From NCBI RefSeq assembly GCF_002900095.1, contig NZ_LLKN01000002.1:1860001-1924000 (forward strand): a DNA stretch of 64,000 nt, written 5' to 3'. A program made the translations under genes and the position numbers. The DNA comes from Salegentibacter mishustinae (lineage in GTDB: Bacteria > Bacteroidota > Bacteroidia > Flavobacteriales > Flavobacteriaceae). Shown piece by piece: positions 1 to 64,000 of this stretch (position 1 is the first letter of the stretch; each line of letters begins with the position of its first letter). Under the pieces are notes generated by a model. That model was not told where the DNA came from. It saw nothing but the letters and a program-made list of their open reading frames with translations, and did no database searches.

Positions 1-167
1 TTTACGTGCAGAAACCCGGAAGTAAGGATTTGATATTTAGCACCCCGATTAATATCGGCGATATTAAATTTATATTTCTGAAAAAAAGAATCGTCTTTAA
101 ATCCTTTGAATGAAATCAATACATTTACAGCAATAATTATAAGGGTTACCAGGTTTAATTCTCCCAT
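1..167 (-). CDS. Rhomboid-family intramembrane serine protease, N-terminal part only
   Basis: The gene runs off the left edge; only its first 55 codons are visible. Translation from the ATG at 167 begins MGELNLVTLIIIAVNVLISF, one hydrophobic segment, then a polar stretch and ends ILTSGFLHV. A first membrane helix followed by a T-S-G-F-L-H motif is typical of the start of rhomboid proteases, where this His-containing segment precedes transmembrane helix 2. The catalytic Ser and His lie outside the window. It is divergent from the acyltransferase at 220, with only about 50 bases between the two starts. The family call is made on a short stretch. Confidence 0.7.
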   Translation of the reverse strand, partial: MGELNLVTLIIIAVNVLISFKGFKDDSFFQKYKFNIADINRGAKYQILTSGFLHV

Positions 168-197
168 AGCAGCTTTAGTTTAGTGCCAAATATACCA

Positions 198-205
198 TAT
201 ATTTG
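198..205 (+). promoter_or_regulatory. Bacteroidota-type -7 promoter box (TATATTTG)
   Basis: An exact match to the TAnnTTTG -7 consensus of Bacteroidota primary sigma factor lies 14 bases before the ATG of the acyltransferase gene. A clear -33 TTG is not seen at the expected distance, so the call rests on the -7 box and position. Confidence 0.5.
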
Positions 206-219
206 CTGAAAATTATTTT

Positions 220-1122
220 ATGCAGGCTGTAGTTTTTTGGTTGATTTATCCCTTGCTTTGGCTTATTTCCATTCTACCTTTTTGGCTTTTTTACCGCGTT
301 TCAGATGTGGTTTATTTTATAGTTTATCATCTTGTTGGGTATAGAAAGGAAACCGTTACCCATAATTTAAAACTGGTTTTTCCCGAAAAGTCTTCCGAAG
401 AAATTATTAAAATAAGGAAAAAGTTTTATGCTCACATGTGTGATATGTTTCTGGAAATGGTAAAGAGTATTTCAATTTCTGAAGAAGAACTAAAGAAACG
501 TTTTGTATTTACTAATTTAGAAGAGCTTAGAAGAATAGAAAAGCTAGATAAAAGTATTATGCTCATGTGTGGACACTACGCCAGTTTTGAGTGGCTTTTT
601 GCTTTACAACTCAACAACCTAAACCATAAAGCTTATGGTATTTATAAGAAAATTAGGAATCCCGGTTTTGATAAGTTAATTAATGATATAAGAAGACGCT
701 TTGGCGCAGAACTTATACAGAATTCTAAATCTACTTTACGAATAGCGCATAATCAAAAAGAAGGCATACGTGGTGCTTACGCCATGATAGCCGACCAATC
801 ACCAAAATCGCCCAATTATAAATTCTGGACTGATTTTATGGGTAAAAAGGTTCCTTTCTATACGGGTTCTGAAAGAATGGCCAAAGAATTTGATATGGCA
901 GTCATTTACCTACATGTAGATAAAGTAAAAAGAGGCTATTATAAAGCATCTTTAATTAATATTGCTGATAATCCCACTGAAACTGAAAACAACCAAATTA
1001 CTCTAGATTACATACAGCATTTGGAAAAACAAATTCGGGAAAAACCAGAACTTTACCTATGGACCCATAAACGCTGGAAGCATCTTGGGAAAGAAATTCC
1101 CAAGAATGCCATAGTGCGTTAA
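220..1122 (+). CDS. Lysophospholipid/lipid A acyltransferase family protein (LpxL/HtrB-like)
   Basis: A 300-residue inner-membrane protein of the late acyltransferase family, which transfers an acyl chain from acyl-ACP to a lipid A precursor or related lipid. An N-terminal hydrophobic segment (about residues 5-40) is followed by the catalytic HX4E motif in CGHYASFEW (His119, Glu124). A second conserved block, around ADQSPKSPNY, has the form typical of the family, and the C-terminal KPELYLWTHKRWKH region is also conserved. The length fits. The gene overlaps the convergent glmM gene by four bases. Substrate cannot be read from the sequence: lipid A is the likeliest, but aminolipid acyltransferases of Bacteroidota share this fold. 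Confidence 0.85.
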   Translation: MQAVVFWLIYPLLWLISILPFWLFYRVSDVVYFIVYHLVGYRKETVTHNLKLVFPEKSSEEIIKIRKKFYAHMCDMFLEMVKSISISEEELKKRFVFTNLEELRRIEKLDKSIMLMCGHYASFEWLFALQLNNLNHKAYGIYKKIRNPGFDKLINDIRRRFGAELIQNSKSTLRIAHNQKEGIRGAYAMIADQSPKSPNYKFWTDFMGKKVPFYTGSERMAKEFDMAVIYLHVDKVKRGYYKASLINIADNPTETENNQITLDYIQHLEKQIREKPELYLWTHKRWKHLGKEIPKNAIVR

Positions 1123-2504
1123 CCCACTATCTTTTTAATTTCTTTAATCATATCCTGGGCAAGATCATCTGCTTTATCCTGAGATTTTGCTTCGGTATAA
1201 ATTCTAATAATAGGCTCGGTATTCGATTTTCTTAAATGTACCCAGTTTTCGGCGAAATCTATTTTAACTCCATCTACTGTAGAGATTTCTTCGTTTTTAT
1301 ACTTTTCTTCCATCGCCTTTAAAATCTCGTCTACATCAATTTCAGGAGTCAACTGGATTTTATTTTTACTCATATAATAAGCCGGATACTCTTTTCTTAG
1401 TTCAGATACACTAATATTCTTTTCAGCTAAATGCGTTAAAAATAATCCCACACCAACAAGACTGTCACGCCCGTAATGCGAATCTGGATAAATAATCCCG
1501 CCATTTCCTTCTCCTCCAATAACAGCATTAGCATCTTTCATAAGCTGTACTACATTAACTTCACCTACCGCGCTGGCCTTATATTCTCCACCATGTTTTT
1601 TGGTAACATCATTAAGGGCTCTGGAAGAAGATAAGTTACTTACGGTATTTCCGGGAGTTTTTGAAAGCACATAATCGGCACAAGCCACAAGTGTATATTC
1701 TTCCCCAAACATTTCTCCGTTTTCGTCAATAAAAGCAAGTCTATCAACATCTGGATCTACCACTATCCCAAAATCTGCTTTCTCCTTTTTTACCAATTCG
1801 CAAATGTCGGTAAGATGCTCTTTTAGAGGCTCAGGATTATGCGGAAAATGACCGTTTGGCTCACAATACAATTCTACAACCTCAACTCCCATTTTCTCAA
1901 GAAGTTTAGGAATAGCTATACCGCCGGTAGAATTCACTCCATCTACAACAACTTTAAAGCCGGCCTTTTTAATCTTATCGGCATCTATAAGCTTAAGTTT
2001 TAAAACCTCTTCTATGTGAATATCTATATAATTATCTATTCTGGTAATTGTTCCCAGATCATCAACTTCAGAAAAATCAAAATTATCCTGTTCTGCGTAT
2101 TCCAAAATTTTCGCGCCTGCTGCTCCGTCAAGAAACTCTCCTTTTTTATTTAATAATTTCAGCGCATTCCATTGTTTTGGGTTGTGGCTGGCAGTAAGAA
2201 TAATTCCGCCATCAGCTTTTTCCAACGGCACAGCTATCTCTACAGTTGGGGTAGTAGAAAGATCTATATCAATAACATTAATTCCTAAACCGGTTAAGGT
2301 ATTCATAGTTAATTCCTGAACCATTTTTCCTGAAATCCGGGCGTCCCGGCCAACAACCACGGTCAACTTTTTATCTTCTGAATTATCTTTTAACCAGGTA
2401 CCATAAGCGGCTGCAAATTTCACAGTATCTATTGGTGTAAGGTTGTCTCCTGTTTTACCTCCAATAGTACCGCGTATACCTGAAATTGATTTTATTAAAC
2501 TCAT
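1119..2504 (-). CDS. glmM: Phosphoglucosamine mutase
   Basis: Converts glucosamine-6-phosphate to glucosamine-1-phosphate, the precursor of UDP-GlcNAc for peptidoglycan and lipopolysaccharide. The 461 residues show the alpha-D-phosphohexomutase signatures in order: the phosphoserine loop TASHNP (Ser106), the metal-binding DPDVDR loop, the sugar-binding GEGNGG loop, and the C-terminal phosphate-binding RKSNTEPIIRIY segment. In Bacteroidota this subgroup is usually annotated GlmM, but phosphomannomutase activity cannot be excluded from sequence. The gene is monocistronic and convergent with the acyltransferase gene. Confidence 0.88.
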   Translation of the reverse strand: MSLIKSISGIRGTIGGKTGDNLTPIDTVKFAAAYGTWLKDNSEDKKLTVVVGRDARISGKMVQELTMNTLTGLGINVIDIDLSTTPTVEIAVPLEKADGGIILTASHNPKQWNALKLLNKKGEFLDGAAGAKILEYAEQDNFDFSEVDDLGTITRIDNYIDIHIEEVLKLKLIDADKIKKAGFKVVVDGVNSTGGIAIPKLLEKMGVEVVELYCEPNGHFPHNPEPLKEHLTDICELVKKEKADFGIVVDPDVDRLAFIDENGEMFGEEYTLVACADYVLSKTPGNTVSNLSSSRALNDVTKKHGGEYKASAVGEVNVVQLMKDANAVIGGEGNGGIIYPDSHYGRDSLVGVGLFLTHLAEKNISVSELRKEYPAYYMSKNKIQLTPEIDVDEILKAMEEKYKNEEISTVDGVKIDFAENWVHLRKSNTEPIIRIYTEAKSQDKADDLAQDMIKEIKKIVG

Positions 2505-2636
2505 AAGTTTATTTTATAATGAATAAATCTATTTTCTAAAATTAAAATTTTAACAAATATACAAGGAGCAGGCAGCTAGCGCCAAAACTTAACAAAAATT
2601 AAACAGGAAACAACCGGATTTACGTAACTTTCAAGA

Positions 2637-3230
2637 ATGAATTTCTTGGCACATATATATCTTTCAGGCGACAACGAAGAGTTGAAAATCGGAAACTTTA
2701 TAGCCGATTCGGTTAAAGGCAAGCAATATCTAGAATATCCTCCGGGAATTATAGATGGAATAGTATTGCATCGTGCTATCGATACTTTTACCGATACACA
2801 TCATATAGTAAGTAGAAGTGTGGAACGTTTATTTGAACGCTATGGCCATTACAGCAGGGTAATCGTAGACATTTTATATGATCATTTTCTTGCAGCAAAT
2901 TGGAAAGATTATAGTGATATTCCTTTAAAGATTTATACTGAAGATTTTTATAAACTCCTGCAGGATAATTTTAAAATTCTTCCTAAACAAGTTCAAAATT
3001 TTCTACCGTATATGGTTGCCGACAATTGGCTTTATAACTACCGAAAAATTGAAGGAATTGAAAAAATTCTTTTTCAAATGAATAGAAGAATTAAGTACCG
3101 TGCTAAAATGCACCTGGCTGTAGAAGAACTGCGCGAATTTTATGAGGAATTTGAAGATGAGTTCACTAGATTCTTTGAAGAGCTTAGAGCATATGTTAAA
3201 GTTGAGATTAATTCAAAGAAAAATTACTAG
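2637..3230 (+). CDS. Acyl carrier protein phosphodiesterase (AcpH/DUF479 family)
   Basis: A 197-residue protein beginning MNFLAHIYLSG, the hallmark start of the ACP phosphodiesterase family, which hydrolyses the 4'-phosphopantetheine arm from holo-ACP. Conserved polar residues include the GNFIADSVKG block, LHRAID and the D-x-x-YDHF motif, which form the HD-like metal site in this family. The length is normal. The ATG lies only a few bases after a TAACTTTC sequence resembling the -7 box, so the transcript may be nearly leaderless. The gene stands alone between divergent glmM and a convergent protease gene. Confidence 0.8.
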   Translation: MNFLAHIYLSGDNEELKIGNFIADSVKGKQYLEYPPGIIDGIVLHRAIDTFTDTHHIVSRSVERLFERYGHYSRVIVDILYDHFLAANWKDYSDIPLKIYTEDFYKLLQDNFKILPKQVQNFLPYMVADNWLYNYRKIEGIEKILFQMNRRIKYRAKMHLAVEELREFYEEFEDEFTRFFEELRAYVKVEINSKKNY

Positions 3231-3311
3231 GTATATTTATTTGTTTTTTAGCCTTAAAATCATGTGAAAAATATACCCAATCTGTAGAAAATTATTTTCC
3301 CAATTCCCCAT

Positions 3312-3340
3312 AAAAAAGCCCGGACAAAATTGTCCGGGCT
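3312..3340 (-). terminator. Rho-independent terminator of the astacin-like gene
   Basis: A perfect 10-bp stem (AGCCCGGACA / TGTCCGGGCT) with an AAAT loop at 3317-3340. Read on the minus strand it is followed by a run of six T. It lies about 25 bases past the stop of the astacin-like gene and may also stop plus-strand transcription from the upstream gene. Confidence 0.85.
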
Positions 3341-3366
3341 ATTACCATTTATTTGAAGTTTTGTCA

Positions 3367-4389
3367 TTAAACCCAATACCAACGGCCATTTTTCAATTCA
3401 ACTCTTTTGAATCCGTATTTAGTCCAGAAATACCAAAGATCATTCGCTCTAAGTACAGTAACCCCACTAATAGTATAATATTCGCCATTAGTATAAGATG
3501 GAGCACCTCCATCTCCCGGGTACATTGCTTCAATTCCTTTAATATCTCCAGAAGAAAGTCCAGATCTTTGAACCTGATAAGTACTACCATTATTTCTGGT
3601 AATAGTAGGCTCGCCATTCTTAGAGAAAGAATAAGCACTATACATCATTATAGATCCAAAATCTAAGCTGGTAGTATATTCATCACCATCAAAACCACTG
3701 GTTTCATAGGTATGAAAATTATGTTCTGTACCACTTCGAACATTATCGAAATTAACATTAATATAGTTATTACGATCTACTCTACTTTGCTCATGCCAAA
3801 GCCCAACCGCGTGGCCAATCTCGTGAATAGTATTACCTGTGGTACAAGCACTTGCCAATGTTATATTTTGACGACCTCCAATCATTCCAACATAAGAAGA
3901 ACAGCCGGAACCAGGGGTGAAATAAATATAATTAGACTGACCAGATCTTTGAACAAACTTAAGGGATGTATTAGATTCCCAATGATCTATGGCATCGTAT
4001 ACACGATTTTTATCAGACAAATTATTATCTATAGCATAATAAACAGTATTTTCAGGCCACATTCCACTTGTTCTCCCAGTACTTTTCTGAGGAGTTGCAT
4101 CCTGATCTAGTATAAGACTTTGCGGGGATTTACTAGTTTGATTTGCAGGGATCATAATATCTCCCTGGTAAATATAATTACCGTTATGTTCCTCTACAGG
4201 CATAAGTTGCCCTCCATAATAAATCTCGGAGACTGGGCCTAGCTCATCGGGATATGCCACTTCGGTAAGTTGCTCGGTAATTTCTTCAGGTTTTAATTGC
4301 GTTTCTGATTCTTCATTTTCTACAATGGGATCTTTACTACAAGCCAAAATCGCTAGAACAGGTAGTAACAAAAATTTGCTTTTTTTCAT
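3367..4389 (-). CDS. Astacin-like (M12A) zinc metalloprotease, lipoprotein
   Basis: A 340-residue secreted peptidase. The N-terminus is a lipoprotein signal with the lipidation Cys at about residue 17 (LAILACSKD), so it is likely anchored to the outer membrane. A propeptide-like region is followed by the astacin zinc motif HEIGHAVGLWHE (His189, Glu190, His193, His199) and the Met-turn SIMMYSAYSF with the Tyr ligand. Four Cys in the catalytic domain could form disulfides. The short tail ends in aromatic residues and has no type IX sorting domain. It is alone in its unit, with its own terminator, next to the lipoprotein cluster. Substrate unknown. Confidence 0.88.
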   Translation of the reverse strand: MKKSKFLLLPVLAILACSKDPIVENEESETQLKPEEITEQLTEVAYPDELGPVSEIYYGGQLMPVEEHNGNYIYQGDIMIPANQTSKSPQSLILDQDATPQKSTGRTSGMWPENTVYYAIDNNLSDKNRVYDAIDHWESNTSLKFVQRSGQSNYIYFTPGSGCSSYVGMIGGRQNITLASACTTGNTIHEIGHAVGLWHEQSRVDRNNYINVNFDNVRSGTEHNFHTYETSGFDGDEYTTSLDFGSIMMYSAYSFSKNGEPTITRNNGSTYQVQRSGLSSGDIKGIEAMYPGDGGAPSYTNGEYYTISGVTVLRANDLWYFWTKYGFKRVELKNGRWYWV

Positions 4390-4809
4390 AAGTAGGGTAC
4401 TCTTTTTTAAATTAAATAATTAGAAATTTTTGTTTTGATTTACAAAGGTCATTCCAAAAAAATAGCCTCGGAAGGCGCTTAACAATTTAATAGTCAGATT
4501 CCTACAAATACTCCTAAGTCTATTGATTAAATACAATTTTCAATTAATTTGATCCTGAAAAAATACTTTTTAATTCATTGTTGAAAGCTTCTATTTTACT
4601 GTTGTTCCGAAGTATTTACGATGAAAATCATCTAAATAAATCCAAAAATTATTGGCTAAACTTATAGAATTCTTTTTGGCTCCCTAAATTTTATAAAAAG
4701 AAAAGCTGTGCGGAAAATCCGCACAGCCTCTTTTTACATCTCTCAAGAAAGAGGGAAGTAAAAACTACTCAGCTTCTTAGTCACCCCCCGGTAAAAATTA
4801 GCTGAGATT
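4390..4809. other. Intergenic region between astacin-like gene and lipoprotein A
   Basis: About 420 AT-rich bases with no credible ORF. It holds the presumed promoter of the minus-strand protease gene near 4390-4480, and a strong hairpin at 4705-4727 behind lipoprotein A. A C-rich patch (TCACCCCCCGG, 4781-4791) sits just after the lipoprotein stop. I see nothing else structured in 4490-4700. Confidence 0.7.
4705..4727 (-). terminator. Terminator of the modular lipoprotein gene cluster
   Basis: Perfect 10-bp stem GCTGTGCGGA / TCCGCACAGC with AAA loop, followed on the minus strand by a T-rich stretch (CTTTTCTTTTTA) and on the plus strand by CTCTTTTT. It ends transcription from lipoprotein A at 4810-6369 and could work in both directions. 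Confidence 0.8.
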
Positions 4810-6369
4810 TTATTCTCCTGACACATCGCAGATATTTGCTCTTACACTTATGGAAAGTGGCAAATCACCTTCTGTAATACCAGGTATTGTAACAGAACCT
4901 CCTTCATCTGGAACGGTTACAGTTTCACAAGTAGCACTTTCGAGTACTACTACTTCTATATCTGAAATTTCGAATGGGATTATAGGCGTAACACCAACGA
5001 ACAATTCACCATCCACAATTTGCACTGTCCAATCTCCATATGAAACATTAGTAATACTAGGACCGGCATTATCAAGATTAATGTTTAGCGCATCCGTAGA
5101 TTGACATCCATCTGGTGCTTCAGGTAAACAAGGTTCTACACCTGTTTCACCACATTCTGGATCTGGATTTCTAATACAACCTTCATTTTCATCAACATTA
5201 AGGATTCCGTCTCCATCAATATCTGTATCACAAGCATCACCAATTCCGTCTTCGTCTAAATCACCCTGATCTGCATTAGCCGTTTCAGGACAATTATCTT
5301 GACCATTCGGAATAGTATCACCATCACAGTCATCAGCTGGGTTTTGAGGATCACATTCACCATTTCCATTTCCACCATCATCTTCGCAATTAAAGAATAT
5401 ATGCCAGTAATCCATGTTGTCACCATCTACAAAGAAACTCTGTACTTCGTTCCAGCTTAAATCTGCAGAAATAGGATCTACAGCGCCTGGTGCAGGATAA
5501 TTAGCATCCCAATTGGCCAGGGTAGCAGTAACTCTAATGTAATCAGTATCGCGTCCCTCTCCATATATAGGAGCTGGAATAGCTAAACATAAAGGATCGG
5601 CATACCAGTCGCCTGAATCGTCATCTTCTGTATTTCCTGTCATTGGCATTTCGCCGGTATATAACGGTATATTGTTATCATCACCTATATAAGTTATATC
5701 AAACGTATAATTTGCGGTAAAGTGTCTTCCTGCATCGTTACAGTAATTAGCGAATACGCAGAATTCATGAATTTCTACAGGTACAATATCAAAGAATTGG
5801 TAGCCATACAAATTCACATCACGGTCATCAAAGCATAGCACTTCAATATCTACATATTTTTTTGAGCCAGCACGAATCGCAAAATCGAAAGGAAGCCCCT
5901 GACTAACTAAACTGCCATAATCACTTGCGGTGGTTGGAGTGGCCCAAATTAAGGTTGAAGCTTCATCCTCTGGATCCCCATCGTAAACCAAGAATGTTGT
6001 TAAGGATACCATAGCTGTATTAGTTTCACTATTCGCAACTGGTATTTTTAAACCTTCATCATAATCAGTATAATAAGCTCCATCTTCTTCCAGTATGGGA
6101 ACGTTTATCTCTATAGTTCCTTCTAGTTCCGTACCCATATTATGAGTAAGTTCAACGTGAGCATAAGCCGGCGCTTCTGAAGAACACTCAGGAAGGCTTT
6201 GCTTTACAGCTGTTCTGTTCACAAGACTATTTAAGCTTGCGCCTAAACTAAGTTCTGCAAAATTTTCAGATGCTGGATCATCTGTTAGATTGTTTTCCTC
6301 CTTGGTACAGGAAGAAAATACGAGTGAGAATACAGCAATGACTGCCATATACTTTTTTAATAATTTCAT
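4810..6369 (-). CDS. Modular lipoprotein A of a four-member paralogous family, with thrombospondin type 3 repeats
   Basis: A 519-residue lipoprotein of unknown function (lipidation Cys21 in VFSSCTKEE). Residues about 35-328 form a domain shared with the proteins at 6459, 8265 and 29754. Its marks are [35 protein letters not shown], a C-x-F-x-N-Y-C motif, [11 protein letters not shown] and FFNC; the conserved Cys suggest disulfides. Residues about 339-398 are Asp-rich calcium-binding thrombospondin type 3 repeats. The C-terminal 120 residues are a unique module I do not recognise. No type IX sorting signal is seen. The middle of the gene is nearly identical in DNA to the paralogue at 29754. 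Probably surface- or periplasm-exposed. Confidence 0.75.
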   Translation of the reverse strand: MKLLKKYMAVIAVFSLVFSSCTKEENNLTDDPASENFAELSLGASLNSLVNRTAVKQSLPECSSEAPAYAHVELTHNMGTELEGTIEINVPILEEDGAYYTDYDEGLKIPVANSETNTAMVSLTTFLVYDGDPEDEASTLIWATPTTASDYGSLVSQGLPFDFAIRAGSKKYVDIEVLCFDDRDVNLYGYQFFDIVPVEIHEFCVFANYCNDAGRHFTANYTFDITYIGDDNNIPLYTGEMPMTGNTEDDDSGDWYADPLCLAIPAPIYGEGRDTDYIRVTATLANWDANYPAPGAVDPISADLSWNEVQSFFVDGDNMDYWHIFFNCEDDGGNGNGECDPQNPADDCDGDTIPNGQDNCPETANADQGDLDEDGIGDACDTDIDGDGILNVDENEGCIRNPDPECGETGVEPCLPEAPDGCQSTDALNINLDNAGPSITNVSYGDWTVQIVDGELFVGVTPIIPFEISDIEVVVLESATCETVTVPDEGGSVTIPGITEGDLPLSISVRANICDVSGE

Positions 6370-6458
6370 AATTAAAGTTTTTTGGATTAAATATTTAGAA
6401 TGGTTAAAAAATAGTTACTGTAATCATTGAAAATTAGAAGTAGCTATATTGGTTATTG

Positions 6459-8195
6459 TTAATCATCTACCTCATCTACACCACAAACATCTGCATGAAC
6501 GATTATAAAAAAGCTTCCGCTTTCATTATCAGTTCTATCAAAGATGTATTCTTTTCCTGAAGCTGGATTTTCATCTGTATTACCATATTGTCCAGGAGCT
6601 GATTTAGTAGGAGAATACTCACTGTAGTAAATATGACTGGTATTTATACTAACTCCATTAGCAAGATTTATGACCACCTTCACATTATTATCAGTTACAG
6701 TAACTTCTACTGAACCAACGTTTGTAGCGTTATTTAGGTTTTCCTGGCCGGCACCGGCATATAGCGTCTGTACATAAGTACCATTTGCTCCATCAAAATA
6801 ATCTGCCCAACCCCATCGATTGCTATTAAAATTCAAATCATTAATAAAGGAAATGTCTCCAAATCTAAATGCTGTTTCGCAACCTTCAAGCGGTGGTGTA
6901 TCCTGATCACACGCATCACCTATTTCATTTCCATCACTATCCTCCTGATAAGGGTTCGAAACGTTAGGACAGTTATCGCAAACGTCGCCAACTCCATCTC
7001 CATCTGAGTCCAATTGATTTTCATTAGATTCTAAAGGACAATTGTCACAAGCATCACCCAGACTATCGCCATCACTATTAGTTTGATCATTTGCATCTTC
7101 TGGACAATTATCACAAACATCACCAAATCCATCCGAATCCGTATCTGTTTGATCTGGGTTATAATCTGAAGGACAATTATCAGTGGGATCATCAAAACCG
7201 TCACAGTCAGCATCTGTTTGCGGATCACATTCTGTTTCCTCACAGTTGAAGAAAACATGTTCAAAATCTATTGTATTATCAGGTCCAAAATATGATTGAA
7301 CATCGTTCCAGTTTAATTCAATAATCTCTGAAAATTCATTCACTGGATCTCCATAATTGTCTTCCCAGGCAGTTAAAGTAACGGTAACACTTAGATAAAT
7401 ATCAGTATCCGATTCCCCGTACAATGGTGCAGGAATAGCTAAACACAATGGATCTGCATACCAGTCTCCTGAATCATCATCTTCTGTGTTTCCTGTTACG
7501 GGAGATTTTCCCTGATAAAGATTAATCACTTCTTCCCCAAATAGATAATCGATATCTAGATTGTAGTTTGCTGTGAAATGTCTACCTGTATCGGTACAAT
7601 AGTTAGCGAAAAGACAGAATTCGTATAGCTTTACTGGTACAAGATCAAAGAATTGATATCCATATAAGTTCACCTCTCTGTCATCAAAACAAAGTACTTC
7701 AACTGGTACATACTTTTTAGAGCCTGCACGAAGATCAAATACGATAGGTAATGGATCATTGACAAAATTTTCGTAATCACTACCTTCTTTAGGAGCTACC
7801 CAAATTGGCAATACTCCTTCATTTGGTTCCTCCGCATATACCATAAAATCTGTGAGACTAACTTCTGTAGTAGTTTCCCCATCTGGAACTGGAATAGCCA
7901 GCTCTTCATCATACTCTGTAAACAAACCTGAATCATCAGCCAGGATAGGAACTACTACATCTACACTACCCAATTCATGAGTTAACATTATTCGGGCAAA
8001 GGTGGGTACTTCATCAGAACATGCAGGAATATCCCCCTCCATTTGTCTATTTAATAAATCATTTAAAATTGGTCCTATTTCAATTACCGCCAGATTATCA
8101 CCAAATTCTTCCTTTCCTATCGGTTCATCTTGAGTACAGGAGAAAAAGAGAATGAGAGCCAAAGAGGGCATTAAAATTTTTAATAGTGATTTCAT
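6459..8195 (-). CDS. Modular lipoprotein B, thrombospondin type 3 repeats plus a RWGW-type C-terminal module
   Basis: A 578-residue lipoprotein (Cys20 in LFFSCTQDE). The shared N-terminal domain runs to about residue 315 with the same conserved Cys pattern and the [17 protein letters not shown] block. It is followed by about five thrombospondin type 3 repeats of the form [15 protein letters not shown] (about 320-430), expected to bind calcium. The C-terminal module (about 435-578) contains NRWGWAD and LYAGAGQ signatures, a pattern I recall from many flavobacterial surface proteins but cannot assign to a function. It lies 69 bases downstream of lipoprotein C, and lacks the upstream TTAACCATT element seen before the other three members. 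Confidence 0.75.
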
Positions 8196-8225
8196 TAAGT
8201 ATATTTTTAAAGAATTAAAACTTAA

Positions 8226-8252
8226 AAAAGGTGCCCCCTATCTGGAGGCACC
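8226..8252 (-). terminator. Terminator behind lipoprotein C
   Basis: Stem GGTGCC-C-CC / GG-A-GGCACC with a short loop, followed on the minus strand by CTTTTTTAAG. It lies 12 bases past the stop of the gene at 8265, between it and lipoprotein B, so B may need its own promoter or depend on read-through. Confidence 0.75.
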
Positions 8253-8264
8253 ATATAATTAATT

Positions 8265-9629
8265 CTAATAACTATCGTATTCTCCACAAGAGATTACAGG
8301 TAAGCCCTCTACATTTTCATGTAAATTAATTGTTCGATTTGATGCATCTCCTAATGCGCTTACTTGTGCATTAGTTAAGCTCCAGGTTCTTGTGTAATAG
8401 AGTTCTCCATTGGCATCAGATGTAGGATAATCTCCTCCCACTAGATCAAGCGGCCATACAACTCCACCGGCATCGTCACAAGATGCATTTTCATGAATAT
8501 GTTGAGGTGTTGTTGCGTTAGGCTCCATAAATGGCACCCAGGTTTTCGCAGTTAACTCGTTACCAATTAGGCTTAGGTAAGCAAATCCAAATGCATCAGA
8601 ATCACCTACTTCTTTTAAACAAGCCTTATACCTCTTCTCGGTTACAGTAGGATCGGTAAATGGTGGAGGGTTATCGTCACCACATCCATAGCTAAAGTGG
8701 TAATAATCCATAGCTCCTGTTTCCTCATCGTAGAATAATTTGATTTCATCATCTGTAATTGCACCTGAAAGAATTATTTCACCCGCATTATCAGCATCAT
8801 ATTCATCAGTATTTTCTATACTAATTTCAAAATAGTAAGTATCAACGCCTTCAGTGTCTGGAAGGAAGAAACATAAAGGATCTGAGAAGTAATCTCCGGT
8901 TTCATCATCCATCATAACTTCATTACCAACTTCTGTATAAAGTGGATCTCCTGTATTATCATCACCTGACCAAACGTTTACACTATAACCGGCCACATAG
9001 TGTCTACCATCTTCTGAAGGACAGAAGTTTCCGAATAAACAAAATTTAATAAGTGGTATTGGCACCAGATCAAAGAATTGGTATCCGTAAAGGTTTACCT
9101 CTCTATCATCAAAACATAATACCTCTACATCTACATACTTTTTAGAACCTGCACGCAAGTCAAAATTTAGCGGCAATGCATCGTTCACAAAATTTTCAAA
9201 ATCACTGCCTTCTTTTGGTGCCATCCATATTGGCATGATACCTTCTCCTGGTTCTTCAGCATAAATCCAGAAATCGGTTAGACTAACAGCAGTGGTGGTT
9301 TCTCCCTCAGGAATAGGAATTGCTAAATCCTCATCATAATCGGTAAAATAGGTAGTACCATCAAAGTTGATAGGAACTACTACATCTTCTTCTCCAAGTT
9401 CATGAGTAAGTACTACTCTTGCATACATTGGAGCGTCATCAGAACATTCAGGTATGCTTTGTTTCGATACATCCTGATTCCTGATAAAATCATTTAAAAC
9501 CGCTCCCAATGAGATAGTAGCCATCTCATCACCTACTTTGGGCTCACCAGCATTTTCATCTTTGCTACAGGAAGCAAAAAGCATCGCTACTATCGCTACA
9601 CCCATAAAGTAATTTTTAAAAATTTTCAT
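8265..9629 (-). CDS. Modular lipoprotein C, shared domain plus CHRD-like C-terminal module
   Basis: A 454-residue lipoprotein (Cys21 in MLFASCSKDE). The shared domain spans about residues 35-320 and keeps [26 protein letters not shown] and NLYGYQFFD. It has no thrombospondin type 3 repeats. The last 120 residues contain a TPQHIHENASC motif and alternating strands that resemble a CHRD-type domain; this is a weak assignment. The upstream region carries TTAACCATTCTTAAATATT, nearly the same as before lipoproteins A and D. It is the first of three co-oriented paralogues and lies 228 bases downstream of the LuxR-type regulator. Function unknown. Confidence 0.72.
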   Translation of the reverse strand: MKIFKNYFMGVAIVAMLFASCSKDENAGEPKVGDEMATISLGAVLNDFIRNQDVSKQSIPECSDDAPMYARVVLTHELGEEDVVVPINFDGTTYFTDYDEDLAIPIPEGETTTAVSLTDFWIYAEEPGEGIMPIWMAPKEGSDFENFVNDALPLNFDLRAGSKKYVDVEVLCFDDREVNLYGYQFFDLVPIPLIKFCLFGNFCPSEDGRHYVAGYSVNVWSGDDNTGDPLYTEVGNEVMMDDETGDYFSDPLCFFLPDTEGVDTYYFEISIENTDEYDADNAGEIILSGAITDDEIKLFYDEETGAMDYYHFSYGCGDDNPPPFTDPTVTEKRYKACLKEVGDSDAFGFAYLSLIGNELTAKTWVPFMEPNATTPQHIHENASCDDAGGVVWPLDLVGGDYPTSDANGELYYTRTWSLTNAQVSALGDASNRTINLHENVEGLPVISCGEYDSY

Positions 9630-9857
9630 AACTCTAAAGTTTTTTAGTTAATAATATTTAAGAATGGTTAATAATATATATACACGGTTCTATTTCTAGA
9701 ACAATTGCATTCAAGAACAAGATTAAATAAGATTGGGGGCAAAAAAAGTAGAGAAGTGGGGTGACTACTTTTAGATAATTTTTCTAGTCTAAATGTAGGT
9801 CAATTCTTTCCTATGAAGCTATGGGGGTTTTCTTCTATTTTTAACCCCAAATAGAAG

Positions 9858-10877
9858 TTACTGCACTTTTTGATAATCTATTAGATCATGACTTATGGCG
9901 TATATGATACTTTCTAATATGGTATCAGAGTTTGTTCGCTTTATAATATTTGATCGATGCTTCTCGATTGTTTTTGGGGAAATAAATAAAGCTTCAGAGA
10001 TGTCTTTTGTTTTGTAGCCTTTTATTAAAAGTTCAATAATCTCTTTCTCTCTGTTCGTAAATTTAAATTCCGTTAGCTGGCTATTCTGCCTAAAGCAATT
10101 TTCTACCTCTTCAGAGGAAGTGCCAATGTTATCATTGATTTCTTCATTTTTCTCAACAAAATCTATAAACATCACAAATTGATGTCCAAAATTCTTATTC
10201 AACTTTGAAAAATTAATACGTGCATTTCTTAGCTTTTCATTTCTTAGTAATAAGGTGGTCTTTGTCGCGGCTTTAATATGTTTACCTCTTGCAAAATTTC
10301 GTAAACTATCTTTTACCTTCTGTACGTTTTCGCATTTAACAAAATCAGTGAGTTTTAAACCTTTAGTATTTTTTACTCTAAAACTTTGTTTAAAGGCATC
10401 ATTCATTGCAATTATTTCATTTTGATCTAATAACAAAACAGGTTTTGAAATAAGATTAAACATTCCCATAAATGCATCTTTCCAGAAATTAGAAAGAGAA
10501 CGATTAGCATAAACCATTTTAATTATTTTCCCACAAAGGGCTTCCATAGTAGGAGAATACACAAATTCGTCTACTACTTTTCTAAACCTACTTTCGGCCT
10601 CGGCTCTAAAGCGATCTTCAGCATAAACTATAAGCCAGGCTTTAGTTAGAAAATGATTTGATTTAAAATTGGCTATATTTTTAAAATTTCTACCAGATCT
10701 AAAAGAAGAGTAATCTAAAAGTATCACATCGGGTAACAAGTTGAGGGCAATATTAAAACCGATGTGTAATGAATTAGCCTGTGTTAGCTCAAAATGCATA
10801 CTTACCCCCTCCTGTACGCAGTCTACCATACTTTGCTTATTCGTAATAAGCAGTAATTGCTTTTTATCCGAAATCAT
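9858..10877 (-). CDS. LuxR-family transcriptional regulator with receiver-like and PAS-like regions
   Basis: A 339-residue probable DNA-binding regulator. Residues 1-115 look like a degenerate response-regulator receiver (LLPDVILLDYSSF, whose Asp could be the phospho-acceptor). Residues about 133-250 resemble a PAS domain (PVLLLDQNEIIAMNDAF). Residues about 270-335 are a LuxR/FixJ helix-turn-helix: FTNREKEIIELLIKGYKTKD followed by ISPKTIEKHRSNIIKR. No histidine kinase lies beside it. It is transcribed in the same direction as the three lipoproteins just downstream, so it may control them; that is inference from position only. Confidence 0.8.
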   Translation of the reverse strand: MISDKKQLLLITNKQSMVDCVQEGVSMHFELTQANSLHIGFNIALNLLPDVILLDYSSFRSGRNFKNIANFKSNHFLTKAWLIVYAEDRFRAEAESRFRKVVDEFVYSPTMEALCGKIIKMVYANRSLSNFWKDAFMGMFNLISKPVLLLDQNEIIAMNDAFKQSFRVKNTKGLKLTDFVKCENVQKVKDSLRNFARGKHIKAATKTTLLLRNEKLRNARINFSKLNKNFGHQFVMFIDFVEKNEEINDNIGTSSEEVENCFRQNSQLTEFKFTNREKEIIELLIKGYKTKDISEALFISPKTIEKHRSNIIKRTNSDTILESIIYAISHDLIDYQKVQ

Positions 10878-11370
10878 ATTACAATTTTTTGGCTATTAGC
10901 CGGTTAGTAAAAACCTGGGAATAGGGCCCAAGACATTAAGTTTAAAAGACAGAACATTTCGTTTTTAAAAATCGATTTGTTTAAATCTTACTTAGCTAGT
11001 AAAAATTAAATAGAGGCAAAATGTATTGGGGCTAATAAATAAACCTATAAGTAGGTTTTAAGTTTCCGGGGGGTGGAAAAATTTAAATTATGAAGATCTG
11101 GTATTTCAAATATAGGGGAATAACCTTAATTATTGCAAAAATTTATCGTAATATTATACTGACAATCAGCATGATAAAGCAACGACAAAAGTTATTACTA
11201 AGCCGATAAATTCAATTACTTTTTTCTTTCAGGATTAAATCTTTACAAAGTAAACTTCCAATCTTAACTTCAGTCTTTCTTAAACTTTAAACCATAATTA
11301 ACACTAGCCGAATCTTGCTTTCTTTTTAGTTAGCAACACTTTAAGTACCTTTGGCCCCTTGATAAAAAAT
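10878..11370. other. Intergenic region between the LuxR-type regulator and uvrA
   Basis: About 490 bases serving as divergent promoter space. I see the uvrA -7 box at 11346-11353, a small hairpin (AAACCTA-TAAG-TAGGTTT, 11041-11058), and a G-rich patch (CCGGGGGGTGG, 11067-11077) unusual in this AT-rich setting. A 39-codon ORF at 11090 has no support. Confidence 0.6.
11346..11353 (+). promoter_or_regulatory. -7 promoter box of uvrA (TACCTTTG)
   Basis: Exact TAnnTTTG match 18 bases before the ATG at 11371. It implies a short leader starting near 11359, and argues against the TTG at 11359 as the translation start. No well-spaced -33 TTG is evident. Confidence 0.6.
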
Positions 11371-14202
11371 ATGGCTAAAACCGAAGAAAATATAGAAGTA
11401 TTAGGGGCTCGCGTCCATAATCTCAAAAATATAGATGTTAATATTCCCAGAGAAAAACTGGTAGTAATTACCGGTCTTTCGGGATCAGGAAAGTCTTCAC
11501 TTGCTTTTGATACTATTTACGCTGAAGGTCAGCGGCGATATATTGAAACATTCTCTGCGTATGCCCGGCAATTTTTAGGTGGCCTCGAGCGTCCCGATGT
11601 AGATAAAATTGAAGGCCTCTCCCCTGTTATTGCTATAGAACAAAAAACTACCAGTAAAAACCCTAGAAGTACGGTTGGAACGATTACCGAAATTTACGAT
11701 TTCCTACGTCTGCTTTTTGCTCGTGCTGGCGATGCCTATAGTTATGAGACCGGTGAGAAAATGGTTAGCTATACCGATAGCCAGATAAAAGATCTTATTT
11801 TAAAAGATTTTAAAGGAAAAAAAGTGAGCGTACTTGCTCCAGTTATTAAATCCAGAAAAGGGCATTATCGTGAACTATTTGAGCAAATAGCCAAGCAGGG
11901 ATTTTTAAAAGCGCGTGTAGACGGCGAAGTACGTGACCTTGTAAAAGGTATGAAATTAGATCGTTACAAAACCCACGATATTGAAATTGTAATTGACAGG
12001 TTAAAAATCGACGATAAGACCGATGCCCAAAAACGCCTGGACGAGAGTATAAAAACTGCAATGTACCACGGTAGTGATACACTTATGATCTTAGACCAGG
12101 AAACCGAAAAGGTGCGTTACTTCAGTAGAAACTTGATGTGTCCTACTACCGGTATTTCCTATCCAAACCCAGAACCTAACACATTTTCATTTAACTCACC
12201 TAAAGGTGCCTGTCCCAGCTGTAACGGTATTGGCACATTATACCAGGTGAATATTGATAAAATTATTCCAGATTATTCTAAATCGATCAAAAATGGAGCT
12301 TTGGCTCCACACGGTCCTCAAAAGAAAAATTGGGTATTTTCTCAACTGGAGTTAATTGCAGAAAGATGGGATTTTAAATTAACAGACCCTGTTTCAAAAA
12401 TTCCAGAAGTTGCCATGAAGTTTATTCTGCATGGTGGGAAAGAAACCTTTACCAAAGAATCTAAAAGCCTTGGGGTAAACCGGGAGTTTAAGATAAATTT
12501 TGAAGGCGTGGCTACTTTTATTGAAAACACCTTTAATAATAACGATTCTACTTCATTAAGGCGTTGGGCCAAAGAATATATGGACAAGGTTGATTGCCCG
12601 GTTTGTGAAGGAAAAAGACTTAGAAAGGAATCGCTCTACTTTAAAATTTACGACAAAAATATAGCCGAACTTTCTTTAATGGATATTGAGGATTTGGCTA
12701 AATGGTTTGTTGGTTTGGAGAAAAAACTAAGCGAGAAACAAAACCAGATTGCTGCCGAAGTTATTAAAGAAATAAGAACAAGAATTGGTTTTCTTGTAGA
12801 TGTGGGGCTAACTTATTTATCTCTTAATCGCGGTTCCAAATCACTTTCTGGTGGGGAAGCGCAAAGAATAAGGCTGGCAACTCAAATTGGTTCACAGCTG
12901 GTTGGTGTTCTTTACATTTTAGATGAACCAAGTATTGGTTTACATCAACGAGACAACGAAAAACTAATCAATTCACTAATTTCTCTGCGTGACATTGGCA
13001 ATTCTGTTATAGTGGTAGAACACGATAAAGATATGATAGAACGTGCCGATTATGTGATAGACATTGGCCCCCGTGCCGGAAAACACGGTGGAGAAATTAT
13101 TAGCGAAGGGCCACCTTCAGAATTAAAAAAACACGATACCCTTACCGCATCCTATTTAAACGGAAAAAAAGAAATTGAAATTCCGAAGGAAAGAAGAAAA
13201 GGAAACGGGAAAAATATTGAACTTAAAGGAGCTAGCGGAAATAATCTAAAAAATGTTTCTATTAAAATTCCTTTAGGAAAAATGATCGCAGTTACTGGCG
13301 TTTCGGGAAGTGGGAAGTCTACTTTAATAAACGAGACCCTCTACCCTATTATGAATGCGCATTATTTTAATGGGGTAAAAGAACCAAAACCTTATAAAAC
13401 AATCAAGGGACTGGATAATGCCGATAAGGTAATAGACATTAACCAGACGCCAATTGGTAGAACTCCAAGATCTAACCCGGCTACTTATACCGGCGTGTTT
13501 TCAGAAATTAGAAGTTTATTTGCTAAAACACCTGAAGCCCTTATCCGCGGATATAAACCCGGAAGATTTAGTTTCAATGTTAAAGGCGGAAGATGTGAAA
13601 CCTGCAGGGGTGGCGGACTTAGAGTTATAGAGATGAACTTTCTTCCCGATGTGTATGTAGAATGTGAAACCTGCCAGGGAAAACGTTTCAATAGAGAAAC
13701 TTTAGAAATTCGGTATAAGGGAAAATCTATAGCCGATGTTCTGGAAATGACGATTAATGAAGCGACCACCTTTTTTGAGCCAATTCCGAAAATTTATAGA
13801 AAATTAAAAACTATTAAAGATGTTGGCTTAGGCTATGTTACTTTAGGACAACAAAGTACAACGCTTTCTGGTGGAGAAGCACAACGTATTAAACTTGCTA
13901 CAGAGCTTTCAAAGCGCGATACCGGAAATACTTTTTATATATTAGACGAACCAACTACCGGTTTACACTTTGAAGACATTCGGGTTTTAATGGATGTTTT
14001 AAATAAATTAACCAATAAAGGAAATACCGTCCTTATTATAGAACATAATATGGATGTTATAAAAATGGCCGATTACATATTCGATATTGGGCCCGAAGGT
14101 GGAAAAAATGGCGGAAAAGTGATCGCTAAAGGCACACCCGAGGAAGTAGCGAAATCGAAGAAAAGTTATACAGCTGAATTCCTTAAAAAAGAATTACACT
14201 AA
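11371..14202 (+). CDS. uvrA: Excinuclease ABC subunit A
   Basis: The damage-recognition ATPase of nucleotide excision repair, which loads UvrB at DNA lesions. The 943 residues contain two ABC ATPase modules: Walker [10 protein letters not shown] near the N-terminus and GVSGSGKST in the second half, two signature LSGGEAQRI motifs and two Walker B/ILDEPS-T motifs. Zinc-binding Cys pairs are present (CPSCNG, CPVCEG, CETCRG, CETCQG). The ATG at 11371 ([10 protein letters not shown]) is chosen over an in-frame TTG four codons upstream because of the promoter position. The LOG-family gene follows after 17 bases and may be co-transcribed. Confidence 0.97.
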
Positions 14203-14219
14203 CAATACTAATAAATAAT

Positions 14220-14909
14220 ATGAGGACTAACCTTCAGAATAAAGCCTGGAATGAAATAAAAACAAACGATTCCTGGGCTATCTTTAAAATAATGGGCGAA
14301 TTTGTAAATGGCTACGAAAAGCTAAGTCAAATTGGGCCTTGTGTTTCAATATTTGGTTCAGCGAGAACCAAACCAGATCAAAAATATTATAAACTGGCCG
14401 AAAAGATCTCCAAAAAGATCGTGGAAAACGGCTATGGAGTGATTACCGGTGGAGGCCCGGGAATTATGGAAGCCGGTAATAAAGGTGCTCACCTTGGCGG
14501 AGGAACTTCTGTAGGCCTAAATATAGATTTACCTTTTGAGCAACATGACAATCCTTATATAGACAATGACAAAAGCCTGGATTTCGATTATTTCTTTGTA
14601 AGAAAAGTAATGTTCGTAAAATATTCTCAAGGTTTTGTAGTGATGCCCGGTGGCTTTGGAACTTTAGATGAATTATTTGAAGCTATTACTCTTATTCAAA
14701 CACATAAAATAGACAAATTTCCTATTATATTGGTTGGAAGTGAATTTTGGAGTGGTTTGGTAGATTGGGTGCAAAAAACCCTTCTGGATACTTTTCAAAA
14801 TATAAGCGCGCCAGATATGGATTTGGTACAGGTTGTAGATACAGAAGATGAAGTTATTGAAATTCTAAACGAATTCTACGGCGAATATAATCTTAGCCCT
14901 AACTTTTAA
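14220..14909 (+). CDS. LOG-family protein (Lonely Guy / TIGR00730, nucleotide-binding lysine-decarboxylase-like)
   Basis: A 229-residue Rossmann-fold protein with the two LOG signatures: GGGPGIMEAGNKGA (about residues 77-90) and PGGFGTLDE (143-151). Family members hydrolyse nucleoside 5'-monophosphates such as AMP or cytokinin ribotides to the base and ribose phosphate. In bacteria the physiological role is usually unknown. The once-common label lysine decarboxylase is misleading. It follows uvrA closely on the same strand. Confidence 0.88.
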   Translation: MRTNLQNKAWNEIKTNDSWAIFKIMGEFVNGYEKLSQIGPCVSIFGSARTKPDQKYYKLAEKISKKIVENGYGVITGGGPGIMEAGNKGAHLGGGTSVGLNIDLPFEQHDNPYIDNDKSLDFDYFFVRKVMFVKYSQGFVVMPGGFGTLDELFEAITLIQTHKIDKFPIILVGSEFWSGLVDWVQKTLLDTFQNISAPDMDLVQVVDTEDEVIEILNEFYGEYNLSPNF

Positions 14910-14984
14910 TCAATTCTTAAGGAGGGATAAAAACTTTGAGTATATTTAGCTCAAATTCTGTGTGACGCTAAAAAATTTTCCCCC

Positions 14985-17798
14985 TTGAGATTTTATCTAT
15001 TTTATTTACTTTTTATTGTGGGAATTGGATGGAGTTTTGCGCAAAACTCCATCTCCTTAAACGCTCACTTAAACGATAGTACGCACATATTCACTATAGA
15101 GCAGGAATTGGTCTACACCAACTCCAGCAAAGATACGCTCACCCAAATTTATCTTAATGATTGGGCAAACGCCTTTAGTGCGAAAAACACCCCGCTGGCA
15201 AAACGTTTTGCCGAAGAATTTGCCAGACGATTTAGATTTGCCAAACCTCAGGAACGCGGGGCTACTTATATTGGAAGTATCACGAATTCTAGAAATGACA
15301 GCTTAATATGGGAACGGCCTGAAGATGCTCAGGATCTTATTAGGATCAAACTTTACAAACCTTTACTTCCCGGCCAGAGCTTTACTATAAACCTTGATTA
15401 TAAGGTTAAAATTCCTATAGATAAATTCACGCGTTTCGGGGTAGATTCAGATAACAATTATAAGCTAAGGTATTGGTACATCACTCCAGGGGTTTACAAA
15501 AATGGTGAATGGCAGGTTTACAGTCATAAAAATTTGGGAGATCAGTATAATGCTCTTTATGATGTTCAAATAGAACTTACCACTCCACCACAATATTATG
15601 TAGGCTCTGCTCTTAACTTTAAAGGTGTTAGCACAAGCAATGGTGCTAAAACGGTTAAACTTGCAGGGAAAGATCAATTAGATAGTAAGCTTTACCTTAC
15701 TAACTCTTTTATTTTTGAATCCTTACCAACCGATGATCACGAAATAATTACCAATGTAGCTGACGATGAACTTCAGCCTGAAATAAAAAGAATTTTACTA
15801 AATCGTATCCTAAAATATTACCAGGAGCGAGTAGGCGAATATCCGCATCAGAAAATTTTTGTGACCCGGGATGACTATTTGAACAGCCCTATTTATGGCT
15901 TAAACCAGTTACCCGGTTTTATTCGTCCTTTTCCCGATGGTTTTCAATATGATATTAAGCAATTTAAGACTATCACTAATTATTTACTGGAAAACTCTAT
16001 ACACATCAATCCAAGGAAAGAACAATGGGTGCACGATGCTATCCTGGTTTCTTTGATGATAGATTATGTGAATGAGTATTATCCTAAAATGAAACTATTG
16101 GGAAATCTTAGCGATATTATTGGGATAAGATGGTTTCACGCTGCAGATCTAGAATTCAACGATCAATATCAGTTTCTTTATATGAATATGGCGCGAATGA
16201 ACTTAGACCAACCTTTAAGTGCAGCGCAGGATTCCCTGGTAAAATTCAACAAAAATATCGCAAATGCATACAAAGCAGGGGTAGGATTAAAATATGTTGA
16301 AGATTACCTCGGAAATGATACTATAAAAGAAGCTGTAAAAAACTTTTATTCCCGGCATAAAATGCAGCCCACTTCGGCTGAAGATTTTGAGCAAATTTTA
16401 CGAAAATATGCTACAAAAGATATTTCCTGGTTTTTTAAGGATTACGTAAACTCAAATCAAAAGATAGATTTTACTATTGATAATTTATACAAAACCCGTG
16501 ATTCACTTCGGGTCACTATAAAGAATAAAGAAAAAAACGATTTTCCTATTTCATTATATGGTTTAAAAGATGGGGAAATAGTTTTTAAAAAGTGGGTGGA
16601 AAATATAGATAAAACAAAAACTATAGAAATTGCCAGGCAGGAGGTAGATCGGCTTGCGCTAAATTATGAGCAGAAAATTCCCGAATTTAATCAGCGAGAT
16701 AATTATAAAGCAGTAACTAAACTTTTCAACAAACCACTTCAGCTTAGATTATTACAGGATATAGAAGATCCTAAATATTCACAATTATTCTTTATGCCCG
16801 AGTTTAATTATAATCTATATGACGGAATTGCAATAGGGCCAAAATTGTATAACAAGACAGTATTATCCAAAACCTTTAATTTTAGCATCTCCCCAAAATA
16901 TGGTTTTAATAGTGAAACCATAGTTGGTTCAGCTTCGGTAACAAATAAACACCAGTTTGCAAATAAAGAGCTTTATGCCATAACCTACGGGATTGGAGGA
17001 ACTCGCTACTCTTATGGTTACAATTTGTTCTATGAAAAATACACCCCTTTTATAAATTTTTCTTTTAGAAATAAATATTTACGGGATAACGAACGCCAAA
17101 ATCTTTTAATTAGGAATGTAAACGTGAGACGGGATATTGATCCTAATCAGAATTTAGAGCAACCTAATTATAATGTTTTCAATATAAATTACCGCTACAG
17201 TAAACCGCATTTAGTAGATTACTATTCGGCTTCGTTTGACTTTCAACTGGCAGAAAAGTTCAGTAAAATATCTATGAGCCTGGAGTATAGAAAACTGTTT
17301 AGGAACAACCGTCAAATCAATCTTCGCTTTTTTACGGGAACTTTTCTATACAGTGATGATATGGAATCAGATTATTTCAGTTTTGCCTTAGATAGACCTA
17401 CAGATTATCTTTTCGATTATAATTACTACGGAAGAAGCCAGGGCTCAGGTTTATTCAGTCAACAAATAATTGTTGCCGAAGGTGGTTTTAAATCTCAATT
17501 ACAACCAGAGTATGCCAACCAGTGGTTAACTACTTTAAATGCCAGTACTAATCTATATAAATGGTTTTTTGTTTATGGCGATGTAGGTTTGGTAAAAAAC
17601 CAGCACGAAAACGCGCAATTTTTATATGATTCCGGGATTAGATTAAGCCTGGTTGACGATTACTTTGAGCTATTTTTCCCTGTTTATTCCAATTTAGGTT
17701 GGGAAGTAGCCCAGGAAAATTATGATCAAAAAATAAGATTTATCGTTTCTCTAGACATAAATACCCTGATCAAGCTTTTTACCAGACGGTGGTATTAA
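14985..17798 (+). CDS. Degenerate M1-peptidase-like protein with C-terminal outer-membrane barrel-like region
   Basis: A 937-residue exported protein starting at TTG; the first 20 residues form a signal peptide ending WSFAQ, which supports this start. Residues about 20-500 resemble the M1 aminopeptidase layout (N-terminal beta domain, then a thermolysin-like helical region). At the place where HEXXH and the downstream Glu are expected I read NYLLENSI and VHDAIL, so the zinc ligands are absent. Residues about 600-937 consist of alternating aromatic strands ending in FTRRWY, as in an outer-membrane beta-barrel. It is probably not an active peptidase. No partner gene is evident. Confidence 0.6.
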   Translation: MRFYLFYLLFIVGIGWSFAQNSISLNAHLNDSTHIFTIEQELVYTNSSKDTLTQIYLNDWANAFSAKNTPLAKRFAEEFARRFRFAKPQERGATYIGSITNSRNDSLIWERPEDAQDLIRIKLYKPLLPGQSFTINLDYKVKIPIDKFTRFGVDSDNNYKLRYWYITPGVYKNGEWQVYSHKNLGDQYNALYDVQIELTTPPQYYVGSALNFKGVSTSNGAKTVKLAGKDQLDSKLYLTNSFIFESLPTDDHEIITNVADDELQPEIKRILLNRILKYYQERVGEYPHQKIFVTRDDYLNSPIYGLNQLPGFIRPFPDGFQYDIKQFKTITNYLLENSIHINPRKEQWVHDAILVSLMIDYVNEYYPKMKLLGNLSDIIGIRWFHAADLEFNDQYQFLYMNMARMNLDQPLSAAQDSLVKFNKNIANAYKAGVGLKYVEDYLGNDTIKEAVKNFYSRHKMQPTSAEDFEQILRKYATKDISWFFKDYVNSNQKIDFTIDNLYKTRDSLRVTIKNKEKNDFPISLYGLKDGEIVFKKWVENIDKTKTIEIARQEVDRLALNYEQKIPEFNQRDNYKAVTKLFNKPLQLRLLQDIEDPKYSQLFFMPEFNYNLYDGIAIGPKLYNKTVLSKTFNFSISPKYGFNSETIVGSASVTNKHQFANKELYAITYGIGGTRYSYGYNLFYEKYTPFINFSFRNKYLRDNERQNLLIRNVNVRRDIDPNQNLEQPNYNVFNINYRYSKPHLVDYYSASFDFQLAEKFSKISMSLEYRKLFRNNRQINLRFFTGTFLYSDDMESDYFSFALDRPTDYLFDYNYYGRSQGSGLFSQQIIVAEGGFKSQLQPEYANQWLTTLNASTNLYKWFFVYGDVGLVKNQHENAQFLYDSGIRLSLVDDYFELFFPVYSNLGWEVAQENYDQKIRFIVSLDINTLIKLFTRRWY

Positions 17799-17950
17799 CA
17801 AAGTTTTAATCTGGTTAGCTAATTCTTAGCTTTCCTCGCATGAATTACATAAAACGCAGTAATTCCTATAATTTTAAAGATTTCATTTCAGTAAAAACAA
17901 TAAAAATAATTTAAAATACACTTTTCTTAAAATATTTTGATTTTAATGAA

Positions 17951-17981
17951 TTGTGTACAATCTAAGTTTTCGTTATATTTG
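17951..17981 (+). promoter_or_regulatory. Promoter of the fused E1 gene (TTG-N20-TATATTTG)
   Basis: A -33 TTG at 17951-17953 and an exact TAnnTTTG -7 box at 17974-17981 with 20-base spacing, matching the Bacteroidota promoter. It predicts a transcript start near 17988 and an untranslated leader of about 110 bases before the ATG at 18098. Confidence 0.7.
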
Positions 17982-18042
17982 TTTTAATCAATAACCTTAG
18001 GGCAGTCCCCAAAGGTGTGAATTTAGATAAATACATTTTAAG

Positions 18043-18060
18043 TTCGAGGCACGCCTCGGA
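18043..18060 (+). other. Hairpin in the leader of the E1 gene
   Basis: TTCGAGG-CACG-CCTCGGA can form a seven-pair stem with a four-base loop (one T-G wobble). It is flanked by TCCCC at 18006-18010 and GGGGA at 18078-18082, which can pair and enclose it. Function unknown. Confidence 0.45.
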
Positions 18061-18097
18061 AAATAAAACCCTCACTGGGGGATTCAAAATAACGTTC

Positions 18098-20500
18098 ATG
18101 CAAAGCGAAACACAAATTAAAGATTCAATTTCATTTGAGGATTTCAAGGCCCAGGTAATGGCAGATTATAAAATAGCCGTTACCAGCCGGGAATGCAGCC
18201 TTCTGGGAAGACGCGAAGTTCTTACCGGAAAAGCTAAATTCGGGATTTTTGGCGATGGAAAAGAAGTGCCACAACTCGCAATGGCCAAAGCTTTTAAAAA
18301 TGGTGATTTTAGATCTGGTTACTATCGTGATCAAACTTTTATGATGGCCATTAATCAGTTTAGCATAGAACATTTCTTTGCCGGTTTATACGCAGATTCT
18401 AACCTGGAAAACGAACCAATGTCTGGCGGGAGGCAAATGGGAGGTCACTTTACCACCCACAGTCTTAACGAAGATGGTAGCTGGAAAAACCTGATGGAGC
18501 AAAAAAACTCCAGTGCAGATATCTCTCCTACCGCGGGCCAAATGCCAAGGCTTTTAGGCCTGGCACAGGCTTCAAAAATATATAGGAACGTAGAAGGAAT
18601 TTCATCTGAAAATTTTTCAGAAGACGGAAATGAGATCGCCTGGGGAACCATTGGTAACGCCAGCACAAGTGAAGGTCATTTTTGGGAAACCCTTAATGCC
18701 GCAGGTGTCTTACAGGTACCTATGATACTAAGTGTATGGGACGACGAATATGGAATTTCGGTTCACGCAAAACATCAAACAACAAAAGAAAATATTTCTG
18801 AGATCGTAAAAGGTTTTCAGAGAGATGAAGAAAATAAAGGTTACGAGATCATTGTGGTTAATGGCTGGGATTATGTAGCCTTAATTGAAGCTTATGAAAA
18901 AGCTGAAAAAATAGCCCGAAAAGAACATTGCCCGGTTCTTATTCACGTGGTAGAACTTACGCAGCCTCAAGGGCACTCCACTTCTGGATCCCACGAACGT
19001 TACAAAGATGAAAAACGTTTGTCCTGGGAACGAGAATACGATTGTAATGTGAAGCTTAGGGAATGGATTATTGAGAATAATATTAGCACCGATGAGGAGC
19101 TGGAAGAAATTGAAAAAGAAATAAAACGCGAAGTTAGGGAAGGTAAAAAAACTGCCTGGGAGAAATACCTGCAACCTACTAAAGCAAAGCAAAAAGAACT
19201 ACTTTCTGTACTTTCTAAATTGGCTAAAAACACCGAAGAAAAAGAAACGGTGGTTAAATTAGCTAAAGAATTAAACGGAAATAAAGAGCCTCTTAAAAAA
19301 GATCTGGCTATTACCGCAAGAAAAACTTTAAGAGCGATTAGAAAAGAAGATTCTGAAGAAAAATCCAAGCTTATTGATTGGCTGAACGATTTTGATAAAG
19401 ATATGGCTGATGATTACAACAGCCATCTATATATAGAATCTAATGGGCTTGAAGCCGAAGTTTTACCAGAATACAATGAAGATTCGGCTGAAGTAGATGG
19501 AAGAATCATTTTACGTGATAATTTCGATCAAATATTCGGAAATAAACCTGAAACCTTGATTTTTGGAGAAGATGCCGGTGAAATTGGGGATGTAAATCAG
19601 GGATTAGAAGGGCTTCAGGATAAATATGGCAAACTACGTGTAGCCGATGTTGGTATTCGCGAAGCCACTATTCTTGGCCAGGGAATTGGAATGGCAATGA
19701 GAGGATTAAGACCTATTGCCGAGATTCAATACCTTGATTACGTGATGTATGCTTTACAGGGAATGAGTGATGATCTTGCTACCCTTCAGTATAGAACTAA
19801 AGGAAAACAAAAAGCACCACTAATTATTAGAACTCGAGGTCACCGTTTAGAAGGAATTTGGCACAGTGGTTCCCAAATGGGCGGAATCTTAAATTTGGTA
19901 CGCGGTATGTATGTTCTAGTACCTAGAAACATGACTAAAGCTGCAGGATTCTATAATACTCTATTAGAACAAGATACCCCCGCTTTATTAGTAGAATGTT
20001 TAAATGGATATCGCCTAAAAGAGAAAAAACCAAGTAACCTGCCCGAACTTAGAACCCCAATTGGGAAAGTTGAAACCATAAGGGAAGGAAGCGATATCAC
20101 GTTGATTTCTTACGGTTCTACTTTAAGAATTGTGGCTCAAACGGCAGAGGAATTAAGTGAATTCGGCATTAATGCTGAAGTAATTGACGTACAATCTTTG
20201 CTGCCATTTGATCTGGATCACGATATCGTGAAAAGTGTAAAAAAAACCAACCGACTACTGGTTATAGACGAAGATGTTCCGGGTGGAGCTTCTGCATTTA
20301 TTCTGGATAAAGTTTTAAATGAACAAAACGCCTGGAGATATTTGGACAGTAAGCCACAAACACTTACGGCCAAAGAACACCGTCCCGCTTACGGAACTGA
20401 TGGAGATTACTTTAGTAAACCTTCAGCAGAAGATATTTTTGAAAAGGTTTATTCAATTTTTAATGAGGTTAATCCAGAAGAATATCCAGCGATAAGATAA
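18098..20500 (+). CDS. Fused alpha-beta E1 component of a 2-oxo acid (probably branched-chain) dehydrogenase
   Basis: Thiamine-diphosphate-dependent decarboxylase of a 2-oxo acid dehydrogenase complex. From the ATG at 18098 it has 800 residues. Residues 1-330 are the alpha-like part (GYYRDQT, GNASTSEGHF). A lysine-rich linker follows, and residues about 470-800 are the beta-like transketolase part (GEDAGEIGDVNQGL, ADVGIREATILGQGIGMA). The cofactor loop reads GNA at 186-188 instead of GDG, and WDDEYGIS at 214-221 instead of the usual N-N-x-Y, an apparent swap of metal ligands. An upstream in-frame GTG at 18017 is unlikely as start. E2 and E3 genes are not nearby. Substrate is inferred, not shown. 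Confidence 0.82.
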   Translation: MQSETQIKDSISFEDFKAQVMADYKIAVTSRECSLLGRREVLTGKAKFGIFGDGKEVPQLAMAKAFKNGDFRSGYYRDQTFMMAINQFSIEHFFAGLYADSNLENEPMSGGRQMGGHFTTHSLNEDGSWKNLMEQKNSSADISPTAGQMPRLLGLAQASKIYRNVEGISSENFSEDGNEIAWGTIGNASTSEGHFWETLNAAGVLQVPMILSVWDDEYGISVHAKHQTTKENISEIVKGFQRDEENKGYEIIVVNGWDYVALIEAYEKAEKIARKEHCPVLIHVVELTQPQGHSTSGSHERYKDEKRLSWEREYDCNVKLREWIIENNISTDEELEEIEKEIKREVREGKKTAWEKYLQPTKAKQKELLSVLSKLAKNTEEKETVVKLAKELNGNKEPLKKDLAITARKTLRAIRKEDSEEKSKLIDWLNDFDKDMADDYNSHLYIESNGLEAEVLPEYNEDSAEVDGRIILRDNFDQIFGNKPETLIFGEDAGEIGDVNQGLEGLQDKYGKLRVADVGIREATILGQGIGMAMRGLRPIAEIQYLDYVMYALQGMSDDLATLQYRTKGKQKAPLIIRTRGHRLEGIWHSGSQMGGILNLVRGMYVLVPRNMTKAAGFYNTLLEQDTPALLVECLNGYRLKEKKPSNLPELRTPIGKVETIREGSDITLISYGSTLRIVAQTAEELSEFGINAEVIDVQSLLPFDLDHDIVKSVKKTNRLLVIDEDVPGGASAFILDKVLNEQNAWRYLDSKPQTLTAKEHRPAYGTDGDYFSKPSAEDIFEKVYSIFNEVNPEEYPAIR

Positions 20501-20526
20501 ATCCTGTTAATGATTTTAAATAAAAA

Positions 20527-20558
20527 TCCCCGATCTAGATTTAGATTGGGAATTTTTT
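20527..20558 (+). terminator. Terminator of the fused E1 gene
   Basis: TCCCC-GATCT / AGATTGGGA stem with one bulge and a short loop, followed by AATTTTTTAT, 27 bases past the stop. Confidence 0.75.
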
Positions 20559-20582
20559 ATTTCTTGTTTTTTCAACCTAATA

Positions 20583-20607
20583 GATCCTGAAATAAATTCA
20601 GGATGAC
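20583..20607 (-). repeat. Half copy of the CGTCATCCTGAA intergenic repeat family
   Basis: GATCCTGAAATAAATTCAGG followed by ATGAC is a near-palindrome matching the inverted form of the ends of the repeats at 50388 and 53137 and the copy at 58236. It sits between the E1 gene and a convergent lipoprotein gene. Confidence 0.6.
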
Positions 20608-20621
20608 CTTTTATTCCAGGT

Positions 20622-21170
20622 TTAGAGCCATTGAAATTCACTGATTCTAAAGCCGATAAAACAATCATCTACGCAACCTTTTTCAACAAAACCGCAATTA
20701 GAAATAATTCCAGCTTCATTTGTATTAAAGTAAACATCATTCTCACCGGTATTTACGATTAGATATTCTGAAATGCAGGTTTCATATAATTCATCTATAA
20801 GCAAAGGATCAAAACCTTCAGAGTGACTACCGATTTCCTCTCCGGTTTCTGTGTAAGATTCAATTTCTACTTCTTCCCGTTCACTCTCCTCGTTAAGTAC
20901 CTGTTCAAAATAAAGATATTCTCTTTTGCTAACAACGCCATCTTTTATAGTAATGGTAGTTCTACTGCCAAATCCCGACCAGGAAATAAAACTCGCGGTG
21001 TAGCTATAGGTTTCATCATTCTGTGCTTTTAGTTCCTTCCACATTTTTTTACTATCGCTGTAACTGATGCCACTTTCGCCGGTAATTTCATCTCTATCAT
21101 TATCACTAGTGGAGCAAGATAAAAGAGTAATACAAAATAAAAATAGGATAAAACAGTTTGAAATCTTCAT
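20622..21170 (-). CDS. Putative lipoprotein, DUF6174-like
   Basis: A 182-residue exported protein with lipidation Cys at about residue 19 (TLLSCSTSD). The mature part has the pattern W-x-x-x-x-x-x-YSYTASF...TTITIKDGVV, which resembles DUF6174-type small lipoproteins of unknown function. Several Cys lie in the C-terminal half (CISEY, NCGFVEKGC, CFIGF). Single-gene unit, converging on the E1 gene. No function can be assigned. Confidence 0.6.
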   Translation of the reverse strand: MKISNCFILFLFCITLLSCSTSDNDRDEITGESGISYSDSKKMWKELKAQNDETYSYTASFISWSGFGSRTTITIKDGVVSKREYLYFEQVLNEESEREEVEIESYTETGEEIGSHSEGFDPLLIDELYETCISEYLIVNTGENDVYFNTNEAGIISNCGFVEKGCVDDCFIGFRISEFQWL

Positions 21171-21267
21171 AGTCTCAGTTTTAAATGACTATTTATAAGA
21201 TGCAGAAAAGTATATTTGGTTGCGTGCCATTTACAAACTATTTGAGAAGAAAGTTTTTATTTGACTT

Positions 21268-22785
21268 TTACATCCAGTTTCGCTTACTAACTTCAGCTTT
21301 GTACAGAACATAATTTATATACCGTAAAACATCATTACTAACCGCGTAAAACTTAAGATCACCTCCGGCGGTATGAAAAACTATATTCACTAAATTTCGC
21401 CTGCGGTACCAAATTGGTTGCTTCAAACTTATAGATTGTATTTTGTATAACTCAAGCGTTTCTTCGGTTTTATTCCACAAACCTCTTTTCTTTTGTAAAA
21501 AATCTTCTGTAAATATTAATTTTCGAGCCTTAAAAGAAAATATTTGTACTGCTATTGCGGCAAAAACATACAACCCAGCAAAAACTAAAACCGCCCACAA
21601 TTGTAAACTTATTAAAGCTGTAAAATACCACAGAATCAGAAAAATTAATGCCGGGACCATTGCCAGTGAAATTTTACGGAAGAGTAATAATTTATCTGGT
21701 CTAAAGGTGGTTCTAAATTGAGTTTCTGAAGATTCGCTGTATAGAAAAGACTTTATCTTTTTTACAATTTCCTTTCCCAGGCCGGGAATCTTAATTTTGT
21801 TTTTCTGAAGTTCGTTTTCACTGCTGGATAATGAAATTTGAGCTTCGTATAGATTAAATCGTTTCTGAACCGGGTTTGTACTAATTCGCATTAACTGAAG
21901 CCTTCTGGGTTGAAGCGAAACCTTGGTATTGGTCTTTAATCCCATTTCTACTTCAAGCTTGTCTTTAGTCTGCTGAATTTTTAAGCCATAATATTTTATA
22001 AAAACTTCAATAATGGTAATGCTTATACTTAGCAATAAAAGCACTACAAAAAGTAGCGCTAAATATCCAATGGACTGCAGCACCCCAGAAAATTGACTAA
22101 AATAAATTTCAACATCCTCAATCCTGTCTTTAAAATAAGTATTAATCCTGTTGTAAATACTCACCACGAAAGCAAAAACAAGAGATAAACCGCGCAGGTA
22201 ATTTGTACTTATTCCAATTTTAAGCAGGGTAAGAAAATCAACTTGATGCGTCCAAACTTCATGATCTTCGGCCTCTACCCTTTCTTCTTCTAGTTGATTT
22301 TCTTCTACTTTTTCAGATTTAACTTTTAAAAGAATTTCTGAAAGCCTATTCGCATCATTTTCTGATATAGCCTTTATTTCTACTTCTTTTTGGTTGCTTC
22401 CGGCGGTATCTATAACCAGGCTATAGACATTGATTACCCGCTGAAGGATAGAACGTTTAAAATAAACCTGCTGAATCTTATCAAAAGGAATCGCTGAATT
22501 TTCAGTAGAAAAAATTCCCTTTTCCAATACGAATTCCTCACGTTCATAATCAATATAGAAAATGAATTTAAGGTAATAGACATAACTGTAGATTAAGGTT
22601 AATCCAGTCACTACCATCAGGCCCAGGGCTGTATAAATTAAAGTAGTTTTACTGGGGCCACTCAATAATAAGTAAGCACCCATAGCCCAAAATATCTTAA
22701 CCAGTTTATATAGGCTGGAAATGAAGATGAGTAGGATTCCTGCTATAGATTGACGTTGAGCGGTGTCGTATGCTTTAGAATTCAT
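21268..22785 (-). CDS. PH-domain-containing membrane protein, YdbT-like
   Basis: A 505-residue membrane protein with several hydrophobic helices (about 15-70, 180-270, 380-420) and three bacterial PH (bPH2, DUF304) segments. Examples are FEREEFVLEKGIFSTENSAI-like and PRRLQLMRISTNPVQKRF-like stretches. It overlaps by 11 bases with the smaller PH gene at 22775, the same pairing as YdbS/YdbT in Firmicutes, where the pair affects membrane homeostasis and resistance to some bacteriocins. Role here unknown. Confidence 0.8.
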   Translation of the reverse strand: MNSKAYDTAQRQSIAGILLIFISSLYKLVKIFWAMGAYLLLSGPSKTTLIYTALGLMVVTGLTLIYSYVYYLKFIFYIDYEREEFVLEKGIFSTENSAIPFDKIQQVYFKRSILQRVINVYSLVIDTAGSNQKEVEIKAISENDANRLSEILLKVKSEKVEENQLEEERVEAEDHEVWTHQVDFLTLLKIGISTNYLRGLSLVFAFVVSIYNRINTYFKDRIEDVEIYFSQFSGVLQSIGYLALLFVVLLLLSISITIIEVFIKYYGLKIQQTKDKLEVEMGLKTNTKVSLQPRRLQLMRISTNPVQKRFNLYEAQISLSSSENELQKNKIKIPGLGKEIVKKIKSFLYSESSETQFRTTFRPDKLLLFRKISLAMVPALIFLILWYFTALISLQLWAVLVFAGLYVFAAIAVQIFSFKARKLIFTEDFLQKKRGLWNKTEETLELYKIQSISLKQPIWYRRRNLVNIVFHTAGGDLKFYAVSNDVLRYINYVLYKAEVSKRNWM

Positions 22786-23302
22786 CTTTTGAGATCTTAA
22801 CCGCTATGGCTTCTTTTAATCGCACTGCCATTTCAGGATCTAAACCGGGAATAGTGATATCGCTACCACTTCCACCCGCGGTAAAAATGTTTAGACTGGA
22901 AATACCTAAAAGCTTATCCCAAACTCCTCTTGAAATCGAGGCGTGCTGCACCCTATTAAATGGAATTATTGTTGTTTTATTGAAGATAAAACCTCTTTTG
23001 TAAACCACATCTTTATCCCTTACAGCATAACCCAGGCTTTGTAGCAGTTTATAATTATTCCAAAACCTAAATATAAAAGCTACTGAAATAATCGCTAAGA
23101 TAATTCCCGCTTGTAATTGATTTAATTGAAGAAACCACAAAACTCCAAGCGTAATAAACAAGACGAGCATTAAAATGCCCGTCTGAATATTCATTTTTAT
23201 AAGATATTTAGACGAAACTGATGAAAAAGCTACCGACTCATATTTCGGTAAGGAAGCTAAATCAAGCTGTTCGTTGCTAAATTCTTTGGCTATGGGATCC
23301 AT
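22775..23302 (-). CDS. PH-domain-containing membrane protein, YdbS-like
   Basis: A 175-residue protein with two membrane helices (about 36-80) and one bPH2 domain (VVYKRGFIFNKTTIIPFNRV, IPGLDPEMAVRLKEAI). Partner of the longer PH protein, with overlapping genes upstream (menB, 13 bases) and downstream (11 bases), so the three genes are probably translated from one message. Confidence 0.8.
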   Translation of the reverse strand: MDPIAKEFSNEQLDLASLPKYESVAFSSVSSKYLIKMNIQTGILMLVLFITLGVLWFLQLNQLQAGIILAIISVAFIFRFWNNYKLLQSLGYAVRDKDVVYKRGFIFNKTTIIPFNRVQHASISRGVWDKLLGISSLNIFTAGGSGSDITIPGLDPEMAVRLKEAIAVKISKDEF

Positions 23303-24129
23303 TTTTTATCAAAATTTGGTTTTCTCTTTTCCAGAAAGGCATCACGACCTTCTTTGGCTTCATCGGTCATATAAGCGAGGCGAGTAACTTCTCCGGCAAA
23401 GACCTGCTGACCAACCATTCCGTCATCAGTCATATTCATGGCGTATTTCAACATTTTTATAGACGTTGGGGATTTAGCCATAATTTCCTGAGCCCATTCA
23501 TAAGCGGTATCTTCTAACTCATCATGCGGAATTACTGCGTTTACCATGCCCATTTCATAAGCTTCCTGGGCTGAATAGTTTCTTCCGAGGAAAAAGATTT
23601 CCCTGGCTCTCTTCTGCCCTACCATTTTTGCTAAATAAGCTGAGCCATAACCGGCATCAAAACTGGTAACATCGGCATCGGTTTGTTTAAAAATAGCATT
23701 TTCTTTACTGGCAAGCGTAAGGTCACAAACTACGTGTAAACTATGGCCACCGCCTACCGCCCAGCCTGGCACCACACAAATTACGGCTTTAGGCATAAAC
23801 CGAATTAACCGTTGAACTTCTAAAATATTTAATCTATGGTAGCCGTCTTCGCCTACATAGCCCTGGCGGCCACGAGCTTTTTGATCGCCACCACTACAAA
23901 ACGCCCATTTCCCATCCTTAGTAGAAGGTCCTTCGGCAGAAAGTAAAACACAACCAATTGAAGTGTCTTCATGCGCATCGTGAAAGGCATCTAAAAGCTC
24001 TGAAGTAGTTTTAGGTCTAAAAGCATTCCGAACATCTGGCCGGTTAAAGGCAATTCGCGCTACACCATTGCATTTTTTATAAGTTATGTCTTCGTATTCT
24101 TTTGCAATTTTCCAGTTAATTTCACTCAT
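23290..24129 (-). CDS. menB: 1,4-dihydroxy-2-naphthoyl-CoA synthase
   Basis: Crotonase-family ring-closing enzyme of menaquinone synthesis, converting O-succinylbenzoyl-CoA to 1,4-dihydroxy-2-naphthoyl-CoA. The 279 residues have the MenB-specific blocks FCSGGDQKARG, GWAVGGGHSLHVVCDL (oxyanion hole) and TDADVTSFDAGYGSAYLA. Length is normal. It is separated from menD and the isochorismate synthase gene by a few unrelated genes but is on the same strand. It heads a unit with the two PH-domain genes. Confidence 0.95.
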   Translation of the reverse strand: MSEINWKIAKEYEDITYKKCNGVARIAFNRPDVRNAFRPKTTSELLDAFHDAHEDTSIGCVLLSAEGPSTKDGKWAFCSGGDQKARGRQGYVGEDGYHRLNILEVQRLIRFMPKAVICVVPGWAVGGGHSLHVVCDLTLASKENAIFKQTDADVTSFDAGYGSAYLAKMVGQKRAREIFFLGRNYSAQEAYEMGMVNAVIPHDELEDTAYEWAQEIMAKSPTSIKMLKYAMNMTDDGMVGQQVFAGEVTRLAYMTDEAKEGRDAFLEKRKPNFDKKWIP

Positions 24130-24173
24130 AAGTCTTTATTTTACTCAAAAATAAGCTTTTCAATTTATCTTAA

Positions 24174-24181
24174 TATCTTTG
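24174..24181 (+). promoter_or_regulatory. -7 promoter box (TATCTTTG)
   Basis: Exact TAnnTTTG match about 55 bases before the ATG of the small exported protein gene at 24236. No convincing -33 TTG. Confidence 0.5.
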
Positions 24182-24235
24182 TACTGTAAATAGATTTGCA
24201 TTGTTTTTGCTATATTAAAAACAAAAGCCTTGATA

Positions 24236-24724
24236 ATGAAATTTCGTCTCCTGTTAATAAGCTTATTTTTGTTTAGCATAACTCCTGCTTCTGCCCAGGA
24301 ATATTGGGATATGGCTGATTTTGAAATTAGCAATTACAGTATAGAACCCGCCTGGAGCGACCTTAGTTTTGGCCAGCAATTTTTTAAAGGAAGTTTTGAT
24401 CTTCCCAGTGGAGATTTTCTAAATGTAGACGAAAATAAACGTACTACGGTAGATATGGTTGGTATTCTTGAGCAACAACGCAATATGAAAAAACGCACTG
24501 TAGATATTGGTACGCCTTTACCTACAACTACTCAAAAGAAAAAAGCTTTTGAGATTTCTAATAATTACAGGATTAGAGATAATGATGAAGTGTATAACGA
24601 TGCGCTTAACTCCAATCCTTATTACCAGAATCAACGAATCTATCAAAACGCGTTACACAGGCAAACCCAACGAAGAATGTATTATGGGTCTTCCTATTAC
24701 GTGCCAAGAGGTAATTATTACTAA
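24236..24724 (+). CDS. Exported protein of unknown function
   Basis: A 162-residue protein with a signal peptide (hydrophobic core about 4-15, cleavage after PASAQ). The ATG at 24236 (MKFRLLL) is preferred over the in-frame TTG at 24230. The mature part is rich in Asn, Tyr and Arg toward its end (NPYYQNQRIYQNALHRQTQR), with no Cys and no recognisable domain. Its last four bases overlap the convergent CvfB-like gene. I do not recognise the family. Confidence 0.6.
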   Translation: MKFRLLLISLFLFSITPASAQEYWDMADFEISNYSIEPAWSDLSFGQQFFKGSFDLPSGDFLNVDENKRTTVDMVGILEQQRNMKKRTVDIGTPLPTTTQKKKAFEISNNYRIRDNDEVYNDALNSNPYYQNQRIYQNALHRQTQRRMYYGSSYYVPRGNYY

Positions 24725-25560
24725 GCCTCCTCTTTAAGATAGAGTCCGTCGTCTTTAATATCTATTTTTCTTTGCTTATAAAGGTTTCCGGCAGCACGTT
24801 TAAAACTCTTTTTGCTAATCCCCAACTGGCCGTGAATTGCTTCAGGCGAAGATTTATCGGTAAGGTTTAAGTAGCCTTCGTTTTGCTTCAATTTATCAAG
24901 AATAAGATCAGCATTTGGTTCAATACTTCTGTAACCGGGCCTTTGTAAACTCACATCAATTTTACCATCGGGACGTGTTTTGGTAATAAAACCTCGCATT
25001 TCATCACCTACATTTATTTCCTGGAAAACATCGTCGTGATAGATCAGGCCTAAGTGCAATTGATTAATAATCACATTATAACCTAAATCACTTTTGTTAC
25101 TTATTATTAAATCTACCTCTTCGAAAGGTTCTATGGTTAATTCTGAATTATCTAAAAAAGCATGTACTTTACTGGAAGCTACCAAACGATCGGTTTCTTC
25201 ATCTAAATAGCAAAAAATAAGATAACGGCCGCCCTTTTTCATAGGATAAGCCTGTTCTTTAAACGGCACAAACAAATGCTTTTCAAGACCCCAATCGAGA
25301 AAAGCGCCAAATTCAGTGGTCTCTACACATTTTAGAAATGCAAATTCATCCAACTTCACCAAGGGTTCTAATGTAGTGGCAACCGGTCTTTCTTCGTGGT
25401 CCAGATACACAAAAACCTCTATCTCGTCTCCAAGTTCAAAAGTTTCAGGAATATATTTATTTGGAAGTAAAACTTCATTTCCTTCAGCATCGGTTAAAAA
25501 GAGTCCGGGTTCGGTTTCCCTTACAATATTAAGCGTATGATTTTCGCCAATTCTAAGCAT
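24721..25560 (-). CDS. S1-domain RNA-binding protein, CvfB-like
   Basis: A 279-residue protein with tandem S1-type OB folds in the N-terminal two thirds (GDEIEVFVYLDHEERPVAT; ECVETTEFGAFLDWGLEK-like; GDEMRGFITKTRPDGKIDVS). A winged-helix end follows (AIHGQLGISKKSFKRAAGNL). This matches the CvfB/YitL family, first described in Staphylococcus as affecting virulence factor expression through RNA binding. Single gene with a perfect -7 box (TATCTTTG on the minus strand, 25578-25585) close upstream. Confidence 0.85.
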   Translation of the reverse strand: MLRIGENHTLNIVRETEPGLFLTDAEGNEVLLPNKYIPETFELGDEIEVFVYLDHEERPVATTLEPLVKLDEFAFLKCVETTEFGAFLDWGLEKHLFVPFKEQAYPMKKGGRYLIFCYLDEETDRLVASSKVHAFLDNSELTIEPFEEVDLIISNKSDLGYNVIINQLHLGLIYHDDVFQEINVGDEMRGFITKTRPDGKIDVSLQRPGYRSIEPNADLILDKLKQNEGYLNLTDKSSPEAIHGQLGISKKSFKRAAGNLYKQRKIDIKDDGLYLKEEA

Positions 25561-25577
25561 AATCTATATTTTGAGTG

Positions 25578-25585
25578 CAAAGATA
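25578..25585 (-). promoter_or_regulatory. -7 promoter box of the CvfB-like gene (TATCTTTG)
   Basis: Exact TAnnTTTG match on the minus strand, 17 bases before the ATG at 25560, implying a very short leader. Confidence 0.55.
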
Positions 25586-25613
25586 CTTTATATTTTGCGG
25601 CTTTTCCATAAAA

Positions 25614-25647
25614 CAAAAAAATCCGTTTTTACAATGGAAAAACGGAT
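25614..25647 (-). terminator. Terminator behind the DUF2853 gene
   Basis: Perfect 10-bp stem ATCCGTTTTT / AAAAACGGAT with loop ACAATGG at 25621-25647, followed on the minus strand by TTTTTTTGTTT. It separates the DUF2853 gene from the CvfB-like gene. Confidence 0.85.
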
Positions 25648-25672
25648 CCTAACATAATTTAAAAATCGAAAT

Positions 25673-26017
25673 CTATTTAAAAACACTTTCTTTTTTAAAG
25701 TGTTTAGTAAGCAGGTAATACACTACTGCACGATATTTATTACGGTTAGATTTCCCATATTTTTCCATCACAGCATTTAATCCCACATCTAGCTTTTCAT
25801 CATCTTTTAGCCCTAATTTTTTAATGAGAAAATTACGTTTTACGGTTTCCAATTCAGATTCTGAAGAACTGGAAACAGTTTCGGCATCACTTCTAAAGAT
25901 ACTTGGCCCACAAGATTTGGTTACCTTTCGCAACAAATCTACATCGGGTTCATCTCCAGTTTTGTCTTTAACATCCTGGATGTATTTGCCTACTTTTTCA
26001 TCGGTTTTTGTACTCAT
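25673..26017 (-). CDS. DUF2853-family small protein
   Basis: A 114-residue soluble, charged, helical protein. The sequence KVGKYIQDVKDKTG and the end NKYRAVVYYLLTKHFKKE match the DUF2853 family, whose function is unknown. It lies between menD and its own terminator, 67 bases after the menD stop. There is no signal peptide or Cys cluster. Confidence 0.75.
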   Translation of the reverse strand: MSTKTDEKVGKYIQDVKDKTGDEPDVDLLRKVTKSCGPSIFRSDAETVSSSSESELETVKRNFLIKKLGLKDDEKLDVGLNAVMEKYGKSNRNKYRAVVYYLLTKHFKKESVFK

Positions 26018-26084
26018 ATTTAAGTTTTTTTTGTTTTATGCTCAACAAGTTACTTAAATGAATAATTTTTCACAATTAAATTTC

Positions 26085-27818
26085 TTAAGATTTCATAAAA
26101 TTAAAATACTCAAGGAGTACCTCGTCGTTAATTTTTCTGGGAGTAAAAATCTCCAGGAGTTTTGGTTTTTCTGAATTGCTAAAGAACTCTTCTAAATGTG
26201 TTTCTATCTCAACGGAAGTTTTAGCCGAGTAATATTGAAATCCATACATTTCACTTAAAGATTTCGCCTGAAGTTGATGCGTGGTTTCAAAATAAGTCTC
26301 AAAATTCTCTGTATTCTTATTTCCCGGAAGGATTCTAAAAATTCCTCCACCATTATTATTTAAAATAATTATCCTAAAATTTTTAGGAATATAATTATTC
26401 CACAGCGCATTGCTATCATAGAAAAAACTGAGATCCCCGGAAATCATCAAAGTAGGTTCGCCATATACGCAAGCAGCACCCACTGAGGTAGAAATACTCC
26501 CGTCTATTCCGCTCGTACCGCGGTTACAAAAAATACGTAGACTCTCTTTCCATTTAAATAATTGCGCATACCTGATAGTAGAACTATTTCCCAGGTGGAC
26601 AATATAATTCTCGGGAATAGTTGGAACAATTTCCTGCATTGCTTTTAAGTCAGAATACGGGATTTCATCCATATATTCTTCGTGACGAACCTGCCGTTTA
26701 CTTTTAATTTCTTTCCAATAAGTTCCATAATCACTCTGGAGTGTTTCAGTAAGCGGAAAAAAATGGGTGAAAAAAGAGTTTACCGTAGTTTCAAAATGTT
26801 TATTGAGGCAGAAAAAAGTGTTGTAAGCTTTTTTTGGATCAATATGCCAATGTTGCTGTGGCTGGTGGTTCCTTAAAAATGCCTTGATCTTTTTAGAAAC
26901 GACCATTCCTCCAAAAGTGAGCAGAATTTCAGGCTGAAGCTTTTTAAACAATTCTGCGCTGTTTTCATCTTTTTCAATTGGACCAATTAAGGTATCGATA
27001 CGCGTAAAGAATTCAGGATGATTTAAATTAGAAGTAGTTTCAGTAAGTACAATAACCGATTTATCCCGGGCTAACTTTTCTAAAAATTCCTGTTCAACAA
27101 TATTAGGTTGGGCAACCCCAACTATTATCATTTTTCGCTTCGCTTTATTCCAAAGCTCGGCATAAGCTTGCAGCTGATTTTCTGTATAGGTGCGTTCTTT
27201 AATTTCCGGTAAGATCTGCAATGGGTTTACGTCCACATTTTCTACCAAATCATACAAAGGCTCATAAAAAGGCACATTGATATGTACCGGCCCCTTCCCT
27301 TCTATCGCTTTATTGAGCGCAAGGTTTACTTCTCTCTCATTATGCTTTTGTGACTCAAACTGCTTTTGCTGAAGTTTTTTATCAATCGCTTCAGAATCTA
27401 ACACAAGTTCAGAATGTAAATTGGCTGAATATAAAATATGATTTTCAAAAACGTTTTTCTGCCTAATGGTTTGCCCATCGCCAATGTCTATTCGCTCTAC
27501 AGGTCGATCTGCCGAAATAATTACTAACGGAATATCGCTATAATAAGCTTCTGCAATTGCAGGATAATAATTTAGCAAAGCCGAGCCCGACGTACAAACC
27601 AGGGCTACCGGTTTTTGCAGCTGCTGCGCCATTCCCAACGCGTAAAAAGCCGCGCATCGCTCATCTACAATACTGTAAGGCTTAATATCTGGATGATGTG
27701 TAAACCCAATGGTTAGGGGAGCATTTCTTGAACCGGGAGAAATTACTACGTGGTTTATATTTTTAGCAACGCATAGCGCTACAATAGATCTGGCAACAGG
27801 TATTTTGGAGTATTTCAC
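26085..27818 (-). CDS. menD: 2-succinyl-5-enolpyruvyl-6-hydroxy-3-cyclohexene-1-carboxylate synthase
   Basis: Thiamine-diphosphate enzyme of menaquinone synthesis that joins 2-oxoglutarate-derived succinic semialdehyde to isochorismate. The 577 residues show the ThDP-family layout: N-terminal PYR domain with SPGSRNAPL and CTSGSALLNYYPAIAEAYYS, and a C-terminal PP domain with ISGDLSFFYDSNALWN and NNNGGGIFRILPG. It starts with GTG (MKYSKIP). The isochorismate synthase gene lies 236 bases upstream, beyond an intergenic repeat. Confidence 0.95.
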   Translation of the reverse strand: MKYSKIPVARSIVALCVAKNINHVVISPGSRNAPLTIGFTHHPDIKPYSIVDERCAAFYALGMAQQLQKPVALVCTSGSALLNYYPAIAEAYYSDIPLVIISADRPVERIDIGDGQTIRQKNVFENHILYSANLHSELVLDSEAIDKKLQQKQFESQKHNEREVNLALNKAIEGKGPVHINVPFYEPLYDLVENVDVNPLQILPEIKERTYTENQLQAYAELWNKAKRKMIIVGVAQPNIVEQEFLEKLARDKSVIVLTETTSNLNHPEFFTRIDTLIGPIEKDENSAELFKKLQPEILLTFGGMVVSKKIKAFLRNHQPQQHWHIDPKKAYNTFFCLNKHFETTVNSFFTHFFPLTETLQSDYGTYWKEIKSKRQVRHEEYMDEIPYSDLKAMQEIVPTIPENYIVHLGNSSTIRYAQLFKWKESLRIFCNRGTSGIDGSISTSVGAACVYGEPTLMISGDLSFFYDSNALWNNYIPKNFRIIILNNNGGGIFRILPGNKNTENFETYFETTHQLQAKSLSEMYGFQYYSAKTSVEIETHLEEFFSNSEKPKLLEIFTPRKINDEVLLEYFNFMKS

Positions 27819-27907
27819 AAAGTTTATTTTTCAAACCAGACCTCACAGTTATAATATTTATTCATGTAAAATTTGTTAGGTCTGCTTCCAAGTCTATAAT
27901 TTTTACT

Positions 27908-27996
27908 CGTCATTGCGATCCCGAGAAATCGGGAGAAGCAATCTGTAAATAATGGATAACCAATGAAAAGATTACTTCACTTCGTTCGTAATGACA
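27908..27996. repeat. Intergenic inverted repeat with CGTCATT ends
   Basis: Starts CGTCATTGCGATCCCGAG and ends TTCGTTCGTAATGACA, so the termini are inverted copies (CGTCATTGCGA against TGTCATTACGA). An internal hairpin TCCCGA-GAAA-TCGGGA lies at 27919-27934. It has the form of a small REP-like element, within the 236-base gap between menD and the isochorismate synthase gene. Related elements lie at 50388 and 53137. Confidence 0.65.
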
Positions 27997-28054
27997 CTTT
28001 TTATTCTCACTCAAAATTACAATTTCAAAAGTATTTCAAGCGCAGGTTTTACCC

Positions 28055-29200
28055 TTATTTAACAAGCACCGATTTTATGGTATGCGATTTATTTACTGTT
28101 TCCTGCCATTCGTCTGCAGGATTGGAATCTTTGGTAATTCCGCCTCCAATAAATAGTCTGGCCTTTCCGGCTTCAAGCTTCATACAACGTAGGTTTACAA
28201 ATAAAGAAGTTTGCTTTAAAATACTCGCATAAGCTTGGTTTTCCTGGTTTCTACGGTTACTATTCCGCTTTATTTCCTTTTTCATATTCATTTCTCCCAG
28301 AAATCCAGAATAGAATTCACGATCGTAACCTTCATTCTTTAAAATGAATTCTTTCGCATTTTTCTTTGGAAGTCCGCATACTGCAGGAGTTGGGTGTAAG
28401 GCTAAAATCAAACTTTTAAGGTTCGATTTTTCTGAATCTAATATGCCCTGAATGTCTGTTTGTAAATGCAGTAGATTTCCTGCTTTAGTAGTGTATGGTT
28501 CCGATCTATGAATAGTGCCAGAAACTTTATCTTGTAGATTTTCTAAAATAGAATCAGTCACTATTTGCTGTTCTTCAATTTCTTTTTCTCCCCAATTCAC
28601 GTTGCTGGTTCCCTGGAACGACTGCGTACCGGCTAGAGACATAGTTTTAAATTTATCGCGTTCTACCTTTAAAAGTGTTTCTGGCGTGGCACCAAGCCAA
28701 ATTCCGGTTTCCGGATGAAACCAGTAATACACAAAAGCAGTTTCATATTTTTTAAGTAAATTCTTAAAGATACCAAGCGCTTCTAGTTGAGTCTGAACAT
28801 CTTCATTTCGTGATAAGACCACTTTTTTAAATTCTCCTTTTTGAATGGCTTTAATACCTTGCTGTACTAGCTTTTCGTGTTGTATTTTCGCTTCAGCATT
28901 GGTATACGCTGGTGGAAAATCCTGATTTTCTTTTTTGACTTCAGAATCCTTATCGGCCGCATATTTCGTGGTAATACTTTCTGCATTTTCGGAAGGAATA
29001 AAAAACGCATTATTTTCATCTTCAAAAGGAGCAAAAACAAATCCGCTTTCATTAAAGACACAGGTTCTGTAAACTTTATCCGAATCCTGAAGAAAGGCTT
29101 TGGTTAGTCCGTTTTTGTCGTTAGGGTTTCTATAAGCCACAAATGGATTTCCATTCTGGATTTGCGTTTCTAATTTTGTAAAAAAATCTTCGCTATTCAT
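28055..29200 (-). CDS. menF: Isochorismate synthase (chorismate-binding enzyme)
   Basis: Converts chorismate to isochorismate, the entry to menaquinone synthesis. The 381 residues contain the C-terminal chorismate-binding fold, with WLGATPETLLKVERDKFKTM, SLAGTQ, LHPTPAVCGLPKKNAKEFI, GYDREFYSGFLGE and LFIGGGITKDSNPADEWQET. The N-terminal part is short, as in other Bacteroidota MenF/EntC proteins. It lies three bases after the hotdog thioesterase gene and upstream of menD, which supports menaquinone rather than siderophore use. Confidence 0.9.
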   Translation of the reverse strand: MNSEDFFTKLETQIQNGNPFVAYRNPNDKNGLTKAFLQDSDKVYRTCVFNESGFVFAPFEDENNAFFIPSENAESITTKYAADKDSEVKKENQDFPPAYTNAEAKIQHEKLVQQGIKAIQKGEFKKVVLSRNEDVQTQLEALGIFKNLLKKYETAFVYYWFHPETGIWLGATPETLLKVERDKFKTMSLAGTQSFQGTSNVNWGEKEIEEQQIVTDSILENLQDKVSGTIHRSEPYTTKAGNLLHLQTDIQGILDSEKSNLKSLILALHPTPAVCGLPKKNAKEFILKNEGYDREFYSGFLGEMNMKKEIKRNSNRRNQENQAYASILKQTSLFVNLRCMKLEAGKARLFIGGGITKDSNPADEWQETVNKSHTIKSVLVK

Positions 29201-29203
29201 TTT

Positions 29204-29623
29204 CTAATTCTTTTTAGGCAACGCTATGGTGGTAAGTTTTACGATAGAAATAAGATTTTGGTCTTCATCGGTAATTCTAATTTCAAAAAGTTGGGTAGTT
29301 CGGCCTTTATGAATAAACGAAGCCCTGGCAAAAACAACACCTTCTGATATGCTTTTTAAATGATTTGCCGAAATTTCAATCCCCCGAATATAAAATTTTT
29401 CAGTATCCAGAAAAACATAACTTGCCATACTTCCAACACTTTCTGCCAAAGCCACACTCGCGCCGCCATGCAATACACCATCGGGCTGATGCACTCTGGA
29501 TGTCACCGGCATTTTCGCGATTAAATAATCGTCTCCTATTTCTGTGAATTCAATTTCAAGAGTTTCCATCAAGGTATTTTTACATACTTTTTTGGAAAGC
29601 TCGAGCATTTCTTCTTTCGTCAT
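29204..29623 (-). CDS. Hotdog-fold thioesterase, PaaI/MenI-like
   Basis: A 139-residue acyl-CoA thioesterase. The motif QPDGVLHGGASVALAESVGS contains the conserved HGG and the catalytic acidic residue of the 4-hydroxybenzoyl-CoA thioesterase/PaaI subgroup. Its position, three bases before isochorismate synthase, makes it a strong candidate for the 1,4-dihydroxy-2-naphthoyl-CoA thioesterase (MenI) that follows MenB. The specific substrate is inferred from context. Confidence 0.82.
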   Translation of the reverse strand: MTKEEMLELSKKVCKNTLMETLEIEFTEIGDDYLIAKMPVTSRVHQPDGVLHGGASVALAESVGSMASYVFLDTEKFYIRGIEISANHLKSISEGVVFARASFIHKGRTTQLFEIRITDEDQNLISIVKLTTIALPKKN

Positions 29624-29704
29624 CCTTTAAAAGATTGGTTACTTTGTAAAAGTACAAAACCGGGTGAGAATAAGCGAAATGAAAGTTATTCCTGCTAAAA
29701 TTCT

Positions 29705-29732
29705 ATAAAAAAAGCCGCTTTAGAGCGGCTTT
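29705..29732 (-). terminator. Terminator of modular lipoprotein D
   Basis: Perfect stem AAAGCCGCT / AGCGGCTTT with TTAG loop, continued on the minus strand by a T run. It lies about 22 bases past the stop of the gene at 29754. Confidence 0.85.
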
Positions 29733-29753
29733 GTAAAATTTGAAAATGATTTA

Positions 29754-31604
29754 TTAATATCCAGTTGACGAAGAAGGATTAGGCAATTTAGTATTAGAGT
29801 GTCTAATTTTCGATCTTTCAACCTGCGCTAGCTCAGTAATTGGAGCTGTATCAATTTTTGCAACCCCGCCTAATACTAGTTCATTTGTTGAATCGTAAAA
29901 TAAAGGAAAATCTCCTTCTCCAGGTTCTATTACAGATGCACAAGCAATAGTTAAGTCATCTATATCTGCCATAATAGGATGATCTCTGTTTGAGGTTGAG
30001 GGCAATACAGTATAACCACAATCAACCTGGCCACCAGTATTAGTTAATACGGCGCCCATACTTATCAAAAATTGGTTTTCAATTGCGATCCCAGATGCGC
30101 CGTAGAAGCCCTCATGTTCACCCATAAAGATGATTCTGCCTCCTTCTGAAGCAAATTGTTTTAAGGTATTGATCTCTTCAACTGTATATTGAACATTAGG
30201 AGTCACAAGCATGATGATTTTTACTTCCTCAGGAATATTGGTAAGCGTACCGCTAGACGAGCTTATATCAGAAATTGTGAAACCTTCGGTCTGGATTAAA
30301 TCACGCATCGTACTCCATGGAACACACAAGTTACAACTGGAATTCCTACCAAAATCAAACATAAAGGTAGTTCCGTCGTTTCTCTCACCAGTAGTGGTAA
30401 AATTGATCAGGTTCTTAACAAACTGAACATTGTCTGAATCCTCCATCGCACCATTATCAAAAATATTAACGTCATTTAAAACAACTACATCTCTTCCTGG
30501 CACCTGAATACTTTCGCAACCAACTTCATCCACTTCTACTCCAGGATCTGTACCAGGACATTCATCAATATCATTAGGTACTCCATCCTCATCATCGTCT
30601 GAGCCGTTTTGACCACCATCATCATCTCCGCAATTAAAGAATATATGCCAGTAATCCATGTTGTCATCATCTACAAAGAAACTTTGTACCTCGTTCCAGC
30701 TTAAATCAGCAGAAATAGGATCTACAGCGCCTGGTGCAGGATAATTAGCATCCCAATTGGCCAGGGTAGCCGTAACTCTAATATAATCAGTATCGGGTCC
30801 CTCTCCATATATAGGAGCTGGAATAGCTAAACATAAAGGATCGGCATACCAGTCGCCTGAATCGTCATCTTCTGTATTTCCTGCCATTGGCATCTCGCCG
30901 GTATATAACGGAATATTGTTATCATCACCTATATAAGTTATATCAAAAGTATAATTAGCGGTAAAATGTCTTCCTGCATCGTTACAGTAATTTGCAAATA
31001 CACAGAATTCATAAATTTCGACAGGTATAATATCAAAGAATTGATAACCATACAGATTCACCTCCCGGTCATCAAAGCACAATACCTCAACATCAGTATA
31101 GGTTTTGGATCCCGCTCTCAAATCCCAACTAAAAGGAAGGGATTGAGAAACGATGCCTCCAAAATCGCTTCCAGTCTTGGGAGCTGCCCATATTACTTCT
31201 CCTGGAGCACCTCCATCGTCATTCCATACAAGAAAATCGTTTAAGGTAACAGACACTGTAGTTTCGCCTGACGCCACAGGAATTTCCAGAGCTTCATCAT
31301 AAGCTGTAAACAAATCATTTCCATCCATTATTATGGGCACAATAACATCTACAGGAGTATCTGCATCACCATATACCAAAGAAATTTGTGCATAAGCTGG
31401 TGCATCATCTGAACATTCAGGAAGGTCGGCCTCTTGTTTTTGGAGAGCTTTTCTTATCTCAGCATTAAGCACTGGACCTAAGTACAGCTCGGCTACTTCA
31501 TCTGAAACTTGTTGCTCGACTCCTGAGTTCTCATCCTTACTACAAGAAGTGAAAATAAGGGCAAAAAGCGCCAAAATCATCACGTTGAATTTAAAATTTT
31601 TCAT
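29754..31604 (-). CDS. Modular lipoprotein D, shared domain plus a glutamine-amidotransferase-like C-terminal module
   Basis: The fourth member of the paralogous family, 616 residues, lipidation Cys21 (LIFTSCSKDE). Residues about 35-330 are the shared domain. From about residue 200 to 328 it is almost identical to lipoprotein A. One short Asp-rich calcium-binding segment follows (DDDEDGVPNDIDECPG). The C-terminal 240 residues (IIMLVTPNVQYTVEEINTL, GGRIIFMGEHEGFYG) look like a class I glutamine-amidotransferase-like fold of the type seen in GldG/IFT52-like or DUF4350 domains, without a clear catalytic Cys. Own terminator, and an upstream TTAACCATTTAAATAATTT element shared with A and C. Function unknown. 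Confidence 0.72.
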   Translation of the reverse strand: MKNFKFNVMILALFALIFTSCSKDENSGVEQQVSDEVAELYLGPVLNAEIRKALQKQEADLPECSDDAPAYAQISLVYGDADTPVDVIVPIIMDGNDLFTAYDEALEIPVASGETTVSVTLNDFLVWNDDGGAPGEVIWAAPKTGSDFGGIVSQSLPFSWDLRAGSKTYTDVEVLCFDDREVNLYGYQFFDIIPVEIYEFCVFANYCNDAGRHFTANYTFDITYIGDDNNIPLYTGEMPMAGNTEDDDSGDWYADPLCLAIPAPIYGEGPDTDYIRVTATLANWDANYPAPGAVDPISADLSWNEVQSFFVDDDNMDYWHIFFNCGDDDGGQNGSDDDEDGVPNDIDECPGTDPGVEVDEVGCESIQVPGRDVVVLNDVNIFDNGAMEDSDNVQFVKNLINFTTTGERNDGTTFMFDFGRNSSCNLCVPWSTMRDLIQTEGFTISDISSSSGTLTNIPEEVKIIMLVTPNVQYTVEEINTLKQFASEGGRIIFMGEHEGFYGASGIAIENQFLISMGAVLTNTGGQVDCGYTVLPSTSNRDHPIMADIDDLTIACASVIEPGEGDFPLFYDSTNELVLGGVAKIDTAPITELAQVERSKIRHSNTKLPNPSSSTGY

Positions 31605-31918
31605 ATTTAAATTATTTAAATGGTTAATAAATATTCTGTTCTTAGTCCCCTCACGTACTAAAAATAAGAGGGATAAAATCTTAATTAATGAAACAGTACT
31701 TTATAAAAAGTAAAACCTGCAAAACAATATCGAGGCAAGATGTAAAGTGTTTAAATACAGGGCAGTAAAAACTATAATAAATGTAGATTGATTTAGAAGA
31801 AAATCATATACGGGTTTCCCCCAAATTTCAAGAAGCTTTAAAAATTATATAGATGATAATATCAGTCGCTTGCCTATATTGGCAAAAATGATTTTTTTTA
31901 TAAAAACTAACTACCAGA
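31605..31918. other. Divergent intergenic region upstream of lipoprotein D and the hydrolase gene
   Basis: About 310 AT-rich bases. The minus side holds the TTAACCATT element next to lipoprotein D. A GGGTTTCCCCC patch lies near 31815, and an inverted repeat TTGCC-TATATT-GGCAA at 31870-31885 lies before the hydrolase gene. No ORF is supported. Confidence 0.6.
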
Positions 31919-32554
31919 ATGAGCACCGAAAAGCAGCTTTCTTATCAAATCACCAACACCTACAGCGTTTTAAACAATTTTACTGAAAAAACAAAAACGG
32001 TATGGTTGGTTTGCCACGGAATTGGTTATTTGAGCAGGTATTTTTTAAGGCATTTTAATCATCTAAATACCGAAGAAAATTATATTATCGCTCCGCAAGC
32101 GCAGTCTAAATATTACCTAAAAAACGAGTACAAACATGTGGGCGCCTCCTGGCTAACTAAAGAGCGTACTGAAGCCGAAACAGAAAATGTTCTTAACTAT
32201 CTGGACGAAGTTTATAAGGCTGAAGATCTAAAAAATGCACCAAGATTAATAATTTTAGGCTACTCCCAGGGCGTTTCGGTGGCAACACGTTGGATTGCCA
32301 AACGAAAGATTAATTGTGACGAATTAATTATGCATTCGGGAAAAGTTCCTGCGGAATTAGAGAGGGAAAACTTTCAATTTTTAAAAAATACAAACTTCAC
32401 CTTTATCTATGGAACTGAAGATGAATACCTAAAAAAAGGAATTATCGAAGTGGAGGAAAAAAGACTAAAAGAATTATTTCCTAATAATTTTGAAATAAAA
32501 ACATTTAACGGCGGGCACGAAGTTAATACAGAAATAATTGCGGAATTTACATAA
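31919..32554 (+). CDS. Alpha/beta hydrolase, carboxylesterase/lysophospholipase-like
   Basis: A 211-residue cytoplasmic serine hydrolase. The nucleophile elbow is GYSQG (Ser116), the acid is probably in YGTEDEY, and the His is in GGHEV. The lid-less short form resembles the phospholipase/carboxylesterase group. There is no signal peptide. It lies 45 bases before the Nramp-like gene, so the two may be co-transcribed. Substrate unknown. Confidence 0.8.
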   Translation: MSTEKQLSYQITNTYSVLNNFTEKTKTVWLVCHGIGYLSRYFLRHFNHLNTEENYIIAPQAQSKYYLKNEYKHVGASWLTKERTEAETENVLNYLDEVYKAEDLKNAPRLIILGYSQGVSVATRWIAKRKINCDELIMHSGKVPAELERENFQFLKNTNFTFIYGTEDEYLKKGIIEVEEKRLKELFPNNFEIKTFNGGHEVNTEIIAEFT

Positions 32555-32599
32555 ATCTTTTCCTCAGCTGCCCCCATTTGTAACGGTTTAATATTCTAA

Positions 32600-33871
32600 A
32601 TGAAACAGAAAAATACTTCTTCTAAAACTTCCATCTTAAAAAGTATTGGCCCTGGTTTTTTATTAGCTGGAGCAGCTATTGGAGTTTCTCATTTGGTACA
32701 AGCCACCCGAGCAGGGGCAGATTATGGATTTATTTTAATTTGGGTTTTGATTATAGCCTGCATTTCAAAATATCCTTTTTTGGAATTTGGCCCCAGGCTT
32801 GCCGCCGGTACCGGAAATCACCTAATTACCGGATATAAAAAACTGGGTAAATTCCCATACTGGATTTATATATTGATTACGATAGGAAATATGTTTATTA
32901 TACAGGCCGCAGTGACCATTGTTACCGCAGGTTTAGCCGAGCGACTATTCAATTTTGGCTGGTCCCCTTTTCTTTGGAGTGGGATTATTCTTATTGCGTG
33001 TATCGCTTTACTTTTAATAGGAAAATATCCCGGCCTGGATAAAAGTATGAAGGTGATCGTCACTTTATTGACTTTTGCCACTCTTGCTGCTGTAATTATG
33101 GCTTTTGGGGCGGGAACAGTGAATGATGCACTAACTACCGAATCGCCTTCGCTATGGACTACTGCTAGTTTAGGTTTTATAATTGCTTTTATGGGATGGA
33201 TGCCTATACCTTTAGATGCTTCGGTTTGGCACTCCATTTGGACCAAAGAAAAGGCGGTTCAGAATAAACAGAAGATTTCAGTAAAAGGTGCTTTTGCCGA
33301 TTTTAACGTGGGCTATCTTTCGGCTGCTTTTATTGGATTATTATTCTTTTTGCTAGGCGTTTTAGTCATGTTTGGCAGCGGTACTTCGTTTTCCAGCAAC
33401 AGTGTAGAATTCTCGAGCCAGTTGGTGGAACTGTACGGAAAAACTCTTGGGGAATGGAGCAAGCCTTTGATCTCTGTAGCAGCTTTTGTTACCATGTTAA
33501 GTACAGTTCTAACAGTTACTGATGCTTACCCGAGAGTAATTTCTGAATTAAAAAACCCAGAAAAAGAAAAACCTGAAGACAAAAAAGAGAAATGGAAAAT
33601 TTACCGAATTTCCATTTTCATTATCCCGGTTCTTTCGCTTTCTATTTTGTATTTTCTTTCTGGTTCTTTTACCATTTTGGTAGATTTCGCCGCCGGACTT
33701 TCATTTCTATCTGCACCATTTCTAGCCTGGTTTAATTATAAATTAGTTACAGGAAAGCAAATGCCTGAAAAACACCGCCCGGGAAAGAATTACAGAGTTT
33801 TCAGCTTGATTTGTTTCGCTCTTTTAGTGGTGTTTAATTTCGTGTATTTGTATTATACATTTTTGAGTTAA
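32600..33871 (+). CDS. Nramp-related membrane transporter lacking the canonical metal motif
   Basis: A 423-residue protein with about 11 membrane helices and the LeuT-type fold of the Nramp/MntH family, seen from GPGFLLAGAAIGVSH at residues 16-30 and the loop GADYGF. In canonical Nramp proteins helix 1 has DPGN; the aligned residues here are GVSH. In helix 6 the MPH motif is MPI (GWMPIPLDAS). The metal-binding Asp and Asn are therefore absent, so manganese or iron import should not be assumed. Substrate unknown. Confidence 0.75.
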   Translation: MKQKNTSSKTSILKSIGPGFLLAGAAIGVSHLVQATRAGADYGFILIWVLIIACISKYPFLEFGPRLAAGTGNHLITGYKKLGKFPYWIYILITIGNMFIIQAAVTIVTAGLAERLFNFGWSPFLWSGIILIACIALLLIGKYPGLDKSMKVIVTLLTFATLAAVIMAFGAGTVNDALTTESPSLWTTASLGFIIAFMGWMPIPLDASVWHSIWTKEKAVQNKQKISVKGAFADFNVGYLSAAFIGLLFFLLGVLVMFGSGTSFSSNSVEFSSQLVELYGKTLGEWSKPLISVAAFVTMLSTVLTVTDAYPRVISELKNPEKEKPEDKKEKWKIYRISIFIIPVLSLSILYFLSGSFTILVDFAAGLSFLSAPFLAWFNYKLVTGKQMPEKHRPGKNYRVFSLICFALLVVFNFVYLYYTFLS

Positions 33872-33913
33872 AACACAATTCTTGCAAATTTGGGTTTCTT
33901 AAGATTTAATCAT

Positions 33914-34303
33914 CTATCCATTACAACTAAAGATTTCCTCAACTTCGCGTTCTACGTTATTTGAAAACGCCCGGCTTTCTTCGTCTGTAAACTCTTTTAC
34001 CTTTTTGCCAAAACAGTTATAAAGGTGCCTAACGCCTACAGAATTACACCTCGGGTCGTTTACTAGAGTATAAAAAACTGTTTCACCTTCATATTCACTT
34101 TTTAAAATAGCAACCTTACAGGCATATTCTCCACAATTTAATTCCGTAATTAAATCTTGCATCCATTCTAATTCTAATGGGTTTTCTGCAGTGCAAGCGT
34201 TTTGAACTTCTAGTTGTGAATCTGCAATTACTTCATCATCATTATTGGTACAAGAAATTATCGTTGCTGAAAAGAATAATGTTAATAGAATAAATTTCTT
34301 CAT
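33914..34303 (-). CDS. Small Cys-rich lipoprotein of unknown function
   Basis: A 129-residue lipoprotein (lipidation Cys18, TIISCTNND). The mature part has six further Cys (NACTAEN, NCGEYACK, RCNS, NCFGKK, FSCNG), likely forming disulfides. I do not recognise the family. It is convergent with the Nramp-like gene and lies between it and the dnaK terminator. Confidence 0.6.
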   Translation of the reverse strand: MKKFILLTLFFSATIISCTNNDDEVIADSQLEVQNACTAENPLELEWMQDLITELNCGEYACKVAILKSEYEGETVFYTLVNDPRCNSVGVRHLYNCFGKKVKEFTDEESRAFSNNVEREVEEIFSCNG

Positions 34304-34361
34304 AATTGTTGATATTTATATAGTAGATGTAAAAATGACCAAATGGTTGCGTGTAAAAACG

Positions 34362-34397
34362 AAAAAAGCGCAATCAAATGAATGATTGCGCTTTTTA
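34362..34397 (-). terminator. Terminator of dnaK
   Basis: A 14-bp perfect stem AAAAAGCGCAATCA / TGATTGCGCTTTTT around a six-base loop, followed on the minus strand by a T-rich tail. It lies 100 bases past the dnaK stop; a second small hairpin (ATCCCG / CGGGAT, 34422-34441) lies between. Confidence 0.85.
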
Positions 34398-34496
34398 TAT
34401 TGCTCAAATTTGAGTTGTAAAATCCCGACTTTTATCGGGATTAGCGATTCGCACATTTTTCTTTAGCGCAAAGCGCTATGAAAAATGGCTCTCTGC

Positions 34497-36425
34497 TTAC
34501 TTCACCTCCTCAAAATCTACATCTTCTACGTCGTCTCCGCTTTTAGAATCTCCTCCAGCTTGCTGTCCGCCTTCAGCTCCGGTAGCACCCTGTTGTGGTC
34601 CACCTTGTCCGCCTTGTGCTTCAGCTTGTGCTTTATACATTTCTTCAGAAGCTGTTTTCCAGGCTTCGTTCAATTTGTCTAAAGCAGGAGTGATTTGATC
34701 AAGCTCCTTAGTTTCGTAAGCTTTCTTCAATTCTTCTAAAGCTTCCTCTACCGGCTTTTTCTTATCTTCAGAAATCTTATCGCCAAATTCTTTCAACTGC
34801 TTTTCAGTTTGGAAGATCATAGCATCAGCTTCGTTAAGCTTATCTACTTTTTCTTTGGCTTGCTTATCGGCATCAGCATTTGCTTCAGCTTCTTTCTTCA
34901 TTTTCTCGATTTCTTCTTCTGTTAATCCTGAAGAAGCCTCGATTCGGATATCCTGAGATTTTCCAGTTGCTTTATCGGTAGCACTTACTTTAATGATACC
35001 ATTGGCATCAATATCAAAAGTCACTTCAATTTGAGGAGTTCCTCTTGGCGCTGGTGGAATTCCGTCCAAGTGGAATCTACCAATTGTTTTATTATCTGCT
35101 GCCATTGGACGCTCACCCTGCAACACGTGGATTTCTACTGAAGGCTGATTATCGGCCGCGGTAGAGAATGTTTGTGATTTCTTGGTTGGAATCGTTGTGT
35201 TAGATTCAATCAACTTAGTGTTAACTCCTCCCATAGTTTCAATACCTAAAGAAAGTGGAGTAACATCAAGTAGCAATACATCTTTTACATCTCCGGTTAA
35301 TACACCACCCTGGATAGCTGCACCAATAGCAACAACCTCATCTGGGTTTACACCTTTAGAAGGTTTTTTACCAAAGAATGCCTCTACTTCTTCCTGAATT
35401 TTAGGAATACGGGTAGAACCACCAACAAGAATTACCTCATCGATATCACTTTTTGAAAGACCTGCATCGCTAAGTGCTTTCTTAACCGGCTCCATAGAAC
35501 GGGTTACCAATTCTGAAGCTAACTGCTCAAATTTAGAACGGCTAATAGTTTCTACAAGGTGTTTTGGTCCGCTTGAAGTTGCCGTTACATAAGGTAAATT
35601 AATTTCAGTTTGACTTGAAGAAGACAACTCAATTTTAGCTTTTTCAGCAGCTTCTTTTAAACGCTGAAGTGCCATTGGGTCTTTTCTTAGATCAATATCT
35701 TCAGCCTTTTGGAAAGTATCTGCAAGATAATCGATTAGAACTTCATCAAAATCATCACCACCAAGGTGCGTATCACCATTTGTAGACAATACTTCAAATA
35801 CACCATCACCTAATTCCAGGATAGAGATATCAAAAGTACCACCACCAAGGTCATAAACTGCGATCTTTTGGTCCTGAGATTTTTTATCAAGTCCGTAAGC
35901 TAATGCTGCTGCAGTAGGCTCGTTTATAATACGGCTTACTTTTAAACCAGCGATCTCACCAGCTTCTTTTGTAGCCTGTCGCTGAGAATCGTTAAAGTAT
36001 GCAGGTACGGTAATTACCGCCTCTGTTACATCCTGTCCAAGATAATCTTCTGCGGTTTTCTTCATTTTTTGAAGTACCATTGCAGAAAGTTCCTGCGGAG
36101 TATATTTTCTTCCATCCACATCTACACGTGGCGTATCATTATCACCTTTTACTACTTTATAAGGAACTCTTCCTGCTTCTTTAGAAGATTCAGAATATTT
36201 GTTCCCCATAAAACGTTTAATAGACGAAATAGTTTTTTCTGGGTTAGTTACTGCCTGACGCTTAGCCGGGTCACCAACTTTTATTTCGCCACCTTCTACA
36301 AATGCGATTACAGAAGGTGTAGTTCTTTTTCCTTCGGCATTAGGTATTACCGTAGGCTCGTTACCTTCCATTACGGCAACGCAAGAGTTGGTAGTACCTA
36401 AGTCAATTCCAATTATTTTACTCAT
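34497..36425 (-). CDS. dnaK: Molecular chaperone DnaK (Hsp70)
   Basis: The ATP-dependent Hsp70 chaperone, 642 residues. The N-terminal ATPase domain has [37 protein letters not shown] and [16 protein letters not shown]. The substrate-binding domain begins at [17 protein letters not shown], followed by a helical lid and a Gly/Gln-rich tail ending [12 protein letters not shown], the normal Hsp70 end. Monocistronic here; dnaJ and grpE are not in the window. Upstream are a perfect inverted repeat and a sigma54-like element, treated separately. Confidence 0.97.
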
Positions 36426-36480
36426 AACTTTATACGTTGAATTTTATATTATTGATTTCAATTCTTCGATGTGTTAAAGT

Positions 36481-36520
36481 CAATCATTATGCCAGCAGAA
36501 AACTTATGACAGGTTGTCAT
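36481..36520 (-). promoter_or_regulatory. Regulatory region of dnaK: ATGACA-N3-TGTCAT palindrome and a sigma54-like site
   Basis: On the minus strand a perfect inverted repeat ATGACA-ACC-TGTCAT (36506-36520) is followed ten bases later by CTGGCATAATGATTG (36481-36495). The latter matches the -24 GG and the spacing of sigma54 promoters (GG-N10-GA instead of GG-N10-GC). It lies about 60 bases before the dnaK ATG. The elements are visible; their use is inference. Confidence 0.45.
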
Positions 36521-36646
36521 TTATTCCTGAAAGTACTTGCCAAATCTGCGCTTTATAAGAGAATCGCTGACTCGTTTCGCATTTTGCTCGCTACGAAATC
36601 GTTTTAATCTTTTTTCAATTCATTCTGCTTCATACTAACAAATCCT

Positions 36647-36654
36647 TATTTTTG
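36647..36654 (+). promoter_or_regulatory. -7 promoter box of the serine dehydratase gene (TATTTTTG)
   Basis: Exact TAnnTTTG match 22 bases before the ATG at 36676. It makes the in-frame TTG at 36652 an unlikely translation start. Confidence 0.55.
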
Positions 36655-36675
36655 CAGCAAAATAGGAGTTATACG

Positions 36676-38109
36676 ATGCGAAAAATTGAATGTATTAGCG
36701 TTTTTGATATGTTGAAGGTTGGCGTAGGCCCTTCCAGTTCTCATACTTTAGGCCCCTGGCGTGCAGCACAACGCTGGATTGCAGAATTAAAGCAAAAAGG
36801 CACTTTTGATGACGTAGAACAAATACATATAGATCTCTATGGCTCTCTTTCCCTTACCGGAATAGGTCACGCTACAGATATTGCTACTGTTTTAGGACTT
36901 TGTGGTCACGATCCCGTAACTATGGATATTTCGGTAATTGATCCCGAAATTCAGAAGATCAGGGAAACAAAAAAACTTCAGTTTAACGGGGAAAAAGAGA
37001 TCAATTTTAGCATTGAGAATGATGTTAAGTTTAATAAGAAATTCCTTGAATTTCATCCTAACGGAATGACATTTCGGGCTAAACTGAAAAACGGTAAAAA
37101 AACCTCTTCTTCTTTTTATTCTATCGGTGGCGGATTCGTTGTAAAGAAAGAACGTAAAAACGCCAGCAAGAAGATGAAAAAATTTATGGAGTTCCCTTAC
37201 CCCATAGAAAAAGCTACAGAACTCCTCGCCTATTGCAAAGCTGAAAACAAACCTATTTCTGAAATAGTTCTGGAAAACGAGAAATCCCTTAGAACCGAAG
37301 AAGAAATAAATGCCGGCTTAAAACAAATTTGGGATGTGATGCTCGAATCGATGTTCATTGGCTGTCATACCGAAGGAACCCTTCCCGGCGGACTCAATGT
37401 GAAACGCCGTTCTTTTGAAATGCACCAGCGCCTTATTGGCGAAGAAAAATATGATTCGCCCGAAGATTGGATAACTGCTATTAGAAGAACTGAGGTAAAG
37501 TTCAGGCAAATCCTTAAATGGGTGAGCTGTTTTGCCATTAGTGTAAACGAGGTAAATGCATCTTTGGGTCGTGTAGTTACTGCCCCAACAAATGGTAGTG
37601 CCGGCACCGTACCTTCAGTAATGATGTATTATATGGTCATAGAAAATCACAAGGCGACTTTTGAAGATATGAAACGCTTTATGCTGGTTGCCGGTGAAAT
37701 TGGCAGTCTCTTTAAAAAAGGGGCAACGATTTCTGCCGCTATGGGCGGTTGCCAGGCAGAGATTGGCGTATCCTCGGCAATGGCTGCCGGCGGATTAACA
37801 GAATTGCTTGGTGGCACACCGGAACAAGTGCTAATGGCCGCAGAGATCGCTATGGAGCATCATCTTGGATTAACCTGCGATCCTATCGCAGGTTTGGTAC
37901 AGGTACCTTGTATTGAAAGAAATGCAATGGGCGCCATAAAAGCCATTAACGCTGCTGAGATCGCCCTGGAAAGTGATGCTACCAAAGCAAAAGTTCCATT
38001 GGATAAAGTGATTGAAACAATGTGGGACACGGCAAAAGATATGAATTCAAAATATAAAGAAACCTCAGAAGGCGGGCTTGCTGTAAAGGTGAGTTTAAGT
38101 GATTGTTAA
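36676..38109 (+). CDS. sdaA: L-serine ammonia-lyase (iron-sulfur L-serine dehydratase)
   Basis: Deaminates L-serine to pyruvate and ammonia using a [4Fe-4S] cluster. From the ATG at 36676 it has 477 residues, the single-chain form in which the beta (N-terminal, VGPSSSHTLGPWRAA) and alpha (C-terminal) parts are fused. Cluster-type Cys are in GGCQAEIG, LTCDPIAG and VPCIERNAMG. The catalytic-loop sequence TEGTLPGGLNVKRR is present. No neighbours in operon. Confidence 0.93.
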   Translation: MRKIECISVFDMLKVGVGPSSSHTLGPWRAAQRWIAELKQKGTFDDVEQIHIDLYGSLSLTGIGHATDIATVLGLCGHDPVTMDISVIDPEIQKIRETKKLQFNGEKEINFSIENDVKFNKKFLEFHPNGMTFRAKLKNGKKTSSSFYSIGGGFVVKKERKNASKKMKKFMEFPYPIEKATELLAYCKAENKPISEIVLENEKSLRTEEEINAGLKQIWDVMLESMFIGCHTEGTLPGGLNVKRRSFEMHQRLIGEEKYDSPEDWITAIRRTEVKFRQILKWVSCFAISVNEVNASLGRVVTAPTNGSAGTVPSVMMYYMVIENHKATFEDMKRFMLVAGEIGSLFKKGATISAAMGGCQAEIGVSSAMAAGGLTELLGGTPEQVLMAAEIAMEHHLGLTCDPIAGLVQVPCIERNAMGAIKAINAAEIALESDATKAKVPLDKVIETMWDTAKDMNSKYKETSEGGLAVKVSLSDC

Positions 38110-38351
38110 TTACCCGTTCTCTGTTGTGGGTTCTCAGTTATGGGTCCCAGTTGTGGGTTTTAAATTTGGCGTTTTTCGTTCGTGGTTTATTTTTTTAAAA
38201 GTCCGCTGAGACTTTAAACTGCTTGCTGAGTTTATCCTGTTCTCTCTTCCCGGCATTGCGAAGTAGTAAAATTTTTTCAATAAAAATTTCGTGAATTCGT
38301 GGCTTAAAACAAAGACAGTTTTAAATTGCAGTAATATTTAAAATAAAAATC
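38110..38351. other. Intergenic region with short degenerate repeats
   Basis: Contains three imperfect copies of a GTTGTGGGTT-like unit at about 38122-38162 and one end of the CCACGAATTC repeat family (38287-38303). No ORF is supported. It separates the serine dehydratase gene from the CPBP protease gene. Confidence 0.5.
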
Positions 38352-39029
38352 TTGCAGTTCCCTAAAATTCCGCCTAAAGTCAGCAATCTCTTGCGCAATT
38401 ACTGGCTAATGATTGGGACCTATTTTCTGTTTTTCTTTTTACTGGGATTTTTAAATACATTTTTACCAGAATTAGACCTCGAGAAATACCAGCAAACTGA
38501 ACTATTCAATTTAATGGATGAAAGTCCTTTGGCATTTATTCTTATGGCGGTTGTTATAGCGCCCATTTTAGAAGAAAGTATGTTTAGGACACTGATTAAA
38601 CCTTCTTTTACCGAAATCTATATTTTTATTTGTGCGGTACTTGCCTTTGTAGGCCTGGGTTTTATTCCGCAGGAAGCGCATTCTTTACTTAAATATGGCC
38701 TGGTAATTTTATCGGCTATTATCATTTTTCTTTTTTTGCAATCTCTTAAACCTTCAAGATTTCTTAGAGTATTCCGTATAATTCTATACCGAAATTATAG
38801 ATTTATATGGCTACTTACCGCTGCTCTTTTTGGTTTGGTTCATATTTGGAATTACGTTGAAGGCTGGCAATTTGACCTGATTTTATTCCTTTTAATTTTC
38901 CCAAGAATTATCGCCGGGTATTTCTTCGGAAAAGTAAAAGTCGAAAACGGAAATCTCCTCTGGCCCATCACAATGCACGCCATGAATAACGGAATTGTAG
39001 TATTCTTCCTGCTTCCAAAGCTTTTATAA
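38352..39029 (+). CDS. CPBP-family intramembrane metalloprotease
   Basis: A 225-residue membrane protein with about six helices and the three motifs of the CAAX-protease/bacteriocin-processing family: EESMFR (Glu74, Glu75, Arg79), the FGLVH motif, and HAMNNG near the end. The start is a TTG (MQFPKIP); the next ATG, at about residue 20, would remove part of the first region. Function in this organism is unknown; no peptide or bacteriocin genes are adjacent. Confidence 0.8.
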   Translation: MQFPKIPPKVSNLLRNYWLMIGTYFLFFFLLGFLNTFLPELDLEKYQQTELFNLMDESPLAFILMAVVIAPILEESMFRTLIKPSFTEIYIFICAVLAFVGLGFIPQEAHSLLKYGLVILSAIIIFLFLQSLKPSRFLRVFRIILYRNYRFIWLLTAALFGLVHIWNYVEGWQFDLILFLLIFPRIIAGYFFGKVKVENGNLLWPITMHAMNNGIVVFFLLPKLL

Positions 39030-39102
39030 GCTTATTTAACAAAGACTTAAAACAGAAGCTTTTAAGCTTTTTGTAACTTCAATGTCCAACTAAAAAAATG
39101 TT

Positions 39103-40107
39103 ATGAAAGCTGTACAGGTAAAAGAAAAAGGCGGTGATTTTCACGTTGTTGAAATAGACAAACCATCACCAGAAGAGAACGAAGTTTTAATTAAAGTAGA
39201 AGCCTGTGGCATTTGCCACAGCGATGCTTTTGTAAAAGATGGTGCTTTTCCGGGGATCGAATATCCTCGTGTTCCCGGCCACGAAGTTGTAGGAATCGTT
39301 GAGGAAGTTGGTTCTCGTGTAAACAACTGGAAAAAAGGCCAGCGCGTTGGCGTTGGATGGCACGGCGGGCATTGTTTTGAGTGTGAACCCTGTCGACGTG
39401 GCGATTTTATAAGCTGCGAAAACGCAAAAATAAGCGGGATCTCTTACGATGGTGGTTACGCTGAATTTATGACTGCGCCACAGGAAGCGGTAGTCAGTAT
39501 TCCGGAAGACCTATCTTCTGCTGAAGCTGCTCCCCTGCTCTGTGCGGGGATTACGGTTTTTAATGCCTTGAGAAATTCAGGAATTACCGCTGGCGACACC
39601 GTTGCCGTTCAGGGAATTGGCGGTTTGGGCCATTTGGCCATTCAGTATGCTGCTAAAATGGGAATGCGCACCGTAGCCATTTCTACCAGTGACAGCAAAA
39701 AAGAACTAGCTGAAGAATTAGGCGCACATCATTTTATAAATGCAAAACAGAAAGATGCGGCCAAGGAATTACAAAATATGGGCGGTGCTAAACTCATTTT
39801 GGCCACTGCACCCAATAGCGAAGCAATCACCTCTGTAATTGGTGGCCTGGGAATAGACGGTAAACTATTAATGGTAGCAGCAACCGGAGATCCTATTGAA
39901 GTTTCGCCAATGGAACTTCTAATGGGAAGAAAATCTGTTGCGGGTTGGCCAAGTGGTACCGCTATGGATTCTGAAGATACTTTAAAGTTTAGCGCCATGA
40001 CGGGTACAAAACCAAAAATAGAAGAATTTCCGCTGGATAAAGTAAGCGAAGCCTACGATAAAATGATCAATAATAAAGCGCGGTTTAGAGTGGTTTTAAA
40101 ACCATAA
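39103..40107 (+). CDS. Zinc-dependent alcohol dehydrogenase, AdhP-like
   Basis: A 334-residue medium-chain dehydrogenase. The catalytic zinc ligands are in GICHSD (Cys38) and VPGHE, and the structural zinc Cys are in CFECEPC...C. The NAD-binding motif is GIGGLGHLAIQYA. It matches bacterial class I alcohol dehydrogenases that oxidise primary alcohols. Single gene with a terminator at 40130-40179. Confidence 0.88.
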   Translation: MKAVQVKEKGGDFHVVEIDKPSPEENEVLIKVEACGICHSDAFVKDGAFPGIEYPRVPGHEVVGIVEEVGSRVNNWKKGQRVGVGWHGGHCFECEPCRRGDFISCENAKISGISYDGGYAEFMTAPQEAVVSIPEDLSSAEAAPLLCAGITVFNALRNSGITAGDTVAVQGIGGLGHLAIQYAAKMGMRTVAISTSDSKKELAEELGAHHFINAKQKDAAKELQNMGGAKLILATAPNSEAITSVIGGLGIDGKLLMVAATGDPIEVSPMELLMGRKSVAGWPSGTAMDSEDTLKFSAMTGTKPKIEEFPLDKVSEAYDKMINNKARFRVVLKP

Positions 40108-40129
40108 TAAGCTTTGATTTTATAAAATT

Positions 40130-40179
40130 ACCACGGAATTTTCAAATACTAATCTTGAATTTCGTGGTTTTTTATTTTT
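40130..40179 (+). terminator. Terminator of the alcohol dehydrogenase gene
   Basis: ACCACGGAATTTTCAA pairs imperfectly with TTGAATTTCGTGGT, followed by TTTTTTATTTTT. It lies 20 bases after the stop. Confidence 0.7.
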
Positions 40180-40187
40180 ACAATTTT

Positions 40188-40252
40188 GCCACGAATTCAC
40201 AAATAATAATTTTATAAAGCTCTTTTCTGAAATGAAATTAGTGCATTCGTGG
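40188..40252. repeat. CCACGAATTC-family intergenic inverted repeat
   Basis: Begins GCCACGAATTCAC and ends GTGCATTCGTGG, which are inverted copies of each other, around an AT-rich centre. Related ends are at 38287-38303, 58173-58304 and 60485-60495. Confidence 0.55.
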
Positions 40253-40309
40253 ATTTATTAATTTTCATCATTTCTATTCACTTATTTATCTTTAGCCGAA
40301 AATCTACTA

Positions 40310-41386
40310 ATGCGTTTCTCCTTTCTAAAATATTTCATCGTCACCTGTCTCTTCTGTTCATTTTTCAGCTGTAAAAATCAGGAAAAAGAGAAGGTTAAAA
40401 CTTCCGCAGAAAAGATTGAAAGAACTGAAAAATCTTATCACGAAAAATATCTGGAAGAAATTGCAGCGATAGAAGAACGCGATTCAGTTTCAACCTCCGG
40501 AATGCTAAAAATAGAAGGAGGGGAATATATGATGGGTGGAAATTCGCCACAAACAAGGCGCGATGAATTTCCGCAGCATAAAGAAACAATTGAAACAATT
40601 TGGGTAGATAAAACCGAGGTGACTAATGCTGAGTTCAGAAAATTTGTTTAAGAAACCGGCTACGTAACAACCGCCGAGCGCAGTTTTGAAATTAAAGGGG
40701 AGAGCTTTCCTCCCGGTGCCATGGTTTTTGATGCCGAAAATCCGCAGGTCTGGTGGAAGTTTAAAGAAGGTGCCAACTGGAAACATCCGCAGGTCTGGTG
40801 GAAGTTTAAAGAAGGTGCCAACTGGAAACATCCGCAAGGTCCCGAGAGCAATATTAAAGGTAAAGAAGATCATCCCGTAGTGCAGGTTTCCTGGTATGAT
40901 GCTATGGCTTATGCGAAATGGGCGGGCAAACGCTTACCCACCGAAGCAGAATTTGAATACCTGGCTCGAGGAGGAAAAGAAAATCAAATTTATCACTGGG
41001 GAAATAACTTTGAAAAAGCTACCGAGTTTGTTAATTTTCATCAGGGTGATTTCCCTAGTCTCAATGAAGTAAAAGACAATTTTGAAAAAACTTCCCCGGT
41101 AAAAAGCTTTCCTCCTAATGCTTTCGGACTTTTTGAAGTTTCGGGAAATGTTTGGGAATGGGTTTTAGACACTTATTATCCCAATGCCTATTCAAAACTG
41201 GAACAACGCTCCGATGGTTATTTCAAGGAATATTTTAATGAAGAGCAGCAAAAAGTTATTCGCGGAGGTTCTTTTTTATGCAGCGAATCTTACTGTACCG
41301 GCTATAGAAACGCAGCCCGAATGAGCTCTACACCCGAAAGTGGCCTGGAACATTTAGGCTTCAGATGTGTAAAAGATGTAGAATAA
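40310..41386 (+). pseudogene. Formylglycine-generating-enzyme-like lipoprotein, broken by an in-frame stop
   Basis: The frame from the ATG at 40310 encodes a lipoprotein signal (FFSCKNQ) and the start of an FGE-sulfatase domain (MLKIEGGEYMMGG, DKTEVTNAEFRKFV). It hits TAA at 40649-40651 and then continues in the same frame (ETGYVTTAER, GKRLPTEAEFEYLARGG) to 41386. The region 40741-40830 is two identical 45-bp units, giving PQVWWKFKEGANWKH twice. The two Cys that form the FGE active site are kept (SFLCSESYC), as is the LGFRC end. The downstream part could restart at the ATG at 40721 but would lack an export signal. It is either a recent pseudogene or carries a sequencing error. Confidence 0.85.
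40741..40830 (+). repeat. 45-bp perfect tandem duplication inside the FGE-like gene
   Basis: Units 40741-40785 and 40786-40830 are identical and keep the reading frame, with six bases of a third unit after them. FGE-family proteins normally have this W-rich segment once, so the second copy is an added duplication. Confidence 0.9.
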
Positions 41387-41390
41387 AATT

Positions 41391-41849
41391 TTATTTACAT
41401 CCTAATTTACTGCGAGTGTCTACCAGGTAAATAATTTTCCACTTGCCCTCAGACTTCATCAATTGGAAAGTGTTTACCCCGCAATGACTTAATTCATCAT
41501 TTAAAAAGAATCTATATGGCGTACTTGCATTGGCGATCATTCCGTTAGTATTGATTTTAAAATCGGTCAATTCTTCTCTGAATTTTGTAGATTTTGGGAT
41601 AGAAGCAATAGATTTTAAAAAACCAGAATAGTCTTCGGTAGATAAATTGGTATTTCCTTGGGCATCAATAGCCACCGATTGCATCTTAATTTCTGGATGA
41701 GCAAATTCTTTTAGCGCAGTAGAATCCTGGGCGTGAAAAGCTTCAAAAAAGTCTTCAATTAAAATCTTAATATCTTCTGTGTCTGTATTCTTTTGGCTCC
41801 AGGCCCCCTGGGAAATTAGGAATAGACCTATTAACAATAACTTCTTCAT
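41391..41849 (-). CDS. Exported NTF2/SnoaL-like protein
   Basis: A 152-residue protein with a signal peptide (cleaved near GAWSQ) and an NTF2-like cone-shaped fold: helical start IKILIEDFFEAFHAQDSTAL, then strands ending FQLMKSEGKWKIIYLVDTR. Such proteins are often small-ligand binders or enzymes; nothing here shows which. Convergent with the FGE-like gene, 4 bases apart. Confidence 0.7.
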   Translation of the reverse strand: MKKLLLIGLFLISQGAWSQKNTDTEDIKILIEDFFEAFHAQDSTALKEFAHPEIKMQSVAIDAQGNTNLSTEDYSGFLKSIASIPKSTKFREELTDFKINTNGMIANASTPYRFFLNDELSHCGVNTFQLMKSEGKWKIIYLVDTRSKLGCK

Positions 41850-41911
41850 TAAATCTTCTTATTTAAACGCTAACTTAGTATTTCAAAATATCACTCTCAA
41901 GGTTTTAGATT

Positions 41912-43042
41912 ATGAAAATTGTAAAAAACATCTTGGTTATCCTATCGGTAGGAATGATTCTCACTACCTGCCAATTACAAGCTCAGGAGCAAAATTCAAA
42001 GAAGATTGTAGGTTATATTGTTGCCGGAAATGTAGATGATAAATTCGATGAAATCTCTCCGGAAAAGCTTACGCACATCAACTACGCTTTTGCGAATATT
42101 AAAGACGGAAAAATTATAGAGGGAAATCCAAAAGATGTAGAACGCTTGAAGAAACTAAACACATTGAAGAAAGATAATCCTGAATTAAAAATCCTGATCT
42201 CGGTGGGAGGCTGGACCTGGTCTGGTGGTTTTTCTGAAGCAGTAGCTACAAAAAATGACAGGGAGCAATTTGCCAATAGTGGCATTTCTTTTCTTCAAAA
42301 ACATAAAATTGACGGGATAGATCTAGACTGGGAATATCCGGGGCAACCGGGAGCAGGAAATATTCATTCTCCAAATGACAAAGAAAACTTTACCGCTATC
42401 TTAAAGCTTTTTAGGAAAAAGTTAGACTCGGTCGGCGAAATCGATAATAGAAATTACCTATTAACTATTGCAACCGCTGCAAATGAGGAATATTTAAAGC
42501 ACGTTGAATTAAATAAGATTCATCCTCACCTGGATTTTATAAATATTATGAGCTACGATTACCAGGGAGGTTGGAACGATTCTACTTCGCATCATACCAA
42601 TTTATTTATTTCAGAAACCAATCCTGATGATTATAAACAGAGTACTAAAACTGCGGTAAAAGAACATTTGGAGGCTGGCGCTCCTTCAAAAAAACTTGTT
42701 ATAGGAATGGCTTTTTATGGGAGAGGTTGGCACGAAACTGAAAACCAAAACTCAGGTCTTCACCAAAAAGCTTTCGGAAATTCTTTTAGTATAAATTATC
42801 GGGAATTAAAAGACAGTTTAAAAACAAGTAATTACAGGCGTTTTTGGGATGAAACGGCTAAAGCACCGTATTTATGGCGCGAAGATACCGGCACCTTTAT
42901 CACGTATGATGATCCCAGATCTATAAAGGAAAAAGTTCAGTTTATTGAAGAGAATGATCTTGGCGGAGCTATGTTTTGGCAATACCACGGAGACGATGGC
43001 GAATTATTAAAAACGCTTTATACTGAACTAAAAAAACAATAA
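41912..43042 (+). CDS. Glycoside hydrolase family 18 chitinase-like protein
   Basis: A 376-residue exported enzyme. The catalytic motif DGIDLDWE (Asp134, Asp137, Asp139, Glu141) is intact, with ILISVGGWTWSGGFS and the MSYDYQGGW and GGAMFWQYHGDDG strands of the GH18 barrel. It hydrolyses beta-1,4-GlcNAc polymers by substrate-assisted catalysis. The N-terminal segment ends LTTCQLQAQ, so it could be a lipoprotein (Cys20) or a cleaved secreted protein. No carbohydrate-binding module. Confidence 0.9.
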   Translation: MKIVKNILVILSVGMILTTCQLQAQEQNSKKIVGYIVAGNVDDKFDEISPEKLTHINYAFANIKDGKIIEGNPKDVERLKKLNTLKKDNPELKILISVGGWTWSGGFSEAVATKNDREQFANSGISFLQKHKIDGIDLDWEYPGQPGAGNIHSPNDKENFTAILKLFRKKLDSVGEIDNRNYLLTIATAANEEYLKHVELNKIHPHLDFINIMSYDYQGGWNDSTSHHTNLFISETNPDDYKQSTKTAVKEHLEAGAPSKKLVIGMAFYGRGWHETENQNSGLHQKAFGNSFSINYRELKDSLKTSNYRRFWDETAKAPYLWREDTGTFITYDDPRSIKEKVQFIEENDLGGAMFWQYHGDDGELLKTLYTELKKQ

Positions 43043-43052
43043 AACCAGCTTC

Positions 43053-43084
43053 TTGCCTTAAAACCGAGTGTTTTTGTACTTTTA
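43053..43084 (+). promoter_or_regulatory. Candidate panB promoter (TTG-N21-TACTTTTA)
   Basis: A -33 TTG at 43053-43055 and TACTTTTA at 43077-43084, one mismatch from TAnnTTTG, 18 bases before the panB ATG. Confidence 0.45.
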
Positions 43085-43102
43085 CCTTCCAAAATTGAAA
43101 AT

Positions 43103-43921
43103 ATGTCTGTAGCTAAGAAAGAATATAAAAGAGTTACTACTAAGTCGCTCGTAGATATGAAGAAAAATGGTGAGAAGATTGCGATGCTGACTTCTTACGA
43201 CTATTCAATGGCAAAAATTGTTGATGGCGCCGGGATAGACGTAATTCTTGTGGGAGATTCTGCCAGTAATGTGATGGCGGGACACGAAACCACCCTTCCT
43301 ATTACTTTAGACCAAATGATCTATCACGCAACCAGCGTGGTAAGAGCTATAAATCGTTCGCTTGTTGTAGTAGATCTTCCTTTTGGGAGTTACCAAAGTG
43401 ATCCTAAAGAAGCTTTGAGATCGGCTATTAGGATTATGAAAGAAAGCGGCGGACACGCTGTAAAACTTGAAGGTGGAAAAGAGATTAAAGAATCCCTGAA
43501 ACGTATTCTTAACGCCGGAATTCCGGTGATGGGACATTTAGGTTTAACTCCCCAGTCAATTTATAAGTTTGGCACCTATACCGTTAGAGCAAAAGAAGAA
43601 GCTGAAGCTGAAAAGTTGAAATCTGATGCGCTGTTGTTAGAACGTCTTGGTTGTTTTGCTATAGTTTTAGAAAAAGTGCCAGCCAAACTGGCAAAAGAAG
43701 TGGCCGAAAGTGTAAATATCCCTGTTATAGGAATAGGCGCCGGTAATGGTGTAGATGGTCAGGTTTTGGTTGTTCATGATATGCTGGGAATGACCCACGA
43801 ATTTAACCCGAGATTCTTAAGAAGATACGCCGATCTGCATACCGAAATGACTAAAGCTTTTGAAGGTTATAGGGACGATGTAAAAAGCAAAAAGTTCCCA
43901 TCTGATGACGAACAATATTAG
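43103..43921 (+). CDS. panB: 3-methyl-2-oxobutanoate hydroxymethyltransferase
   Basis: First step of pantothenate synthesis: adds a hydroxymethyl group from methylene-tetrahydrofolate to 2-oxoisovalerate. The 272 residues have the PanB signatures [48 protein letters not shown] and [19 protein letters not shown]. Length is normal. It is followed by an RluA-type pseudouridine synthase gene 50 bases downstream. Confidence 0.96.
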
Positions 43922-43971
43922 TTCAGTAAGCAGTAAAAAATTGCAGTTTACAAGCAAATAAAATATCCAGT

Positions 43972-44670
43972 TTGGAAAAAACAATTTCAGATAAAAATAA
44001 CCTACAGGTACTTTTTGAAGATAATCACATCATCGTGGTAAGTAAGCGACCCGGTGATATTGTGCAGGGAGACAAAACCGGAGACAAACCGCTTAGCGAA
44101 GTCGTAAAATCTTATTTAAAAGAAAAATATAATAAACCCGGAAATGTTTATTTGGGGGTAGTTCATCGTCTCGATAGACCAACCAGCGGAATTGTACTTT
44201 TTGCAAAAACCTCCAAAGCTCTTCCCAGACTCAACAAACTTTTTCAGGAAAAAAAAGCGCAAAAAACCTACTGGGCTATTGTAAAGAATGCGCCACCAAA
44301 AAAGTCGGATACTTTAATTCATTTTTTAAAGAGAAATCCGAAACAAAACAAATCTTACGCACATATTAAAGAAGTTCCTGAAAGTAAAAAAGCTATTCTA
44401 GAATATCGACTTTTAAAAAAACTGGATAACTATTTTCTATTGGAAGTAGATTTGCATACCGGGCGGCATCATCAAATTAGGAGTCAACTTTCAGCAATTG
44501 GCAGCCCGATTAAAGGCGATCTAAAATACGGATTTGACCGAAGTAACAAAGATGCCAGTATTCACCTACACGCAAGGGAACTTAAATTTATTCATCCTGT
44601 AAAAAAAGAAGAAATTCACATTATTGCGCCTCCTCCAGATGAAGTACTTTGGAATAACTGCATAGACTAA
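43972..44670 (+). CDS. RluA-family pseudouridine synthase
   Basis: A 232-residue RNA pseudouridine synthase. The catalytic motif HRLDRPTSG holds the nucleophile Asp68, followed by GIVLFAKTSKAL and the substrate loop LHTGRHHQIRSQL. No S4 domain is present, so it is a short RluA/RluC-like protein. Translation starts at TTG. Target RNA unknown. The next gene begins 18 bases after its stop. Confidence 0.9.
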   Translation: MEKTISDKNNLQVLFEDNHIIVVSKRPGDIVQGDKTGDKPLSEVVKSYLKEKYNKPGNVYLGVVHRLDRPTSGIVLFAKTSKALPRLNKLFQEKKAQKTYWAIVKNAPPKKSDTLIHFLKRNPKQNKSYAHIKEVPESKKAILEYRLLKKLDNYFLLEVDLHTGRHHQIRSQLSAIGSPIKGDLKYGFDRSNKDASIHLHARELKFIHPVKKEEIHIIAPPPDEVLWNNCID

Positions 44671-44688
44671 AAATTACCTAAATCACCT

Positions 44689-45408
44689 ATGAATAACTTT
44701 TACCTAAGCTTAATTTTTACCGCAATTTCATTTTCCTCATTTGCCCAGGACACCATTTATATGGATAGTAAGTACCAGGAATTGGATACGAAAGAAGGTG
44801 CTAAATATTTTAAAATTATCACTCCTACTCCAGATAAAGACTATGAATTTTTAAGAACCACGTATTTTACGGATGGCACAAAAAAAGCTGAGCAATCTTA
44901 TGACCTTAAAGATGAAAAGAAAGTTTATGAAGGGTTACATAAACATTTTTATGAATCTGGAGAGTTATTCCATTCGGTAGAATTTAAGAAAGGAAAAATG
45001 CACGGTGAATTAGTCGCATACTGGAAAAATGGAATCAAAAGGAGACACGATTATTTTAAGCGAAACAAGCTAAAAAAAGGGAAGGTTTGGAATGAGTCTG
45101 GAGAAGAAATTGAATACTTTCATTTTCAGATTCCCCCGGAATTTCCTGGAGGGCAAAAGGCTTTAAAAAAGTATCTAGTAGAAAATATTAAAATACCTAC
45201 TTATCATGATTCCATGCAGAGGGTAGTAGTAAGGTTTACTATCGATACTGATGGAAACACAACTAATATAAAAATAGAAGAGAAAGCCCCGGCAGAATAT
45301 ATGGTAGAAGCATACCGGGTTGTAGATGAAATGCCAAAATGGAAACCAGGGAAGCGATTTGGAGAGGAGGTAAATGTAAGTTATGGTCTTCCTCTTGTGT
45401 TTCAATAA
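44689..45408 (+). CDS. Exported protein with MORN-like strands and TonB C-terminal-like domain
   Basis: A 239-residue protein with a signal peptide (cleaved near SSFAQ). Residues about 60-140 have MORN-like repeats (YEGLHKHFYESGELFHSVEF, GKMHGELVAYWKNGIKRRH). Residues about 145-239 resemble the TonB C-terminal domain (EFPGGQKALKKYLVENIKIP, VVRFTIDTDGNTTNIKI, WKPGKRFG). There is no TonB membrane anchor, so it is one of the soluble energy-transducer-like proteins common in Bacteroidota. Function unknown. Confidence 0.75.
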   Translation: MNNFYLSLIFTAISFSSFAQDTIYMDSKYQELDTKEGAKYFKIITPTPDKDYEFLRTTYFTDGTKKAEQSYDLKDEKKVYEGLHKHFYESGELFHSVEFKKGKMHGELVAYWKNGIKRRHDYFKRNKLKKGKVWNESGEEIEYFHFQIPPEFPGGQKALKKYLVENIKIPTYHDSMQRVVVRFTIDTDGNTTNIKIEEKAPAEYMVEAYRVVDEMPKWKPGKRFGEEVNVSYGLPLVFQ

Positions 45409-45411
45409 TCA

Positions 45412-46956
45412 CTATCTACTCACCAAAGCCGCTTTTTCAGCGATCACATCAGCCACAGGGCGGTTTTGTATTTTACTTTCTAGCCAGGAAATTATATCAA
45501 GATATAGAAAGGCCCTACGTTCATAAGGATGATCTTCAAATTCCTTTAGTTTACTATGCAGTTTTTTGAATTCATCTTTTATTTCAAGCGGCGATACTTC
45601 TGGTAAATTTCTAAGAAAACGAATCATTTCTTTTTGCACCTCGTGCAAATCGTTCATTTTAATCAAAAACTTATAGGTAGATTTTACCAGGCGATCCAAA
45701 TGATAATCCAGGCCTGCTTCATAATGCGCCACCAAACTTAAAATTCGGGCAAAACACATTAAGTCTTCCCGCATTTCCAGGGATTTATTATTAATGATCT
45801 TATTGAGATATTCAATACACTTTTTATTATTTCCGTCCCCAAAATAAAGACTGGCAATTTTATAGTAAAAAACCATAATGTGATGTTCGTCAATACGGTC
45901 TTTATATTTTTTTATTCGCTTCTGAATTTTTTCTACCAGTTCATCTCCATTTGCAAAATTCCCCTGCATAAAACGTAAATTCAATTTATTGGAATATAAA
46001 TAAAGAAAAGCAAGGGCTTTTATATTGTCATCATCTGGAATTTTAGACTCCTTCAGCATACCTTCAAGGTTCTTCAGCGTCTTTTCAAATAAATTGGTAT
46101 GATTTAGATAAAATAAAGACTCTAGTAAATAGTGATTACCTTTTAAATACGAAACAGGGTGAATAGACACCAAATGCTTATGCTCGTTAAAAAGGTCTAT
46201 CCATTTCATAGAATAGCGATAGCATGCCAAAAAATCCTGTGTGATAAAACTAAACCAAAGATGAGCCTTGTAAAGCCATAGTTTTTCCCTAAAACCTATG
46301 TCTTTGATCTTATATTCCGGCAGGCTCTGGTAAAAATAATTCCTGATACTATCTGCTTCCTCCTGTGTCCTGGCGTAACCCATTTTTAAGAAGATAGCGT
46401 ATAATTGTAAAGATAAGTTTGAAAGCTTGCTGGATATTAAATTGAGCTCGCTCAAATCTTCTGTTTGCTGAATAAGACTTTCGGCCCTGTTTTCTATACT
46501 TCGGGTAATATATTGCGACTCTATTATCTTTTCCAGCTCCAGGATCTCGTAGGCCAGGTTTTTCTCTTCGTATTCCAGCGCCTGTCCTTTTATTTTATCG
46601 AGTAATTTCAGACTCTGTTTGTAAAGCCCTTTTCTATAAAGAATATAAGCAAAGTCAAATTGCTCCCTAATTTGCACCGGAATGCTCTGATGTGCAGGAT
46701 TCAACCTTAAACTTATAAGAATTTGTTTATATAAATGCGCCTTGACATTCGATAACTGCTGCTTACTGATTTTGGTTTTCTGAAGAATCTCCTTCTCATT
46801 ATACTTCTTCAGCTTAGTCATTACCCTAAATAGATTTAGAAATTTACTATCGGTATTCACGCCAATTCTTCCTACGTACAACGAAAACTGTCGCTTTTCT
46901 GAAGGCGAAAGCGACTTAATTAAAGAAAATAAGTTATCGGTTAAATCATTAGTCAT
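45412..46956 (-). CDS. Large helical cytoplasmic protein of unknown function
   Basis: A 514-residue, almost entirely helical, charged protein with TPR-like spacing and no signal peptide. Its N-terminal segment (LSPSEKRQFSLYVGRIG, then QQLSNVKAHLYKQILISL) is like a small DNA- or RNA-binding helical domain. The pattern is familiar from uncharacterised flavobacterial proteins, but I cannot assign a function. It is divergent from leuA and could in principle regulate it; there is no direct evidence for this. Confidence 0.6.
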   Translation of the reverse strand: MTNDLTDNLFSLIKSLSPSEKRQFSLYVGRIGVNTDSKFLNLFRVMTKLKKYNEKEILQKTKISKQQLSNVKAHLYKQILISLRLNPAHQSIPVQIREQFDFAYILYRKGLYKQSLKLLDKIKGQALEYEEKNLAYEILELEKIIESQYITRSIENRAESLIQQTEDLSELNLISSKLSNLSLQLYAIFLKMGYARTQEEADSIRNYFYQSLPEYKIKDIGFREKLWLYKAHLWFSFITQDFLACYRYSMKWIDLFNEHKHLVSIHPVSYLKGNHYLLESLFYLNHTNLFEKTLKNLEGMLKESKIPDDDNIKALAFLYLYSNKLNLRFMQGNFANGDELVEKIQKRIKKYKDRIDEHHIMVFYYKIASLYFGDGNNKKCIEYLNKIINNKSLEMREDLMCFARILSLVAHYEAGLDYHLDRLVKSTYKFLIKMNDLHEVQKEMIRFLRNLPEVSPLEIKDEFKKLHSKLKEFEDHPYERRAFLYLDIISWLESKIQNRPVADVIAEKAALVSR

Positions 46957-47103
46957 TGTAACACAATCGTTTATAAAACACTGATTTACAGTGATATTAC
47001 ATTTTTATTTTTAGTTTAATTATCGTAATGACCTAATCCGCGAAGGTCTGGAGTGTATAGATAAGCAATACTTTAGTTAAAGATAAAGTAAAATAAATCT
47101 CTT

Positions 47104-48276
47104 ATGAGCACAGAAAAGGTAGAAATTTTTGACACGACGTTACGAGACGGAGAGCAGGTTCCAGGTTGTAAATTAAACACAGCCCAAAAACTAAAAATAG
47201 CTGCTCGCCTTGATGAGCTGGGAGTAGATGTTATTGAAGCAGGTTTTCCTGTTTCCAGTCCCGGCGATTTTCAATCGGTTTACGAAATCTCTAAATTGGC
47301 TAAGAACGCCGCCGTTTGTGGACTCACCCGTGCTGTAAAAAAAGATATCGAAGTTGCTGCTGAAGCCCTAAAATATGCCAAAAAGCCTCGTATTCATACT
47401 GGGATTGGCACTTCAGATTCTCATATTAAATATAAATTCAATTCCACAAGAGAAGAAATTATTGTGCGTGGTGTTGCCGCGGTAAAGCACGCCAAAAATT
47501 TTGTAGATGATGTTGAATTTTATGCCGAAGATGCCGGTAGAACAGATAACGAATTTTTAGCTCGTGTCTGTACCGAGATGATTAAGGCAGGTGCCACGGT
47601 ATTAAATATTCCTGACACTACAGGATATTGCCTTCCTGAAGAATATGGAAGAAAAATAAAGTACTTAAAAGATAATGTAAAAGATATTGACAAGGTTAGA
47701 ATTTCCTGTCACTGCCATAACGATTTAGGTCTTGCTACGGCAAATGCCATTGCGGGAGTGATGAATGGTGCCCGCCAGATAGAATGTACCATTAATGGTA
47801 TTGGCGAGCGTGCAGGAAACACCGCTTTAGAAGAAGTCGTTATGATCTTGAGACAACACCCTAATTTGAATTTAAATACTTTAATAGATCCTAAATTTCT
47901 TTTTGATACCAGTTGTATGGTTTCCAAAGAAATGGGAATGTTCGTGCAGCCAAATAAAGCCATTGTAGGCGCTAACGCCTTTGCACATAGCTCAGGAATT
48001 CACCAGGATGGAGTGATCAAAAATCGTGAAACATACGAAATTATTGATCCTGCAGAAGTTGGAGTTACCGAATCGGCTATTGTTTTAACTGCAAGAAGCG
48101 GAAGAGCAGCTTTAGCACATAAAGCCAAAAAAATGGGCTATAATTTAACGAAACTTCAATTAGATGAAGTCTATGCAGAATTTTTGAATTATGCCGATGC
48201 GCGAAGATGTGTTGAGGACCATGATATCCACGAAATTATGCAAATTTCCGAAAGAAGAATAAGAGCAATCGCCTAA
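47104..48276 (+). CDS. leuA: 2-isopropylmalate synthase, short form
   Basis: Condenses acetyl-CoA with 2-oxoisovalerate, the first step of leucine synthesis. The 390 residues contain the HMGL-like TIM barrel: [14 protein letters not shown] (metal-binding Asp), [17 protein letters not shown] and [10 protein letters not shown]. The protein stops about 120 residues short of classic LeuA, so the C-terminal leucine-binding regulatory domain is missing. Homocitrate synthase-like or citramalate-type use is less likely given leuCDB directly downstream. First gene of leuACDB. Confidence 0.9.
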
Positions 48277-48359
48277 GATGCGGAACGCAAAAATGGCAGC
48301 ACAGGAAAGAATTATAAACCTGTGATGAATTCCCTGCTTGGGATAGAATTTATAAACAA

Positions 48360-49742
48360 ATGAAGAAAACTTTATTCGATAAAATTTGGGACGCTCACGT
48401 GGTAGAATCTATACCAGATGGGCCCGATATTTTATATATCGATAAACACCTAATACACGAAGTCACGAGTCCGCAAGCTTTTAATGAGCTAAAGGAACGT
48501 GACATTTCGGTGTTTCGACCAGACCAGATTGTTGCTACGGCCGATCATAATACACCCACTGAAAATCAACATTTACCGGTTAAAGATTTATTGTCCAGAA
48601 AGCAACTTAAAGAGTTAACCCAAAATTGCGAAGAAAATAATATTACGCTTTATGGTCTTGGCCATCCTTACAACGGGATTGTTCACGTAATGGCTCCCGA
48701 ACTTGGGATTACTCAACCAGGAATGACAATGGTTTGCGGTGACAGCCACACCTCTACTCACGGCGCTTTTGGCACTATTGCTTTTGGAATTGGCACCAGC
48801 CAGGTTTCCCAGGTTTTCGCCAGCCAATGTGTTTTGGTCCAAAAACCAAAGAAATTGCGGGTAAACGTAAATGGAAAACTTAAAAAAGGGGTTTTACCAA
48901 AAGACGTGATTCTTTATATCATAAGCAAACTGGGAACTAATTCTGGTACAGGATACTTCTGCGAGTATGCAGGAAATGTGTTTGAAGAAATGTCTATGGA
49001 AGGCCGTATGACGGTTTGTAATATGAGTATTGAAATGGGCGCCCGAGGTGGTTTAATCGCTCCCGATCAAACTACTTTTGAATATGTAAAAGGCAAAGAA
49101 TTCGCACCAAAAGGTGAAGAATTTGAATCAGCAAAAGCTTACTGGGAAACTCTAAAAACCGATGAAGACGCTGAGTTCGATCAGGAATATTCATTTGATG
49201 CCGAAGATATTGAACCGATGATCACCTACGGAACAAATCCGGGGATGGGAATTAAAATTACCGGTGCAATCCCGATGGAAGGTGGAAAAAGCGACGCCAA
49301 AGCTTTGGCCTATATGGGCTTTAAACCCGGAGAATCTTTACTGGAAAAACCTATAAATTGGATTTTCATCGGAAGTTGTACCAACTCAAGAATCGAAGAT
49401 TTTAGACAGGCAGCAGCTTATATAAAAGGTAAACAAAAAGCGAAAAATGTAAATGCCTTAATTGTACCGGGTTCACGCCAGGTGGCCGCACAAATTGAAG
49501 CAGAAGGCCTTCGCGAAGTATTCGAAAATGCCGGTTTTACATTACGACAACCCGGTTGTTCTGCTTGCTTAGCAATGAATGACGATAAGATTCCCGCCGG
49601 TGAATATTGCGTTTCTACCAGTAACAGAAATTTTGAAGGAAGACAGGGACAGGGTTCCAGAACCATATTAGCAAGTCCGTTAACGGCAGCTGCAACCGCA
49701 GTTTCAGGAAAATTAACCGACTTTACAAAACACTTAAATTAA
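48360..49742 (+). CDS. leuC: 3-isopropylmalate dehydratase large subunit
   Basis: Aconitase-family [4Fe-4S] isomerase of leucine synthesis. The 460 residues show [20 protein letters not shown] and the cluster Cys in [15 protein letters not shown] and [12 protein letters not shown]. The partner LeuD gene starts directly after the stop. Two tiny ORFs bridge the gap from leuA and overlap the start (ATGA). Confidence 0.96.
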
Positions 49743-50357
49743 ATGGAAAAGTTTATCACATTAACCGATACAGCGGTTCCTTTAGAAATAGAAAACGTAG
49801 ATACCGACCAGATAATTCCTGCAAGGTTTCTAAAAGCAACAGATAAAGCGGGATTTGGAGAAAATCTGTTTCGGGATTGGCGTTTTGATAACAACGACGA
49901 GCCAAATCCTGAATTTGTTTTAAACAAGCCTGAATTTAAAGGATCTATTTTAGTAGCAGGAGATAATTTTGGTTGCGGCTCCAGCCGGGAGCACGCGGCC
50001 TGGGCAATTAAAGCATACGGATTCAAAGTAGTTGTTTCCAGTTATTTTGCTGATATCTTCAAAGGAAATGCTCTTAATAACGGATTGCTTCCGGTTCAGG
50101 TAAGTCCTAAGTTTTTAGACCAGCTTTTTGTTGAAATCACCAAAGATCCTTCCGTAGAAATTAATGTAGATCTGGAAGCACAGAAAATTAGTATTCCGAA
50201 GGGAAATATTTCAGAAAGCTTTGAGATAGATCCGTATAAAAAAACCTGTATGCTCAATGGTTTTGACGATATAGACTTTCTGGTAAGCAAACTGGATGCA
50301 ATAAAAGAATATGAACAGAAAAGATCACAAAAACTAGAAGGGACCACAGCCTTGTAG
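49743..50357 (+). CDS. leuD: 3-isopropylmalate dehydratase small subunit
   Basis: Swivel-domain subunit that completes the LeuCD active site. The 204 residues contain [11 protein letters not shown] and the substrate-binding [20 protein letters not shown] follows the leuC stop with no gap. A REP-like element separates it from leuB. Confidence 0.96.
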
Positions 50358-50387
50358 ATTTGAATATGAGTAGATATCTGGAATAAA

Positions 50388-50472
50388 CGTCATCCTGAAC
50401 TTGTTTTAAGAACTAAGTTGATTAAACACGTTGGAAGCTTAAACAATCCCGAAGTTTCGGGACAGCTTGACG
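50388..50472. repeat. REP-like repeat between leuD and leuB
   Basis: Begins CGTCATCCTGAACTTGTTTT and ends CCGAAGTTTCGGGACAGCTTGACG, so the ends CGTCA/TGACG are inverted. An internal TCCCGA-AGTT-TCGGGA hairpin lies at 50447-50462. A closely similar copy lies at 53137-53229. It interrupts the leuACDB operon without a terminator-like T run. Confidence 0.75.
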
Positions 50473-50533
50473 AGAGTTATAAGTCTAAGACGGTTTCGGA
50501 TTAAAAAATAACCACACATAAAGAAGAAGAAAA

Positions 50534-51649
50534 ATGAAATTAAAAATAGCAGTCTTGCCCGGAGACGGGATAGGTCCTGAAATCACACAGCAATCAGTTA
50601 AAGTTTTGAAAGCTGTAGCAGATCGTTTTGATCACCACTTTCAATTTGAAGACGCCTTGGTAGGTGCGGCAGCAATAGATTTGCTGAACAATCCGTTACC
50701 TGAAGCTACGCTGGAATTGTGCAAGAAATCTGATGCTGTGTTATTTGGGGCTATAGGACACCCAAAGTATGACAATAATCCCGATGCAAAAGTTAGACCT
50801 GAACAGGGACTCCTACAGCTAAGAAAAGGCCTGGGACTTTTTGCCAATATTAGACCCGTAAAAGCCTATGATAAACTTATAGAACAATCGCCATTAAAAG
50901 CCGATCGTATTACCGGTGCAGATATGGTGATTTACCGGGAACTTACCGGCGGAATTTATTTTGGCGATAAATTTACGGCTGAAGATGGTCAAAGCGCTAC
51001 CGATGTTTGCACCTATTCTGTGGAAGAGATTTCCAGGATGGCACACCTGGCTTTTAAAGCTGCACAACAAAGATCTAAAAAATTAACGCTGGTAGATAAA
51101 GCCAATGTTCTGGAAACTTCCAGGTTATGGCGAAAAACAGTAACCAAAATTGGCGAAGAATATCCAGATGTGGCGCTAGACTTCCTTTTTGTTGACAACG
51201 CGGCCATGCAAATGATTCTTAACCCAACTCAATTTGATGTAATTCTTACCGAAAATATGTTTGGCGATATTCTTTCAGATGAAGCCAGTGTAATTGGTGG
51301 CAGCATCGGGTTATTAGCATCGGCATCTGTAGGAAAAGAAAACGCAATGTTTGAACCTATTCACGGTTCCTATCCGCAGGCAACCGGTAAAGGCATCGCA
51401 AACCCTGTAGCTTCCATTTTATCGGCTGCAATGCTTTTAGAGCATTTCGGTTTGGTAGAAGAAGCCGAGGCAGTAAAAAAGGCGGTGGAACTTAGTATTA
51501 AACTAAATGTTTGCACCATAGACATTAACAAAGATAACCATTATACCACCGAAAAAGTGGGTGATTTCCTTGAGGGACTTATCAGTGAAGTTGATAATAT
51601 TAGTATCAACAATGAGAACCTGAACCTTGGGCAAATGACTATTATTTAA
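50534..51649 (+). CDS. leuB: 3-isopropylmalate dehydrogenase
   Basis: NAD-dependent oxidative decarboxylation to 2-oxoisocaproate. The 371 residues have LPGDGIGPEITQQSV, MVIYRELTGGIYFGDKF, and TENMFGDILSDEASVIGGSIGLL typical of isopropylmalate dehydrogenases. Last gene of the leu operon, followed by a terminator at 51677. Confidence 0.95.
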   Translation: MKLKIAVLPGDGIGPEITQQSVKVLKAVADRFDHHFQFEDALVGAAAIDLLNNPLPEATLELCKKSDAVLFGAIGHPKYDNNPDAKVRPEQGLLQLRKGLGLFANIRPVKAYDKLIEQSPLKADRITGADMVIYRELTGGIYFGDKFTAEDGQSATDVCTYSVEEISRMAHLAFKAAQQRSKKLTLVDKANVLETSRLWRKTVTKIGEEYPDVALDFLFVDNAAMQMILNPTQFDVILTENMFGDILSDEASVIGGSIGLLASASVGKENAMFEPIHGSYPQATGKGIANPVASILSAAMLLEHFGLVEEAEAVKKAVELSIKLNVCTIDINKDNHYTTEKVGDFLEGLISEVDNISINNENLNLGQMTII

Positions 51650-51676
51650 GATTATTTTTTCTTCATTTATGTTTTG

Positions 51677-51716
51677 AACCCTTCGCATTTCGTGTGGTTT
51701 TGCGGGGGGTTTTTTA
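51677..51716 (+). terminator. Terminator of the leu operon
   Basis: ACCCTTCGCA pairs with TGCGGGGGGT (two wobble pairs) and is followed by TTTTTT, 28 bases past the leuB stop. Confidence 0.65.
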
Positions 51717-51724
51717 GTGATACC

Positions 51725-51790
51725 CACTTTGCAGGAGCTTGAAAAGCTTCCGCAAAGTGTTGGTAGAACTATCCCGACTTCAGCCGGGAT
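51725..51790. other. Two hairpins between convergent leuB and argH
   Basis: CACTTTGCAGGAGCTT pairs almost perfectly with AAGCTTCCGCAAAGTG (51725-51759), followed by ATCCCG / CGGGAT around an eight-base loop (51771-51790). Neither has a T run in the argH direction, so they are more likely repeats or transcript-end structures than classic terminators. Confidence 0.5.
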
Positions 51791-51825
51791 CCTATTATTC
51801 TATACTCAGATAAAAATTCAAAAAC

Positions 51826-53103
51826 CTAAACCTCATCCTTTTTTCTCTTAATTTCTTCCAAAGCAAGATTATCCTTACTTCCTAAATGCGAATGCTTTTT
51901 ACCTTCTGCAGCTTCATAAGTTCCTTCCTGCACCTGGCCACCGATTATTTGATAAGCCTCTCTAAAAGATTTTCCCTGCATCACCAAATCATTGATACTA
52001 TCTACCGTAAAAAGATATTTATATTTTTCATCCTGTAAATTGATATCCTTCACCTTAATTAAAGCGATGGAGTGAATAAAAACATCCAAGATCTCTTTAA
52101 TATTTTCTACCGCATAAATGCTGTTTTCTTTGATCAGTTGGTAGTCTCTATGATAACCGCTCGGTAAATTATTGGTAATTAAAATCATCTCGTTAGCGAT
52201 GCTCTGTAACTTGTTGCATTTACCACGAATCAATTCAAAAACATCAGGATTTTTCTTGTGTGGCATAATGCTGGAGCCTGTGGTAAGTTCATCGGGAAAA
52301 GTGATAAAGTCAAAATTCTGACTCATATATAAACAAATATCCATAGCAAAACGAGCTAAAGTATTTGCTACTGATGAAATATTAGAAGTCACTGTTCGCT
52401 CACACTTTCCACGACCCAGTTGTGCGGCTACCACATTATATTTTAAAGTAGAAAACCCTAACTCTTTGGTGGTGAATTCCCGATCTATAGGAAAAGAAGA
52501 GCCATAACCTGCCGCAGATCCCAACGGATTTTGATCTACAACTTTCAAACCGGCTTCCAGTAAATAAAGATCATCGATAAGTAATTCTGCATAGGCTGAA
52601 AACCATAAACCAAAACTTGAAGGCATCGCTACCTGCAAATGTGTATACCCGGGAAGAAGTTTCTCCTGATGTTTATCTGCGAGGCCCACAAGAACATCTA
52701 TCAATTGCTTTGTTTTACTAGAAATCTCTCTCAAATTTTCTTTGAAATATAATTGCATCGCCACCAAAACCTGGTCATTCCTGGATCGAGCAGTATGGAT
52801 TTTTTTTCCTGTATCTCCCAGGACTTTGGTTAATTCAAATTCAATTTTTGAATGTACATCTTCAAATTGCTCTTCTATCTCAAAAGTTCCTTTTTCAAGC
52901 TGCTGCTGAAGTTTAGCTAATTCTACTTCTATACTTTTCACTTCTTCTGAAGTCAGAATATCAACTTTCCCTAACATTCTAGCGTGAGCTTTTGAAGCTT
53001 TTAGATCGTATTCCGCGATATGCATATCTAACTCCCGGTCGTTTCCAACCGTAAAATTTTCGATCTTTTTATCTATAGCTAATCCTTTATCCCAGAGTTT
53101 CAT
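51826..53103 (-). CDS. argH: Argininosuccinate lyase
   Basis: Last step of arginine synthesis: cleaves argininosuccinate to arginine and fumarate. The 425 residues have HTARSRNDQVLVAMQLYF, GYTHLQVAMPSSFGLW and the superfamily signature GSSIMPHKKNPD. It is somewhat shorter than the typical 450-460. Last gene of the arginine cluster, separated from argE by a REP-like element. Confidence 0.94.
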   Translation of the reverse strand: MKLWDKGLAIDKKIENFTVGNDRELDMHIAEYDLKASKAHARMLGKVDILTSEEVKSIEVELAKLQQQLEKGTFEIEEQFEDVHSKIEFELTKVLGDTGKKIHTARSRNDQVLVAMQLYFKENLREISSKTKQLIDVLVGLADKHQEKLLPGYTHLQVAMPSSFGLWFSAYAELLIDDLYLLEAGLKVVDQNPLGSAAGYGSSFPIDREFTTKELGFSTLKYNVVAAQLGRGKCERTVTSNISSVANTLARFAMDICLYMSQNFDFITFPDELTTGSSIMPHKKNPDVFELIRGKCNKLQSIANEMILITNNLPSGYHRDYQLIKENSIYAVENIKEILDVFIHSIALIKVKDINLQDEKYKYLFTVDSINDLVMQGKSFREAYQIIGGQVQEGTYEAAEGKKHSHLGSKDNLALEEIKRKKDEV

Positions 53104-53136
53104 AGTTTTTATTTTAAGCTAAAAATTAATTATAAA

Positions 53137-53229
53137 CGTCATTCTGAATTTATTTCAGAATCTAAGTTGTTATATACCCAGAACACATTAGAAGCTGAAA
53201 CAATCCCGAAGTTTCGGGACAACTTGACG
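53137..53229. repeat. REP-like repeat between argE and argH
   Basis: Begins CGTCATTCTGAATTTATTTC and ends GAAGTTTCGGGACAACTTGACG, the same architecture as the copy at 50388-50472, including the TCCCGA-AGTT-TCGGGA hairpin (53204-53219). It lies inside the arginine cluster. Confidence 0.75.
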
Positions 53230-53259
53230 CAAATTTTTCTACCAGTCTACTTATAGTCT

Positions 53260-54330
53260 TTATACTTTTAAAGTTTTTTCCAGCAATTTAATATACTTCT
53301 CAATCCCTTCTTCCACTTCTTTTACATAAATAAATTCATCTGCGGAATGAGATCTTGTGGAATCTCCCGGACCTAATTTTAAAGAAGGACAGCTTAACAT
53401 TGCCTGGTCTGAAAGTGTAGGCGAACCATAAGTTTCCATTCCTAAAGAAATTCCAGCCTTTACTAACTCGTGATTCCTGGGAATTGAAGAAGAATTCAAC
53501 CGAAGGGAACGTGCAGTTATTTCATCTACAGGAGCTTTTTTCTTTAAAATTTGCTCAATTTCAGCGTTGGAATACGCATCATTCACCCGAACATCTATCA
53601 CCAGATCTACGTGGCCCGGCACTACATTATGCTGGCTGCCGGCATTGATCTGGGTTACCGTAAGTTTTACTTTCCCCAGAGTTTCAGATTCCTTCGGAAA
53701 ATCAAATTCCTGAAACCATTTTAAAGCATTAGCAGTCTTGTATATCGAGTTATTATCATTGGGATGAGCGGCGTGTGAAGGAGTTCCCTTTACTTTAGCA
53801 TCAAAAACTACCAGACCTTTTTCGGCAATTGCCAGTTGCATTAAAGTCGGTTCACCAACTATAGCAACATCAACTTTTGGCATTTTAGGTAACATACAGG
53901 CTATTCCATTTTTCCCGTTAATTTCCTCCTCAGCAGTTCCTGCAAAAATCAGATTATATTCCAGGTTTTTCGCTTCATAAAACCATGTGAAAGTTGCAAG
54001 TAAAGAAACAAGACAACCACCGGCATCGTTACTACCTAATCCGTATAATTTTCCATCTTCAATTTCAGCTTCAAATGGATTCCGGGTGTATGCTGAATTT
54101 GGTTTTACCGTATCGTGATGTGAATTAAGCAGCAAGCTTGGTTTAGCCGGATCAAAATATTTATTGGTAGCCCAAACATTGTTCAAATGCCGATAAAAGG
54201 TCATCTCTTTAGTTCGGAACCAATCTTCCAGCAACCCGGCCGTTTTATCTTCTTCCTTTGAGAATGATCGAATCTCAACAAGATTCTTTAGTAAATCCAG
54301 GGCCTCCTTTTGTAATTCTTCGAGCTTCAT
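53260..54330 (-). CDS. argE: M20-family N-acyl-ornithine/citrulline deacylase
   Basis: Zinc peptidase-fold enzyme removing the N-acyl group late in arginine synthesis. The 356 residues show the M20 motifs SHHDTVKPNS (metal His and Asp), GSNDAGGC, AGTAEEEING (catalytic Glu-Glu) and GEPTLMQLAIAEKG. Given the ArgF' upstream, the substrate is probably N-succinyl- or N-acetylcitrulline rather than acetylornithine. Its start overlaps the argB stop by one base. Confidence 0.85.
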   Translation of the reverse strand: MKLEELQKEALDLLKNLVEIRSFSKEEDKTAGLLEDWFRTKEMTFYRHLNNVWATNKYFDPAKPSLLLNSHHDTVKPNSAYTRNPFEAEIEDGKLYGLGSNDAGGCLVSLLATFTWFYEAKNLEYNLIFAGTAEEEINGKNGIACMLPKMPKVDVAIVGEPTLMQLAIAEKGLVVFDAKVKGTPSHAAHPNDNNSIYKTANALKWFQEFDFPKESETLGKVKLTVTQINAGSQHNVVPGHVDLVIDVRVNDAYSNAEIEQILKKKAPVDEITARSLRLNSSSIPRNHELVKAGISLGMETYGSPTLSDQAMLSCPSLKLGPGDSTRSHSADEFIYVKEVEEGIEKYIKLLEKTLKV

Positions 54331-55109
54331 TAATCCGTGATTTTAGTATAAACAGATTCTTTATTTAATAACCTGAAATCCCCCAGAAATATATTTTTCA
54401 CACCGCTTTCCAAAGCCTGGAAACTGTTGTGCAACTTAGGGAGCATCCCATCGCTTATTATTTTTTCTTCAAGCAATTCCTGGTATTTTTCACTGGTAAT
54501 TTCTTGAATCACCGAATCATCGTTTTCGGCATTGGCCAGCACACCTTTTTTCTCAAAGCAGAAATAAAGTTCAGTCTCATATATATCGCTCATCGCTTTG
54601 GCGATTTCCGCAGCAACAGAATCGCCATTTGTGTTTAAAAGTACACCCTCTTCTGTACAGGAAATAGCCGAAAAAACAGGCATAATATTTTGTTCTAAAA
54701 GTGAATTTATAAATTCTGAATTAATCTTTTCCACGTCTCCAACAAAACCAAAGTCGACTTCCTTCACAGGACGTTTCTTGGAAACAATGCTCATTCCATC
54801 GGCACCGCATAAACCAATTGCATTTTCATTCAAAATTTGAAGCTTAGCTACAATATTTTTATTAATGAGTCCGCCGTAGACCATAGTGATCACTTTAATT
54901 GAATCGGCATCGGTGATTCTTCGCCCTTCAAACATTTGGGTTTTATAACCGAGTTTCCCTGCAATTTCGGTAGCCAGGTTTCCCCCACCATGAACCAGGA
55001 TCTTCGGGCCTCGCAAAGCCACAAAATCATTCAGGAATTCAGCGAATTTGGATTCATCTTCAATAAGCTTCCCTCCTATTTTTACAACTTTTAAAACCTT
55101 GTTTTTCAT
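54330..55109 (-). CDS. argB: N-acylglutamate kinase (acetylglutamate kinase family)
   Basis: Phosphorylates N-acyl-glutamate in the second step. The 259 residues contain VKIGGKLIEDE, LVHGGGNLATEIA, ITMVYGGLINKNIV and NTNGDSVAAEIAKAM of the amino-acid kinase fold. In Bacteroidota with ArgF' the acyl group may be succinyl; sequence alone does not settle it. One-base overlap with argE. Confidence 0.92.
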   Translation of the reverse strand: MKNKVLKVVKIGGKLIEDESKFAEFLNDFVALRGPKILVHGGGNLATEIAGKLGYKTQMFEGRRITDADSIKVITMVYGGLINKNIVAKLQILNENAIGLCGADGMSIVSKKRPVKEVDFGFVGDVEKINSEFINSLLEQNIMPVFSAISCTEEGVLLNTNGDSVAAEIAKAMSDIYETELYFCFEKKGVLANAENDDSVIQEITSEKYQELLEEKIISDGMLPKLHNSFQALESGVKNIFLGDFRLLNKESVYTKITD

Positions 55110-55155
55110 ATTTCCTTAATTCCGTCCATTAGAGTACGATGAAACTGAATACTGT

Positions 55156-56130
55156 TTAAGCATTCTTCCCTAAATCTTTTGCTTGCACTTTTTCTTCTAA
55201 AATTCTTTTTAAAACCGCCTGCGCAGCAAAAGTTCTGTTTCCCGCCTGTTGAATCACCACCGAGTTTTCTGAATCCAATACCTCATCGGCAATCACCATA
55301 TTTCTTCTTACCGGCAAACAATGCATCACTTTTGCATTATTGGTTAATTTTAATTTTTTTGCAGAAAAAGTCCAGTTTCGATCTTCACTTAGTTTTTGAC
55401 CGTAATTTTCATAGCTACTCCAATTTTTAACATACACGAAATCGGCATCTTTTAAAGCCTCAGCCTGATCGTGAATAACCGAAACATTTTTAGTGATTTT
55501 TGGATTTAGATCATAACCTTCCGGATTGGTGATCACAAAATCCACATCAAGATTTTGCATAATTTCAGCAAAAGAATTAGGTACACTTTGCGGTAAAGTC
55601 TTTGGGTGCGGCGCCCAGCTAAGCACAACTTTCGGCTTATCTTTTTTATTTAATTCGGAAATAGTCATGGCATCGGTAAGTGCCTGCAGGGGATGGCCCG
55701 TAGCACTTTCCAAATTTACAACAGGTACAGACGCAAATTTTTTAAAGCTATTTAATACCGTCTCAGCCTCATCTTTTTCTTTGTCTTTTAAGTCGGGAAA
55801 CGCTCGTACCGCGATGATATCGCAATACTGCGAAAGCACCGCAGCCGCTTCTTTAATATGTTCAGCTTTATCGGAATCCATTACCGCCCCATCTTCAAAC
55901 TCCAACTTCCAGCTATCGCTACCGGCATTCATCACCATTACTTCCATTCCCAACAATTTCGCGGCTTTTTCAGAACTTAAACGCGTACGTAAACTGGGGT
56001 TAAAAAATAGCATTCCCAGGGTTTTTCCTTTTCCTATTTCTAAAGTGGATGTGCTTTTTTTCAACTCTAGCGCTTCCGTAATTAATTGCTGTAAATCTTT
56101 TATATCTGATAATTCTGTGTAATTTTTCAT
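55156..56130 (-). CDS. argF': N-acyl-L-ornithine carbamoyltransferase, SOTCase/AOTCase type
   Basis: Transfers the carbamoyl group to N-acyl-ornithine. From the ATG at 56130 (MKNYTELSD) it has 324 residues; an upstream in-frame TTG is less likely. FFNPSLRTR, AGSDSWKLE, WAPHPKTLPQSVPNSFAE and MHCLPVRRNMVIAD are typical of the acyl-ornithine branch and not of ordinary OTCase. The residue that separates succinyl (Pro) from acetyl (Glu) enzymes is Ala in SDKAEHIKEA (residue 89), more compatible with a succinyl substrate. A perfect hairpin lies just upstream. Confidence 0.9.
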   Translation of the reverse strand: MKNYTELSDIKDLQQLITEALELKKSTSTLEIGKGKTLGMLFFNPSLRTRLSSEKAAKLLGMEVMVMNAGSDSWKLEFEDGAVMDSDKAEHIKEAAAVLSQYCDIIAVRAFPDLKDKEKDEAETVLNSFKKFASVPVVNLESATGHPLQALTDAMTISELNKKDKPKVVLSWAPHPKTLPQSVPNSFAEIMQNLDVDFVITNPEGYDLNPKITKNVSVIHDQAEALKDADFVYVKNWSSYENYGQKLSEDRNWTFSAKKLKLTNNAKVMHCLPVRRNMVIADEVLDSENSVVIQQAGNRTFAAQAVLKRILEEKVQAKDLGKNA

Positions 56131-56144
56131 ATTTAGCGTTTTAT

Positions 56145-56171
56145 CCTTCAAGGTCTACAAGACCTTGAAGG
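56145..56171. repeat. Perfect 12-bp inverted repeat between argD and argF'
   Basis: CCTTCAAGGTCT-ACA-AGACCTTGAAGG, a 12-bp perfect stem with a three-base loop, 15 bases before the argF' ATG. It has no T run. It could be an insertion-type repeat or an mRNA element. Confidence 0.75.
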
Positions 56172-56220
56172 TTTTAATTTCCCTAATACCTACAGGGTTT
56201 ATAAAACTTTTCAGAAATGT

Positions 56221-57348
56221 TTAATTAAGAACAATCTTTAAAGCTTTAAATAACTCATCAAAATGTTTCTTTTTTATGTTTAATGGCGGTAAAATTCTTA
56301 GCAGTTTTTTATTGGCCGAGGCTCCGGTAAAAATTTGATGCTTATACAACAGTTCTTTTCTTAACTGCGCGATCTCAAAATCGAATTCTAAACCAATCAT
56401 CAATCCGCGACCTTTGATCTTTTTGATCTGCGGAATTTCCGCCGCTTTCTCTTTTACATATCCAAAAAGTTCACTGGCATTTTTCAGAAGATTTTCTTTT
56501 TCTATAACCTCCAAAACCGAAATCCCCGCGGCACAGGCCAGGTGATTCCCACCAAAAGTCGTACCCAGCATTCCGGGTTTTGCTTCAATAGCTTTATCGA
56601 TTAACACCCCGCCAATTGGAAACCCATTGCCCATTCCTTTCGCTATGGAAATAATATCAGGTCGAATATTATGTTTCTGAAAAGCAAAAAAATCTCCTGT
56701 CCTCCCATAACCCGACTGTACCTCATCTGCAATTAAAACTGAACTATATTTTTTACACAATTCAGCGGTTTTTTGATAAAATTCAGTAGAAGCTTCATCG
56801 AGTCCTCCAACACCTTGGATCACTTCAAAAATAACCGCAGCCACGTCGCCTTTTTTCAACTCTTTTTCAAGCGTATCCGTATCTTCAAAAGCAATTTTCG
56901 TCGCTTGATGATGTTGATTGAATGGAGCTTTAATATTTTCATTGTCGGTCACCGCAACCACTCCTGAAGTTCTTCCGTGGAAAGCATTTTCAAAATAGAT
57001 CACGCGATCTTTCCCAGTATGAAAAGAAGCAACTTTAAGCGCATTTTCATTGGCCTCAGCCCCCGAATTACATAAAAACAGACTATAATCTTCTATTCCT
57101 GAAAGTTTTTTCAACTTTTCGGCAAGATTGTTTTGCAAAGGATTTTTGACCGAATTGGAGTAAAAACCCAGTTCCGCAACCTGTTTAGAAATAGAATTCA
57201 CATAAGCGGGATGGGAATGTCCAATAGAAATTACCGCATGGCCGCCATAAAGATCCAGGTATTTATTTCCTTCTTTATCAAAAACATAAGCGCCCTCGCC
57301 TTTTACCGGCGTGATATCGTAAAGCGGATAAACATCAAATAATTCCAT
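56221..57348 (-). CDS. argD: N-acylornithine aminotransferase
   Basis: PLP-dependent class III aminotransferase making N-acyl-ornithine from the semialdehyde. The 375 residues have LYGGHAVISIGHSHPAYV, LCNSGAEANENALKVA, LIADEVQSGYGRTG and the PLP Lys in SIAKGMGNGFPIGG. It could also act in lysine synthesis. Start lies two bases after the proC stop. Confidence 0.93.
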   Translation of the reverse strand: MELFDVYPLYDITPVKGEGAYVFDKEGNKYLDLYGGHAVISIGHSHPAYVNSISKQVAELGFYSNSVKNPLQNNLAEKLKKLSGIEDYSLFLCNSGAEANENALKVASFHTGKDRVIYFENAFHGRTSGVVAVTDNENIKAPFNQHHQATKIAFEDTDTLEKELKKGDVAAVIFEVIQGVGGLDEASTEFYQKTAELCKKYSSVLIADEVQSGYGRTGDFFAFQKHNIRPDIISIAKGMGNGFPIGGVLIDKAIEAKPGMLGTTFGGNHLACAAGISVLEVIEKENLLKNASELFGYVKEKAAEIPQIKKIKGRGLMIGLEFDFEIAQLRKELLYKHQIFTGASANKKLLRILPPLNIKKKHFDELFKALKIVLN

Positions 57349-57350
57349 AG

Positions 57351-58145
57351 TTAGTCGATTGTAATGGTGTTTATTTTCTTGAAGGAAGCCTGGATTCCTT
57401 TTATCAATGATGAACTGAGTCCGTTGTGCTCCATTTCATTTAATCCCTCAATGGTGCAACCACGTGGGGTAGTCACCTTATCGATTTCCTCTTCGGGGTG
57501 CTTACCAGATTCTATAAGCAAGCTGGAAGCACCCAAACAGGTTTGCATAGCCAACTGCTGGGCGTCTTTAGCATCAAAACCAAGTTGGACAGCGCCCTGG
57601 GTGGTAGCGCGAATCAGTCGCATCCAAAAAGCGACTCCACTGGCGCAAATTACCGTAGCCGCCTGCATCTTGTTTTCCGGAATAATAATACTTGTACCCA
57701 ATCGATTAAAAATAGCCTCAGCAATAGCGATGCGTTTTTCTCCTTTTTCGTTGCTACAAAGACAGGTCATTGATTTACCTACTGCAATGGCCGTGTTAGG
57801 CATAGAACGCACAATAAACTGATCCTGGCCAACAATCGCTTCCATAGCAGCGATCTTAAAGCCAGTTACGGTAGAAATAAGCACATGCTTCTCGGTAAGC
57901 TGATCTTTTATCTCTTCCAGAATTCGCTCCATTTGCGTAGGTTGAACTGCGAAAACAAGGATATCTGAATTTTGAACAGCTTCCCGGTTATCTTTAGTTA
58001 CTGTTACATTTGAATATTCTTCGTAATTCTGAAGCTCCTCGATCTTTCGTTTTGTGAGGTAAAGCGTGGTAAACGCATTGTTCACAATAAGGCCTTTGGC
58101 TATGGAAAGCCCAAGGTTTCCGGCTCCTATGATTGCTATTTTCAT
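57351..58145 (-). CDS. proC: Pyrroline-5-carboxylate reductase
   Basis: NAD(P)H-dependent last step of proline synthesis. The 264 residues start KIAIIGAGNLGLSIAKGL (Rossmann motif), with the conserved MPNTAIAVGKSMT and the C-terminal GASSLLIESG...VTTPRGCTIEGLNEME. It lies inside the arginine cluster between argC and argD, which links proline and arginine/ornithine metabolism. Confidence 0.93.
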   Translation of the reverse strand: MKIAIIGAGNLGLSIAKGLIVNNAFTTLYLTKRKIEELQNYEEYSNVTVTKDNREAVQNSDILVFAVQPTQMERILEEIKDQLTEKHVLISTVTGFKIAAMEAIVGQDQFIVRSMPNTAIAVGKSMTCLCSNEKGEKRIAIAEAIFNRLGTSIIIPENKMQAATVICASGVAFWMRLIRATTQGAVQLGFDAKDAQQLAMQTCLGASSLLIESGKHPEEEIDKVTTPRGCTIEGLNEMEHNGLSSSLIKGIQASFKKINTITID

Positions 58146-58172
58146 TTGTTTGGTTTTAGTTGGTTAATTTTT

Positions 58173-58304
58173 GCCAGGAATTCACGAATATTTATGAAAC
58201 CTTACAGGTTATAATTCCGGTTCCACAGGGATTTAGATCCTGAAACAAGTTCAGGATGACGCCCTTAATTTTTATTCGATCAATTATATTCGTGTATTAG
58301 TGGC
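58173..58304. repeat. Nested intergenic repeats between argC and proC
   Basis: GCCAGGAATTCACGAAT at 58173-58189 and its inverted form ATTCGTGTATTAGTGGC at 58288-58304 bracket a CGTCATCCTGAA half element (58236-58261, GATCCTGAAACAAGTTCAGG then ATGACG). One repeat family is thus inserted in, or flanked by, the other. Confidence 0.55.
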
Positions 58305-58312
58305 ATATCTCA

Positions 58313-59275
58313 TTAAAAATAATTCGCTTTTAATTTTAATCCGGTGGTTTCTTCAAAACCAAACATCAAGTTCATATTTTGAACTGCCTGCCCCGAAGCC
58401 CCTTTTAGTAAATTATCAATTACACTGGTGATTAAAATTTTATTCCTAAATTTCTGTAATTTCAGCAGGCATTTATTGGTGTTTACTACTTGTTTTAAAT
58501 GCAGCTCTTCCTCTACTACAAACGTAAAAATCGAATCTTTATAGGCTTCAGAATAAATCGCCTTGGCTTCTTCCAGACTTCCTTCAAACTTTGTGTACGC
58601 CGTGGCGTGAATTCCTCTGGAAAAATTGCCTCTATTCGGAATAAAATTAATTTCCGGGAGCTTGTTATTCTGAAGTAGTTTTAAACTCTGGCCTATTTCA
58701 TTTAAATGCTGATGTTCAAATGCTTTATAACTGGAGAAATTATTATCTCGCCAGGTAAAATGCGTAGTAGCCGAAAGTGAAGTCCCAGCTCCGGTTGCTC
58801 CGGTTACCGCATTGATATGCACTTCATTCTGCAACAATCCGGCTTTCGCAAGTGGTAAAATTGCTAAACTAATAGCCGTGGCAAAACATCCGGGATTTGC
58901 AATAAAATCAGCTTTTTTTATCTTTTCTTTATTGAATTCAGGTAAACCGTACACAAACGCATGTTCGCCATTCATTCGATAATCGGTACTTAGATCTACA
59001 ATTTTTGTTTTTCCTGAAAACTGATTTTCAGCAAGGAATTTTATGGAATTTCCGTGTCCCAAACATAGAAAAACCACATCTGCATTTTTATTGATCTCTC
59101 CGCTAAATTGCAAATCGATCTCACCCAGTAAATCCTGGTGTACTCCTGCAACAGGTTTTCCCGGTTGAGAGGTGCTGTAAATAAAGTCCAGCTCAACTTC
59201 TGGATGGTTTATCAAAATCCTGATGAGCTCTCCTGCCGTATAACCGGCGCCACCTATTATTCCTGCTTTTATCAT
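58313..59275 (-). CDS. argC: N-acyl-gamma-glutamyl-phosphate reductase
   Basis: NADPH-dependent reduction of N-acylglutamyl phosphate. The 320 residues begin KAGIIGGAGYTAGELIRIL, contain the catalytic Cys in NPGCFATAISLAI, and GATGAGTSLSATTHF and GIHATAY motifs. Start overlaps the argG stop (ATGA). Confidence 0.93.
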   Translation of the reverse strand: MIKAGIIGGAGYTAGELIRILINHPEVELDFIYSTSQPGKPVAGVHQDLLGEIDLQFSGEINKNADVVFLCLGHGNSIKFLAENQFSGKTKIVDLSTDYRMNGEHAFVYGLPEFNKEKIKKADFIANPGCFATAISLAILPLAKAGLLQNEVHINAVTGATGAGTSLSATTHFTWRDNNFSSYKAFEHQHLNEIGQSLKLLQNNKLPEINFIPNRGNFSRGIHATAYTKFEGSLEEAKAIYSEAYKDSIFTFVVEEELHLKQVVNTNKCLLKLQKFRNKILITSVIDNLLKGASGQAVQNMNLMFGFEETTGLKLKANYF

Positions 59276-60459
59276 TTTTCTGTATTAACGTGTTGGTAGA
59301 TCTTGCCCGCATTCGAAAGAATTTTTATAAATCCTTTAGCATCCTGGGAAGTCCAGGCTTTATTTTCTTCGCCATAATTTCCGAAACTGGAATTCATTAA
59401 ATCATTTTCAGACTTAATTCCGTCTAAAGTGAATCTATAAGGATGCAAAGTGATAAAAACTTCTCCGCTAACCTGCTTTTGTGAACTTTCTAAAAATGCC
59501 TCCAAATCTCGCATTACAGGTTCTAAATACTGGCCTTCGTGTAAATGCGTACCATACCAATTAGCCAAATAATCTTTATGCTGTAACTGCCATTTACTTA
59601 GCGTATGTTTTTCCAGTAAATGGTGAGCTTTAATAGTAATTAAGGCCGCCGCAGCTTCAAAACCAACTCTACCTTTAATTCCAATAATCGTATCGCCTAC
59701 GTGGATGTCTCGCCCAATCGCATACTTGGAAGCGATATTTTCCAGGATCTCAATATTCTTCTCAGGAGAATTTTCTTTTCCATTTACTGCGGAAAGTTCA
59801 CCCTTGAAAAATGTCAAACTGATTTGTTTCGGTTCCTTTTCCTGAATCTGGGAAGGGTAAGCCGATTCGGGTAAAGGTTTTTCTGAGGTCAAAGTTTCTG
59901 CTCCACCAACACTGGTTCCCCAAAGGCCCTTGTTCACCGAATATTTTGACTTTTCCCAATTCATTTCCACTCCATTCTGCTTCAGGTATTCAATTTCTTC
60001 CTGTCTACTGAGTTGCTTATCCCTAATTGGGGTGATGATCTCAATTTCCGGTGCGATAATTTGAAAGATCATATCAAATCGTACCTGGTCGTTTCCGGCG
60101 CCGGTACTGCCGTGAGCAATATATTTAGCATCAATACTTTTTGCGTAATTCACAATCTCTATGGCCTGTACAATTCGTTCAGCACTCACCGAAAGCGGAT
60201 AGGTATTGTTCTTCAAAACATTTCCGAAGATTAAGTATTTTACCACTTTTTGATAAAATGAGGAAACTGCATCAATATTCTTATAGGTCTTTGCCCCTAT
60301 TTTTTGCGCGTTTTCTCCAATTTTCTTCACTTCTTCTTCTGAAAATCCTCCGGTATTCACACTCACCGCGTGAACTTCAAAATTTTCTTCTTTAGATAAA
60401 TATTTTGCGCAATAAGAAGTATCTAAACCTCCACTATATGCTATAACTACTTTTTTCAT
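59272..60459 (-). CDS. argG: Argininosuccinate synthase
   Basis: ATP-dependent joining of citrulline and aspartate. The 395 residues start VIAYSGGLDTSYCAKYL (PP-loop) and include AHGSTGAGNDQVRFDM, GLWGTSVGGAETL and GRVGFEAAAALI. It lies 136 bases after the GNAT stop; the gap holds one end of the CCACGAATTC repeat at 60485-60495 and small inverted repeats. Confidence 0.94.
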   Translation of the reverse strand: MKKVVIAYSGGLDTSYCAKYLSKEENFEVHAVSVNTGGFSEEEVKKIGENAQKIGAKTYKNIDAVSSFYQKVVKYLIFGNVLKNNTYPLSVSAERIVQAIEIVNYAKSIDAKYIAHGSTGAGNDQVRFDMIFQIIAPEIEIITPIRDKQLSRQEEIEYLKQNGVEMNWEKSKYSVNKGLWGTSVGGAETLTSEKPLPESAYPSQIQEKEPKQISLTFFKGELSAVNGKENSPEKNIEILENIASKYAIGRDIHVGDTIIGIKGRVGFEAAAALITIKAHHLLEKHTLSKWQLQHKDYLANWYGTHLHEGQYLEPVMRDLEAFLESSQKQVSGEVFITLHPYRFTLDGIKSENDLMNSSFGNYGEENKAWTSQDAKGFIKILSNAGKIYQHVNTEK

Positions 60460-60484
60460 TTTTTTAATTTAAAACGTGGGGTTC

Positions 60485-60495
60485 GCCACGAATTC
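60485..60495. repeat. End sequence of the CCACGAATTC repeat family
   Basis: GCCACGAATTC in the gap between GNAT and argG, matching the ends of the copies at 40188 and 38287; a truncated copy. Confidence 0.4.
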
Positions 60496-60595
60496 AATAA
60501 TATTTTATATTTCTCCTCCCAGAAAGGCTTGCGGGATGGTTTATCCTTCCTTCAGGCTTTCGCCTACCACCTTCCCTTGAAATGGAAGGAACAAT

Positions 60596-61231
60596 TCAGT
60601 TTCCGTTTTTCTCTTTTTTGTAAAACAAGGTTTGTTTAATATTCTTCAGCCTTTTAAAAGCTTTATCATTTAAACTTTCCTTTTTCTGCGTTTTTTTGAC
60701 ATCTTTTTTTCTTTCGGGATCGTACATCATCCCGGTGCAAAGGCACATATTACGTTCTGTCCTGGTGAGGATATCGTAATTCTTGCAGGTTTGGCAACCT
60801 TTCCAAAAGGCGTCATCATCGGTTAATTCAGAAAAAGGGACGGGTTGATAGCCCAGCTCATAATTTATTTTCATCACAGCCAAACCGGTAGTAATTCCGA
60901 AGATCTTTGCATTGGGGTACATTTTTCTGGAATGCTTAAAAACCACTTCTTTGATCTCTTTAGCTAAACCCTGATTTCTGAAATCGGGGTGTACTATGAG
61001 ACCTGAGTTTGCCACATACCTATCGTGGCTCCAGGTTTCGATATAGCAGAAGCCGGCAAATTTTTCGCCGTCTAAAGCAATAACCGCATTCCCTTTTTCC
61101 ATTTTACCAATAATATATTCGGGAGTTCTGCGGGCAATACCCGTGCCTCGAACCTTTGCAGATTCTTCTATAGTTGTACAAATAATCTCAGCGTAAGGAG
61201 CGTGAGATTTATTAGCAATGATAATCTTCAT
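60596..61231 (-). CDS. GNAT-family acyltransferase, candidate N-acylglutamate synthase
   Basis: A 211-residue GNAT protein and first gene of the arginine cluster, where ArgA would be needed; no argA or argJ is visible here. The acetyl-CoA fold has GEKFAGFCYIETW, GLIVHPDFRNQGLAKEIKEV (the R/Q-x-x-G-x-G/A-like loop) and ITTGLAVMKINYELGYQPV. After the fold comes a Cys cluster (CQTCKN then, 13 residues after the second Cys, CLC) and a basic tail rich in Lys. A metal-binding site is likely. The role as N-acetyl- or N-succinylglutamate synthase is inferred from operon position. Confidence 0.75.
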   Translation of the reverse strand: MKIIIANKSHAPYAEIICTTIEESAKVRGTGIARRTPEYIIGKMEKGNAVIALDGEKFAGFCYIETWSHDRYVANSGLIVHPDFRNQGLAKEIKEVVFKHSRKMYPNAKIFGITTGLAVMKINYELGYQPVPFSELTDDDAFWKGCQTCKNYDILTRTERNMCLCTGMMYDPERKKDVKKTQKKESLNDKAFKRLKNIKQTLFYKKEKNGN

Positions 61232-61313
61232 TTGCTAAGAAATTAGTGAGAAAATAAAATTTGATTTGGTCTTTTTTGAAAGGGGAACCGGACTCACCTA
61301 AGTTCCATATAAA

Positions 61314-61418
61314 TTATACACGCACAAACGTGCGACGCGGGAAGCGGCGGCGAATAGGTGTTATTTCAGAAGTAATTCTGAAATTTAAATTGGACGGTAT
61401 GTTTTGTGAATCTTTCAA
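61314..61418 (-). other. Second Arg-codon-rich tract in the arginine leader
   Basis: On the minus strand an open frame from TTG at 61418 ends PIRRRFPRRTFVRV then TAA. The CGC/CGT-rich part resembles the end of the first leader ORF (RFFPRRRR). No ATG is in frame, so it may be a duplicated relic or an alternative sensor. Confidence 0.4.
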
Positions 61419-61469
61419 ATTATAATTAAAATCAAATAATATTAAAAAAAGGAAATAGAGGTGTTTTTC

Positions 61470-61523
61470 TTACCTGCGGCGGCGCGGGAAGAAGCGAAAA
61501 ACGGGAAATACTATTTGTCTCAT
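61470..61523 (-). CDS. Putative arginine leader peptide MRQIVFPVFRFFPRRRR
   Basis: A 17-codon ORF ending in four consecutive Arg codons (CGC CGC CGC AGG) before TAA. It lies 239 bases upstream of the first arginine gene and directly after a promoter-like sequence. An in-frame ATG three codons upstream (61532) would add MLS but coincides with the predicted transcript start. Arg makes up 6 of 17 residues, as expected of a ribosome-stalling leader for an arginine operon. There is no Shine-Dalgarno, as is normal here. Too short to prove by sequence alone. Confidence 0.6.
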   Translation of the reverse strand: MRQIVFPVFRFFPRRRR

Positions 61524-61536
61524 TGAAAGCATGTTG

Positions 61537-61565
61537 TAAATGTACATAATTATTTTAACCAACAA
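61537..61565 (-). promoter_or_regulatory. Candidate arginine cluster promoter (TTG-N18-TACATTTA)
   Basis: On the minus strand TTG at 61565-61563, 18-base spacer, TACATTTA at 61544-61537 (one mismatch to TAnnTTTG). The predicted start, near 61530, is just before the leader ORF. It overlaps the sequence immediately after the ilvA stop. Confidence 0.5.
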
Positions 61566-61570
61566 AATAT

Positions 61571-62845
61571 TTATACTAAATACTGAAACAAATTAGGCTT
61601 ATCGTTAAGATATTCCCCGTAAAAATTATTCGCTTTCATCCGGTCAACCAATGGCTCAAAATCTGCCGGGTCGTTTATTTCTATCCCTACAACCGCGGGA
61701 GCGTTTTCCCTGTGATGTTTTTTAGAATATTCAAAATGGGTAATATCGTCTTTTGGTCCCAAAACTTTTTCCAGGAAATCTTTTAAAGCACCTGCTCTTT
61801 GCGGAAAGCTTATCACAAAATAATGTTTTAGGCCTGCATATAATAAAGCACGTTCTTTAATTTCAGCTGTTCGGGTGATATCATTATTACTTCCACTTAC
61901 AATGCAAACCACATTTTTCCCTTTAATTTCTTCAGCAAAAAAATCGAGCGCACTTATAGCCATTGCCCCTGCAGGTTCTACCACAATTGCATCCTGGTTA
62001 TAAAGATCAAGGATGGTTTGGCAAATCTTGCCTTCGGGAACCGTGATCATTTTATCTAGATTCTCCTTACAAATCTCAAAATTGCGGCTACCTACTTTTT
62101 GAACCGCAGCGCCATCTACAAACCTTTCTATAGATTTTAGTTCTACCAATTTCCCTTCTTTCAAAGAGGAAGTCATGGAAGCCGCACCTTCCGGCTCTAC
62201 TCCAATGATTTTAGTATTGGGAGAAAGCTCTTTAAACATAGAAGATATTCCGGCTAACAGTCCGCCACCACCAAGAGGCGCAAAAACATAATCTATGGGT
62301 TCGTTTGCCTGTTCCAGGATTTCTAAGCCAATAGTAGCCTGACCCTCAATCACTTTTTCATCGTCAAAAGGATGAATAAAAACCAATCCGAATTTATCGG
62401 CGTGTTTCATCGAGCTTTTAAAAGAATCATCAAAAGTGTCACCTTTTAAAACCACCTCCACCCATTCGCCGCCAAACATTTTTGTTTGTTCCACTTTTTG
62501 CCTGGGAGTGGTAATTGGCATATAGATCACGCCTTTTGCCCGCAGTTTATTACAGGCAAAAGCTACACCTTGCGCGTGATTTCCGGCGCTGGCACAAATA
62601 ACCCCTTTATTAAGTTGTTCTTTTGGTAGGCTTGAGATCTTATTATAAGCCCCACGAATTTTATAAGAACGAACCTGTTGCAAATCTTCCCTTTTCAACA
62701 TCACATTAGCCGAAAATTTGTTAGTATAAGTAAAAGATTGCATAAGCGGTGTTTTTACCACCACTTTAGAAATTCGCTCAGCCGCTTCTTTTACAGCTTC
62801 AACTTGAGGTTTGTATATTTTTTTATCTGCCAGCAAAGTATCCAT
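61571..62845 (-). CDS. ilvA: Threonine dehydratase, biosynthetic, short form
   Basis: PLP enzyme making 2-oxobutyrate for isoleucine. The 424 residues have the PLP Lys in SYKIRGAYN (Lys62), PLGGGGLLAGISSMF and CASAGNHAQGVA. The C-terminal part (ISFPQRAGALKDFLEKVLGP) is a single ACT-like domain, shorter than the double one of E. coli. It begins one base after the ilvC stop. Confidence 0.93.
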   Translation of the reverse strand: MDTLLADKKIYKPQVEAVKEAAERISKVVVKTPLMQSFTYTNKFSANVMLKREDLQQVRSYKIRGAYNKISSLPKEQLNKGVICASAGNHAQGVAFACNKLRAKGVIYMPITTPRQKVEQTKMFGGEWVEVVLKGDTFDDSFKSSMKHADKFGLVFIHPFDDEKVIEGQATIGLEILEQANEPIDYVFAPLGGGGLLAGISSMFKELSPNTKIIGVEPEGAASMTSSLKEGKLVELKSIERFVDGAAVQKVGSRNFEICKENLDKMITVPEGKICQTILDLYNQDAIVVEPAGAMAISALDFFAEEIKGKNVVCIVSGSNNDITRTAEIKERALLYAGLKHYFVISFPQRAGALKDFLEKVLGPKDDITHFEYSKKHHRENAPAVVGIEINDPADFEPLVDRMKANNFYGEYLNDKPNLFQYLV

Positions 62846-62846
62846 T

Positions 62847-64000
62847 TTATTCCTGTATTTTTTTCATTGCGGTCATCGCTTTTCGTAACCTTCCGCCTAC
62901 TTTTTCTACCGGATGTTGTCTAATTTCATCATTCACGGCAATTAACTGCTGATTGTCTACGCCGGTATAATCGGTTCCAAAAGAATGACCAATAACCTCT
63001 TTTGGTAAGCCGTTCACATAATCTTTAATAAGTGGTTTGGCCGAATGATCAAATAAATAACAACCGTATTCTGCCGTATCAGAAATAATCCTGTTCATCT
63101 CGAACAATTTCTTCCTGGCTATGGTATTGGCAATTAAAGGAGTTTCGTGCAGCGATTCGTAATAAGCCGAATCTGCCACAATGCCTGCTTCTACCATAGT
63201 TTCAAAAGCCAGTTCTACACCAGATTTCACAAAGGCTACTAACAATACACCTTTATCAAAATATTCCTGTTCTTTTATTTCTTTAGAAGTGGCTTCAGAT
63301 TTTTCAAAAGCGGTTTCTCCGGTTGCGGCACGCCATTCCAGCAATTCTTTGTCATTATTTTCCCAATCGCGCATCATTCGGCTACTAAATTCTCCTGAAA
63401 TAATATCATCCATATGCTTTTGAAAAAGCGGACGTAATATTTCTTTTAATTCTTCGGAAATCGCATCGGCTTTTATCTTGGCAGGATTTGATAGCCTATC
63501 CATCATATTGGTGATTCCGCCGTGCTTTAAAGCTTCGGTGATGGTTTCCCAACCATACTGGATCAATTTTGAAGCATAAGCAGGTTCTACCCCTTCAGCT
63601 ACCATTTTATCGAAACTCAAAATAGATCCGGTTTGCAGCACTCCACATAATATGGTTTGCTCACCCATAAGATCTGATTTCACTTCAGCCACAAAAGAAG
63701 ATTCCAAAACTCCGGCGCGGTCACCACCAGTGGCAACAGCATAAGCTTTAGCCCATTCAAACCCAATTCCCTGTGGATCGTTTTCTGGATGTACGGCAAT
63801 TAGAGTCGGCACTCCAAAACCTCTTTTATATTCTTCTCTAACTTCACTACCGGGGCATTTTGGCGCCACCATAATTACGGTAATATCTTCCCTAATTTTC
63901 ATTCCTTCTTCCACGATATTGAATCCGTGGGAATAAGAAAGCACCGCGTCTTTTTTAATATGCGGTTGAATGGCTTTTATCACCGAAGTATGTTGTTTGT
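62847..64000 (-). CDS. ilvC: Ketol-acid reductoisomerase, C-terminal part (5' end outside window)
   Basis: NADPH-dependent isomeroreductase of valine/isoleucine synthesis. The frame is open to the right edge ([16 protein letters not shown]), so the GTG at 63983 is internal. About 384 residues are seen, matching residues ~108-491 of long-form (class II) enzymes: [53 protein letters not shown], and the second knotted-domain repeat. The N-terminal NADPH-binding part is outside. Confidence 0.95.

What the first reader, a model, noticed from the sequence alone, without database searches (positions are those of the whole stretch)
61470..61565. Arginine-rich leader peptide upstream of the arginine cluster
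The minus strand encodes MRQIVFPVFRFFPRRRR then stop, in a short ORF immediately after a promoter-like sequence and about 240 bases before the first gene of the arginine cluster. Four Arg codons in a row before the stop is the signature of a ribosome-based sensor. Amino-acid leader peptides are well known for his, trp, leu and thr operons; arginine control in most bacteria uses ArgR, so an arginine leader in Bacteroidota would be a noteworthy regulatory system. I do not see a classic terminator that pairs with the Arg tract, so the mechanism may differ, for example Rho-dependent or translational coupling. The ORF and its codons are read directly; the role is inference.
Basis: partly seen in the sequence, partly recalled or inferred. 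Interest (0 to 1): 0.75.

Follow-up and report, generated by a model that had tools for sequence, protein, structure and literature searches.

The report
Arginine leader peptides before arginine genes
A flavobacterium and its relatives carry one or two tiny arginine-rich reading frames plus a conserved RNA hairpin in front of their arginine-making genes, which looks like a ribosome-based arginine gauge in bacteria that lack the usual arginine repressor.

Summary
The minus strand has a Bacteroidota-type promoter, then MLSMRQIVFPVFRFFPRRRR* (61532-61470), ending 238 nt before a nine-gene arginine cluster. Arg-rich leader ORFs recur before the same gene: 70 of 81 regions (window plus 80 named Flavobacteriaceae loci) have at least 4 Arg in a short ORF's last 12 residues; shuffles average 1.5. 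The reported ORF is the first of two. The second (TTG start, ...RRRFPRRTFVRV*, 61418-61314) is the more widely conserved; it runs into hairpin P2 and is followed by hairpin P3 with a near-invariant loop (AGGUG[A/U]GUCC, 79 of 81), one copy per matching genome, no Rfam family. Leader Arg codons are mostly CGC (55-61%; 7-10% in ordinary genes), read with CGU by one tRNA-Arg(ACG). ArgR is absent from this genome and found, marginally, in 1 of 296 genomes of the order. No shared intrinsic terminator exists, although the same genome's hisG has a textbook His leader with one. The sensor reading is well supported; the output step (Rho, start-codon hairpin P4, or a P3-binding factor) is inferred. New variant of a known kind: works like an amino-acid attenuator, but is not the classic terminator type.

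The parts
61537..61566 (-). Promoter: TTTG (61566-61563), 18 nt, -7 box TACATTTA (61544-61537), just after the ilvA-like stop (61571)
   Evidence: sequence; TTG 15-26 nt upstream of the -7 box in 29 of 40 loci; consensus recalled
61470..61532 (-). ORF1, the reported leader peptide MLSMRQIVFPVFRFFPRRRR*
   Evidence: first Arg codon from codon 9 on lies at codon 9-15 in 40 of 40 loci
61433..61517 (-). Helix PA: CAAATAGTATT in ORF1 codons 6-9 (61517-61507) pairs with AATATTATTTG (61443-61433) between ORF1 and ORF2
   Evidence: best helix starts at ORF1 nt 14-16 in 29 of 40 loci; 27 of 40 with p<=0.05 against a shuffled 3' region; not found at that place in 11
61314..61418 (-). ORF2, second Arg-rich leader ORF, TTG start, MKDSQNIPSNLNFRITSEITPIRRRFPRRTFVRV*
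   Evidence: 90% of 389 Arg codons at the end of ORF2 in 79 loci are CGC/CGU
61363..61384 (-). Hairpin P1 inside ORF2 (ATTTCAGAA TTAC TTCTGAAAT)
   Evidence: a hairpin with CAG/CTG core is the best one in 32 of 39 rows; not in L014, L016-L018, L020, L026, L033
61321..61334 (-). Hairpin P2 at the end of the ORF2 Arg tract (CGCAC GTTT GTGCG; in many relatives CGCCC GTAA GGGTG with the stop codon in the loop)
   Evidence: one pair is C-G in 43 and A-U in 24 of 72 distinct rows
61284..61306 (-). Hairpin P3 (GGAACTTAGGTGAGTCCGGTTCC); stem covaries, loop AGGTG[A/T]GTCC
   Evidence: single copy in own genome at up to 3 mismatches
61232..61283 (-). G-poor stretch between P3 and the first gene, possible Rho loading region (inference)
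   Evidence: 13 C and 2 G in the 55 nt before the gene, 0 of 40 other window ORFs with as large a C-G excess; 11 C, 2 G in these 52 nt
61212..61238 (-). Hairpin P4 that holds the start codon of the first cluster gene (TTAGCAA-ATGA...TCA-TTGCTAA)
   Evidence: local energy -7.7 kcal/mol, 0 of 40 other window ORFs as low, but over the wider -30..+40 stretch 6 of 40 are as low
60596..61231 (-). First gene of the arginine cluster, GNAT-family acetyltransferase
   Evidence: PF00583
51826..60459 (-). Rest of the arginine cluster: argininosuccinate synthase, argC-like, proC-like, class-III aminotransferase, OTC-like, AA kinase, M20 peptidase, Lyase_1 (argH-like)
   Evidence: Pfam; gene names inferred from families and order

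Best explanation
The leader RNA of the arginine cluster is a ribosome-based gauge of arginine. Two short ORFs rich in CGC/CGU codons monitor how well one isoacceptor, tRNA-Arg(ACG), is charged. When arginine is plentiful, ribosomes finish the ORFs, leave, and the hairpins (PA, P1, P2, P3) fold; the cluster is kept low. When arginine is short, a ribosome halts on the Arg codons, masks one strand of the neighbouring hairpins and so raises expression. Shown: the two ORFs, their codon bias, their conservation, the conserved hairpins, the absence of ArgR and of a shared intrinsic terminator. Inferred: that the ORFs are translated, that ribosomes stall there, and the sign of the response. Least certain is the output: my first choice is Rho-dependent termination in the G-poor stretch after P3, with the start-codon hairpin P4 as a second, translational layer; P3, whose loop is near-invariant, is probably bound by a protein or other factor. 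The confidence given is for the sensor function; the output step alone is about 0.35.
For: Arg-rich leader ORFs recur: 70 of 81 regions (window plus 80 named loci, the best 80 of 242 relatives) have at least 4 Arg in the last 12 residues of a short ORF against a shuffled mean of 1.5; 71 of 81 have p<=0.05 with 100 shuffles each. Codons: CGC 55% and CGU 35% of 389 Arg codons at the end of ORF2, CGC 61% of 177 in ORF1; in ordinary genes CGC is 7-10%, CGU 15-20%, AGA 27-39%. One tRNA-Arg each with anticodon ACG, TCG, TCT, CCT was found in the own genome (42 of 44 tRNA matches were read). ArgR: 0 in the own genome, 1 of 296 in the order. P2/P3: 96.9% of cells paired, 6 of 13 pairs changed on both sides, covariation 0.210 against 0.110 shuffled. 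P2 keeps its pairing while the codon switches between Pro and Thr. RNA model R1: 33 of 296 order genomes, one match each, all 33 lying 38-92 nt before the GNAT match. Positive control: His-run leaders before hisG in 12 of 12 loci, own genome included, with the best intrinsic terminator downstream of the leader in 11 of 12.
Against: No expression, ribosome-profiling or genetic data were available. The consensus fold of the proximal region shows P2, P3 and (one group) P4 and no competing helix beyond a minor P2 extension, so the switch itself is not seen. ORF2 begins with TTG in the window clade, a weak start. The P3 loop is far more conserved than a codon-based sensor needs and is unexplained. 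PA is at its usual place in 29 of 40 and P1 in 32 of 39 rows only. P4 is in register only in the clade of the window and the region folds only modestly below shuffles (mean z -0.88). Eleven of 81 regions miss the Arg cut-off. Family f4 (0 of 9) and genus g2 (1 of 14) lack a tail of 4 Arg though they have the gene. Loci are related, so counts are not independent events.
Confidence: 0.77

Rival explanations
1. P3 (with P2) is the real regulator: an RNA operator bound by a protein that reports arginine, possibly the first gene's own product, or an arginine-binding RNA; the Arg-rich ORFs only time its folding.
For: Loop AGGTG[A/T]GTCC in 79 of 81 regions (one position free) while the stem covaries; one match per matching genome, 33 of 33 before this gene. 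A bulged A, two G-C pairs and a small fixed loop resemble phage coat-protein operators (recalled, not tested).
Against: Arg-rich leaders occur before the same gene in genomes without the model, also in other families (7 of 33 sampled), so the ORFs are the more general part; the codon choice is explained by tRNA sensing, not by P3; no binding data.
Confidence: 0.25
2. Arrest-peptide sensor: the nascent Arg-rich peptide itself stalls the ribosome at the stop codon when free arginine is high (as TnaC with tryptophan or SpeFL with ornithine, recalled), and the cluster is switched off by that.
For: Many Maribacter-type peptides end in RRRP-stop; Pro-stop is a known slow termination context (recalled).
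Against: Where the stop lies in the P2 loop the last residue is Pro or Thr, in step with a P2 base pair; ORF ends differ (RRRP, PRRT, PRRTFVRV; RRLRA and RRRPVRV in other families), so no sequence beyond Arg is kept.
Confidence: 0.1
3. Classic transcription attenuator with an intrinsic terminator and antiterminator, as in his and trp operons.
For: The same genome has that at hisG; P2 of the window was flagged terminator-like, and P2 of three Zunongwangia loci passes my stricter scan.
Against: Terminator-like sites in only 6 of 81 arg leaders; no conserved alternative helix; no U run after P3 in the window.
Confidence: 0.07
4. No regulatory role: a chance Arg-rich ORF in a GC-rich patch.
For: GC-rich codons in a low-GC spacer could arise from the hairpins.
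Confidence: 0.03

Closest known systems
Amino-acid operon leader peptides (his, trp, leu, thr attenuators; general features recalled)
   Same: Short ORF between promoter and first gene, run of codons for the end product, hairpins placed so that a stalled ribosome would mask a strand
   Different: Arginine; no shared intrinsic terminator or antiterminator; two tandem leader ORFs in part of the family; near-invariant hairpin P3
Salmonella speF leader orf34 (PMC6386406, abstract and passages seen)
   Same: Consecutive Arg codons in a short leader ORF that sense arginine, Rho involved, hairpin downstream of the stop
   Different: Controls ornithine decarboxylase, not arginine synthesis; conserved peptide core with HIRRT, not seen here; single ORF
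Staphylococcus aureus rbfL (PMC13009471, passages seen)
   Same: uORF with rare Arg codons read by one scarce tRNA-Arg senses arginine
   Different: Controls a biofilm regulator by blocking its ribosome-binding site; AGA/AGG codons; expression falls on starvation
ArgR repression of arginine genes
   Same: Expected role: arginine feedback on the same genes (recalled)
   Different: Protein repressor; no ArgR in this genome and 1 marginal match in 296 genomes of the order
Structured 5' leaders of Flavobacterium psychrophilum (PMC9723704, abstract, section 19 and passages read)
   Same: Reports clues for leader-peptide attenuation before amino-acid operons of a relative, and names elements before pheA and hisG
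   Different: Arginine is not named in that section; the supplements with the full list could not be read here

Membership tests
Classic leader-peptide transcription attenuator | Short ORF with end-product codons between promoter and first gene, recurring in relatives | tested here: met
   (translation itself not tested)
Classic leader-peptide transcription attenuator | Intrinsic terminator after the leader ORF | tested here: not met
   6 of 81 arg leaders (three are P2 in Zunongwangia); his control 11 of 12. The looser scan flags P2 in the window
Classic leader-peptide transcription attenuator | Mutually exclusive antiterminator helix | tested here: inconclusive
   no conserved alternative helix from 75 nt before the P3 loop to 36 nt into the gene, in 37 and 42 sequences; the whole leader with PA was not tested for switching
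Classic leader-peptide transcription attenuator | Ribosome stalls on starvation and expression rises | not testable with these tools
   needs RNA-seq, ribosome profiling or reporters
ArgR regulon | ArgR protein encoded | tested here: not met
   0 of 1; 1 of 296 (G034, 26.9 bits, just over the cut-off with its neighbours, in a 312-aa frame); 9 of 14 control genomes match
speF orf34 / SpeFL leader | Conserved peptide core with HIRRT before an ornithine decarboxylase | tested here: not met
   peptides read by eye; first gene is a GNAT of an arginine cluster
Arrest peptide (TnaC, fungal arginine attenuator peptide) | Conserved peptide residues beyond the sensed amino acid | tested here: not met
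   across groups only Arg richness is shared; within the Maribacter group RRRP* is common; Pro/Thr follows P2 pairing
Known RNA family (Rfam 15) | Match to a covariance model at its gathering score | tested here: not met
   (window 61150-61650): three chance-level hits, E 2.9-9.7, all on the other strand; (8 of 80 loci): only whalefall-1 in L023 and astro_FSE in L073, both below gathering score and outside P2-P3
Rho-dependent attenuator | C-rich, G-poor loading region that a leader ribosome can expose or cover | tested here: inconclusive
   13 C, 2 G in 55 nt, 0 of 40 other window ORFs as skewed; Rho action itself not testable

The most novel reading that the evidence does not exclude
Flavobacteria control arginine synthesis with a composite RNA device not seen before: tandem leader ORFs that read the charging of one tRNA-Arg isoacceptor, wired to a new class of regulatory hairpin (P3) that is recognised by a protein or by arginine itself, giving a two-input (tRNA charge plus P3 signal) arginine switch that stands in for ArgR.
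Probability: 0.3. Interest if true: 0.82.

Novelty: new variant of a known kind. Interest (0 to 1): 0.66.

Why it matters
It would explain how a large bacterial group that lacks ArgR adjusts arginine synthesis, add arginine to the amino acids gauged by leaders of their own biosynthetic genes, and offer a new conserved RNA hairpin (P3) whose partner can be fished out. The codon choice makes the idea directly testable by synonymous recoding.

Tried and rejected
Classic terminator reading: scanned and largely rejected. A third ORF starting in P3 (MELR* in the window, MEIGES... in Maribacter-type loci): frame and end differ between groups, so not accepted as coding. P3 loop as Shine-Dalgarno-like sequence (AGGUGA against the 16S tail): considered, not tested. 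Whalefall-1 hit in L023: below gathering score and upstream of the leader. ArgR match in G034: marginal, in a 312-aa frame, not looked at further. Plasmid search with the leader: no match. In the his control the first script read the loci of minus-strand matches in the wrong orientation; repeated with all 12 turned. In one search the ORF2 frame was chosen as the most Arg-rich one ending upstream of P3, which is biased towards Arg; the count of codons uses the same choice; the test free of it is. L021 and L075, which lack the P3 loop, are left out of counts over 79; the model still matches L021 (80 of 81 sources). The 40 comparison ORFs are those of 57 with ATG starts and no overlap with a likelier gene, the GNAT apart; 16 were left out.

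Full report
Observation. Pfam identifies the cluster as GNAT acetyltransferase, argininosuccinate synthase, argC-like, proC-like, class-III aminotransferase, OTC-like, amino-acid kinase, M20 peptidase and Lyase_1 (gene names inferred). The promoter fits the Bacteroidota form (recalled): TTTG, 18 nt, TACATTTA. The start is more likely the ATG at 61532, giving MLSMRQIVFPVFRFFPRRRR, because 38 of 40 comparable ORFs start 12 nt after the first base of the -7 box (sought at 12, 13 or 15 nt). A statistic that does not use the known frame, the largest number of Arg in the last 12 residues of any 8-60 aa ORF in 350 nt, is 6 here and was reached in 0 of 3000 dinucleotide shuffles.

Relatives. A search with the GNAT protein found 242 relatives in named genomes and kept the best 80 (Salegentibacter, Christiangramia/Gramella, Zunongwangia, Salinimicrobium, Gillisia, Sinomicrobium, Maribacter, Cellulophaga and others). 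Short Arg-rich ORFs recur upstream. Of 81 regions including the window, 70 have at least 4 Arg in the tail, the shuffled mean is 1.5, and 71 have p<=0.05 (53 have p<=0.01); the 11 that fall short have 2 or 3. These loci are related, so the counts are not independent events.

Two ORFs, not one. ORF1, the reported one, was found in 40 of the 81 regions by a promoter-plus-ORF search: the window, L001-L037, L053 and L077. A second Arg-rich ORF2 ends some 75-100 nt before the gene; in the window it starts with TTG and reads MKDSQNIPSNLNFRITSEITPIRRRFPRRTFVRV*, and in Maribacter-type loci it is the only leader ORF found, starts with ATG and commonly ends RRRP*. Judged by distance, its stop lies in the loop of hairpin P2 in 54 of 79 loci and just 3' of P2 in 25, the window among them.

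Codons. At the end of ORF2 CGC makes up 55% and CGU 35% of 389 Arg codons, and in ORF1 CGC is 61% of 177; in the window's genes and in the 80 GNAT genes CGC is 7-10%, CGU 15-20% and AGA 27-39%. In the own genome one tRNA-Arg of each anticodon ACG, TCG, TCT and CCT was found (42 of the 44 tRNA matches), so CGC and CGU fall to ACG alone (decoding rule recalled). That is what a charging sensor tuned to one isoacceptor would look like; a part of the CGC bias could also come from P2.

RNA structure. Hairpin P3 with the loop AGGTG[A/T]GTCC follows ORF2 in 79 of 81 regions; the covariance model matches 80 of 81 sources, 30 of which it was built from. On the model-fitted alignment of 80 matches (72 distinct rows) 96.9% of cells pair, 6 of 13 pairs have changes on both sides, and covariation is 0.210 against 0.110 in shuffles and at most 0.079 in slid versions. 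That alignment leans towards the structure; the MAFFT alignment of 30 sequences gives 95.4%, 5 pairs and 0.192 against 0.125. In both, the count of further pair types does not exceed shuffles. In P2 one pair is C-G in 43 and A-U in 24 rows, which turns a codon from Pro to Thr: the RNA is kept, the residue is not. In the tandem clade helix PA pairs ORF1 codons 6-9 with a stretch ending 14 nt before the ORF2 start (best helix at that place in 29 of 40; 27 of 40 with p<=0.05), and P1 lies inside ORF2 (32 of 39 rows). A ribosome waiting at the first Arg codon of ORF1 (codon 9-15 in 40 of 40) would overlap the PA strand if it reaches some 14 nt back (footprint recalled); that is geometry, not data. 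The first gene's start codon sits in hairpin P4: its local energy, -7.7 kcal/mol, is lower than for any of 40 other ATG-started window ORFs (mean -0.97), though over -30..+40 six of the 40 are as low and one has a start codon as fully paired. The start codon is paired with mean probability of at least 0.6 in 76 of 81 loci, but in the window's register only in its own clade, and fold energies are only slightly below shuffles (mean z -0.88). No competing conserved helix was found in the proximal region beyond a minor P2 extension.

Spread. Model R1 matches 33 of 296 genomes of the order and 19 of 392 of the phylum, all in the window's family, once in each matching genome. All 33 matches lie 38-92 nt before the GNAT match; the GNAT itself is in 186 of 296 at E<=1e-20. 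Among 33 sampled genomes with the gene but without the model, 7 have at least 4 Arg in a leader tail: L143 (same family, genus g2) and six from families f2, f6 and f14 (for example ...MNLRRRRPVRR*...MDSTLRLRRSRRRLRA*). Family f4 has 0 of 9, and of 14 g2 genomes (Flavobacterium by guess) 10 have a different leader ending SPEVR[M/T]L with few Arg. Thus Arg-rich leaders are more widespread than P3.

Regulators. ArgR is absent from the own genome and found in 1 of 296 order genomes (G034, 26.9 bits, just over the cut-off with its neighbours), while 9 of 14 control genomes match. G034 also carries P2-P3.

Control within the same organism. Of 13 genomes searched for hisG, 12 have it; in all 12 loci, own genome included (MKNFQLHHHHIYYCAQAR*), a His-run leader precedes it, and the best intrinsic terminator lies downstream of that leader in 11; in L163 the best-scoring one lies upstream. 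The same scan on the arg leaders finds terminator-like sites in 6 of 81: P2 in three Zunongwangia loci, and others in L021, L074 and L075. So these bacteria appear to use classic attenuation for histidine and something else for arginine.

Mechanism. Best supported is a charging sensor: Arg-codon ORFs whose ribosome position decides which hairpins form. How that reaches the genes is inferred. A G-poor stretch with 13 C and 2 G in the 55 nt before the gene (0 of 40 other ORFs as skewed) suggests Rho; P4 suggests translational control; P3's fixed loop suggests a bound factor. These are not exclusive.

Literature. Seven searches for arginine leader peptides, attenuation, RNA motifs and ArgR, in Bacteroidetes or bacteria at large, showed in their listings (the top 3 to 15 papers each, of up to 787) no description of an arginine-biosynthesis leader of this kind; subscription journals and supplements were not searchable, so this is weak evidence of absence. 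Closest in print: Salmonella speF orf34 (PMC6386406, passages), S. aureus rbfL (PMC13009471, passages), and the F. psychrophilum transcriptome, which reports leader-peptide clues before amino-acid operons (PMC9723704, section 19). P. aeruginosa carA is said to have a leader peptide (PMC4997734, passage). A B. thetaiotaomicron map mentions leader-peptide-like small ORFs in long 5' UTRs (PMC7366714, passage), and a screen of 26 genomes names a carA motif in beta-proteobacteria (PMC8632094, passage). No Rfam family reached its gathering score (window 61150-61650; 8 of 80 loci).

Verdict. Observation confirmed; interpretation partly supported and extended; new variant of a known kind.

Noticed in passing
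L168 (own genome C2 near 1597559) and L163-L174: hisG is preceded by a His-run leader peptide (12 of 12 loci) and, in 11, by an intrinsic terminator downstream of it; a classic attenuator in the same genome.
   Followed up: yes
   Followed up: partly
genomes of genus g48 in family f15 (about 0.6 Mb): The GNAT match lies in an open frame of about 590-650 aa in the listed rows, which suggests a fusion with a neighbouring gene.
   Followed up: no
window 60596-61231: The GNAT has a C-terminal Cys cluster (CQTCKNYD...CLC) and a basic tail, a possible metal- or RNA-binding part.
   Followed up: no
L021, about 2435-2459: P3 stem kept but the fixed loop lost (GGAACTTTTTTGAGTTCC) in Salinimicrobium sediminis; a natural loop variant.
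   Followed up: no
window 61294-61308: P3 carries ATG GAA CTT AGG TGA, a possible four-codon ORF MELR* in the window clade; the frame differs in Maribacter-type loci.
   Followed up: partly
window 61284-61306: P3 (stem, bulged A, two G-C pairs, small fixed loop) resembles a phage coat-protein operator hairpin in outline (recalled).
   Followed up: no
G034:C33:165612-165746: A marginal Arg_repressor match in a 312-aa frame, in a genome that also carries P2-P3.
   Followed up: no
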